Below are positions 1 through 34,680 of a DNA stretch of 34,680 bases, in pieces; positions within the stretch are counted from its first letter, which is position 1; every line of letters begins with the position of its first letter. Where the stretch lies: the NCBI GenBank assembly GCA_902789245.1, contig CADAND010000018.1, positions 1-34,680 on the forward strand, given 5' to 3'. The notes beneath the pieces are model-generated. The model was not told the origin of the DNA. It was given only the letters and a program-made list of their open reading frames with translations, and made no database searches. A program made the translations under genes and the position numbers. This stretch comes from an uncultured Bacteroidia bacterium. GTDB lineage: Bacteria; Bacteroidota; Bacteroidia; Bacteroidales; UBA932.

Positions 1-1
1 C

Positions 2-586
2 GCGGGCGGCGACGAGGAAGCCTGGATCTCCATGGGCCGTACCGCCCAGATCCTCGACAACCTCATCGAGAAGGGCCTCGCCGAGCCGATGATCGTGGTG
101 ATGCCGAACGGCAATCCCGGCCAGCAGGCCGCCCAGACCCTGAATCTTCCCACCAAACAGGTGTCCGAGCCCGACGCCTATGTCAAGAGCCTCGTGACCG
201 AGATCGTCCCGTTCATCGAGAAGAACTTCCGGGCCATCCCCAAGAAGTCTTCCCGCGCCATCGCCGGTCTGTCGATGGGCGGCGGCCACACGACCCGTGC
301 GACCATCCTGTACCCGGACGTGTTCGACTACATCTGCCCGCTCAGCTGCGGCATCCGTGAGAGCGACGAGCTCGACGCCCAGCTCCAGGGCATCAAGAAG
401 GCCGGCTACAAGCTCTACTGGGTCGGCTGCGGCACGGACGACTTCGCCTGGCCGGGCACCGAGGTCCTCGACAAGGCCCTCGAGCGCAACGGCATGCCGC
501 ACACGATCTACGCCTCCGACGGCGGCCACGTGTGGTTCAACTGGCGTCTGTACCTGAACACCTTCGCCCGCCTGCTCTTCAAGTAG
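2..586 (+). CDS. Secreted-type CE1-like esterase, C-terminal part (5' end outside the window)
   Basis: This is the last 194 residues of an alpha/beta-hydrolase of the esterase D / enterochelin-esterase / feruloyl-esterase group. The frame is open to the window edge and reads [12 protein letters not shown] before the first internal Met at 32, so that Met is not the start. The conserved '[10 protein letters not shown]'-like strand is present ([10 protein letters not shown]). The nucleophile elbow is GLSMGGG, and the acid and histidine are likely in CGTDDF and GGHVWFNW, so the triad looks complete. Family members remove acyl or feruloyl groups from polysaccharides, or hydrolyse related esters. 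The substrate cannot be read here. A strong terminator follows at 624-670, so the gene ends its own transcript. The family call is firm and the substrate is unknown. Confidence 0.88.
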
Positions 587-623
587 GAATTCCGTGACAT
601 GTAAGTTGTCGAAACAGAATGTT

Positions 624-670
624 TTAAGAGAATCAGGGGCCCTCGGAAAGAGGACCCCTGATTCTCTTAA
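624..670 (+). terminator. Rho-independent type hairpin after the esterase
   Basis: A perfect 16-bp stem (TTAAGAGAATCAGGGG at 624-639 with its complement at 655-670) encloses a 15-base loop. The T-rich ends make it usable from either strand. It separates the esterase from the mltG promoter. Confidence 0.8.
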
Positions 671-731
671 TTGCCTGGGGCAGATCGATTTGCCGGTCAC
701 GCGGCATGTCCGCTTGTCCAAATGTTTTTGC

Positions 732-739
732 TATCTTTG
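732..739 (+). promoter_or_regulatory. Bacteroidetes -7 box for mltG
   Basis: TATCTTTG matches the Bacteroidetes TAnnTTTG -7 element and lies 8 bases before the chosen mltG start. The -33 element is weak (TTG near 714, spacing shorter than usual). Confidence 0.5.
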
Positions 740-747
740 TGTTTGAT

Positions 748-1791
748 ATGAAAAAACTCACGGTTACGCTCGCGCTGCTCGCCGTGCTGGCCATCGGCGG
801 CCTGCTCGGCTGGAACTGGCTGCAGGACAACAAACTTCCCAATTTCCGCCGGCAGGCGGAGATTTACGTTTACCCCGACGCCTCGGCCGACCGGGTGCTG
901 GACGAGATCGCCGACAAGGCGCAGGTGCGCAACCGCGCGAGCCTGGAGCGTTGCTTCAAGGCCAAGCAGGTGGCGCAGTACCTCACGCCAGGGCATTATA
1001 CCGTCTCGCCGGGCGATGCGAGCGTCTACGTGGCGCGCATGCTCAACAACGGCTGGCAGACGCCGGTGCGCCTGTCCCTGACGGGAAATCTGCGCGTCAA
1101 GAGCAACATCGCCGCCAAGATCGCTAGCCAGCTGCTGCTGGATTCCGCCACCGTGTACAAGGCACTCAACGACGACAAACTCCTGGCCGAATACGGCTTC
1201 ACCCCGCGCAACGTCTTCTCCCTGCTGACCCCAGATACCTTCGATATCTACTGGACCGCCTCGATGTCGGACCTCTACGCCAAGCAGAAAGCGGTCTGGG
1301 ACGCCTACTGGACCGAGGAGCGCGACGCGAAGGCGAAGCATATCAGGCTGAGCCGCCAGCAGGTGTCCGTGCTGGCCTCCATCGTCACGGCCGAGTCCAA
1401 CAACGAGGCCGAGATGCCCAGGATCGCAGGCGTGTACCTGAACCGCCTCAAGATCGGGATGCCCCTGCAGGCCGATCCGACCGTGGCCTTCTGTTACGAT
1501 TACCAGCTGAACCGCATCCTGCTGAAGCACCTGGAGGTGGATTCGGCATACAATACCTACAAGCACACCGGCCTGCCGCCGGGGCCCATCTGCGTGCCCA
1601 CGCGCGCCGCGCTCGAAGCCGTGCTGAACCCCGACTTCGGCGGCACCTGGGGCGCCGGAAACCTCTACTTCTGCGCGAATCCGGACTTCTCCGGCACGCA
1701 TGTCTTCGCGAAGACGCTCGCCGAGCACAACCGCAACGCCCAGGCCTTTCAGGCCGAGCTGAACCGCCGTGCCCGCGAGAAGCGTCAGTAG
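748..1791 (+). CDS. mltG: Endolytic murein transglycosylase MltG (YceG-like)
   Basis: This 347-residue protein is of the MltG/YceG family, inner-membrane lytic transglycosylases that cut nascent glycan strands and set their length. One N-terminal membrane segment (about residues 4-22) is followed by a periplasmic part. The catalytic core has VLASIVTAES, with Glu216 as the expected catalytic acid, then IAGVYLNRL, MPLQADPTV and GLPPGPICVP, all typical. The C-terminal YFCANPDFSGTHVFA is also a family signature. I chose the ATG at 748, not the in-frame ATG at 706, because the promoter box at 732-739 lies between them and the protein then starts with the membrane anchor (MKKLTVTLALL). The next gene begins 29 bases downstream and may be co-transcribed. 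Confidence 0.93.
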   Translation: MKKLTVTLALLAVLAIGGLLGWNWLQDNKLPNFRRQAEIYVYPDASADRVLDEIADKAQVRNRASLERCFKAKQVAQYLTPGHYTVSPGDASVYVARMLNNGWQTPVRLSLTGNLRVKSNIAAKIASQLLLDSATVYKALNDDKLLAEYGFTPRNVFSLLTPDTFDIYWTASMSDLYAKQKAVWDAYWTEERDAKAKHIRLSRQQVSVLASIVTAESNNEAEMPRIAGVYLNRLKIGMPLQADPTVAFCYDYQLNRILLKHLEVDSAYNTYKHTGLPPGPICVPTRAALEAVLNPDFGGTWGAGNLYFCANPDFSGTHVFAKTLAEHNRNAQAFQAELNRRAREKRQ

Positions 1792-1820
1792 CTTCTGCCT
1801 GAGACTAACCACACAAGTAT

Positions 1821-3647
1821 ATGAAAGCTAAACTGTTATTCGCCGCCATCGCGGCGCTCTCGCTGTTGGGACAGCCCTCCCTGTCCGCCAGGACCCTCTC
1901 TGTCAAGACCATCGAAGACGGCGGCACCGGCCCGTACAAGGCCGTGATGACCGTCGAGGAAGCCCTGCCCGGCTTCGCCGTGTACCGGCCGGCCGACCTG
2001 GCCGCGGCCGTGAAGGCCGAGGGCCGCGCACTGCCCATCGTCATCTTCGGCAACGGCGGCTGCGCCGTCAGCTCCCGCGGCTCCTACAGCTTCCTGGAGG
2101 AGATTGCCTCGCACGGCTACGTTGTGGCCGCCATCGAGCGTGAGAACGCCCAGGGCGGCGGCAGCATGTTCGACCCGGAGGTCGTTGCGCGCCAGAAGGC
2201 CGACGGCCTGTCGCTCATCGAAGTCGTGGACTGGCTGGAGAAGGAAAACGCCCGGGCCGGGTCCGACTTCTATCAGATGGTGGATCCCGCGTGCGTGTCC
2301 GCGGCGGGCTACTCCTGCGGCGGCCTGCAGGCCCTCGCCATCGGCGTGGGCGGCGACGAGCGCGTCAAGTGCCTGACCATCCTGAGCAGCGGCATCACCA
2401 ACCCCGGCGACGGCCTGGCGGGCTTCCTGCTCAAGGAGGACCTCGCCAAGATCAAGGTGCCCGTGGGCTATTTCATTGGCGGAGAGAGCGATATCGCCTA
2501 CCTGAACGGCCTGGACGACTACCGGCGCATCACCCACGTGCCGGTTGTCTTCGCCAACTACGACGCCGGCCACGGCGAGACCTTCGGCAAGCCGCACGGC
2601 GGCACCTTCGCCCAGATGGCGCTCTCCTGGCTGGACTACAACCTCAAGGGCAAGGAGGAGAACGGCAAGATCTTCCGCTACTGCGAGCCCGGCGACGCCT
2701 TCGGCGGCTGGTGCATCGAGTCCAAGAATTTCAACTATGCTTCGCGCGTGTTCACGCTCGACCTCGACGGTCGCGAGGCGCCGCTCGTCAACGCCGGCGA
2801 CCAGGTGACCTACAACGCCGCAGGCGGCGTCCAGGGCATTTCCGGGACCACCGATCCGGCTATCAAGGTCTTCCTGCCGGAGCCGGAATACAACTCCGGC
2901 GCCGCCGTCATCATCCTGTCCGGCGGTGGCCTGATGTTCCATTCTTGGGGCAATGATGTCGAGAGCATGGCCAGCTGGCTGAACCGCCGCGGCGTGGCTG
3001 TGATCGGCTTGAAATACCACCTCGGCGGCATGCGCCGTCCGCAGGGAGGCGCTCCTGCGTCCCGTCCCGCCGCACCCGCCAGGCCGCTGGTCCTCCCGGA
3101 CATTACCGGCTTCGACCAGCTGACGGCCGCCAACTGCAACCCCGACCAGTCGGGCGCAGCCAATCCGACGCTGGAAGCGGCGGCTGAGGACGCCCTGAAG
3201 ACCATCCGCCTGGTACGCGCCCATGCCGAAGAATGGGGGATTGATCCCCAGAAAGTCGGCTACCTGGGCTACTCCGCCGGCGGTGGCGTGGCCATCAGCG
3301 CCACGCTGAAAGCCGACGCGGCCGCGATGCCGAACTTCCTCGCGAGCTGCTATGGCCCCTCGCTCGAAAATGTCGTCGTGCCCCAGAACGCCCCGAAACT
3401 CTTCATCGCCGTCCGCGCCCAGCACAACAATGTCGCCTCCGGCATGCTGGCCCTTTACCTTGCCTGGAAGAAGGCCGGCGTCAACGCCGAAATGTATATC
3501 TACGACGACGGCAACGGCCCCTTCGGCCCGGACGACCTCGGCACCACCTCCGGCGCCTGGCGCGACAATCTCTTCCGCTGGATGCAGACCAACGGCATCG
3601 CCACCGGCCGCAAGGTCGCCGCTTCTCCCTTCGCCCGCCGCAGATAA
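1821..3647 (+). CDS. Exported protein with two tandem alpha/beta-hydrolase domains
   Basis: This 608-residue protein has a signal peptide (cleavage near SLSA-RT, about residue 23). Domain 1 (about 30-285) resembles the PET-hydrolase/chlorophyllase-like group: nucleophile Ser165 in GYSCGG, probable acid Asp224 in GGESDIAY and histidine His251 in DAGHGETFG. Domain 2 (about 345-600) resembles BD-FAE / acetylxylan-esterase-like enzymes: oxyanion strand VIILSGGG, Ser485 in GYSAGG. Domain 2 lacks the usual acid and histidine: VRAQHNNV (531-538) stands where a D-x-x-V site is expected, and DGNGPFG (563-569) where GGHGFG is usual. Domain 1 should therefore be active, while domain 2 may be inactive or binding only. 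A role in polysaccharide de-esterification is inferred from the family and from the esterase two genes upstream. It follows mltG by 29 bases. Confidence 0.82.
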   Translation: MKAKLLFAAIAALSLLGQPSLSARTLSVKTIEDGGTGPYKAVMTVEEALPGFAVYRPADLAAAVKAEGRALPIVIFGNGGCAVSSRGSYSFLEEIASHGYVVAAIERENAQGGGSMFDPEVVARQKADGLSLIEVVDWLEKENARAGSDFYQMVDPACVSAAGYSCGGLQALAIGVGGDERVKCLTILSSGITNPGDGLAGFLLKEDLAKIKVPVGYFIGGESDIAYLNGLDDYRRITHVPVVFANYDAGHGETFGKPHGGTFAQMALSWLDYNLKGKEENGKIFRYCEPGDAFGGWCIESKNFNYASRVFTLDLDGREAPLVNAGDQVTYNAAGGVQGISGTTDPAIKVFLPEPEYNSGAAVIILSGGGLMFHSWGNDVESMASWLNRRGVAVIGLKYHLGGMRRPQGGAPASRPAAPARPLVLPDITGFDQLTAANCNPDQSGAANPTLEAAAEDALKTIRLVRAHAEEWGIDPQKVGYLGYSAGGGVAISATLKADAAAMPNFLASCYGPSLENVVVPQNAPKLFIAVRAQHNNVASGMLALYLAWKKAGVNAEMYIYDDGNGPFGPDDLGTTSGAWRDNLFRWMQTNGIATGRKVAASPFARRR

Positions 3648-3682
3648 CTTTCTTTGCCGGCTGCATATAGCCCCTTTTGCTT

Positions 3683-3789
3683 GTGAGCCATAACTGGTTG
3701 CTAAACAATTTTTTATGGAATTATACTCCCCCTAAAACAGGGGGAGTATAATTTTATAATATGCTATTAGTTAATTGCTTACAGCTCAC
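3683..3789. repeat. Palindromic repeat element, copy 1
   Basis: This 107-bp AT-rich element is bounded by GTGAGC (3683-3688) and its inverse GCTCAC (3784-3789). In the middle is a perfect 15-bp stem, AATTATACTCCCCCT (3719-3733) with its complement at 3739-3753 and a 5-base loop. A related copy lies at 24168-24278, with the same core stem and the same ends. Both sit just after the 3' end of a gene (here the tandem hydrolase), so the hairpin may also end transcription. The family was not identified by name. Confidence 0.72.
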
Positions 3790-3840
3790 GGAGAAATGCT
3801 GCTGGAAGAGATTACGGGGAGGGGAGTACATACAACGAAA

Positions 3841-3866
3841 AAGGGGAAGCGATTTCGCTTCCCCTT
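3841..3866 (-). terminator. Terminator of tRNA-Pro
   Basis: On the minus strand an 11-bp stem (AAGGGGAAGCG and its complement, 4-base loop) begins 2 bases after the tRNA 3' end and continues into a T-rich tract (TTTTCG). Confidence 0.75.
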
Positions 3867-3867
3867 G

Positions 3868-3941
3868 TCGGGATGATCTGACTCGAACAGACGACCCCTA
3901 CGTCCCGAACGTAGTGCGCTAGCCAACTGCGCTACATCCCG
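3868..3941 (-). tRNA. tRNA-Pro (anticodon CGG)
   Basis: A 74-nt cloverleaf read on the minus strand. The acceptor stem is CGGGATG with CATCCCG and discriminator A. The anticodon arm CTACG / CGTAG has loop TTCGGGA, giving anticodon CGG for proline codon CCG. The T-arm contains TTCGAGTC. No CCA is encoded. Confidence 0.95.
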
Positions 3942-3975
3942 ATTCTCGTTTCTAAAATATCAATTTTGTCAATTC

Positions 3976-3995
3976 GTCCGGTCTTGAAACCGGAC
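3976..3995 (-). other. Leader hairpin of tRNA-Pro
   Basis: Perfect 7-bp stem GTCCGGT / ACCGGAC with a 6-base loop, in the transcript leader just after the putative promoter at 3998-4005. It could also act as an end signal for rpsT, but no T-run follows. Confidence 0.5.
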
Positions 3996-3997
3996 TG

Positions 3998-4005
3998 CAA
4001 AATTA
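3998..4005 (-). promoter_or_regulatory. -7 box for tRNA-Pro
   Basis: On the minus strand TAATTTTG fits TAnnTTTG and is followed by CAGTCC, as at the tRNA-Glu and tRNA-Asn promoters. A TTG about 20 bases upstream, inside the end of rpsT, could be the -33 element. Confidence 0.5.
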
Positions 4006-4020
4006 CAACAAAAACTGCGA

Positions 4021-4275
4021 TTAAGCAAGCTTATTGATGTAAACCGCGATGCCGCTCTTGAGGTTGGAGGCCTTGTTCTTGTGGATCAGGCCAATCTTGG
4101 CGAGCTTGTCTATCATCGCATAGACCTTGGGGGCGTTGGCCTCGGCCGTAGCCTTGTCGGAGGTGTTGCGGATGTCGCGGATAGCGTTGCGGGTGGTCTT
4201 TGCATAATAACGATTATGCATTCTGTGCCTTTCGCTCTGGCGATCGGCTTTCTTTGCAGATGCTGTATTTGCCAT
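4021..4275 (-). CDS. rpsT: 30S ribosomal protein bS20
   Basis: The 84-residue lysine/arginine-rich protein has the bS20 pattern: MANTASAKKADRQSERHR, then RNYYAKTTRN-like and NKASNLKSGIA segments, with the usual family length. S20 binds 16S rRNA in the body of the small subunit and is a primary assembly protein. It lies 23 bases downstream of tRNA-Glu on the same strand, so both probably share the promoter at 4409-4439. The lone rpsT, away from other ribosomal genes, is normal. The start ATG is preceded by an A/T-rich tract and no Shine-Dalgarno site, as usual in this phylum. Confidence 0.96.
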   Translation of the reverse strand: MANTASAKKADRQSERHRMHNRYYAKTTRNAIRDIRNTSDKATAEANAPKVYAMIDKLAKIGLIHKNKASNLKSGIAVYINKLA

Positions 4276-4298
4276 TGTTTTTATTTTTTAATATTTGG

Positions 4299-4370
4299 TA
4301 GTGGGTAGGAGAATCGAACTCCTATTGCAAGAATGAAAATCTTGAGTACTAGCCGTTATACGAACCCACC
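4299..4370 (-). tRNA. tRNA-Glu (anticodon TTC)
   Basis: A 72-nt cloverleaf on the minus strand. Acceptor GGTGGGT pairs with ACCCACT (one G-T pair), discriminator A. The anticodon arm CAAGA/TCTTG has loop TTTTCAT, giving anticodon TTC for glutamate. The T-arm AGGAG-TTCGATT-CTCCT is intact. Confidence 0.94.
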
Positions 4371-4377
4371 AAACTCA

Positions 4378-4405
4378 TCCCAAAACGCTATTCGCCAATT
4401 TGGGA
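4378..4405 (-). other. Leader hairpin of tRNA-Glu
   Basis: TCCCAAA and TTTGGGA form a perfect 7-bp stem with a 14-base loop between the promoter and the tRNA 5' end. Confidence 0.5.
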
Positions 4406-4408
4406 CTG

Positions 4409-4439
4409 CAAAGATAGAAAACTTTTTGGACTTGACAAA
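4409..4439 (-). promoter_or_regulatory. Promoter of tRNA-Glu and rpsT
   Basis: On the minus strand this reads TTTG, 19 bases, TATCTTTG: a full match to the Bacteroidetes housekeeping promoter. It lies against the stop codon of the DUF4837 gene. Confidence 0.78.
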
Positions 4440-5450
4440 TTAATTTGCCGCATTTTCTTCGTCTTCCGCCGCCTTTTTCCACTCCCAGGAGTAGAGCAGG
4501 GACTCGACCTGGCGCAGGTACTGCCGCTTGTCGAACTTCGGCGCGTACACCCAGGCTTCGGCTACGAAAATCTCGCTGCCGTCGGGGCTGTAGAAGGAAT
4601 GCGACACGAAGGGACCGCCCATGAAGTCGTTCTGGACCTCCCACATGCCGCGCACCTGCGCGAAATCGCGGCCCTTGTACTTGAGGAACTCGAGGGTCGT
4701 GGGGAAGAACTTGCTGGTGGTCATGTACGTGCCTTCGAACATGCCCGGGACGTTTTCCTGGAGCACGGCGTTGCGGTGGGCGAGGATCTTCTCCAGCGTG
4801 AAGGGTTCGTCCTCGACGGGATAGCGGTAGATGAAAACATCCTGGTAGGCCTGCTTGTCGTCGGCGATCCAGGCGAAGCTGTCCGAAGCCTTGCGAAGCT
4901 TGTAGCCGGTCGGGAAATGCGGGGCGCCGCCGAAGATGTCCGCGAGCTGCGAATAGATCGTGTGCTCCTCATAGCGCAGGGTGTTGCGGATCACGCGGTC
5001 GCGTTCCGCCTGCTCGAGGGCGCTGACAATCATCGGACCTTTCTCCTTCAGGATCCCGGAAGCCGTGGCGGCGTCCGGAGCGTTGATCTGGATGGCGCAC
5101 TGCGGCGCGGCCCAGACATCGTGCCGGAAGATGATGCCGGTGGTATCGACCTGGGGATTCACCTGGAAGATGACGATGTTGCGGTGGTATTTGAACAGGT
5201 CGCCGAACCCGGAGGGAATCACGTTCACGAGGTTGTAGAGAGGCTCTTGCTGTGCCAGCCAGGGGCAGTCGCAGGCCAGCAGGTCGCGCACGTCGCCGCC
5301 CAGGGCATCCTCCCAGTCGGACTTCTCCATCACGACGATCACTTCGCCTGCCTTGCCGCTGACGCTCGGCAGCATGATGGTGGTACTCTTGCAGCCGGCC
5401 AGGGCGAGGACGGCGGCCAGGGAGAGAAGCATCTTCTTATACGTTTTCAT
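4440..5450 (-). CDS. DUF4837 family lipoprotein
   Basis: This 336-residue protein has a lipoprotein signal: a basic start (MKTYKKM), a hydrophobic stretch and lipobox LAGC (Cys19). The body matches the Bacteroidetes DUF4837 family as I know it (EVIVVMEKSDWE near the start, then NVIPSGFGDLFKYHRN and a long conserved domain to the C-terminus). The molecular function of the family is unknown. It is predicted to be a membrane-anchored periplasmic or outer-membrane lipoprotein. It is the last gene of the operon M23 peptidase, dxr, rseP, DUF4837, with 13 bases between it and rseP. The link to a site-2 protease suggests an envelope role, but that is only context. Confidence 0.83.
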   Translation of the reverse strand: MKTYKKMLLSLAAVLALAGCKSTTIMLPSVSGKAGEVIVVMEKSDWEDALGGDVRDLLACDCPWLAQQEPLYNLVNVIPSGFGDLFKYHRNIVIFQVNPQVDTTGIIFRHDVWAAPQCAIQINAPDAATASGILKEKGPMIVSALEQAERDRVIRNTLRYEEHTIYSQLADIFGGAPHFPTGYKLRKASDSFAWIADDKQAYQDVFIYRYPVEDEPFTLEKILAHRNAVLQENVPGMFEGTYMTTSKFFPTTLEFLKYKGRDFAQVRGMWEVQNDFMGGPFVSHSFYSPDGSEIFVAEAWVYAPKFDKRQYLRQVESLLYSWEWKKAAEDEENAAN

Positions 5451-5463
5451 ATCTCCTTGAAAA

Positions 5464-6771
5464 TTAGTGTATTAACCGTGCAATATCGTTGCCGAAGGCA
5501 AGGAACATCAGGGCAAAGATGAGCGCCATGCCGACGAGCTGCGCGACAACGAGGAATTTCTGTCCGGGTTTGCGCCCCGAGACGATTTCATAGAGGGTGA
5601 AGAGGATGTGCCCGCCGTCCAGTCCCGGGATGGGGAGCAGGTTCATTACGCCGAGCATGATGGACAGCAGTGCGAGGATGTTCAGGAAACGGTACCAGTC
5701 CCAGGTGTCAGGGAAGACCTGCCCGATGGCGATGAAACTGCCGACGCTCTTGTAGGCGCCGGTGGACGGCCGCGCGAGCAGGCGCAGGTCGTCGAGGTAG
5801 CCGCCGATCGAGGCGCCGGCCTCACGCCAGCCGGCGGGGATGGCCTCCAGGAGGTTGTAGTGCCGGGTCTTGACGCCCGGCATCTGCATGAACACGCCGA
5901 TGCGCCCGGTACTGTCCACGCGCACCGGCAGGCCGAGCGTGTCGGTGCCGCGGATCACCGAGGCACTGATCTCCTGCGAGCGATATTCCGCGAGCAGGGG
6001 GCGGGAATCCTGGACGTACTGGACGGTGCGGCCGTCGAAGGCGACGATGCGGTCGCCGCGCTGCAGGTCCGCCTGGGCGTTGAGCCCGTCCGCCATCACG
6101 GAATCGATCACGAACGGCACAGCCAGGTCGAACATCATCGGTTCGCTGAGCACATCCCCGATGCGCGCCTGGTCGATGTAGATGTCGAGCGTGTCGGTGC
6201 CGCGCAGGACCGTGGCCTTGTGCACGCCGCGGCGCGCGAGGTCGGCCTGCAGCATCCCGAAATTCTCGGGTACGTAGTCGTCGAAGCGCAGGATCTCGTC
6301 GCCGGTGCGGAAGCCCATTTCGTAGGCGAGCTCGCCTACGTAGATGTGGTTGCCGCGGTTCTCGATATAGGATTCGCCCCAGATCGCCATGATGGCGATG
6401 TAGGTGAGAATGGCGAAGATGAAATTGTTGATCACGCCGCCGGCCATCACCAGCAGCCGCTGCCAGGCCGGTTTCGTGCGGAATTCCCAGGGCTGGGGCT
6501 CCTGCTTCAGCTGCTCGAGGTCCATCGACTCGTCAATCATGCCGGCGATCTTGCAGTAGCCGCCGAAGGGCAGCCAGCCGATGCCGAACTCCGTTTCGCC
6601 CCAGTGCCAGCGTGCGAGCGCCTTGCCGCCCAGGTCGAAGAACAGGTAAAACTTCTCGACGCGGATCTTGAACGCGCGCGCCCACAGGAAATGACCGAAC
6701 TCATGGATGATGATGAGCACGGACAGGGCGAGGATGACTTGAAGCGTCTTAATGAATAAAACCATCGGCAA
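5464..6771 (-). CDS. rseP: RIP (site-2) zinc metalloprotease RseP
   Basis: This 435-residue intramembrane protease belongs to peptidase family M50. The first membrane segment carries the zinc site HEFGH (His23, Glu24, His27). The C-terminal membrane part carries NLLPIPGLDGGH, whose Asp is the third ligand. Two PDZ-like regions lie between (about residues 120-290), and FGGYCKIAGM is the usual membrane-associated loop. RseP enzymes cut anti-sigma factors and remnant signal peptides within the membrane. The 5' end overlaps the dxr 3' end by 23 bases, so the two are translationally coupled. The neighbourhood dxr-rseP is common in bacteria. Four to five membrane segments are predicted. Confidence 0.95.
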   Translation of the reverse strand: MPMVLFIKTLQVILALSVLIIIHEFGHFLWARAFKIRVEKFYLFFDLGGKALARWHWGETEFGIGWLPFGGYCKIAGMIDESMDLEQLKQEPQPWEFRTKPAWQRLLVMAGGVINNFIFAILTYIAIMAIWGESYIENRGNHIYVGELAYEMGFRTGDEILRFDDYVPENFGMLQADLARRGVHKATVLRGTDTLDIYIDQARIGDVLSEPMMFDLAVPFVIDSVMADGLNAQADLQRGDRIVAFDGRTVQYVQDSRPLLAEYRSQEISASVIRGTDTLGLPVRVDSTGRIGVFMQMPGVKTRHYNLLEAIPAGWREAGASIGGYLDDLRLLARPSTGAYKSVGSFIAIGQVFPDTWDWYRFLNILALLSIMLGVMNLLPIPGLDGGHILFTLYEIVSGRKPGQKFLVVAQLVGMALIFALMFLAFGNDIARLIH

Positions 6772-7900
6772 TGGCGGCGACTTCGCGATTGGTGGCGAAA
6801 ATGTCGTCGAGCGTAGGGTCTGCTACAAAATCCAGGCCCGCGAGCGCTTTTTCACCGATCTTGGCGATATCATAGAAGGAAATCAGGTCTTTGAGGTAGG
6901 CGGCCACCGCCACTTCGTTGGCGGCGTTCAGGGCGCATGCGGCGTTGCCGCCGCGGCGGAGCGCCTCGAAGGCGAGCTCCAGGCAAGGGAAGCGGCCGGT
7001 GTCGGGCGCCTCGAAGGACAGGGCGCCCAGCGTCGCGAAATCAAGCTTTTTGTTGCCCACCGTCAGGCGCTGGGGGAAGCTCAGCGCGAAGCCGATGGGC
7101 TCGCGCATGTCCGGGCAGCCGAGCTGCGCGATCACGGCTCCGTCCACGAACTCGACCATCGAATGGATGATCGACTCGGGGTGGACGACGACGTTGATCT
7201 GCTCGGGCGCGAGGTCGAAGAGCCATTTGGCTTCGATCACCTCGAAGCCCTTGTTCATCATGGTGGCGGAGTCGATGGTCACCTTGGCGCCCATGTTCCA
7301 GTTGGGGTGCTTGAGGGCCTGCGCGGCGGTGGCGCCGGCGATCTTCTTGCGGTCCCAGGTGCGGAACGGGCCGCCGGAGGCGGTCAGGTGCACGCGTGAA
7401 ATGGGATTCTCGCCCGCGGCGAGCAGGCACTGGAAGATGGCGGAGTGTTCCGAATCCACGGGCAGGATCACCCCGCCGTGTTCGCGCGCCAGCTTCGTGA
7501 CCACGGAGCCGGCGGCGACCAGGGTCTCCTTGTTCGCCAGCGCGACGACCTTCCCGGCCCGCAGGGCTGCCAGTGTGGGCCGCAGGCCGCTGAAGCCGAC
7601 CATCGCGCCTACGACGATGTCCACGCCGTCCATTCCGACCAGGTCGCACAGGCTGTCCACGCCCGCCCACACCTTGACGCCGTGGGGCTGCAGCGCGTCC
7701 GCCACGTCCTGGTAGCGCGTCTCGTTGCAGATGACGACGTGGGGCACGTCGAATTCAATGGCCTGCGCGATCAGCAGACCGACGCTGCTGCGGGCGGAGA
7801 TGAGAACGACCTCGAAGAGGTCTCGATGCTGGCGGACGACGTCCAGCGTCTGGGTGCCGATGGATCCGGTGGATCCGAGTATGGCTATTTTCCTTTTCAC
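6749..7900 (-). CDS. dxr: 1-deoxy-D-xylulose 5-phosphate reductoisomerase
   Basis: This 383-residue enzyme makes 2-C-methyl-D-erythritol 4-phosphate from DXP with NADPH, the second step of the MEP isoprenoid pathway, in the cytoplasm. Seen in the sequence: the NADPH-binding start AILGSTGSIGTQ, the metal/substrate region LPVDSEHSAIFQ, the flexible-loop region TASGGPFR, and HPNWNMGAKVTIDSATM. Length is normal for the family. The start codon is GTG at 7898-7900: the reverse complement there is GTGAAAAGG, giving the expected MKRKIAILG. It abuts the stop of the upstream M23 gene with no gap and overlaps rseP by 23 bases, so it is in the middle of a tightly packed operon. Confidence 0.96.
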   Translation of the reverse strand: MKRKIAILGSTGSIGTQTLDVVRQHRDLFEVVLISARSSVGLLIAQAIEFDVPHVVICNETRYQDVADALQPHGVKVWAGVDSLCDLVGMDGVDIVVGAMVGFSGLRPTLAALRAGKVVALANKETLVAAGSVVTKLAREHGGVILPVDSEHSAIFQCLLAAGENPISRVHLTASGGPFRTWDRKKIAGATAAQALKHPNWNMGAKVTIDSATMMNKGFEVIEAKWLFDLAPEQINVVVHPESIIHSMVEFVDGAVIAQLGCPDMREPIGFALSFPQRLTVGNKKLDFATLGALSFEAPDTGRFPCLELAFEALRRGGNAACALNAANEVAVAAYLKDLISFYDIAKIGEKALAGLDFVADPTLDDIFATNREVAAIADGFIH

Positions 7901-8752
7901 TTAGAAGCTGATGTATCGGGTCGGGTCGAGGCTCTGGCCGTTCTGCCAGAGCTCGAAATGCAGATGCTCGGCGCCGGGCTGCCCGGACATCCCGCCCACG
8001 AGGGCGATCGGGGTGCCGGCCTTGACGGCGTCGCCGGAACTGCGCAGTAGTTTTTGGTTATTGGAGTAGACGCTCAGCAGGTTCTCGCGGTGCTGGACGA
8101 TGATGACATAGCCGGTCTCGGCGTCCCAGCCGTCGAAGATGACCGTGCCGTCCAGCACGGCGCTGACCACACTTCCCGTGGGGGCGGCGATGTCGATGGC
8201 GGGATGGCTCACGCGGTCGAAGGGTGTGGACACGACGCCTTTCAGCGGCGTGAAGAAGTGGATGCCTTCGATGGGCAGGTCGCGCTCGGCCATGGCGCCC
8301 ACGCCGAACTGCTCCTCCTTCTGCACGGTCTCGCGCAGGAGCGAGTCGCGGCGGGCGAGCTCCTCGGCGCTCTTGGCGGAGAGGTAGTGGAGCTTGGCGT
8401 TGGTCACGAGGCTGTCGAAGTCGATGGTCTGCTGGCCCGTGAGCACGCGGCTGAGGCTCTCGGCATAGAGGTTCCAGCGGGCGACCGCATTCTCCAGGGA
8501 GTCGATCTTGATGGCGTTGGTCACGGCCTGGCGGCGCGAGTGGGCGTTCGGGTAGCCGGGGATGATGGTGCGCAGCGGCGTCAAACCGAACAGCAGGAAC
8601 CCCAGGATGAACAGCCCCAGGGCGGCCGAGATGATGCCGTAGATGAGTTGCGCCTGGTTGAACCGGACCGCGCGGAGCGTCTCGTGGGTGTCATTGTCCA
8701 CGAGTGACAGCCTGTATTGGCGCGTGCGGTGATCCGGATTTTGTCTTCCCAT
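7901..8752 (-). CDS. Membrane-anchored M23 (LytM) peptidase-domain protein
   Basis: This 283-residue protein has an N-terminal cytoplasmic tail, one membrane segment (about 38-58), a likely helical stalk (about 75-150) and a C-terminal M23 domain (about 165-283). M23 enzymes cleave peptide cross-links in peptidoglycan, and degenerate members activate amidases. The HxxxD zinc motif (HPAIDIA) and the HxH motif (HLHFELW) are both present. The usual middle His of the YxHL segment is replaced (VYSNNQ), as in some other Bacteroidetes M23 proteins, so activity is likely but not certain. It is the first gene of the operon leading to dxr and rseP and is divergent from ruvX, with only 23 bases between them. 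Confidence 0.88.
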   Translation of the reverse strand: MGRQNPDHRTRQYRLSLVDNDTHETLRAVRFNQAQLIYGIISAALGLFILGFLLFGLTPLRTIIPGYPNAHSRRQAVTNAIKIDSLENAVARWNLYAESLSRVLTGQQTIDFDSLVTNAKLHYLSAKSAEELARRDSLLRETVQKEEQFGVGAMAERDLPIEGIHFFTPLKGVVSTPFDRVSHPAIDIAAPTGSVVSAVLDGTVIFDGWDAETGYVIIVQHRENLLSVYSNNQKLLRSSGDAVKAGTPIALVGGMSGQPGAEHLHFELWQNGQSLDPTRYISF

Positions 8753-8770
8753 ACTTTTGATGTAAATTTG
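8740..8770 (+). promoter_or_regulatory. Promoter of the ruvX-def operon
   Basis: TTTG (8740-8743), 19 bases, TAAATTTG (8763-8770): consensus spacing and sequence for the Bacteroidetes housekeeping sigma factor. The -33 end overlaps the first codons of the divergent M23 gene. Confidence 0.75.
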
Positions 8771-8775
8771 CGGTG

Positions 8776-9189
8776 ATGAACAGGACGATAGGAATAGACT
8801 ACGGACGCGCCAGGGTTGGAGTCGCTGTCAGCGACCCGCTGGGCATCTTTGCCTCTCCGCTCGAGACTGTTCCTGCTACAAAGATAATAGAATATCTGCA
8901 AAAATATGCCGCTTCCGAGACGGTTGTGCGTTTTGTCGTGGGCTGGCCGCTCAATCTCAACGGCGCGCCCGCCGAGGCGGCGGCGGATGTGGAAGTCTTC
9001 CTGAAGCGCCTGCGCAAGGCCTTCCCGGAGGTGCCCGTGGAGCTGGAGGATGAGCGGTTTACCTCCGTGCTCGCGCATCGGGCGATGATCGACGGGGGCA
9101 TGAAGAAGAGCGACCGGCGGGACAAGGCTTCGGTGGACAAGATCAGCGCCGCCATCATCCTGCAGAGTTATTTGGACAAGAAGAAATGA
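8776..9189 (+). CDS. ruvX: Putative pre-16S rRNA nuclease / Holliday-junction resolvase-like YqgF
   Basis: This 137-residue protein of the YqgF/RuvX family has an RNase H-like fold. It opens with the acidic motif GIDYGRARVGVAVSD (first catalytic Asp) and carries FVVGWPLNLNG, LEDERFTS (Glu) and KASVDKISAAIIL, which hold the other acidic residues. In Escherichia coli YqgF takes part in 16S rRNA 5'-end maturation. A resolvase role was suggested earlier. A GTG at 8773 directly precedes the ATG at 8776, and I prefer the ATG. Its stop overlaps the def start by 4 bases (ATGA type), which implies coupling. The promoter at 8740-8770 places transcription start a few bases before the gene, so the leader is almost absent. 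Confidence 0.93.
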   Translation: MNRTIGIDYGRARVGVAVSDPLGIFASPLETVPATKIIEYLQKYAASETVVRFVVGWPLNLNGAPAEAAADVEVFLKRLRKAFPEVPVELEDERFTSVLAHRAMIDGGMKKSDRRDKASVDKISAAIILQSYLDKKK

Positions 9190-9740
9190 TTCAACCTATC
9201 TACTTATACGGCTCGGAAGTGCTGCGCAAGGTCGCGGCGCCGGCCGACCTGACCGACCGGGAGGGCCTGAATACCCTGGTCCAGGATCTTTGGGACACGC
9301 TGGAGAAGTCTGACGGCTGCGGCCTCGCCGCGCCGCAGATCGGCGTGAGCCTGCGCGTCGCGGTGGTCAACGGCGACGTGATGAAGGACGTTTACCCCTA
9401 TCTGGAGGGCTTCCGCCGCGCTTTCATCAATCCGGTGGTCCTGGAGGAGAGCGAGAAGATGTGTGAGTACAACGAGGGCTGCCTCAGCGTGCCCGGCGTC
9501 TATGCCGACGTCCGCCGGCCGGAGGCGCTGACGGTCGAGTACTACGACGAGAACCTCGAGAAGAAGACGGAGACCTTCGACAAGTTCGCCGCCCGGATGA
9601 TCCAGCACGAATTCTCCCACCTCGACGGCGAGCTCTTCACCGACCTCGTCGCCCCGATCCGCCGCAAGATGCTCACCAAGAAGCTCCAGAACATTGCCCA
9701 CGGCAAGGTCGGCACCGCCTACAAGGCGAAGATCAAGTAA
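9186..9740 (+). CDS. def: Peptide deformylase
   Basis: This 184-residue metalloenzyme removes the formyl group from the N-terminal methionine of new proteins. All three family motifs are present: GCGLAAPQIG (44-53), EGCLSVPG with ligand Cys99, and QHEFSHLDG with His141, catalytic Glu142 and His145. The length and the C-terminal helix ending in lysines are normal for Bacteroidetes. It overlaps ruvX by 4 bases and is followed after 8 bases by the DUF1295 gene, so it sits in the ruvX-def-DUF1295-luxS run. Confidence 0.97.
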   Translation: MIQPIYLYGSEVLRKVAAPADLTDREGLNTLVQDLWDTLEKSDGCGLAAPQIGVSLRVAVVNGDVMKDVYPYLEGFRRAFINPVVLEESEKMCEYNEGCLSVPGVYADVRRPEALTVEYYDENLEKKTETFDKFAARMIQHEFSHLDGELFTDLVAPIRRKMLTKKLQNIAHGKVGTAYKAKIK

Positions 9741-9748
9741 CGGCGGTT

Positions 9749-10597
9749 ATGCGCACTTACTCCAAAGCGTCCAGCATGGCTATCATGGCGGTGATTTACG
9801 GGATCGCCATCGCATTGGGATTCATCACCTTCGACAGGGCGTCGGCCACGATGCCGGAGCCGTGGGCGCTGCTGACGGCGGACGTGCTGGCGACGGTCTT
9901 CGTGTGGTGGATGGGCCTGGTTTACAAGAATGTATCCGTTTATGACCCCTACTGGAGCGTGGCCCCGCCGGTAATGTTCACGGCCTGGGCGTTCTACAAA
10001 GGATGCTTCACGCTTCCGGTCGTCCTGCTGCTGATCGCTATCTGGTACTGGGGCGTCCGCCTGACCGGAAACTGGGCCGGCACCTTCCAGGGCCTGGGCC
10101 ACGAGGACTGGCGATACACCCGCTACCGCGAGATGCAGTCGCCGCTGCTTTTCCAGCTGACAAACTTCTTCGGCCTGAACATGATGCCCACGCTGCTGGT
10201 TTTCGCCTGCATGCTGCCGGGCTTCGGCCTCTTTGGGCCGGGCCTGATGGCCGGCGCGCTGACCTGGCTGGGGTTCCTGCTGTGCCTGGCGTCGGCCACC
10301 ATCCAACTGATCGCCGACACGCAGAGCCACCGCTTCCGGCGCGAGCACCGCGGCGAAATCTGCAATGTGGGCCTCTGGAAGCACGGCCGGCACCCCAACT
10401 ACTACGGCGAAGTCCAGATGTGGTGGGGCATTTGGGTGATGTACGCCTCGCTGCACGGCATCGACGTGCTGATCCTCGCTCCCGTGGCCATGACCTGCCT
10501 GTTCCTGTTCATCAGCATCCCGATGATGGAGCGGCGCCAGCTGGCCAACAAGCCCGGCTACGCGGCCTATCGCAAAGCTACGCGCATCCTGATTTAA
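9749..10597 (+). CDS. DUF1295 / steroid 5-alpha-reductase-like integral membrane protein
   Basis: This 282-residue protein has about six or seven predicted membrane segments. The C-terminal half has the family signature: ADTQSHRFRREHRG, then GLWKHGRHPNYYGE and a late KPGYAAYRKATR. These proteins belong to the DUF1295 branch of the steroid 5-alpha-reductase / isoprenylcysteine methyltransferase-like superfamily, whose HPNY(F)xGE region binds a nucleotide cofactor (NADPH or S-adenosylmethionine, depending on the branch). The reaction here is not known. It may act on a membrane lipid. It lies between def and luxS on the same strand with short gaps (8 and 24 bases). Confidence 0.85.
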   Translation: MRTYSKASSMAIMAVIYGIAIALGFITFDRASATMPEPWALLTADVLATVFVWWMGLVYKNVSVYDPYWSVAPPVMFTAWAFYKGCFTLPVVLLLIAIWYWGVRLTGNWAGTFQGLGHEDWRYTRYREMQSPLLFQLTNFFGLNMMPTLLVFACMLPGFGLFGPGLMAGALTWLGFLLCLASATIQLIADTQSHRFRREHRGEICNVGLWKHGRHPNYYGEVQMWWGIWVMYASLHGIDVLILAPVAMTCLFLFISIPMMERRQLANKPGYAAYRKATRILI

Positions 10598-10621
10598 GAT
10601 TCATCGAACCAAGTAGATAAC

Positions 10622-11116
10622 ATGGAAGTAATACAGAGCTTTACGATCGACCACACGCACCTCAAACCGGGCATCTATGTGTCCCGGGTGGACAAGGGCT
10701 TCACGACCTTCGACCTCCGCATCACGGAGCCGAACAAGGAGCCGGCGGTGGCGCCCGCGGCCATCCACAGCATCGAGCACCTGATGGCCACGTGGTTCCG
10801 CAACTCGGCCGTGAAGGACGACGTCGTGTACGTCGGCCCGATGGGCTGCCTGACGGGCATGTACATCATCATGACGGGGCAGTACACTGTGGAAGACATG
10901 CGCCGGCTGACGATCGAGTGTCTGGAGTGGATCCTCACGCAGGACGAAGTCCCGGCTACGACCCCGGAGACCTGCGGCAACTACCTGCTGCACGACCTGC
11001 CGATGTGCAAATGGGAATGCGCCCGCTACCTGGACCGCCTCCGCAACGACTTCCACTGCGAATACACCCAGCTGCGGGTGGTCCTGGGCGACGGCAAGAC
11101 CTTTGCCGACGCATAA
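10622..11116 (+). CDS. luxS: S-ribosylhomocysteine lyase
   Basis: This 164-residue enzyme splits S-ribosylhomocysteine to homocysteine and DPD, the precursor of autoinducer-2, in the activated methyl cycle. The metal site is seen as HSIEHLMATWFRN (His49, Glu52, His53) with the third ligand Cys118 in TCGNYLLHDL. The catalytic Cys76 is in GPMGCLTGMY. Length is normal. The partner enzyme Pfs (nucleosidase) is not in this window. It ends the run starting at ruvX and a new promoter follows at 11175-11209. No SAM or SAH riboswitch-like structure is apparent in the 24-base gap before it. Confidence 0.96.
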   Translation: MEVIQSFTIDHTHLKPGIYVSRVDKGFTTFDLRITEPNKEPAVAPAAIHSIEHLMATWFRNSAVKDDVVYVGPMGCLTGMYIIMTGQYTVEDMRRLTIECLEWILTQDEVPATTPETCGNYLLHDLPMCKWECARYLDRLRNDFHCEYTQLRVVLGDGKTFADA

Positions 11117-11174
11117 GCGGGCCTGGCGCCGGCCGTGTGGAATTTGTATCAATTTTACAAACATTTTGCTCCGT

Positions 11175-11209
11175 TTTGACGCGAATGCGTTGTGGGCGTG
11201 TTATCTTTG
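11175..11209 (+). promoter_or_regulatory. Promoter of the unknown membrane-anchored protein
   Basis: TTTG (11175-11178), 23 bases, TATCTTTG (11202-11209), about 46 bases before the ATG at 11256. Confidence 0.6.
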
Positions 11210-11255
11210 TACCAGAACAAACCACCCGAGTTAGTTGTACGTAATACCTCCAGTC

Positions 11256-12218
11256 ATGAAAAGCAAGAAAGGTTTTATCATCCTGATTTCGGTCGTCGCG
11301 ATCATCGTCGCCGGCGTCCTCCTCTCCATCTTCGCGAACTGGCCTGTCGACCGCAGCGGTGCCCGCGGCGACATCGCCAAGGCCTCCCGCTTCTCTCGCC
11401 AGACGGCGGCCGAGAGCCTTTCCAATCTGGAAGAGCTGATTCGCAGCGACGAGGATTACAAGAACGCCGTCGTCGTGTCCTATGTGGTGATGCAGATGCG
11501 CGCGCAGCAGTTCGGCACCCTTGTGGACATGTCCAACGAGGTGGCCGGGGAGATCCCCGCGTTCGCTGGCGTGCTGAGCAAGATGAACGAGGCCCGCGAG
11601 CTGGCTGAGAACGCTTGCGCTTCGCTTCAGCAGACGGGTGAAAGCCTGGAGGCCATCCTGGGCGGCGAGTCCCGTCCGGAGGTGGGCCAGCAGACGAACA
11701 ACGCCGCCCTGGCCTACCTGGCCCTGCAGAAGCAGAACAAGCTGGCGACCCAGTTCATCGACACGACCGACAAGTACCTGGCCGCCAGCGAAGGCTCGGA
11801 CGAACTGAAATTCGTGCGCGACCAGTGGCTGGAATATCAGCAGATGACAGCGTCTCTGGAAGGCGACAGCAAGCTGGAGCAGAAACTGGCCGGCAAGGAA
11901 GCCCTTCTTTCCCCGGGACAGAGCGACGCGGTTTTGGGTGTATTATATGGGGAGTCGAATCCTCCGACGCTGCCTACCCCTTTTAATAACGTTCCGACCC
12001 TCGACTTTCATTATTTCACGGATTACACGCAATATTTGTGTGACATGCCGCTGGTGATTGAGAATTTCAATTATGCTTTTCAGGCGCTGGCCCCGCAAAC
12101 AGAGCTGGGATATGGGCTGCATGTCGAATGGCCCGCTGATCTTGGCCACCAAATGGGCATAGCCATTCAGGATATCGCCAACGGCAATGTCGAATCGCTT
12201 GAGGCTTATCGCCTTTAA
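11256..12218 (+). CDS. Unknown protein with one N-terminal membrane segment
   Basis: I do not recognise this 320-residue protein. It has a basic start (MKSKKG), one membrane segment (about residues 7-26) and a mostly helical, Gln/Ala/Glu-rich extracytoplasmic part up to about residue 230. From about 235 to the end it is richer in aromatic residues and proline (NPPTLPTPFNN, FHYFTDYTQYLC). From roughly 11,930 the DNA turns clearly more AT-rich than the 5' two thirds, which hints at a joined or recently acquired C-terminal part. The ATG at 11256 was chosen because it is followed at once by the membrane anchor; a TTG 21 bases upstream is possible but unlikely. It has its own promoter, and the next gene has another, so it is probably monocistronic. 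Confidence 0.7.
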   Translation: MKSKKGFIILISVVAIIVAGVLLSIFANWPVDRSGARGDIAKASRFSRQTAAESLSNLEELIRSDEDYKNAVVVSYVVMQMRAQQFGTLVDMSNEVAGEIPAFAGVLSKMNEARELAENACASLQQTGESLEAILGGESRPEVGQQTNNAALAYLALQKQNKLATQFIDTTDKYLAASEGSDELKFVRDQWLEYQQMTASLEGDSKLEQKLAGKEALLSPGQSDAVLGVLYGESNPPTLPTPFNNVPTLDFHYFTDYTQYLCDMPLVIENFNYAFQALAPQTELGYGLHVEWPADLGHQMGIAIQDIANGNVESLEAYRL

Positions 12219-12263
12219 TAGTTGAAGGGCCCCTGGCGGATTGGTTGGTACGTACTTTTTTTG

Positions 12264-12271
12264 TAAATTTG
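12264..12271 (+). promoter_or_regulatory. -7 box for the phosphohexomutase gene
   Basis: TAAATTTG fits TAnnTTTG, 25 bases before the ATG. The -33 element (TTGG at 12241-12244, 19-base spacer) is imperfect. Confidence 0.5.
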
Positions 12272-12296
12272 TACGTTTACAACTAACCGCGAACCA

Positions 12297-13661
12297 ATGG
12301 GAGCATTCCACGCTTACGATATCCGGGGAGTCTACGGAGTTGATTTCGACCGGACTACGGCCTACAAGGTAGGCTACTTCATCCCCGAACTGCTGGGCGC
12401 CGGTGAGGTGCTGGTGGGTCGGGATTGCCGCGTGTCCTCGCAGGAGATCCATGACGCGCTCGTGCAGGGTATCTGCGATGCGGGCGCCGATGTCGCCGAC
12501 ATCGGGCTGAGCAGCACGCCGATGGTCTACTTCGGGACCGCCAATTATGGCTACAAAGCCTCCGTGCAGATCACCGCAAGCCACAACCCTGCCGAGTACA
12601 ACGGCATGAAGGTGAGCCGCGAGAATGCGCTCCCGGTGGGCCTGGACACAGGCCTGGGCCAGATCAAGGACTGGATCGAGCAGGGGCGCCCGACGCCCGT
12701 CGCCGCCAGTCGCGGCACGGTGCGCATGAAGGACATCCACGAAGACTACATGAACTTCATGCGGAAGTTCAAGGGAGACTACAGCGATCTCAATATCGCC
12801 TTCGACCTGTCGAACGGCATGGCGTGCCTGTTCGCGCACGAGATGTTCGGCGAAGGGCCGAACTACCTCTTCGACACGATCGACGGCCGCTTCCCGAACC
12901 ACGAACCCAACCCGCTGGTGGCGAAGAATGTCGAGCCGCTCAGCGAGCTGGTGCGCCGCAAGGGCGCCGACGTGGGCGTGATCTACGACGGCGACGCCGA
13001 CCGCGTGATGTTCGTGGACGAGCGGGGAAAGTTCGTGGCGCCGGACCTGGTGATCGCGATGATGGCGAAATACTTCTGCGACGAGCGCGGCGCGAAGAAT
13101 CCGCGCGTGCTGCAGGAGATCCGCTCCTCCAAGGCGGTTGGCGAGTACCTCGCGCGCTACGGCGCGGACGTCCATACCTGGCGCGTGGGCCGCGCCTTCG
13201 CCGCGCCCAAGCTCCGTGAGATTGACGGCCTGTGGGGCGGCGAGCTGGCGGGCCATTACTATTTCAAGGATTTCTTTTACTCCGACAGCGGCCTGCTCTC
13301 GTCGCTGATCGTGCTGCGCATCGTGGCCGCTCTGAAGAAGCAGGGCCGGACCTTCAGCCAGCAGATCGCCGAGATCGCCGGCTACTGCAACTCCGGCGAG
13401 ATCAACTTCCGCCTCGAGGACAAGCCGGGCGCGATGAAAGCCGTGTGCGAGTATTTCGCCGCGCAGGAAAACCCGCTCAAGACGATGGACTTCGACGGCT
13501 TCCGCCTGGAGTTCGCCGACTGGTGGTTCAACATCCGTCCGTCCAACACGGAGCCGTACCTGCGTTTCATCTGCGAGGCGCGCACGGAAGAAATGCTGCA
13601 GGACAAGGTCGCGCAGGCATGCAAATTGCTGGAAAAGCGCTTCGGCGCCGTGCGCTCGTAA
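12297..13661 (+). CDS. Phosphomannomutase/phosphoglucomutase
   Basis: This 454-residue member of the alpha-D-phosphohexomutase family interconverts hexose 6- and 1-phosphates, feeding nucleotide-sugar and cell-envelope polysaccharide synthesis. Seen: the N-terminal YDIRG motif, the phosphoserine loop QITASHNP (Ser95), the magnesium loop DGDADR (231-236), a sugar-binding segment around GGELAGHYYF, and the C-terminal phosphate-binding RPSNTEPYLR. The GGELAGH and RPSNTEP forms fit the PMM/PGM branch better than glucosamine mutase GlmM. Sugar specificity cannot be decided from sequence alone. The M23-LysM gene follows after 9 bases on the same strand. Confidence 0.93.
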   Translation: MGAFHAYDIRGVYGVDFDRTTAYKVGYFIPELLGAGEVLVGRDCRVSSQEIHDALVQGICDAGADVADIGLSSTPMVYFGTANYGYKASVQITASHNPAEYNGMKVSRENALPVGLDTGLGQIKDWIEQGRPTPVAASRGTVRMKDIHEDYMNFMRKFKGDYSDLNIAFDLSNGMACLFAHEMFGEGPNYLFDTIDGRFPNHEPNPLVAKNVEPLSELVRRKGADVGVIYDGDADRVMFVDERGKFVAPDLVIAMMAKYFCDERGAKNPRVLQEIRSSKAVGEYLARYGADVHTWRVGRAFAAPKLREIDGLWGGELAGHYYFKDFFYSDSGLLSSLIVLRIVAALKKQGRTFSQQIAEIAGYCNSGEINFRLEDKPGAMKAVCEYFAAQENPLKTMDFDGFRLEFADWWFNIRPSNTEPYLRFICEARTEEMLQDKVAQACKLLEKRFGAVRS

Positions 13662-13670
13662 TCCGGAATT

Positions 13671-14735
13671 ATGAAGAAAAAAGATATATCGTTAGTTATT
13701 AGTTTATTACTGCCTGTCGCCCTGTTCGCGCAGGCTCCCGATACCACCATCAACAAACGCGCGCTGTTTCCCGGCAGCGGCTCGTCGACGGTCGATACGC
13801 TGACCGTCCCGAAAGATTTCGTCACCGAGCCCGGCTCCTTCCGGCAGGGCAAGGGCGCAGAAGTGGACACCCTGGACATCCAGGACGGCCGCCTGCTGCT
13901 GGTCCTCAAGGACGACCATACGTGGTACTACATCAAGAATTTCAAGAGGATGGAGAGCGACAGCTCCTTCGTCAAGGACTGGGTACCGAACTCCACGAAT
14001 CCCTACACCGCACCGCTGGAGAGCCTCCCGCTGCACAATGCCATCGCGCTGGTGGACTCGGCGAGCCGCTTCGTCGTGCCGTACCAGACCAAGGTCTTCT
14101 CCCGCTTCGGCATCCGCCGCGGCCGGCGCCACCAGGGCGTGGACCTGCCGCTGAAGACGGGCACGCCCGTCGTGGCGGCCTTCGACGGCCGCGTGCGCGC
14201 GTCCACCTACAGCAAGGGCTACGGCAACCTGGTCATCATCCGCCACGAGAACGGCCTGGAGACCTTCTACGGCCACCTCTCCAAGCGTGAGGTCGAGGTG
14301 GGGGACTGGGTGCGCGCCGGCGATGAGATCGGCCTCGGCGGCTCGACGGGCCGCTCCACGGGCCCGCATCTGCACTTCGAGACCCGCTACCAGGGCTATG
14401 CCTTCGATCCCGAGTGGATCGCCGACTACGAGACGGGCGAGCTGCGCAAGAACGTCTTCGTGCTGCGCCGCAGCTACCTTGACGCCCATTCCCGCTACAC
14501 GCCGGAGTCGGTCGACGAAGAGGAAGAAATCTACGCCGACGAGGAGCGCATCGTCGAGGAGGAGAAGCGCCTCGCCGCCGAGCGGGCCGCCATCCGCTAC
14601 CACATTGTCAAGAACGGCGAGAGCCTGAGCGTAATCGCCCGCAAGGAAGGCAAGTCCCTGAACGCCGTCATTAAGCTCAATCCCGGCATCAACCCCGACA
14701 AGCTCTCGATCGGGCAGAAGATCCGTGTGAATTAA
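13671..14735 (+). CDS. Secreted M23 peptidase with C-terminal LysM domain
   Basis: This 354-residue protein has a signal peptide (MKKKDI..., cut near LFAQ-AP, about residue 20). The M23 domain (about 135-245) has all zinc residues: HQGVDLP for the HxxxD motif, FYGHLS with the middle His, and GPHLHFE for the HxH motif, so it should be an active endopeptidase on peptidoglycan cross-links. An acidic helical linker (EEEEIYADEERIVEEEKR-like, about 280-302) leads to a LysM domain (about 305-354: YHIVKNGESLSVIARKEG), which binds GlcNAc-containing glycan. It starts 9 bases after the phosphohexomutase gene and precedes the Spy-like gene by 37 bases. Confidence 0.94.
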   Translation: MKKKDISLVISLLLPVALFAQAPDTTINKRALFPGSGSSTVDTLTVPKDFVTEPGSFRQGKGAEVDTLDIQDGRLLLVLKDDHTWYYIKNFKRMESDSSFVKDWVPNSTNPYTAPLESLPLHNAIALVDSASRFVVPYQTKVFSRFGIRRGRRHQGVDLPLKTGTPVVAAFDGRVRASTYSKGYGNLVIIRHENGLETFYGHLSKREVEVGDWVRAGDEIGLGGSTGRSTGPHLHFETRYQGYAFDPEWIADYETGELRKNVFVLRRSYLDAHSRYTPESVDEEEEIYADEERIVEEEKRLAAERAAIRYHIVKNGESLSVIARKEGKSLNAVIKLNPGINPDKLSIGQKIRVN

Positions 14736-14772
14736 GACACCAACCAAACCATTTTTTCTAATAACTACTATT

Positions 14773-15156
14773 ATGCGTAACGCAATTGTCAAATTCTTTG
14801 TGGCGGCCGCGATTATGTTCGCGGGTGCCTTTGTCTCTAATGCCCAGCCGGGTGGCGGTTTCCAGTTCGATCCCAATGAGATCGCGAAAATGCGCGCCGA
14901 CGACATGAAGCAGACCGTCAAACTCACCGACGACCAGTACACCAAGGTGGTCGCCCTGTTCAAAGCCGAGATGGAGAACATGCAGAAAATGTTCGAAGGC
15001 GGCGGCATGCCGGACATGGACGCGATGCAGAAGCAGCGCGAGGAGCAGACCAAGAAGCTGAAGGAAGTCCTCTCCAAGGATCAGTTCGAGGCCTGGCAGA
15101 AGCACGAGCAGGAGCGTATGCAGCAATTCGGCGGCGGCTTCGGCGGCCCGCAGTAG
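14773..15156 (+). CDS. Small periplasmic Spy/CpxP-like (LTxxQ) protein
   Basis: This 127-residue exported protein has a signal peptide ending near SNAQ. The mature part is helical and charged, with two LTxxQ-like motifs (KLTDDQY and VLSKDQF) typical of the Spy/CpxP fold, and Met/Gln/Gly-rich ends (GGGFGGPQ at the C-terminus). Family members are periplasmic chaperones or stress sensors. Bacteroidetes relatives are usually annotated only by domain. It follows the M23-LysM gene and is closed by a strong terminator (15176-15217), so it is the last gene of that transcript. Confidence 0.8.
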   Translation: MRNAIVKFFVAAAIMFAGAFVSNAQPGGGFQFDPNEIAKMRADDMKQTVKLTDDQYTKVVALFKAEMENMQKMFEGGGMPDMDAMQKQREEQTKKLKEVLSKDQFEAWQKHEQERMQQFGGGFGGPQ

Positions 15157-15175
15157 GGTTTCCCCTTTTCCCCTG

Positions 15176-15217
15176 AAAGAGGCGGTGCGGCAGACGGTTG
15201 CACCGCCTCTTTATTTT
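15176..15217 (+). terminator. Terminator after the Spy-like gene
   Basis: A perfect 13-bp stem (AAAGAGGCGGTGC, 15176-15188, with its complement 15200-15212) and an 11-base loop, followed by ATTTTT. The -33 region of the next promoter lies inside its loop and stem. Confidence 0.82.
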
Positions 15218-15228
15218 TGCTATATTTG
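15197..15228 (+). promoter_or_regulatory. Promoter of the M48 gene, overlapping the terminator
   Basis: GTTG (15197-15200), 20 bases, TATATTTG (15221-15228), 7 bases before the ATG at 15236. The -33 element overlaps the terminator hairpin. Confidence 0.6.
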
Positions 15229-15235
15229 CCCTATG

Positions 15236-16015
15236 ATGAAACGATTCCTTCCTCTTTTGCTGGCCGCGACGCTCTCGTGCGGCTGCAGCACCCTGAACAA
15301 AATCAACTGGGACTACGGCCACCTGGCGAGCGCCGGCATGAAAGCCGCGACGGCCGCTTCGATCACCGACGAGCAGGTGGCGGAGCTCTGCCGCCAGTCG
15401 GTGGCGTACACGGATTCGCAGACGCCGATGGCGGACGCAAAGTACCAGCAGCGTCTGCAGAAGCTGATGGGCGGCGTGGGCGCCGTGGAGGGGAAGCCGC
15501 TCAATTTCAAGGTCTATCGCTCCAACGAGGTGAACGCCTGCGCCTATGGCGACGGCTCCGTGCGCGTGAACTCCGCGCTGATGGACCTGATGGACGACGA
15601 CGAGCTCTTCGCCGTGATCGGCCATGAGCTGGGGCACGTGGCCAACAAGGACTCGATGAAGGCGATGAAGCGGGCCTACCTGGGCTCCGCCGCCCGCGAG
15701 GCCATCTACGCGGCGGGCGGCTACGGCCAGCTGGCCGGGACGGTGCTCGGCGACATCTCCGAGGCCTACGTCAACGCGCAGTTCTCGCAGAGCCAGGAGT
15801 CCAAGGCCGACGAGTACGGCTTCCAGTTCTCCGTGGCGAACGGACGCGACCCCTACGGCATGGCCCGCTCACTGGAGAAGCTCAACAACCTCGCCGGCGG
15901 CACGCAGTCATCCACCCTGGCGAAGATGTTCTCCTCGCACCCCGACAGCGCCAAGCGCGCCGCCAAGATGCGCAAGAAGGCCGACCAGCTGACCGGCCAG
16001 GACACTGTCCAATAG
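15236..16015 (+). CDS. M48 family zinc metallopeptidase lipoprotein
   Basis: This 259-residue protein has a signal peptide with a cysteine-rich lipobox-like end (TLSCGC), suggesting a lipoprotein. The catalytic motif HELGH (His130, Glu131, His134) lies in VIGHELGHVANKDS, and the third zinc ligand is probably Glu188 in SQESKADEYG. This is the M48 pattern of periplasmic quality-control proteases (LoiP/YcaL/BepA-like without TPR repeats). Two ATG codons stand in a row (15233 and 15236). The promoter box ends at 15228, so either is possible. The GH3 gene starts 22 bases downstream and the M28 gene after that, which suggests a three-gene transcript. Confidence 0.9.
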   Translation: MKRFLPLLLAATLSCGCSTLNKINWDYGHLASAGMKAATAASITDEQVAELCRQSVAYTDSQTPMADAKYQQRLQKLMGGVGAVEGKPLNFKVYRSNEVNACAYGDGSVRVNSALMDLMDDDELFAVIGHELGHVANKDSMKAMKRAYLGSAAREAIYAAGGYGQLAGTVLGDISEAYVNAQFSQSQESKADEYGFQFSVANGRDPYGMARSLEKLNNLAGGTQSSTLAKMFSSHPDSAKRAAKMRKKADQLTGQDTVQ

Positions 16016-16037
16016 TCTAATTACCAATCATATAGTC

Positions 16038-18317
16038 ATGAATCCCCTACGCACCCCGATCCTGGCGCTTGCGCTGGGTCTCGCGACGGCCCTGTCGGCC
16101 CTCGCGCAGCCATTCCCGTATCAGAATAAGAATCTCTCCGCGGAGCAGCGCGCCGCCGACCTGCTCGGCCGCCTCACCCTCGAGGAGAAGGCGTCGCTGA
16201 CGATGCACGCCAGCCCGGCCATTCCCCGCCTGGGCATCAAGCAGTACAACTGGTGGAGCGAGGCCCTGCACGGGATCGCGCGCAACGGCAGCGCCACCGT
16301 GTTCCCGCAGCCGATCGGCATGGCGTCGAGCTTCGACGAGCGCCTGATCGAGGAGGTCTTCTCCGCCGCCAGCGACGAGGCGCGCGTGAAGTACCTGGAG
16401 ACCAGGGACAACGTCAAGGTGTACCAGGGTCTGACCTTCTGGACGCCGAATATCAACATTTTCCGCGATCCCCGCTGGGGCCGCGGCATGGAGACCTACG
16501 GGGAGGATCCCTTCCTGACCGGCCGCCTCGGCATGGCCGTGGTCCGCGGCCTGCAGGGCCCGGAGGATTCCCCGGTCCGCAAGACGCACGCCTGCGCCAA
16601 GCACTATGCCGTGCACTCCGGCCTGGAGTCCAACCGCCACCGCTTCGACGCGGTGGTCTCCGAGCGCGACCTGCGCGAGACCTACCTCCCGGCCTTCAAG
16701 GACCTGGTGACCAAGGCCCACGTGCAGGAGGTGATGACGGCCTACAACCGCTTCCGCGGGGAGCCTTGCGCCGCCTCCAATTACCTGGTGGACCAGATTC
16801 TCCGCAAGGAATGGGGCTACCAGGGCATGGTGGTATCCGACTGCTGGGCCATTCCCGACTTCTTCGAGAAAGGCCGCCACGGCTTCACCGACAGCCCCGT
16901 CCAGGCGGCGGCCCTCGCCGTGCGCAACGGCCTGGACGTGGAGTGCGGCAGCACCTTCGTGAACATCCCCGCCGCCGTGGAGCAGGGCCTGCTCGACGAG
17001 GCGGACCTCGACCGCAACCTGATGCGCATCCTGACCGAACGCTTCCGCCTCGGCGAGATGGACGGCAGTTCCCCCTGGGACGATCTCGACCCCGCCATCG
17101 TGGAGGGCCCGGAGCACCGTGCGCTTTCGCTGAAGATGGCGCGCGAGTCGCTGGTCCTCCTGCAGAACAAGGGCGTCCTGCCGCTGCGTCCCGGCCAGAA
17201 GGTGGCCGTGATCGGCCCGAACGCCGACGACACCGAGATGATGTGGGGCAACTACAACCCCGTCCCGAAGAGCACCGTGACGCTGCTCGACGCCTTCAAG
17301 GCCCGCGACCCGCAGGTCGTGAATTTCCGCGGCTGCGGCATCATCGGCGCTGAATTCATGCCGGAGAACAACCCGGACGACCGCATGGCCCAGCTGATGA
17401 AGCTCTCCAACGAGGAGCTCGAGGAAGTGGCCAAACAGTACGCCATCAATATCAATGACGTCAAGGCCTACGCCCGCCGCACCAAGCTCCTGCACGACAG
17501 CTTCCTGCCCGCGCTCGACGTGGCCGACGTGCTGAAGCGCCTGGAGGGCATCGACGTGGTCGTCTTCGCGGGCGGCATCTCGCCGCGCCTCGAAGGCGAG
17601 GAGATGCCCGTGCAGCTGCCCGGCTTCTCCGGCGGCGACCGTACCGACCTTGAACTGCCCGCCGTGCAGCGCCAGCTGCTGCAGGCCCTGCACGCCGCCG
17701 GCAAGAAGGTCGTCCTCGTGAATTTCTCCGGCTGCGCCATCGGCCTCGTGCCCGAGACGCAGAGCTGCGACGCCATCCTGCAGGCCTGGTATCCCGGCCA
17801 GGAGGGCGGCACCGCCATCGTGGAGGCGCTCTACGGCGAATTCAACCCCTCCGGCAAGCTGCCCGTCACCTTCTACCGTTCGGTGGACCAGCTCCCCGAG
17901 GTGGAGGACTACAACATGGAGGGCCACACCTACCGCTACTTCCGCGGCACGCCGCTCTTCCCCTTCGGTTTCGGCCTGAGCTACACCGACTTCCACTTCG
18001 GCGCCGCCAAGGTGCAGAACGGGGTGCTGGAGTTCACGGTCCGCAATACCGGCAAGCGCAACGGCACCGAGGTCGTCCAGCTCTACGTCCGAAAACCCGG
18101 CGACGTGGGCGGTCCGAACAAGACGCTCCGCGCTTTCCAGCGCGTGACGGTGATGGCCGGCGCTTCCGCGACGGTCCGCATCCCGCTCGACGACGAGGTC
18201 TTCACCTGGTGGAGCGAGTCCGCGCAGAACATGGTCCCCGTGCATGGCGAGTATGAGCTGCTCTACGGCTCCAGCTCCGCCGACGCCGACCTCAAGAAGG
18301 TGAATTACAAGTTCTAA
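16038..18317 (+). CDS. Glycoside hydrolase family 3 (probably beta-xylosidase or beta-glucosidase)
   Basis: This 759-residue exported enzyme has a signal peptide ending near ALAQ. Domain 1 (about 30-330) has NWWSEALHG, WTPNINIFRDPRWGRG, ETYGEDP and KHYAVHSG. The nucleophile is Asp268 in GMVVSDCWAI. Domain 2 (about 370-640) carries the region GISPRLEGEEM and GGDRTDLELP, where the acid/base Glu is expected. A fibronectin-III-like domain ends the protein. The NWWSEALHG and RGMETYGEDP forms are typical of the xylan 1,4-beta-xylosidase-like branch, but exact substrate needs assay. It is not of the short NagZ type. Neighbours are an M48 protease before it and an M28 peptidase 5 bases after it. No SusC/SusD pair is present. 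Confidence 0.92.
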   Translation: MNPLRTPILALALGLATALSALAQPFPYQNKNLSAEQRAADLLGRLTLEEKASLTMHASPAIPRLGIKQYNWWSEALHGIARNGSATVFPQPIGMASSFDERLIEEVFSAASDEARVKYLETRDNVKVYQGLTFWTPNINIFRDPRWGRGMETYGEDPFLTGRLGMAVVRGLQGPEDSPVRKTHACAKHYAVHSGLESNRHRFDAVVSERDLRETYLPAFKDLVTKAHVQEVMTAYNRFRGEPCAASNYLVDQILRKEWGYQGMVVSDCWAIPDFFEKGRHGFTDSPVQAAALAVRNGLDVECGSTFVNIPAAVEQGLLDEADLDRNLMRILTERFRLGEMDGSSPWDDLDPAIVEGPEHRALSLKMARESLVLLQNKGVLPLRPGQKVAVIGPNADDTEMMWGNYNPVPKSTVTLLDAFKARDPQVVNFRGCGIIGAEFMPENNPDDRMAQLMKLSNEELEEVAKQYAININDVKAYARRTKLLHDSFLPALDVADVLKRLEGIDVVVFAGGISPRLEGEEMPVQLPGFSGGDRTDLELPAVQRQLLQALHAAGKKVVLVNFSGCAIGLVPETQSCDAILQAWYPGQEGGTAIVEALYGEFNPSGKLPVTFYRSVDQLPEVEDYNMEGHTYRYFRGTPLFPFGFGLSYTDFHFGAAKVQNGVLEFTVRNTGKRNGTEVVQLYVRKPGDVGGPNKTLRAFQRVTVMAGASATVRIPLDDEVFTWWSESAQNMVPVHGEYELLYGSSSADADLKKVNYKF

Positions 18318-18322
18318 GCTGT

Positions 18323-19792
18323 ATGAAAAAGATCTGGCTTTCCCTGGGCGCCGCCCTGCTGCTGGCGCTCTCCCTGCACGCGCAGGATAAAGTGACGAAG
18401 ACGGTCCTCGAGCTGGGCCGCACCGACAACCGCACGATGGAGCACGCGGACTACATCGCCCGCAACATCGGCGGGCGCCTGGTGGGCACGCACATGCTCA
18501 ATCACGCCGAGGAGTGGGTGGCGGAGCAGTTCCGCGCCTGGGGCCTGGAGGTGACGATGCAGGAGGCCGTCACCATCGGCGTCGGCTTCGACCGGGGCCC
18601 CTGGTCCGGCCGCATGCTCGCCGAGGACGGCATGACGCTGCACTTCGGCACGCCCGCCTACACGGCCGGCACGCGCGGCCCCCAAAAGGGGCGCGTGCTG
18701 CTGGAGCCGAAGACCCAGCGGGAGTTCGACCGCGTGAAAGGCGCGCTCCGGGGCGCCTGGGTGCTCGTCGAGACGGGCCCGACCAACGGTCTGGCCCTCG
18801 ACGCAAGCGCCAAGGCGGATTCCACGCGCGCCGCGCAGCTCGCGGAGGGCAAGAAAGACGTTTCCGTGCCATTCTACCGCCAAATGGTCGAAGCGGGCGT
18901 GCTGGGCTTCATCCGCCCCGCCAAGCTCCCGATGCAGGTGCTCTACAACCGCGCGATGTGCTTCGACCTGACGATGGACACGCTGCCCACCGCCTGCGAC
19001 ATCCTGCTGGACGAGCATCAGTTTGCCATCATCAAGCAGAAGGCCCTCGACCGGCAGGACTTCCTGCTGGAGTTCGATATCCGCAACCACTTCTTCCCGG
19101 GCCCGATGCGGCACCGCAACATCCTCGCCGTCATCAAGGGCACCCAGCATCCCGACGAATACGTCCTGCTGGGCGGCCACCTGGACGCCTATGACATCGC
19201 CACCGGCGCGGTCGACGACGGGCAGGGCGTGTGCGTGACGATGGAGGCCGCGCGGCTGCTCGCCGCGGCCGGCGCCAAGCCCAAGCGCTCCATCATGTTC
19301 TGCATCTGGACGGGCGAGGAGTACGGCCTGCTGGGCTCGAAGTATTTCGTTGAGAATAAGACCGTTCCGTGGGGCAAGATCTCCAACTACTTCAACCGAG
19401 ACGGCGGGCCGCTGGCCTGCACGTCCATCACCGTCCCGCCGGCCATGTACGACGATTTCGTGAAGGTCTGCGCGCCGCTGACGGACTACAATCCCGAGAT
19501 TCCCTTCACGGTGAACAAGCGCGAGGGCGAGCCGCAGGAGCGTCCGACGAGCGCCGGCGGCTCCGACCACGCCTACTTCGCGATGAACGGCATCCCGGCC
19601 ATCTCCTTCCGCGAGACGGACGTCTTCGGTCTGGACTTCAACTACCGCGACATCTGGCACACGGAGGACGACCTCTTCGACAAACTGATCCCGGCCTACC
19701 TCGAGCATTCGGCGGTCATCAACGCCGTCACGGCCTACGGCCTGGCGAACCTCCCGCACCTCCTTTCCCGGGAAGGATTGTATAAGGAATAG
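18323..19792 (+). CDS. Secreted M28 zinc aminopeptidase
   Basis: This 489-residue protein has a signal peptide ending near LHAQ. The catalytic half has the M28 metal motifs in order: GGHLDAYD (His and Asp), GAVDDGQGV (bridging Asp), WTGEEYGLLGS (catalytic and ligand Glu), NRDGG (Asp) and a final HTEDD His. A protease-associated-like domain is inserted in the first half (about 120-215). M28 enzymes cut amino acids or dipeptides from peptides, and the signal peptide places it in the periplasm or outside. It begins 5 bases after the GH3 gene. Two hairpins (19795-19818 and 19823-19852) follow the stop. Confidence 0.92.
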   Translation: MKKIWLSLGAALLLALSLHAQDKVTKTVLELGRTDNRTMEHADYIARNIGGRLVGTHMLNHAEEWVAEQFRAWGLEVTMQEAVTIGVGFDRGPWSGRMLAEDGMTLHFGTPAYTAGTRGPQKGRVLLEPKTQREFDRVKGALRGAWVLVETGPTNGLALDASAKADSTRAAQLAEGKKDVSVPFYRQMVEAGVLGFIRPAKLPMQVLYNRAMCFDLTMDTLPTACDILLDEHQFAIIKQKALDRQDFLLEFDIRNHFFPGPMRHRNILAVIKGTQHPDEYVLLGGHLDAYDIATGAVDDGQGVCVTMEAARLLAAAGAKPKRSIMFCIWTGEEYGLLGSKYFVENKTVPWGKISNYFNRDGGPLACTSITVPPAMYDDFVKVCAPLTDYNPEIPFTVNKREGEPQERPTSAGGSDHAYFAMNGIPAISFRETDVFGLDFNYRDIWHTEDDLFDKLIPAYLEHSAVINAVTAYGLANLPHLLSREGLYKE

Positions 19793-19794
19793 AG

Positions 19795-19822
19795 ATTCGC
19801 CGGTCAGTGCCGGCGAATGACG
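19795..19822. repeat. Short REP-like palindrome ATTCGCCGG...CCGGCGAAT + GACGA
   Basis: A 9-bp perfect stem (19795-19803 / 19810-19818) with loop TCAGTG is followed by GACGAAA. The arrangement ATT-GCCG-TCAG-CGGC-AAT-GACGAAA is shared with 32009-32037 inside the HU-like gene (read on the minus strand), so both may be one dispersed repeat type. Confidence 0.6.
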
Positions 19823-19852
19823 AAAAAACCCTGGCCTTCCGGTCAGGGTTTT
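19823..19852. terminator. Bidirectional terminator between the M28 gene and tRNA-Leu
   Basis: AAAAAACCCTGGCC, loop TTCC, GGTCAGGGTTTTT: a G-C rich stem flanked by A-run and T-run on the two sides, so it can stop both the M28 transcript (+) and the tRNA-Leu transcript (-). Confidence 0.8.
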
Positions 19853-19855
19853 TCG

Positions 19856-19937
19856 TGCGGGTGAAGGGGCTCGAACCCTTACGCCTTGCGGCACGGGATC
19901 CTAAGTCCCGCTTGGCTACCAATTACAACACACCCGC
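19856..19937 (-). tRNA. tRNA-Leu (anticodon TAG)
   Basis: An 82-nt class II tRNA on the minus strand. Acceptor GCGGGTG pairs with CACCCGC, discriminator A. The anticodon arm CGGGA/TCCCG has loop CTTAGGA, giving anticodon TAG for leucine. A variable arm follows. The T-loop has GGTTCGAGCC. No CCA is encoded. Confidence 0.94.
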
Positions 19938-19949
19938 AATGCAAGATTG

Positions 19950-19957
19950 CAAATATA
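19950..19957 (-). promoter_or_regulatory. -7 box for tRNA-Leu
   Basis: TATATTTG on the minus strand, 12 bases before the tRNA 5' end and followed by CAATC. No clear TTTG -33 element. Confidence 0.55.
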
Positions 19958-19970
19958 GTAAAATTTGATG

Positions 19971-20058
19971 ACGGTTTCGGAGCGAAGCGACGCAGGGGAG
20001 TTTGAGGGGGAACGCCCCCTCAATCATGAAGCGAAGCGGATTCGCAGATCGAGACCGT
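19971..20058. repeat. GC-rich nested palindrome at the serB 3' end
   Basis: Weakly complementary ends (ACGGTTTC at 19971 and GAGACCGT at 20051-20058) enclose a perfect 9-bp hairpin (TTGAGGGGG / CCCCCTCAA near 20011-20032) flanked by GCGAAGCG repeats at 19982 and 20030. The element stops where serB begins. It may serve as the serB 3' end. Confidence 0.55.
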
Positions 20059-21275
20059 TAGGGATCGATCTGTGAATCCTTTAATCCCAGGAAGTACAGG
20101 ATGCCGTCGAGGCCGATGGAGGTGATGTTCTGCTGGGCGTTGGCCTGGACCTTGGGCTTGGCGTGGTAGGCGATGCCCAGGCCCGCGAGCGAGAGCATCG
20201 GCAGGTCGTTCGCGCCGTCGCCGACGGCCACCGCCTGCGCCAGGTTGATATTCTCCACCTGGCAGAGCAGGCGCAGCAGCTCCGCCTTGCGTCGGCCGTC
20301 CACCACGTCGCCGACGTAGCGGCCGGTGAGCTTGCCGTCCTCGATCTCCAGCTCGTTGGCATAGACGTAGTCGAAGCCGAATTTCTGCTGGAGGTATTTG
20401 CCGAAATAGGTGAATCCGCCGGAGAGGATGGCGGTCTTGTAGCCCACCATCTTGAGGATCTTCATCATGCGCTCCAGACCCTCGTTGAAGGGGAGGTTCT
20501 GTGCGATTTCCTCCATCACGCCGACATCCAGCCCCTTGAGCAGGGCCACGCGGCGCGTGAAGCTCTCGGTGAAGTCGATCTCGCCGCGCATGGCCTGTGC
20601 GGTGATCGCCTTCACCTGATCGCCCACGCCCGCCCGGGCTGCCAGCTCGTCGATGCACTCGGTGTGCACGAGCGTGGAGTCCATGTCGAAGCAGATGAGC
20701 CGGCGGGAGCGCCGGTAGATGTCGTCTTTCTGGAAGGAGATGTCCAGGCCGCTCTTCGGCAGGCTCAGCAGCGCTTTCTGCAGGGCGCCGCGCTCCTCTT
20801 CATTGAGCGAACCGCGGACGGAAATCTCGATGCAGGCCTTCGTGGCGCGCTCGTCCACGCCCTCGAGGGGCGGGCGGCCGGTCAGGCGCCGGATGGCGTC
20901 GATGTTCAGGCCGAAACGGAAGATCACCGCCGTCACGTCCGCGATCTGCCGGGCCGTCACCGTGCGGCCCAGCAGGGTCACGATGTAGCGGTTCTTGCCC
21001 TGGCGGGCCACCCACGCGTCGTAGGCTTCGCGCTCGATGGGCGTGAAGCGGATCTGCACGCCCAGCTCGGAGGCCTTGAAAAGCAGGTCCTTCATGATGA
21101 AGCCGGACTTCTCCTGGGTCGTCAGGAAGAGGATGCCCAGGGCCAGCGATTTGTGGATGTTCTCCTGGCCGATGTCCAGGATCGTGGCGTCGTACTGCGC
21201 CAGGATCGAGGTGAGGGCCGTGGTCAAGCCGGGCTTGTCCTCGCCGGAGATGTTGACTTGGATGATCTCTATCAT
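20058..21275 (-). CDS. serB: Phosphoserine phosphatase with N-terminal ACT domains
   Basis: This 405-residue protein performs the last step of serine synthesis, hydrolysis of L-phosphoserine. The N-terminal part (about 1-180) looks like two ACT-like regulatory regions (EIIQVNISGEDKPGLTTAL opens the first). The HAD phosphatase core starts at about 190: FDMDSTLVHTE holds Asp197 and Asp199, then ILSGGFTYF (motif II Ser), a lysine region, and AVGDGANDLPML (motif IV). All catalytic motifs are present. The ACT part suggests amino-acid feedback binding. It is the last gene of the prfB-fumarase-serB operon and begins 12 bases after the fumarase stop. Its final codons (LKDSQIDP) lie in an inverted repeat (20041-20076), adjoining the palindrome at 19971-20058. 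Confidence 0.95.
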   Translation of the reverse strand: MIEIIQVNISGEDKPGLTTALTSILAQYDATILDIGQENIHKSLALGILFLTTQEKSGFIMKDLLFKASELGVQIRFTPIEREAYDAWVARQGKNRYIVTLLGRTVTARQIADVTAVIFRFGLNIDAIRRLTGRPPLEGVDERATKACIEISVRGSLNEEERGALQKALLSLPKSGLDISFQKDDIYRRSRRLICFDMDSTLVHTECIDELAARAGVGDQVKAITAQAMRGEIDFTESFTRRVALLKGLDVGVMEEIAQNLPFNEGLERMMKILKMVGYKTAILSGGFTYFGKYLQQKFGFDYVYANELEIEDGKLTGRYVGDVVDGRRKAELLRLLCQVENINLAQAVAVGDGANDLPMLSLAGLGIAYHAKPKVQANAQQNITSIGLDGILYFLGLKDSQIDP

Positions 21276-21287
21276 GTCTGTTTTCTG

Positions 21288-22916
21288 TTACAGGCCAAGC
21301 TTCTTGAAGAAGTCGTTGCCCTTGTCGTCCACGAGGATGAACGCGGGGAAGTCCTCGACCTTGATCTTCCAGATGGCCTCCATGCCGAGCTCCGGGTACT
21401 CCACGCACTCGATGCTGCGGATGCTGCTCTGCGACAGGACGGCCGCCACACCGCCGATGGTGCCCAGATAGAAACCGCCGTGCTTCTCGCAGGCGTCCGT
21501 CACCACCTTGGAGCGGTTGCCCTTGGCGATCATCACCAGGGAAGCGCCGTGATCCTGGAATTCATCCACATACGGGTCCATACGGTTGGCCGTGGTGGGG
21601 CCCATGGAACCGCAGGGGTAGCCGGCCGGCGTCTTGGCAGGGCCGGCGTACAGCACCGGATAATCCTTGAAGTACTGCGGCAGGCCTTCGCCGGCGTCCA
21701 GGCGGGCCTTGAGCTTGGCGTGGGCGATGTCGCGCGCCACGATGATGGTGCCCTTCAGGTTCACGCGGGTGCCGACGGTGTATTTGGTGAGCTCGGCACG
21801 CACGGCGTCGATGCCCTTGTCCAGGTCTATTTCAATGCCCTTGGGGCCTTCGCCGGGACGGCGCAGCTCTTCGGGGATGAGTTCCGAAGGGTTGCTGTCC
21901 ATCTTTTCGATCCACACGCCGTCGGCGTTGATCTTGCTCTTGATGTTGCGGTCCGCGGAACAGCTCACGCCCATGCCGATGGGGCAGCTGGCGCCGTGGC
22001 GCGGCAGGCGGATCACGCGGATGTCGTGGGCCAGGTATTTGCCGCCGAACTGGGCGCCCAGGCCGATCTTCTGGGACTCAACCAGGAGTTTCTGCTCCAG
22101 ATCGATATCCCGGAATGCGCGGCCGGTCTCGTCACCGGTGGTGGGAAGATTGTCGTAGAACTTGATGCTGGCCAGTTTTACCGTGAGGAGGTTCTTCTCG
22201 GCAGACGTACCGCCAATCACGAAGGCGATGTGGTAGGGCGGGCAGGCTGCCGTACCCAGGGATTTCATCTTCTCCACCAGGAAAGGAATGAGGGTACCCT
22301 CGTTCTGGATGGTGGCCTTGGTCATGGGGTAGAAATAGGTCTTGTTGGCGCTGCCGCCGCCCTTGGCCACCATGATGAAGCGATACTCGTCGCCCTGCGT
22401 GGCCTCAATGTCAATCTGAGCGGGAAGGTTGCACTTGGTGTTTACCTCGTCGTACATGTTCAGCGGGGCGTTCTGGCTGTAGCGCAGGTTCTCCTGCGTA
22501 TAGGTGTTGAAAACGCCGCGGCTGAGCGCCTCTTCGTCCTCGAAGTCCGTCCACACGTGCTGTCCCTTTTCGCCGTGGATGATGGCGGTGCCGGTATCCT
22601 GGCAGAAAGGAAGTACGCCCTTGACGGCGGTCTCGGCGTTGCGCAGGAACTGCAGTGCAACGTATTTGTCGTTCTCCGAGGCCTCGGGATCCTTGAGGAT
22701 GGCCGCCACCTGCTCATTGTGGGCGCGGCGCAGCATGAACTCACAATCGTGGAAGGACTGCTGGGCCACCAGCGTGAGGGCCTCCGGAGATACCTCCAGG
22801 ATCGTCTTGTCACCCAGCTTGGATGTCTTTACCAGCTTTTCAGAGTCGGGAATCTTGTAGTACTCAGTCGTGTCGGGGCCCAGCTGAAACATGGGCGCGT
22901 ATTTAAACTCGGTCAT
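21288..22916 (-). CDS. Class I (iron-sulfur) fumarate hydratase
   Basis: This 542-residue enzyme interconverts fumarate and L-malate with a [4Fe-4S] cluster. It joins the alpha and beta parts in one chain. Cysteines expected to hold the cluster are seen in [19 protein letters not shown] and GVSCSADRN. The beta part carries [16 protein letters not shown] place the start at the ATG at 22916 ([13 protein letters not shown]). The open frame continues upstream, but that stretch overlaps prfB and has no conserved sequence. The gap to prfB is 5 bases and to serB 12, so it is the middle gene of a tight operon. Use of class I fumarase fits an anaerobe that reduces fumarate to succinate. Confidence 0.95.
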
Positions 22917-22921
22917 ATAAG

Positions 22922-23989
22922 TTAGTTGTGCATTAAGAATTCTTTCATGAAGGCGTTGAGGTCGCCGTCCAGGACGCCCTGCGTGTCGGCGGTCTCCCAG
23001 CCGGTGCGCAGGTCCTTGACCATCTTGTAGGGGTGCAGGACGTAGGAGCGGATCTGCGAGCCCCATTCGATCTTGCGCTTCTGGCCCTCGAGCTCGGCCT
23101 GCTTCTCCTGGCGTTTCTTGAGCTCGATGTCGTAGAGGCGGGATTTGAGGATGGTCAGCGCGCGCTGGCGGTTGTCCTGCTGGCTGCGCGTCTCGGTGTT
23201 CTCGACCGTGATGCCGGTCGGGAGGTGCCGCACGCGCACGCCGGTCTCCACCTTGTTGACGTTCTGGCCGCCGTGGCCACCGGAGCGGAAGGTGTCCCAC
23301 TCGATGTCGGCGGGGCTGATCTCGATGTTGATGCTGTCGTCCACGAGGGGATAGACGAACACGGAGCTGAAGGTGGTCTGGCGCTTGCCCTGCGCGTTGA
23401 ACGGGGAGATTCGCACCAGGCGGTGCACGCCGGATTCGGCCTTGAGGTAGCCGTAGGCGTAGTCGCCTTCGTACTGGATGGTGCAGGACTTGATGCCGGT
23501 CTCGTCGCCCTCGATCTCCTCGGTGACGGTCATCTTGTAGCCGTTGCGTTCGCCCCAGCGCATGTACATGCGCATGAGCATGGCGCTCCAGTCGTTGGCC
23601 TCGGTGCCGCCGGCGCCGGAGTTGATGGTGAGCACGGCGCCGAGGTTGTCGCCCTCCGCGCCCAGCATATTCTTGAGCTCCAGGTCTTCGACCAGGGTGC
23701 AGGCCTGCTTGTAGGTCGTATCGATATCTTCTCCTTCGGGATCCAGCTCCTGCAGGACTTCCAGGTCATCGACGGCGCTCGCCGCCTTGTCGTAGGCGCT
23801 CACCCAGGCTTTCAGGCCGCTGAGCCCCTTGAGGAAGGCTTCGGCCGCTTTGGGGTCGTTCCAGAAGTCTGGGGCCTGGCTTTGCTGCTCTTTCTCCGCC
23901 ACTTCCGCGCGCTTCTTCTCGATGGACAGGCACTGGTGGAGCGTCTGTACGCGCTCCTGAAGGTCCTTGATCTGCTCCGTTGTTATCAT
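22922..23989 (-). CDS. prfB: Peptide chain release factor 2
   Basis: This 355-residue release factor recognises UGA and UAA stop codons and triggers peptide release. The stop-codon reading motif SPF is at 195-197 and the catalytic GGQ at 240-242 ([12 protein letters not shown]). The frame is continuous from ATG 23989. No in-frame UGA or CUU-UGA slippery site is found in the first 40 codons, so the programmed +1 frameshift that autoregulates RF2 in many bacteria is absent. It is the first gene of the operon with fumarase and serB. A TATCTTTG box lies just upstream. Confidence 0.96.
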
Positions 23990-23995
23990 AGACTA

Positions 23996-24003
23996 CAAAG
24001 ATA
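23996..24003 (-). promoter_or_regulatory. -7 box for the prfB operon
   Basis: TATCTTTG on the minus strand, 6 bases before the prfB start codon. The -33 element is not clear. Confidence 0.55.
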
Positions 24004-24075
24004 ATCAATCTTTTTGAAAGGAATCACTCTTTCTGACTGACCGCTGTTTTCTGTAATTCGCTGATACTGTTTTTA

Positions 24076-24122
24076 TTGTGAAAGTAACCGGTGCCAAATG
24101 GAACCAGTTTCTTTCATAATCA
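24076..24122. repeat. Long imperfect hairpin between murI and prfB
   Basis: ATTGTGAAAG and CTTTCATAAT form the outer stem with one G-T pair. TAACCGGTGCC and GGAACCAGTTT pair inside with few mismatches around loop AAAT. It lies in the AT-rich murI 3' region and may be a terminator or processing signal. Confidence 0.55.
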
Positions 24123-24167
24123 ACTGAATGATAGAATTTTGCAGAAAACACTTGCCCGCCAATTATG

Positions 24168-24278
24168 CTGTGAGCAGTAATGCTTTGATTTATAGTAAAA
24201 TAATATTTTATACTCCCCCGATTTTTAGGGGAGTATAAATCTATAAATTACTGAATAATAGTTAGTTATTGCTCACAG
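24168..24278. repeat. Palindromic repeat element, copy 2
   Basis: This 111-bp element starts with CTGTGAGCAGTAA (24168-24180) and ends with the near inverse TTATTGCTCACAG (24266-24278). The core stem is TTTATACTCCCC (24207-24218) with its complement at 24228-24239. Ends and core match copy 1 at 3683-3789. Its right arm supplies the stop codon and last codons of murI (residues SCEQ). Confidence 0.75.
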
Positions 24279-25051
24279 GAAATGCGAGCGGCGAGGGCAT
24301 GAAGGGTGGTGGGGTCGCCGGAAGCGAGGAGGGTGAGGGATCCTTCGCTGTGCTCAGGATGACATTGCCCGGAATCAGGATGACAGGGAATCTGGCGGTC
24401 CTGGAGAATGTGGAGCACCTGGCGGGCGACAGCGGGCGCCGGGTCGATGACGCGGACGCCGGGCCCGGCGATGCGCTCGATGACGGGCAGCAGGAAGGGG
24501 TAGTGCGTGCAGCCGAGCACGATGGTGTCGGCGCCGGCGTCGAGCATCGGCTGCAGGCTCGCACGGACGACGCGCTCGGCCTCGGGGCCGTCGAGTTCGC
24601 CGCGTTCGACGAGCTGCACGAAGCCCTCGCCGACGTGCTCTTCGATCCGCACGTTGTCCTGGAACCGCCCCTTGGTGTTGAGATACTTGGACGCCTTGAG
24701 GGTGCCGGCGGTCGCGAGCACGCCGATCACGCCGCTGCGCGTGCCGAGCGCGGCCGGCTTCACCGCCGGCTCCATCCCGACAAAGGGGACGTCAAACTCC
24801 GCGCGCAGGGTTGCGATGGCGGCGCCGGTGGCCGTGTTGCAGGCCACGACGATCACGTCCGCACCCTTGTCCAGCAGCAGGCGCGTGATCGCGCGTGCGC
24901 GCTCCTGGATGAACTCCGCGCTCTTCTCCCCGTAGGGACAGTAGGCGTTGTCGGAGTAGTAGATATAATGTGCGGAAGGGAGGACCTTCCGTATTTCCTT
25001 CAATACCGAAAGTCCTCCCGAACCGGAATCAAATATGCCGATTACAGCCAC
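24266..25051 (-). CDS. murI: Glutamate racemase
   Basis: This 261-residue enzyme makes D-glutamate for peptidoglycan stem peptides. The two catalytic cysteines are Cys71 in VVACNTATG and Cys181 in LGCTHYPFLL. The substrate region FDSGSGGLSVL opens the protein. It starts with GTG (25049-25051), sharing one base with the TAG stop of the DUF6515 gene, so it is translationally coupled. Residues 221-238 (IPCHPDSGQCHPEHSEGS) do not fit the family. They are encoded by a tandem TCAGGATGACA repeat, after which the normal C-terminal segment LTLLASGDPTTL resumes. The last residues come from the palindromic element at 24168-24278. Catalytic parts are intact, so the enzyme is probably active. It is the last gene of the proposed muropeptide operon. 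Confidence 0.93.
   Translation of the reverse strand: MAVIGIFDSGSGGLSVLKEIRKVLPSAHYIYYSDNAYCPYGEKSAEFIQERARAITRLLLDKGADVIVVACNTATGAAIATLRAEFDVPFVGMEPAVKPAALGTRSGVIGVLATAGTLKASKYLNTKGRFQDNVRIEEHVGEGFVQLVERGELDGPEAERVVRASLQPMLDAGADTIVLGCTHYPFLLPVIERIAGPGVRVIDPAPAVARQVLHILQDRQIPCHPDSGQCHPEHSEGSLTLLASGDPTTLHALAARISCEQ
24338..24391 (-). repeat. In-frame repeat insertion within murI
   Basis: TCAGGATGACA occurs twice (24354-24364 and 24375-24385), 21 bases apart, next to a GGATCC-TTCGCTGTGCTC stretch. Read on the minus strand this encodes CHPDSGQ and CHPEHSEGS. Such CHPExSEGS peptides are the usual translation of a widespread dispersed repeat in bacterial genomes (from memory). Confidence 0.7.
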
Positions 25052-26454
25052 TACAGCGAGTCGTACAGGTCGTATTTCTGGGCCAGGGAGCCGGTCAGCT
25101 GACCGAGCACCTCGAAGTAGGGCGATCCGTCGATGATGGTGAGCCGGTACACGGTGTCGTCCACCTTGTAGTACTCCTCACCGTCGAGGGTGATCGTGTC
25201 GTAGTCGTCAGGCAGCTCGTTCACCAGGGCGCCCGCGGGCGGGACGATGGTCACGTACTTGCCGTCCTTGTCCTTGATGAAGAACACACCGTCCTGGTAG
25301 AAGTACTCCACGCCGGCGTCGGCGTAGCTCTGGACCAGGCCCAGGCGGTTGGCCTCCTGGTAGGATTTGGCGGCGCGGTCGCTGTTCAGGGCGATGTCCG
25401 CATTCTGACGGGCGATCGTGGCGTTGTTGGCCGCGATGGTCGCGTTCTGGCTGGCGATGGTCTGCGCGTTCTCATTGATCGTACGGTACGTGTTGGCCAC
25501 GTCGTAGTAGTAGGCGAAGTTGCAGGCTGCGTAGATGATATTGTCCAGGACCGCGTCAACGACGATGCCGAAGGGCGGGCGGCTCACATAGTAGTAGCCT
25601 CCGTAGTAGCGGTAGTAGATGCCGTCGAGCAGGTAGTACGGGATGCCTGCGTACACCACGCGGGTGCGGCGGGCCGGCAGGTAGGAGACGCGGTAGCCGA
25701 AGTAGTGGTGACCGCCGTCCCAGAAGCGGACGGCACGTCCGTACGGCATCGGATCGCGGCGGCGCGGCGGGATGCGCTCCATGTTGTGGCCGGGACCCGG
25801 GTGCATCTTGATGTGGTGCGGCTCGCGGCCGCCCTCGAAGTTGCGCGGGGTGCCGGGGCGCTCACGTACGGTGCGGGGAGCATCCCGCTTCATGCTCATG
25901 CCCGGCTGGGGCTGGTTGCGGTTGATGCTGTGGCCCGGTTCGTTGTGGCGCGGCTCGTTGTGACGCGGCTCCTGCCTGGCCCGCGGCTGCTCGCGACGAG
26001 GCTGCTGCGGCTGAGCCTTCGGCTGGGAAGGAGCTTTCGGCTGGCTGGAAGCCTTCGGCGCCTGCTGAGGCTGAGCCTTCGGCTGCGGCTGTGTCCGCTG
26101 CTGGGGAGCTGTGCGCTGGGGCGCTGTCCGCTGCTGGGGCGCCGTGCGCTGCTGGGGCGCCGTGCGCGGCTGGGCCTGCGGCTGCGAACGCTGCGGCTGG
26201 GCGGCGCTATGGGATTGGGAACTGCGGCTCACGGAGCCGAGTCCCTTGGTATTGCCGGACTGGCCGGCGCTTCTGTTCTGGGAAGAGGGAGCAGACATCG
26301 AAGAGGAAGGACGGGTGCCGCCGCTGTTGCGGGCATTGCCGCCGCCCGATCCACCGCGGGAATTGCTGCCGCCCCTGGTCTGAGCGTCTACGGGGACCGC
26401 GATCATAGCCGCTGCGGCTACTGCGATCAGGGAGAGTGTGGTCAAGCGTTTCAT
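25051..26454 (-). CDS. DUF6515-like exported protein with a Gln/Pro/Arg repeat region
   Basis: This 467-residue protein has a signal peptide ending near VDAQ (about residue 25). Residues 26-215 are low complexity: Gly/Ser-rich, then a tandem RTAPQQ repeat (six-residue units, DNA about 26090-26167) and QPKAQPQ and RHNEP repeats, all basic. The C-terminal half has a Tyr-rich membrane-like stretch (YYLLDGIYYRYYGGYYYV) and a helical region with repeated ATIA / NATI units (about 350-385), ending in a conserved YFYQDGVFF...Y(Y)KV domain typical of DUF6515 as I recall it. Function is unknown. It is likely an envelope protein that binds glycan or other polyanions. It lies 12 bases after the NamZ gene and its stop codon overlaps the murI start by one base. 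Confidence 0.75.
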   Translation of the reverse strand: MKRLTTLSLIAVAAAAMIAVPVDAQTRGGSNSRGGSGGGNARNSGGTRPSSSMSAPSSQNRSAGQSGNTKGLGSVSRSSQSHSAAQPQRSQPQAQPRTAPQQRTAPQQRTAPQRTAPQQRTQPQPKAQPQQAPKASSQPKAPSQPKAQPQQPRREQPRARQEPRHNEPRHNEPGHSINRNQPQPGMSMKRDAPRTVRERPGTPRNFEGGREPHHIKMHPGPGHNMERIPPRRRDPMPYGRAVRFWDGGHHYFGYRVSYLPARRTRVVYAGIPYYLLDGIYYRYYGGYYYVSRPPFGIVVDAVLDNIIYAACNFAYYYDVANTYRTINENAQTIASQNATIAANNATIARQNADIALNSDRAAKSYQEANRLGLVQSYADAGVEYFYQDGVFFIKDKDGKYVTIVPPAGALVNELPDDYDTITLDGEEYYKVDDTVYRLTIIDGSPYFEVLGQLTGSLAQKYDLYDSL

Positions 26455-26466
26455 AATTGTGTGATT

Positions 26467-27753
26467 TTAGTATAAGTAATACTTCTTTGACAGGGCTTTG
26501 AAAGCGGGGACGTCCGCGGACCAGAAGCCGGCGATGTCCGAGACTTTCATCGTCTGTCCAAACGTATTACTGACAAAATCAGTGCCGCAAACTTTGTTGA
26601 ACATGGAAAGCCTGTCCGAGGCCCCTGCAATGGGGTTTTTCCGGTACAGTTCCCAGACGGCCTGCATGACGTAGAACTGCGTGAGGGTGAGCGTCGCGGC
26701 TTCGTAGTCGGTATAGTAGTACTGGACGCCGTGGATGAGTTTGCCGGACAGACGCCCCGAAATCGGCTGGTAGTGGATGGTGCGCCAGGCCACGCCCGGG
26801 ACGTGGTAGCTGTCCAGTTTCTCTTTCAGCTTGTCGGCGTCGACCCACTCTTCGGCGAAGGTCGCGAAGGGGAGGGTGTAGCCGATGCCGATGTTGAGGT
26901 AGTTGTACATCTCGCCGCACAGGCCCGCGGAGGGGTAGCAGATGGCCGTCTCGGCGTAGGGGATGTTCGGGGACGGGAGGATCCACGGCAGGCCCGTGTC
27001 GCCGAAGAGCATGTCGCGCGTCCAGCCCTCCATCGGGATGACGGTGAGCTGGCACTTCAGCGGGGCGGCCTTGCCGTTCTGGCCGCGGTTCAGGCCCTCC
27101 TCGTTGATGAGCGTGGCGAGCTCGCCGACCGTCAGGCCGTAGATGTAAGGGATCTTGTACTGGCTGACGAAAGAATGGAAACCGTCGCGCACGAGCGGCC
27201 CCTCGACCTTGCGCCCGCCCAGCGGGTTGGGGCGGTCGAGCACCATCACCGGGATGCCCATCTCAGCGCAGGTGCGCATCACCAGGCCCAGCGTGGAGAT
27301 GAAAGTGTAGGAGCGGCTGCCCACGTCCTGGATGTCGTAGACCATGATGTCCACGCCCTGGAGCATCTCCTTCGTGGGTTGGCGGGTGCTGCCGAAGAGC
27401 GAGTGCACCGGCAGGCCGGTGTGTTCGTCCTTGCCGGACTCGACCTTGCCGCCGGCATAGACGTCGCCGCGCACGCCGTGCTCCGGGGCGTAGAGCGCCA
27501 CGAGCTTCACGTCCGGCGCCTCGAAGAGGATGTCGATGGTGGAGTTGAGCCGGGAGTCGACACCCGAAGGGTTGGTGACCAGGCCGACACGTTTGCCTTC
27601 CAGCCCCGCGAAACCGCGGTCTCGCAGGACCTCGATGCCCGGCTTGACCTTCGGGGCGGAGGAAGCGGCGGGGGAGGCGGCGTTGGCGCAGGCGGCTAGG
27701 ACAAGCAGCGCCGCCGCGCAAAGAAGGTGACGGTAATGGTGGCGAGACAACAT
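26467..27753 (-). CDS. namZ: NamZ-type exo-beta-N-acetylmuramidase (DUF1343/YbbC, GH171) lipoprotein
   Basis: This 428-residue protein of the DUF1343 family removes non-reducing terminal MurNAc from peptide-free glycan in characterised members (Bacillus subtilis NamZ). It has a lipoprotein signal with lipobox LAAC (Cys22). The fold signatures are GKRVGLVTNPSGVDS (about 53-67), the conserved YAPEHGVRG with Glu91, DIQDVGSRSYTFI, LDRPNPLGG and LPWILPSPNIP. The start is the ATG at 27753. This start lies 58 bases inside the 3' end of the permease gene, so coupling is strong. The DUF6515 gene follows after 12 bases. The lipid anchor puts it outside the inner membrane, next to the permease in function as well as position. 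Confidence 0.9.
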   Translation of the reverse strand: MLSRHHYRHLLCAAALLVLAACANAASPAASSAPKVKPGIEVLRDRGFAGLEGKRVGLVTNPSGVDSRLNSTIDILFEAPDVKLVALYAPEHGVRGDVYAGGKVESGKDEHTGLPVHSLFGSTRQPTKEMLQGVDIMVYDIQDVGSRSYTFISTLGLVMRTCAEMGIPVMVLDRPNPLGGRKVEGPLVRDGFHSFVSQYKIPYIYGLTVGELATLINEEGLNRGQNGKAAPLKCQLTVIPMEGWTRDMLFGDTGLPWILPSPNIPYAETAICYPSAGLCGEMYNYLNIGIGYTLPFATFAEEWVDADKLKEKLDSYHVPGVAWRTIHYQPISGRLSGKLIHGVQYYYTDYEAATLTLTQFYVMQAVWELYRKNPIAGASDRLSMFNKVCGTDFVSNTFGQTMKVSDIAGFWSADVPAFKALSKKYYLY

Positions 27754-29024
27754 AGCATGACAACGATAAAGAATCCGACATAGCCGAGGGCCTCCTGCAT
27801 CCAGCCGGCGAACAGGCCGGGGATCATCATCGACAGGGCCATGAAGGCCGTGCAGATGGCGTAGTGCGAGGTCTTGAAGCTGCCCTCGGAGAACTGCATC
27901 ATATAGAGCATGTAGGCCGTGAAGCCGAAGCCGTAGCCGAACTGGTCGATGGCGACGAGCAGGAAGATGCTCCAGAGCGCGGTGGGCTGCACGGCGGCGA
28001 GGACGAGGTACACGGCGCAGGGCAGGGCCAGGGCCATGGACATGGGCCACATGGACCTGCGCAGGCCGAATTTCGCGGCGTACAGGCCTCCCAGGATGCC
28101 GCCCACGGTCAGGGCGATGACGCCCACGGTGCCGTACACGAGGCCCGACTGGGCGGTGCTGAGCCCAAGGCCGCCGGACTCGACGGGGTCGAGCAGGAAG
28201 GGGGTGAGCATCTTGACGGAGAAGGCCTCCGGCAGGCGGTACAGCAGCATGAAGGCGATGGCGAGCCAGACGCCCGGTTTCTTGAAGAAGGTCACCCAGG
28301 CCTGTCCGAATTCCCGGAAAATCCGTTTCGTTTCGCTGGACGGCAACTGCTCATTCTCCGCTATCGGGCTATCCGCTCGCCCGACACTGTCCGGGAGAAC
28401 GGCTTCGGAAGGGCCGCTGCCGTCCGGCGACTCTGCCTTCGGAAGGAATCGGGTGTGCCACAGGGTGATGAGTCCGAAGAGCACGGCGGAGGCGAGCAGG
28501 GTGATGCTCCAGGCGCGCGGGATGGCGCCCAGACGCTCCTCCAGCACGCCGGCCAGCACCACGATCACGCCCTGCCCGAAGACGGAGGCGATGCGGTAGA
28601 AGGTGCTGCGGATGCCCACGAAGGTGGCCTGCTGCTTCTGCTCCAGGGCGATCATATAGAAGCCGTCCGCGGCGATGTCGTGCGTGGCGGAGGCGAAGGC
28701 GATGACGTAGAAGATGACCAGCGACCAACCGAACACGTCCGGACTGACGCTCAGGGCGAGCGCCGCGAAGCCGGCCGTGCACAGGGCCTGCATCAGCAGG
28801 ATCCACCAGCGCTTGGTGCGGATCACGTCCACGAAGGGGCTCCACAGGGGTTTGATGACCCAGGGGAGGTAAAGCAGGGAGGTGTACATGGCCAGGTCGC
28901 CGTTCGGCATGCCCAGGCGCTTGAACATCGTCACCGAGATGACGTTGACAAAGAAATAGGGGATGCCCTCGGCGAAGTAGAGCGTGGGGACCCACCACCA
29001 GGGGGAGCGTTGCTTATTCGACAT
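27696..29024 (-). CDS. AmpG-like MFS muropeptide/MurNAc permease
   Basis: This 442-residue transporter has about 12 predicted membrane segments and the AmpG pattern: LYFAEGIPYFFVN at the start, LLYLPWVIKPLWSPFVD, then HDIAADGFYMIAL. AmpG proteins import anhydromuropeptides or MurNAc-containing disaccharides. A polar central loop of about 45 residues (SPDGSGPSEAVLPDSVG and onward) follows segment 6 and is the least conserved part. The start overlaps the stop of the DUF4922-SpoIID gene by 11 bases, and the 3' end overlaps the namZ start by 58 bases. Pairing with NamZ suggests that its substrate is MurNAc or MurNAc-GlcNAc freed from peptidoglycan. I do not give it the symbol ampG because the substrate is not proven. 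Confidence 0.87.
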   Translation of the reverse strand: MSNKQRSPWWWVPTLYFAEGIPYFFVNVISVTMFKRLGMPNGDLAMYTSLLYLPWVIKPLWSPFVDVIRTKRWWILLMQALCTAGFAALALSVSPDVFGWSLVIFYVIAFASATHDIAADGFYMIALEQKQQATFVGIRSTFYRIASVFGQGVIVVLAGVLEERLGAIPRAWSITLLASAVLFGLITLWHTRFLPKAESPDGSGPSEAVLPDSVGRADSPIAENEQLPSSETKRIFREFGQAWVTFFKKPGVWLAIAFMLLYRLPEAFSVKMLTPFLLDPVESGGLGLSTAQSGLVYGTVGVIALTVGGILGGLYAAKFGLRRSMWPMSMALALPCAVYLVLAAVQPTALWSIFLLVAIDQFGYGFGFTAYMLYMMQFSEGSFKTSHYAICTAFMALSMMIPGLFAGWMQEALGYVGFFIVVMLCCLATITVTFFARRRCLS

Positions 29025-31080
29025 CGGTTCCGGGATAATAGTGTTGGAGAATCTGCCTGTAGTTGTGGCCGCGGGCGGCCATCACGGCGGCGCCGATCTG
29101 GCAGAGGCCGACGCCGTGGCCCCAGCCGCGGCCGCGCAGGATCCACGCGCCGGCGGGGTCGCGCTCCACCTCGAAGGCGGAGCTCTTGAGGTGGGAGGAG
29201 CTCAGCGCACGACGGATCTTCAGCTCCTTGCCTACCACCTCCGTACGCTTGCTGCCCACGATGCGCAGGTACTTGATGCGCCCGGACGGGCCGCGCTCGA
29301 CGGGCTCGAGCGCCCGGATCTCGCCGAAGTCGATCCCGGTGCGCTCGCGCACCAGGGCGGCGAGTTCGTCGGCGCCGTAGCGGACGGTCCAGTCGTGGAA
29401 ATCCTTGGTCTGCTGGTCGTAGTCGTTGAGGACCTGGGCGAGAATCTCGTCGTTCTCGCAGTCGCACCAGGGGTCGTCGACGCACTGCAGGTAAGGGTAG
29501 TCGATGTCCTCCCAGCAGGTGCTGAAGAGCTCGGTCTTGCCGCCGCAACACTTCGAGTAGCGGGTGTCGCAGAGCTGTCCCCGGTAGCGGAGCACCTGGC
29601 CCCAGGTCTCGTCGATGACGGTGCGGACGTTGTCGCCCACGGCCATCGTAAGTCCCTGATATCGTTGGCAGTGATCATCTGCGCACACGTCGAAATTATC
29701 GTGTGCTGAATGATCCTCCATGCGGGCAAGGAGCCAGGAGCGGGAGATGACGGCGTGGGCCTTGAGCAGGTCGACGGAGGCGCTGGACTTCATCTCCGAG
29801 GAGATGACGCTCAGCAGGTAGTCCTCCATGCCCACGAGGTTGACGGCGCGGATCTTGTCGCCCTCGACGATGAACTTCAGGCCGCCGGCGAACTTGAGCG
29901 TGCGCTTCTGCTGCCAGTGGAAGTCGATGCCGATCACCACGTCGTGCAGGATGAAGGACGGCTCGGCAAACAGCGTCGAGCGCGTGATGGAGTCGAAGAA
30001 CAGCTCGTCGTAGAGCGCCCCGTTGTAGGCGATGCGCCCTTCGCTGTAGCGGACGCGCTGCGGACCGGCGCCGTCGGAGATGATCTCGAAACAGATCTCC
30101 TCGGCGGCGAGGATGCCCACGGCCACGCGGGGCTGGGTGCGCGTCAGGCGCCACTCGATCATTTCCTGCTCGCGGGAGGGGATCGTCACCTCGTCGAGAA
30201 TGGCCTCCAGCAGCGCGGGTGTCGCCTTTTCGAAGTCCTCGCGGAAGGGGGTCACGAACACGCCGGCCATGTCGGCGGCGCCGGGACTGACGGTCAGGTG
30301 GTCGTCGCCCGTGGCGTCGAAGTGGTGTGAGCGCTTGGCGGAGCGGAGCACCACGAAGCAGCGCCACTCCGCGCCCTTGACGTAGGCGTAGAGGTTGAAT
30401 TTGGGCTCCGTCTCGCCGGGCCGCCGGTCGCAGCAGTCCAGCAAGCGGTAGAAGAGCTTGGTCAGGGATTTCGCGGTCGTGGCCTTGAGCGCATAGACGC
30501 CCCGGCAGTAGCCGGGGAAGCGGTACAGCGTCGCGTCCTTGACGCTCGCGAGCGCTTCGCCGGGCGCGTCGAGGAAGGCGTCCACGGCCTCCTCGAGCGG
30601 CATCCCGTGGCGCGGGGCCGCCTGGAAGTGCAGGTGGTCGGGCGCGGAGGCGCCGCTGGCCGGGCCGTTGTAGAAGGCCGTGAAATCCGGATACTTTCGG
30701 GCGAAGTCCAGGATGTCCGGCATGTGGTGCCAGATGGCCTGGGGGAGGTGCTCCTCGCGGACGATCACCAGGTGGTCCCTGAAGATGGGGAAGGGGTTGA
30801 TCTGGACGTTGTACATCCGCCCCTTGCGGCCTTCGAATTTGATATGGTGCTGCTCCTCCGGGCGGTTTCGCTCGCACAGGAAGCAGGGACGGGCGGCGAT
30901 GGCCTCGGGAGAGGTGTCCGCCGTCGAGGATCCCACGCGCTCGGGGTTCCACTGGATGCGGCAGGGGAGGCCGAAGACCGGGAACTCCCGTGTCTTGACC
31001 GCCTTCAGCGCCCGGAAATTAGCCGCGGCAAGCGGCCATATGGAGAGCTGGTCTTGGATGAATTTGCGCAGTTCTTGCAT
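29014..31080 (-). CDS. Fusion of a GalT/HIT-like nucleotidyltransferase domain (DUF4922) and a SpoIID/LytB domain
   Basis: This 688-residue protein has no signal peptide and no membrane segment. Residues about 30-300 resemble the GalT/GDP-hexose phosphorylase branch of the HIT superfamily: RPCFLCERNRP (Cys66 and Cys69), NPFPIFRDHLVIV, and SAPDHLHFQ, an HxHxQ motif (His149, His151, Gln153) in which one His forms the nucleotide link in GalT. Residues about 315-688 are a SpoIID domain: VGMEDYLLSVISSEM with Glu429, the position of the catalytic Glu of SpoIID, and RGWGHGVGLCQIGA (650-663). A cysteine-rich stretch (465-542) is unusual. SpoIID enzymes cut peptide-free glycan strands. The protein is predicted to be cytoplasmic, where only imported fragments would be available. 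It overlaps the Nudix gene by 1 base and the permease gene by 11. Confidence 0.86.
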   Translation of the reverse strand: MQELRKFIQDQLSIWPLAAANFRALKAVKTREFPVFGLPCRIQWNPERVGSSTADTSPEAIAARPCFLCERNRPEEQHHIKFEGRKGRMYNVQINPFPIFRDHLVIVREEHLPQAIWHHMPDILDFARKYPDFTAFYNGPASGASAPDHLHFQAAPRHGMPLEEAVDAFLDAPGEALASVKDATLYRFPGYCRGVYALKATTAKSLTKLFYRLLDCCDRRPGETEPKFNLYAYVKGAEWRCFVVLRSAKRSHHFDATGDDHLTVSPGAADMAGVFVTPFREDFEKATPALLEAILDEVTIPSREQEMIEWRLTRTQPRVAVGILAAEEICFEIISDGAGPQRVRYSEGRIAYNGALYDELFFDSITRSTLFAEPSFILHDVVIGIDFHWQQKRTLKFAGGLKFIVEGDKIRAVNLVGMEDYLLSVISSEMKSSASVDLLKAHAVISRSWLLARMEDHSAHDNFDVCADDHCQRYQGLTMAVGDNVRTVIDETWGQVLRYRGQLCDTRYSKCCGGKTELFSTCWEDIDYPYLQCVDDPWCDCENDEILAQVLNDYDQQTKDFHDWTVRYGADELAALVRERTGIDFGEIRALEPVERGPSGRIKYLRIVGSKRTEVVGKELKIRRALSSSHLKSSAFEVERDPAGAWILRGRGWGHGVGLCQIGAAVMAARGHNYRQILQHYYPGTDVE

Positions 31081-31652
31081 TACAGAAGGGCCAGGAGAGC
31101 GTTCTTGATGCGTTGGTATTCCCCTTCGAAATTGGGGGTCAGGATGCCTTTCCCGATGCTCTGCTCGATCTCCTCGAGGGTCCAGAAACGGCCGCCGGCG
31201 AGTTCGTCGGGGTCCGGGTGGATCTCGTATTCCCCGACGGCGGCAAACACGTTGACCAGCTCGCGCTCGTCGGCGGACTCGAAGACGTAGTGGCAGAGCC
31301 CCTGGGGCAGGAAATCATGCAGGCCCAGCTCCTCGGCCGCCTCGCGGTAGAGGGCTTCGGGAATGTATTCTCCGTAAGCGACGTGGCCGCCCACGGCGGT
31401 GTCCCAGTAGAGCGGCAGCAGGTCCTTGTGGGCGCCGCGCTGCTGGAGATACAGCTCGCCAAGGCGGTTGATGACATGCAGATGGACGACGGGATGGAGC
31501 GGCTTGGCGCCTCCCTGGTGGACCAGCTCCCGGGGAGCCTGGGCCCGGACATTGCCGAGCTCGTCCACGACGGGAACCATCTCCGCGGCGGTGCCGCGTT
31601 TGCAGCCTTTCAGAAGCGGAGCGGGCGAGGCGGGGTAGATCAACTCAATCAT
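31080..31652 (-). CDS. Nudix hydrolase
   Basis: This 190-residue protein has a full Nudix box GX5EX7REX2EEXG at about 89-110 (GGHVAYGE, then REAAEELGL). Nudix enzymes hydrolyse nucleoside diphosphates linked to another group, or act on isoprenoid diphosphates. The start segment VPVVDELGNV and the segment HVINRLGELYLQQRG resemble the YfcD / IPP-isomerase-like branch. I place the start at the ATG at 31652, 4 bases after the stop of the HU-like gene. A later start at Met25 would also fit the family. Its stop shares one base with the start of the DUF4922-SpoIID gene. The neighbour makes a nucleotide-sugar substrate plausible, but that is inference. Confidence 0.88.
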   Translation of the reverse strand: MIELIYPASPAPLLKGCKRGTAAEMVPVVDELGNVRAQAPRELVHQGGAKPLHPVVHLHVINRLGELYLQQRGAHKDLLPLYWDTAVGGHVAYGEYIPEALYREAAEELGLHDFLPQGLCHYVFESADERELVNVFAAVGEYEIHPDPDELAGGRFWTLEEIEQSIGKGILTPNFEGEYQRIKNALLALL

Positions 31653-31656
31653 GACT

Positions 31657-32622
31657 TCAGTAGTTGATGATCCGCAGCTCGTCCGGAGTGTACAGCAGGG
31701 TGTCGATGAAGTCCGGTGCCACGCGCGCCAGGACCACGAAGGCGGCGAGGCCCAGGATGGCCAGTCCGATGAGGACAAGCAGGAAGACGACGATGCCCGG
31801 AATACCCTTGCGCGCGGGCTCCTTCCAGTCGTCGTGAATCCAGGCGGCGGGGTAGGTGGCAGGCCGCGTGCGCGGCTCTTCAGGCTGCGCCTCTTCAACC
31901 TTCTCTTCCTCAGCGCCTGCCTTCTCCTCTTCATTGCCGACGGACTCTTCTTCAGTGCTTGCCGTAGCTTCTTCAGCACCGACCGTTTCCTCGTCAGCGC
32001 CGGCCGCTATTTCGTCATTGCCGACCTGATCGGCAATCTCCTCCGGTTCCGGTATGGGAATCAGTACGGGCTCGGGTTCGGGTTCCGGCTCGGGTTCGGG
32101 CTCCGGTACGGGAATCGGTTCCGGTTCGGGTTCGGGTTCGGGCTCCGGCTCCACCACGGGCGCCGGGACGTCGATGACGACGGGCGCCTGCTCCTCCTCC
32201 GCCAGGCTCTTCAGCGAGACGGGCTCCAGCCCCACGGCGGCGGGATAGATGTCCAGGTTCTCGTCCGGGACGAAGAACAGGGTGTTCTCCCGTGTGGCGC
32301 GCAGGCGTCCCAGGCCCGGCAGCACAATGGTCTTGCGCTCCTCGAGCACGCCTTTCAGTTCGGCGAGGTACTGGGTGATATATGCGGCGGCCGCTTCGCG
32401 TGAAAGCTGGTTGGATTCGGCGTAAAACTTGATGAGGAGACTGTCCTCGAGGCGGCTGGGATAGAAGGAAAGCCGCCGATAGGGGGGATGAATGGTGTAG
32501 CCCTTGTCGGAGAAGGTCGCCGGGACCATCTCGGCGACAAAGGTGCCGACACCGGGAAGGCCTACCTGATCGTGTTCGAGGATCAGTTCGCCCACCATTC
32601 TGGACAGTAAATCGATATCCAT
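31657..32622 (-). CDS. HU-CCDC81-like DNA-binding-fold protein with a membrane segment and Pro-Glu linker
   Basis: This 321-residue protein starts with two HU-like regions of the Bacteroidetes CCDC81 type (about 1-56, MDIDLLSRMVGELILEHD and GVGTFVAE; and about 65-135, LPGLGRLRATREN). An acidic linker follows with a (EP)n repeat (158-192) and Glu/Ala/Gly-rich repeats (197-250), then one membrane segment (274-298). Related Bacteroidetes proteins usually carry a SPOR (peptidoglycan-binding) domain after the membrane segment. Here only about 23 residues follow (APDFIDTLLYTPDELRIINY), so SPOR is absent. The frame stays open upstream to 32760, but the ATG at 32622 is preferred because a TATATTTG box lies at 32637-32644. 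First gene of the seven-gene operon. Confidence 0.82.
   Translation of the reverse strand: MDIDLLSRMVGELILEHDQVGLPGVGTFVAEMVPATFSDKGYTIHPPYRRLSFYPSRLEDSLLIKFYAESNQLSREAAAAYITQYLAELKGVLEERKTIVLPGLGRLRATRENTLFFVPDENLDIYPAAVGLEPVSLKSLAEEEQAPVVIDVPAPVVEPEPEPEPEPEPIPVPEPEPEPEPEPEPVLIPIPEPEEIADQVGNDEIAAGADEETVGAEEATASTEEESVGNEEEKAGAEEEKVEEAQPEEPRTRPATYPAAWIHDDWKEPARKGIPGIVVFLLVLIGLAILGLAAFVVLARVAPDFIDTLLYTPDELRIINY
32009..32037. repeat. REP-like palindrome inside the HU-like gene linker
   Basis: ATTGCCGA - loop - TCGGCAAT (32017-32037) with TTCGTC next to it. On the minus strand the order is ATTGCCGATCAG-GTCGGCAATGACGAAA, the same layout as 19795-19822. It encodes EIADQVGNDEI in the acidic linker and keeps the frame. 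Confidence 0.55.
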
Positions 32623-32636
32623 ACGCGTAAGGTGTA

Positions 32637-32644
32637 CAAATATA
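32637..32644 (-). promoter_or_regulatory. -7 box for the HU-Nudix-SpoIID-permease-NamZ-murI operon
   Basis: TATATTTG on the minus strand, 14 bases before the ATG at 32622. No clear TTTG -33 element. It is the only promoter-like sequence noted ahead of the seven genes. Confidence 0.55.
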
Positions 32645-32713
32645 GTGATTTTTCCTTGAATTGCACTCCATTCGCGCGAGAAGTGGATTCGAAGCAAAAA
32701 AAAGTCAAAATAA

Positions 32714-32744
32714 TTTGCGCTTTCAAGAATTCTCCGTATATTTG
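32714..32744 (+). promoter_or_regulatory. Promoter of tRNA-Asn
   Basis: TTTG (32714-32717), 19 bases, TATATTTG (32737-32744), followed by CAGTCC: full Bacteroidetes consensus, 30 bases before the tRNA. Confidence 0.78.
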
Positions 32745-32774
32745 CAGTCCCAAAACGCAAGTGGCGGGAAACAA

Positions 32775-32848
32775 TCCTCCTTAGCTCAGTTGGTTAGAGC
32801 ACCTGACTGTTAATCAGGGGGTCCTGGGTTCAAGTCCCCGAGGGGGAG
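32775..32848 (+). tRNA. tRNA-Asn (anticodon GTT)
   Basis: A 74-nt cloverleaf. Acceptor TCCTCCT pairs with AGGGGGA (one T-G pair), discriminator G. The anticodon arm CTGA/TCAG region has loop CTGTTAA, giving anticodon GTT for asparagine. D-arm AGCTCAGTTGGTTAGAGC and T-arm GGGTTCAAGTCCC are intact. It marks the change to lower-GC accessory DNA on its 3' side. Confidence 0.96.
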
Positions 32849-32856
32849 CAAATATG

Positions 32857-32895
32857 AGAATCAGAGACTTATAGCGGTCTCTGATTCTTGTTTTT
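32857..32895 (+). terminator. Terminator of tRNA-Asn
   Basis: 12-bp stem AGAATCAGAGAC (32857-32868) and its complement (32877-32888), loop of 8, then TGTTTTT. Confidence 0.8.
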
Positions 32896-32996
32896 ATGAC
32901 AAGGGGCGTGAAAAAGGCGTGATTTAAGCCCATTTTAACCCCGATTTAACCCCATTCAAATCAACTCGACCAGGGTATATAACCGTAGTGAAGTCA

Positions 32997-33383
32997 CTAT
33001 AAGATTTCCTTCTTCACCAGTACCATCTTGTCTCCCTGTTTGCGGTAATGGAAACGGATGCTATCGGTGACTATATCTTCGCTATGCTTGTAGAGGATGT
33101 GAGTGCTATCCGTTACTTGGAACGCACCATCGGATTGGAGCCGATACTTGAGAACATCACCACCATCCCAGTCTCCATCGCGGAAGACCGTTATCGACTT
33201 CTCGCTGCGGTTGAATTCCGTCACCTCATCGATGTTCCAGTCGAAAGGCTCATCTTCCCTTTCCGTTCCATCTAATTCAAACACCCGGAAAGCAGTGCGT
33301 CCATGATATCCTTGCGTGTAAGCTGCGTAAACCAGTTCATCCTTCCCATCAAAATCGACATTAAAAAGGCCGAAAGTTCCGTG
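32997..33383 (-). pseudogene. 3' fragment of a gene, 5' end lost (FG-GAP-like C-terminal part)
   Basis: Read on the minus strand, an open frame of about 128 codons runs from a stop at 33384-33386 to TAG at 32997. It opens with HGTFGLFNVDFDGKDELVYA with no ATG; the first possible start is GTG at 33284, which would drop the conserved-looking DFDGKDEL segment. The content (Asp/Gly-rich NVDFDGKDE, a later DGDWDGGD) recalls calcium-binding FG-GAP/VCBS-like proteins, but I cannot name the family firmly. The break lies exactly next to the insertion-sequence remnant at 33384 onward, so the insertion probably cut the gene and the other part was lost. Confidence 0.6.
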
Positions 33384-33438
33384 TTAAGAATTGAAAGGAA
33401 GTGTGTACCTTTATGTGTTGAACCAAAGGTATACAAAT

Positions 33439-33675
33439 ATGTCATTAGAAGTCTACAAAGAAGTGATTCGGATGGTCCTTCCGAATGCGCTTTGGATTAC
33501 TTTGCTCTGGTGGATGTGAAGACCCGTGCGATTTCCGCCAATGAGCGGTTGGGTCTTGAGAGCGGCGAGGTTATCTTTTATCTGGATGAGTTGGATGACT
33601 TTCGCGGTAAGGAAGAAGGGCATACATACCGTCCCAATGGGTTTTATGAGGCGTCCAGGGTAAAATACATCTCTT
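33439..33675 (+). pseudogene. Decayed N-terminal region of an ISAon1-type transposase
   Basis: ATG at 33439 opens MSLEVYKEVIRMVLPNALW, which resembles the start of Bacteroidetes 'ISAon1 family transposase N-terminal region' proteins. The frame then stops at once (TLLWWM*). In the next frame the match continues as DYFALVDVKTRAIS, VIFYLDELDDF and PNGFYEASRVKYISLG, so one base is missing near 33490 (CTT-TGG-ATT instead of CTT-TGG-GAT). The catalytic second half of the transposase is not present. The later part of that frame has no resemblance to the family. It is a remnant with no likely activity. Confidence 0.65.
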
Positions 33676-33748
33676 TAGGCTACAGATTATCTACGCCTAA
33701 ACACATACTTTTCCTCATGAGCCGGGAAAAGGGTATTGTCGGAGGGAA

Positions 33749-33778
33749 AAGTAGCTCAAGGAGGGGCTACTTTTTTTG
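33749..33778 (+). terminator. Hairpin with T-run after the transposase remnant
   Basis: AAGTAGCTC, loop AAGGAG, GGGCTACTT followed by TTTTTTG. Confidence 0.7.
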
Positions 33779-33791
33779 TTTGTTCCGTGCC

Positions 33792-33867
33792 TCCATCAGT
33801 TGGGAGATAGGCATAATATCTGGACAACATCCATCAGTTGGGAGATAGGCATAATATCTGGACAACA
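33792..33867. repeat. Perfect tandem duplication of a 38-bp unit
   Basis: Two identical, adjacent 38-bp copies (33792-33829 and 33830-33867), each beginning TCCATCAGTTGGGAG and ending CTGGACAACA. It lies between the insertion-sequence remnant and the hsp20 terminator and has no coding role that I can see. Confidence 0.9.
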
Positions 33868-33902
33868 AAAAAGGACGTCTCCCTATGCGGGTGGCGTCCT
33901 TT
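33867..33902 (-). terminator. Terminator of hsp20
   Basis: On the minus strand AAAGGACG (33895-33902) and CGTCCTTT (33870-33877) pair around a GC-rich middle (CCACCC / AGGGAG), followed by a T-run. Confidence 0.75.
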
Positions 33903-33925
33903 ATCAATAGGAGATGTTTTTACCG

Positions 33926-34357
33926 TTACTGGACGGCAATCTGCTTGACTGTATCGGGCTGCTGGGCCTTCTCCTTCTTAGGGATATGGACGTTCAGCAC
34001 TCCATTTTCCACCTTGGCTTCGATCTTCTCGGTCTCGGCATCCTCCGGCAGCAGGAGCGTCTGCTGGAACTTCTCGTAGGAGAATTCACGGCGGAGGTAC
34101 TTGCCGTGTTTCTTGCCCTCCTTGTTCTCGGACTTCTTCTCCATCTCGATGAGCAGGTTATTGTCGGCGTCGATGTGGACCTTGAAGTCCTCTTTGGTGA
34201 GTCCCGGTGCGGCGAGTTCCACATCGTACTCTTTTTCGTTCTCAATCACATTGATGGCTGGAGCCGTGTAGGTCGTCCGTTCCATCCAGCTGTTGTCGAA
34301 AAAGTCATTGAAAATGTCCGGCAACCAGCTATCATGCGTTCTTCTTGCAGGTAACAT
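33926..34357 (-). CDS. Hsp20/alpha-crystallin small heat-shock protein
   Basis: This 143-residue ATP-independent chaperone holds unfolding proteins in soluble form. The short N-terminal arm (PDIFNDFFDNSW) is followed by the alpha-crystallin domain (about 33-130: APAINVIENEKEYDVELAAPGL, RREFSYEKFQQTLLLPED, and the signature VENGVLNVHIPK). The C-terminal tail is short and lacks a clear IxI motif (KQIAVQ is the nearest). Length is normal for Bacteroidetes. It has its own terminator (33867-33902). Its codon use is less GC-rich than the genes before 32,700. The 5' region holds a stem (34403-34441) but no obvious Shine-Dalgarno site. Heat-shock control is expected from the family, not seen. Confidence 0.94.
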   Translation of the reverse strand: MLPARRTHDSWLPDIFNDFFDNSWMERTTYTAPAINVIENEKEYDVELAAPGLTKEDFKVHIDADNNLLIEMEKKSENKEGKKHGKYLRREFSYEKFQQTLLLPEDAETEKIEAKVENGVLNVHIPKKEKAQQPDTVKQIAVQ

Positions 34358-34680
34358 AGTTCAAAAACTTTAAACGTCCCGGTTTGGAGGCCCTCCTGCG
34401 GACCCTTATTCCCGGAGTTCCTTATCGGAACCGCATAAGGGAATTGCAAACCTGGGACCAATGCCGGAAAAGTGGACAAAACGGCACGGGAGATGACAGA
34501 AAGTCCATTTTTGAGACAAAATGGCTAGCGAGTTTCTTCTACAACAGTCCCTGGATTCAACCTTATAGCACCTGTCTGGTTCCCACGAGTTTGCCGACTC
34601 CCTGATAAGACTTCTAGGATGTTCAAAGAATTCAAAACTATCGAGGACTAACGCTATTTGAAAGAATTGGATTTCGGTCC
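34358..34680. other. Unassigned region upstream of hsp20
   Basis: No convincing gene was found in these 323 bases. A stem (CCCTTAT 34403-34409 with ATAAGGG 34435-34441, and an inner GTTCC/GGAAC) lies in what would be the hsp20 leader. A weak minus-strand promoter-like CAGGTTTG lies near 34455. At 34619 a plus-strand frame starts MFKEFKTIED, meets TAA at 34649, and then continues RYLKELDFG to the window edge. This may be the broken start of a gene, but the remaining 29 bases are too few to judge. Confidence 0.4.

Follow-up and report, generated by a model that had tools for sequence, protein, structure and literature searches.

A Putative Peptidoglycan Import-and-Reuse Operon of Bacteroidales with a Signal-Less SpoIID Domain Fused to DUF4922

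Genetic Organization of the Locus

The window, i.e., the whole stretch of 34,680 nucleotides that was analyzed, holds seven open reading frames (ORFs) on the minus strand at 24266-32622, with intergenic distances in transcription order of 4, -1, -11, -58, 12, and -1 bases; the ORF recheck agrees with the single strand, gaps, and overlaps described in an earlier sequence-only reading of this DNA. The 58-base overlap rests on a NamZ start at 27753, which is also the start that yields the lipobox of this protein. A Bacteroidota -7 box, TATATTTG, lies at the operon head (32637..32644, minus strand, read 32644-32637), and a terminator-like hairpin of 13 pairs lies 3' of MurI (24207..24239, minus strand). 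The head box had been taken as the only one, which is partly wrong, as a fuller -33/-7-like match, TTTG-N21-TACGTTTG, is found on the minus strand within namZ (26559..26591, read 26591-26559), about 105 bases upstream of DUF6515; full sites of this kind number four in the window, against 0.08 expected from shuffled sequence. With this internal match, DUF6515 and MurI may also be transcribed apart from the upstream genes.

The conserved core, surveyed over 127 deduplicated loci with counts taken over all ORFs, consists of SpoIID, AmpG, and NamZ, together with DUF4922 and often a glycosyltransferase. The AmpG-like permease of the major facilitator superfamily (27696..29024, minus strand) scores 177.5 bits against TIGR00901, below the cut-off of 350, and is thus termed AmpG-like by its resemblance and its place in the operon rather than as a strict member of the AmpG subfamily; its gene lies downstream of SpoIID in 97 of 112 loci. 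NamZ, of the exo-N-acetylmuramidase family (26467..27753, minus strand), matches PF07075 (277 bits) and PF20732 (106 bits), with both the NamZ_N and NamZ_C domains above cut-off; it is a predicted lipoprotein with an LAAC lipobox and is present in 61 of 104 loci.

The remaining members are more loosely attached. The HU-CCDC81-like protein (31657..32622, minus strand; PF18175, 54 bits; PF18174, 43 bits) carries a hydrophobic, membrane-like segment at its C-terminus, and no SPOR domain was found in it by Pfam search. Next to it lies a Nudix hydrolase (31080..31652, minus strand; PF00293, 49 bits); its Nudix box is canonical, and the protein is assigned to the IPP-isomerase/YfcD-like branch and reaches 65 bits against NF002995 of NCBIfam, under the cut-off of 127. 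Among window-like loci, a subset that was itself selected for having HU or Nudix nearby, the HU gene lies upstream in the same orientation in 27 of 30 and the Nudix gene is present in 36 of 38. The accessory DUF6515 protein (25051..26454, minus strand; PF20125, 68 bits) is linked in 25 of 36 window-like loci, and HU, Nudix, and DUF6515 are tied to the core mainly in relatives of the window. The glutamate racemase MurI (24266..25051, minus strand; TIGR00067, 211 bits) runs in the direction of the operon in the window and in a handful of close relatives; it occurs in 29 loci, on the same strand in 8 and on the opposite one in 21, and was dropped as a conserved operon member. The neighborhood survey that had been called for therefore bears out the SpoIID-AmpG-NamZ core, and the earlier view of all seven genes as one pathway unit is not upheld.

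The DUF4922-SpoIID Fusion

The third gene joins a DUF4922 half (30136..31080, minus strand; PF16269, 172 bits, residues 7-155) to a SpoIID half (29014..30135, minus strand), the latter recognized by PF08486 at residues 407-499 and by TIGR02669 at residues 412-687, at 184 bits against a cut-off of 83. The fusion noticed in the window is genuine: in the family sample, each of the 10 other genomes from the genus has DUF4922 and SpoIID in a single open frame. Across the 127 deduplicated loci, SpoIID follows DUF4922 in one chain in 88, and in 26 of those 88 a glycosyltransferase belongs to the same chain as well (a GT2-DUF4922-SpoIID triple fusion). A SpoIID tree of 124 rows, which leaves out three SpoIIDs with little upstream sequence, implies no fewer than 11 switches of the fusion state; scoring those three as separate in a 127-row tree gives 13 changes.

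The DUF4922 half carries the motif H149-x-H151-x-Q153, and H-x-H-x-Q is invariant in 20 of 20 sequences. Comparison of A2 with PDB 4i5t gives E 6e-6, and the structural model of DUF4922 matches Apa2 at E 2e-10. By motif and modeled fold together, DUF4922 is a predicted HIT-superfamily domain of the Ap4A-phosphorylase/GalT-like branch, to which the GDP-L-galactose phosphorylase of plants (GGP) is presumably related.

Catalytic Residues and Cellular Location of SpoIID

In the SpoIID half, the catalytic glutamate is Glu429 and the zinc ligands are H460, C466, H470, and C471, corresponding to E101, H134, C140, H145, and C146 as given for C. difficile SpoIID in the cited part of PMC6221140; Foldseek places the SpoIID model close to 4rwr (E 5e-15) and 5i1t (E 9e-15). 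The glutamate is kept in 127 of 127 Bacteroidales SpoIIDs and the zinc ligands in 126-127 of 127. The sequence of the window protein holds no signal-like stretch, its N-terminus being occupied by DUF4922, and the extracytoplasmic signal or anchor of SpoIID/LytB transglycosylases is absent from the fusion. The same applies to stand-alone proteins, as a signal-like stretch occurs in 2 of 39 Bacteroidales SpoIIDs against 18 of 20 from other orders. Both exceptions, L079 (1.96) and L081 (2.35), have N-termini in which no signal peptide is seen, and their hydrophobic stretches were judged to lie inside the domain or ahead of the start codon. Locations were measured from the profile-based position of the catalytic glutamate; this replaced an earlier motif pattern that caught 39 of 39 stand-alone Bacteroidales sequences but only 4 of 20 from other orders. 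In one triple fusion (L033), a hydrophobic stretch lies near the start of the longest ORF, ahead of the GT2 domain.

Whether fused or stand-alone, SpoIIDs of Bacteroidales thus retain the catalytic glutamate and zinc ligands and, in contrast to SpoIIDs from other orders, are without a signal sequence, which is a new observation. Judging from these sequences, a wall-cutting enzyme appears to act within the cell and not outside. The most informative point, the missing signal sequence of the SpoIID half, had been overlooked in the sequence-only reading.

Wall-Sugar Genes Across Genomes

The fate of MurNAc after import, which that reading had left open, is largely answered by an AmgK-MurU-type pair with a 4-base overlap, found on another contig of the same genome by genome search and ORF listing. 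MurQ is represented in this genome search by only a 20-bit fragment. The genome also encodes a NagZ-like GH3 protein of 351 aa without a signal, and no match reached the NagZ cut-off in the 17 genomes searched.

A survey of 198 genomes of the order, 43 with SpoIID and 155 without, gave an AmpG match in 43/43 of the former (one divergent) and in 2/155 of the latter, both in a separate AmpG-like group. Conversely, AnmK is present in 5/43 genomes with SpoIID and in 130/155 without; these figures are per-genome tallies made without a species tree. AnmK is also present in the Bacteroides ihuae control genome. The genomes with AnmK mostly lack this AmpG as well, so that the anti-correlation may stem from complete alternative pathways or from a single ancient divergence within the order. 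Together with the five SpoIID genomes that keep AnmK, this weakened SpoIID as a one-for-one replacement of AnmK.

Proposed Mechanism and Alternatives

Operon conservation, the folds, intact catalytic and zinc residues, the missing signal, AmpG co-inheritance, AnmK rarity, and the AmgK-MurU-type pair are computed features of this system. The reading preferred here, which is given about an even chance of being right, is a Bacteroidales operon for peptidoglycan import and reuse in which a cytosolic SpoIID works on AmpG-imported, probably anhydro, wall sugars. Outside the inner membrane, NamZ, as a predicted lipoprotein, would trim MurNAc off fragments of the wall, and the remaining disaccharides would be brought in by AmpG. 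The signal-less SpoIID fused to DUF4922 would then act in the cytosol, most likely on the 1,6-anhydroMurNAc end or on longer imported glycans; the disaccharide would be cleaved by the signal-less NagZ-like GH3, and MurNAc would be converted to UDP-MurNAc by the AmgK-MurU encoded on the other contig. We infer which substrates the SpoIID and DUF4922 domains act on, which reactions they carry out, what GH3 does, and all fluxes. Counting against this scheme, the bond known for SpoIID cleavage (MurNAc-GlcNAc) does not occur in the disaccharides imported by T. forsythia AmpG, and DUF4922 and its GT2 partner have no place among the proposed steps; the AnmK genes of the five SpoIID genomes and of the Bacteroides ihuae control, and NagZ matches below cut-off in the 17 genomes, also weigh against it. 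A more specific version, considered rather improbable, has the cytosolic SpoIID and AmpG replace AnmK: imported GlcNAc-anhMurNAc would have its 1,6-anhydro ring re-opened by transglycosylase chemistry directed at either water or an acceptor sugar, with the fused DUF4922 coupling this reaction to a nucleotide or sugar-phosphate.

Alternatively, and rather improbably, GT2, DUF4922, and SpoIID may work together as a complex in the cytosol, building or editing a glycan out of wall sugars that are either imported or linked to nucleotides, and combining a twin GT-A polymerase-like GT2, a nucleotide-sugar phosphorylase-like DUF4922, and a glycan-cleaving SpoIID. The triple fusion in 26 loci speaks for such a complex, as do a separate upstream GT2 in 55/110, a GT2 model nearest to chondroitin polymerase (E 8e-20), GT2 motifs DSDD and GEDY invariant in 18/18 sequences, and the resemblance of DUF4922 to Apa2 and GalT. 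However, GT2 was not found (E 1e-20) in this genome and 14 others (15/41 of the genus; 5/15 among the more complete), and the SpoIID-AmpG linkage persists where GT2 is not found.

Export of SpoIID by a non-classical route, so that it cuts periplasmic wall glycans within an ordinary salvage operon, is unlikely. In its favor, SpoIIDs in the literature consulted work on the wall outside the membrane, and lytic transglycosylase activity is described for T. forsythia whole-cell extracts in the part of PMC7670621 cited; yet a HIT-like DUF4922 precedes SpoIID within a single chain in 88/127 loci, joined in 26 by a glycosyltransferase, and signal-like stretches are lacking across the Bacteroidales loci examined. 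A SpoIID devoid of lytic activity, serving as an intracellular sugar-binding scaffold or regulator, is very unlikely, since the catalytic glutamate and zinc ligands are retained almost without exception, although the cytosolic setting suggested by the location test would take away the usual substrate.

Members of the Bacteroidales are prominent in the gut and the rumen, and their handling of anhydro wall fragments has been little described. To our knowledge, no normal intracellular role of a SpoIID-type enzyme has been known so far; the import-and-reuse reading, if true, would supply the first, and the putatively cytosolic SpoIID, accompanied by AmpG in every one of the 43 genomes and by AnmK in five, is a specific candidate enzyme for anhydro fragments. 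Replacement of AnmK, if true, would explain the use of anhydro wall fragments without AnmK, which had not been accounted for in T. forsythia.

Comparison with Known Systems

DUF4922 shares its predicted fold (Apa2, GalT) and the H-x-H-x-Q motif with the Apa2/GalT branch of the HIT superfamily, and differs from it in sitting with wall-sugar genes. Endospore formers (C. difficile, B. anthracis) have SpoIID lytic transglycosylases with the same fold and catalytic glutamate as the window SpoIID, in which all four zinc ligands described in C. difficile recur; the window protein, in contrast, is without a signal or membrane anchor and is fused to a HIT-type domain, and no SpoIIP-like gene is found among the operon genes, unlike the endospore-former setting. 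As in the AmpG-NagZ-AnmK-MurQ route of E. coli, AmpG-like muropeptide import and a NagZ-like GH3 are predicted here; this genome is without AnmK and a clear MurQ, and has AmgK-MurU in their place.

The closest counterpart is the ampG-murTKQ operon of Tannerella forsythia (Tanf_08345-08385), in which, according to the cited part of PMC5388701, gtf genes lie upstream of lytB (SpoIID/LytB type), ampG, and ybbC (NamZ family). The lytB-ampG-ybbC-murTKQ genes form one transcript by RT-PCR (PMC5388701), and the AmpG is functional in muropeptide import (PMC5388701, PMC7670621); together with the conserved core, these data from the cited parts of both papers leave the muropeptide salvage proposed in the earlier reading well supported, and by analogy the window permease may import muropeptides as well. 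The cited part of PMC7670621 gives T. forsythia growth to an OD of ~0.8 on anhydro fragments against 1.3 on muramidase fragments, and this weaker growth speaks against anhydro sugars being used efficiently through the cytosol; the same part predicts no AnmK and describes the metabolic step for anhydro fragments as still to be explored. Relative to T. forsythia, DUF4922 and SpoIID are fused here, HU, Nudix, DUF6515, and MurI are extra, DUF6515 and MurI follow NamZ in place of murT-murK-murQ, and a GT2 gene was not found in this genome. In both operons, SpoIID, AmpG, and NamZ lie in the same order on one strand, and the window operon, whose core matches that of T. forsythia, is a variant of this known muropeptide operon.

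Operon organization in the window

Seven open reading frames occupy positions 24266-32622 on the minus strand of the window and are separated, along transcription, by intergenic gaps of 4, -1, -11, -58, 12 and -1 bases, so the seven same-strand genes of the sequence-only reading, with gaps of at most 12 bases or overlaps of 1, 11, 58 and 1 bases, are borne out. Domain searches identified HU-CCDC81, NUDIX, DUF4922 plus SpoIID, NamZ_N plus NamZ_C, DUF6515 and glutamate racemase (MurI), and the AmpG-family MFS permease stays, at 177 bits, under the TIGR00901 cut-off of 350. NamZ is a predicted lipoprotein, because a LAAC lipobox appears when its start is placed at 27753. The last ~40 residues of MurI (24266-24390) lie outside the racemase profile match, and this C-terminal tail, which holds HPEHSEGS, looks like a translated dispersed repeat. 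A terminator-like hairpin is located 3' of MurI. The single promoter box of the earlier reading holds only in part: the operon head carries a -7 box, but a fuller -33/-7 match is found inside namZ, ~105 bases upstream of DUF6515, so that DUF6515 and MurI may have their own promoter.

Neighborhood in relatives

Loci came from genomes sampled in the class and the family (L031-L088) and from a collection scan represented by the best 80 of at least 578 confirmed relatives (L089-L168); once 3 duplicates were taken out, the set comprised 127 loci with SpoIID and 7 with other genes of the set only, including Cryptobacteroides, Prevotella, Dysgonomonas and Bacteroides species. Counted on the same strand in loci with sufficient flank, and with these best 80 included, AmpG lies downstream of SpoIID in 97/112 loci, NamZ in 61/104, a separate GT2 glycosyltransferase upstream in 55/110 and a separate DUF4922 upstream in 19/118, together with Nudix (36/105), HU (27/85), DUF6515 (27/99), MurI (4/91), MurT (5/99), MurK (8/99), MurQ (7/91), AmgK (7/91) and MurU (6/60). 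In the window-like subset of the same loci, picked by HU or Nudix near the two-domain fusion, a choice that favors the counts of Nudix (36/38) and HU (27/30), AmpG is found in 40/42, NamZ in 34/39, DUF6515 in 25/36, GT2 in 16/40 and AmgK in 6/34. The expected co-conservation stands for AmpG and NamZ but not for MurI: of the 29 loci of this set (best 80 of at least 578 included) with a MurI at any distance, 8 have it downstream and codirectional, whereas in 21 it is encoded on the opposite strand.

The HU-to-MurI order of L092 is identical to that of the window, and L093 has the same order, but with Nudix and AmpG unlabeled in its map. Individual loci hold further genes: in L092, a close relative, the gene after MurI encodes an M49 peptidase (L092:15916-17898) and overlaps MurI by 4 bases, a serpin gene lies between AmpG and NamZ in one relative (L121:12597-13736), and an acyl-ACP thioesterase and an Asp-Al_Ex permease, absent between HU and Nudix in the window, separate these two in some relatives (L102:5965-8415).

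Fold, catalytic residues and location of SpoIID

In a fold search, the structure modeled for the window's fusion protein (mean pLDDT 88) matched SpoIID structures 4rwr and 5i1t (E 5e-15 and 9e-15) as well as yeast Ap4A phosphorylase Apa2 (E 2e-10), followed by GalT (E 4e-4); the H-x-H-x-Q motif of DUF4922 is kept in 20/20 sequences. The GT2 partner (L145:7506-8963 and relatives) is modeled, at mean pLDDT 88 for L145, as two GT-A-like halves with a chondroitin polymerase-like fold, its nearest match being the E. coli K4 enzyme (E 8e-20).

In C. difficile SpoIID, the catalytic glutamate is E101 and the zinc ligands are H134, C140, H145 and C146 (PMC6221140); their window equivalents are E429 and H460, C466, H470 and C471. 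Across the 127 Bacteroidales SpoIIDs (best 80 of at least 578 included), the glutamate is invariant (127/127), as are all ligands except the third, which is kept in 126. Twenty SpoIIDs from other orders of the class all keep the glutamate and the last three ligands, the first ligand not being kept, and 18/20 have, ahead of the domain, a hydrophobic stretch resembling a signal, the other two having a region too short or a score just below cut-off. Such a stretch was scored in 2/39 stand-alone Bacteroidales SpoIIDs (best 80 of at least 578 included), and the N-termini of these 2 read as having no signal peptide. In 30 order-wide loci, six from genomes already counted, 1/30 passed the cut-off in the first 45 residues, inside the domain itself; these are longest-ORF starts, so the first residues precede the domain in a few. 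In all 88 fused SpoIIDs of the locus set (best 80 of at least 578 included), DUF4922 sits in front. On these sequence features, the Bacteroidales SpoIID is read as cytosolic. A genome search of the window's own genome gave no second SpoIID match. Among fetched other-order loci, SpoIID was labeled in 13/14, and AmpG and NamZ in 0/14 of maps in which absence weighs little. In phages and conjugative elements, polyvalent proteins are also reported to contain SpoIID-like domains (PMC5512222).

Fusion state

Of the 127 loci (best 80 of at least 578 included), 62 encode a DUF4922-SpoIID fusion and 26 a triple fusion that also includes GT2 (Prevotella and others). In the other 39, SpoIID was counted as separate, although 3 of them have <1000 bases upstream and are possibly cut. 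When these three are left out, a quick tree of the remaining 124 SpoIIDs, in which many forks are weak (48/121 inner branches drawn open), requires at least 11 changes of state; 9 of these involve the two-domain fusion, 2 of the 9 being required even if only well-supported branches are considered. With the three rows included (127), the figures are 13, 10 and 3. Fusion or fission of DUF4922 and SpoIID has therefore occurred repeatedly, an argument that the two function together.

Co-inheritance across the order

In one draw of 198 Bacteroidales genomes, SpoIID was matched in 43 (E<=1e-20), AnmK in 135, and AmpG in 45 (E<=1e-40, at which more distant AmpGs may be missed). All 43 SpoIID-bearing genomes have an AmpG match. 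In 27 it is single and strong (>=470 bits), and in 15 the profile aligns in two segments to a long protein. The remaining genome, G688, has a single but weaker one (417 bits) at ~25 kb distance from SpoIID; this protein groups with operon AmpGs on a long branch in a 15-row tree. Only 2/155 SpoIID-negative genomes, G666 and G718, exceeded the AmpG cut-off; in that tree their AmpG-like proteins form a group of their own, apart from the operon AmpGs, and no SpoIID lies near their genes. AnmK occurs in 5/43 SpoIID-positive vs 130/155 SpoIID-negative genomes (Fisher p 1e-18, which ignores relatedness), a pattern that could stem from few events; 25 of the 198 genomes have neither gene, 5/27 SpoIID-positive families also contain an AnmK-positive genome, and the control genome, Bacteroides ihuae, has AnmK.

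In G688 (L233:8273-11798), the DUF4922-SpoIID fusion has GT2 upstream and no adjacent AmpG, the divergent AmpG-like gene being the distant one. A second AmpG-like group without SpoIID nearby occurs in some Bacteroidales (L231:9023-10327, L232:9430-10734). The AmpGs of many Bacteroidales (e.g., L039:11037-12914, L145:11268-13199) have 600-640 residues with a two-piece profile match, which suggests an insert.

Fate of MurNAc

The fate of imported MurNAc, left open by the sequence-only reading, gains a candidate answer on another contig of the same genome, C1, where AmgK (347 aa, APH) and MurU (242 aa, NTP_transferase) overlap by 4 bases. These enzyme names are presumed from the families and the gene pairing. 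In relatives like L104, DUF6515-AmgK-MurU directly follow the operon; by domain search, MurU there is a nucleotidyl transferase and AmgK (L104:15458-16879) joins APH to a RapZ C-terminal domain, whereas the window genome's own AmgK lacks that domain. An AmgK match is present in 36/41 genomes of the genus. The own genome yielded no AnmK (found in 3/21 SpoIID-bearing genomes), nothing beyond a 20-bit fragment for MurQ, and no GT2 at E 1e-20, a threshold at which 26/41 genomes of the genus have it. Its best NagZ-type GH3 (351 aa, without signal) fell short, at 193 bits, of the cut-off of 207, which was reached in 0/17 genomes.

Functional reading and comparison with Tannerella forsythia

The operon is read as serving the import and re-use of wall sugar. 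The disaccharides known to be carried by AmpG, which for T. forsythia are GlcNAc-anhMurNAc and GlcNAc-MurNAc (PMC7670621), lack the MurNAc-GlcNAc bond usual for SpoIID, and three possibilities therefore arise: longer glycans might enter the cell, SpoIID might act on the anhydro end of the imported sugar, or it might serve a cytosolic glycan. Action on the anhydro end is favored by the rarity of AnmK, and water attack by SpoIID is plausible because the chlamydial SpoIID is described as having muramidase as well as lytic transglycosylase activity (PMC9928106). In T. forsythia, according to PMC7670621, AnmK is not predicted and the anhMurNAc-using step is still to be explored; the weaker growth on anhydro fragments given there speaks against an efficient form of this action.

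T. forsythia also supplies the closest counterpart in gene order, as Tanf_08345-08385 form one transcript by RT-PCR, comprising xanthan lyase, gtf, gtf, lytB (amidase enhancer), ampG, ybbC, murT, murK and murQ (PMC5388701). Its lytB-ampG-ybbC order matches SpoIID-AmpG-NamZ, and from the gene names and the matching order, e.g., in L038 and L046, ybbC is read as NamZ family and lytB as SpoIID family. Searches of an open-licence library, with part of the matches read, turned up no description of a fused DUF4922-SpoIID protein or of a SpoIID in the cytosol. The operon core is the known operon of T. forsythia type, and the new part would be a cytosolic SpoIID beside the importer, joined to a nucleotide-type enzyme.
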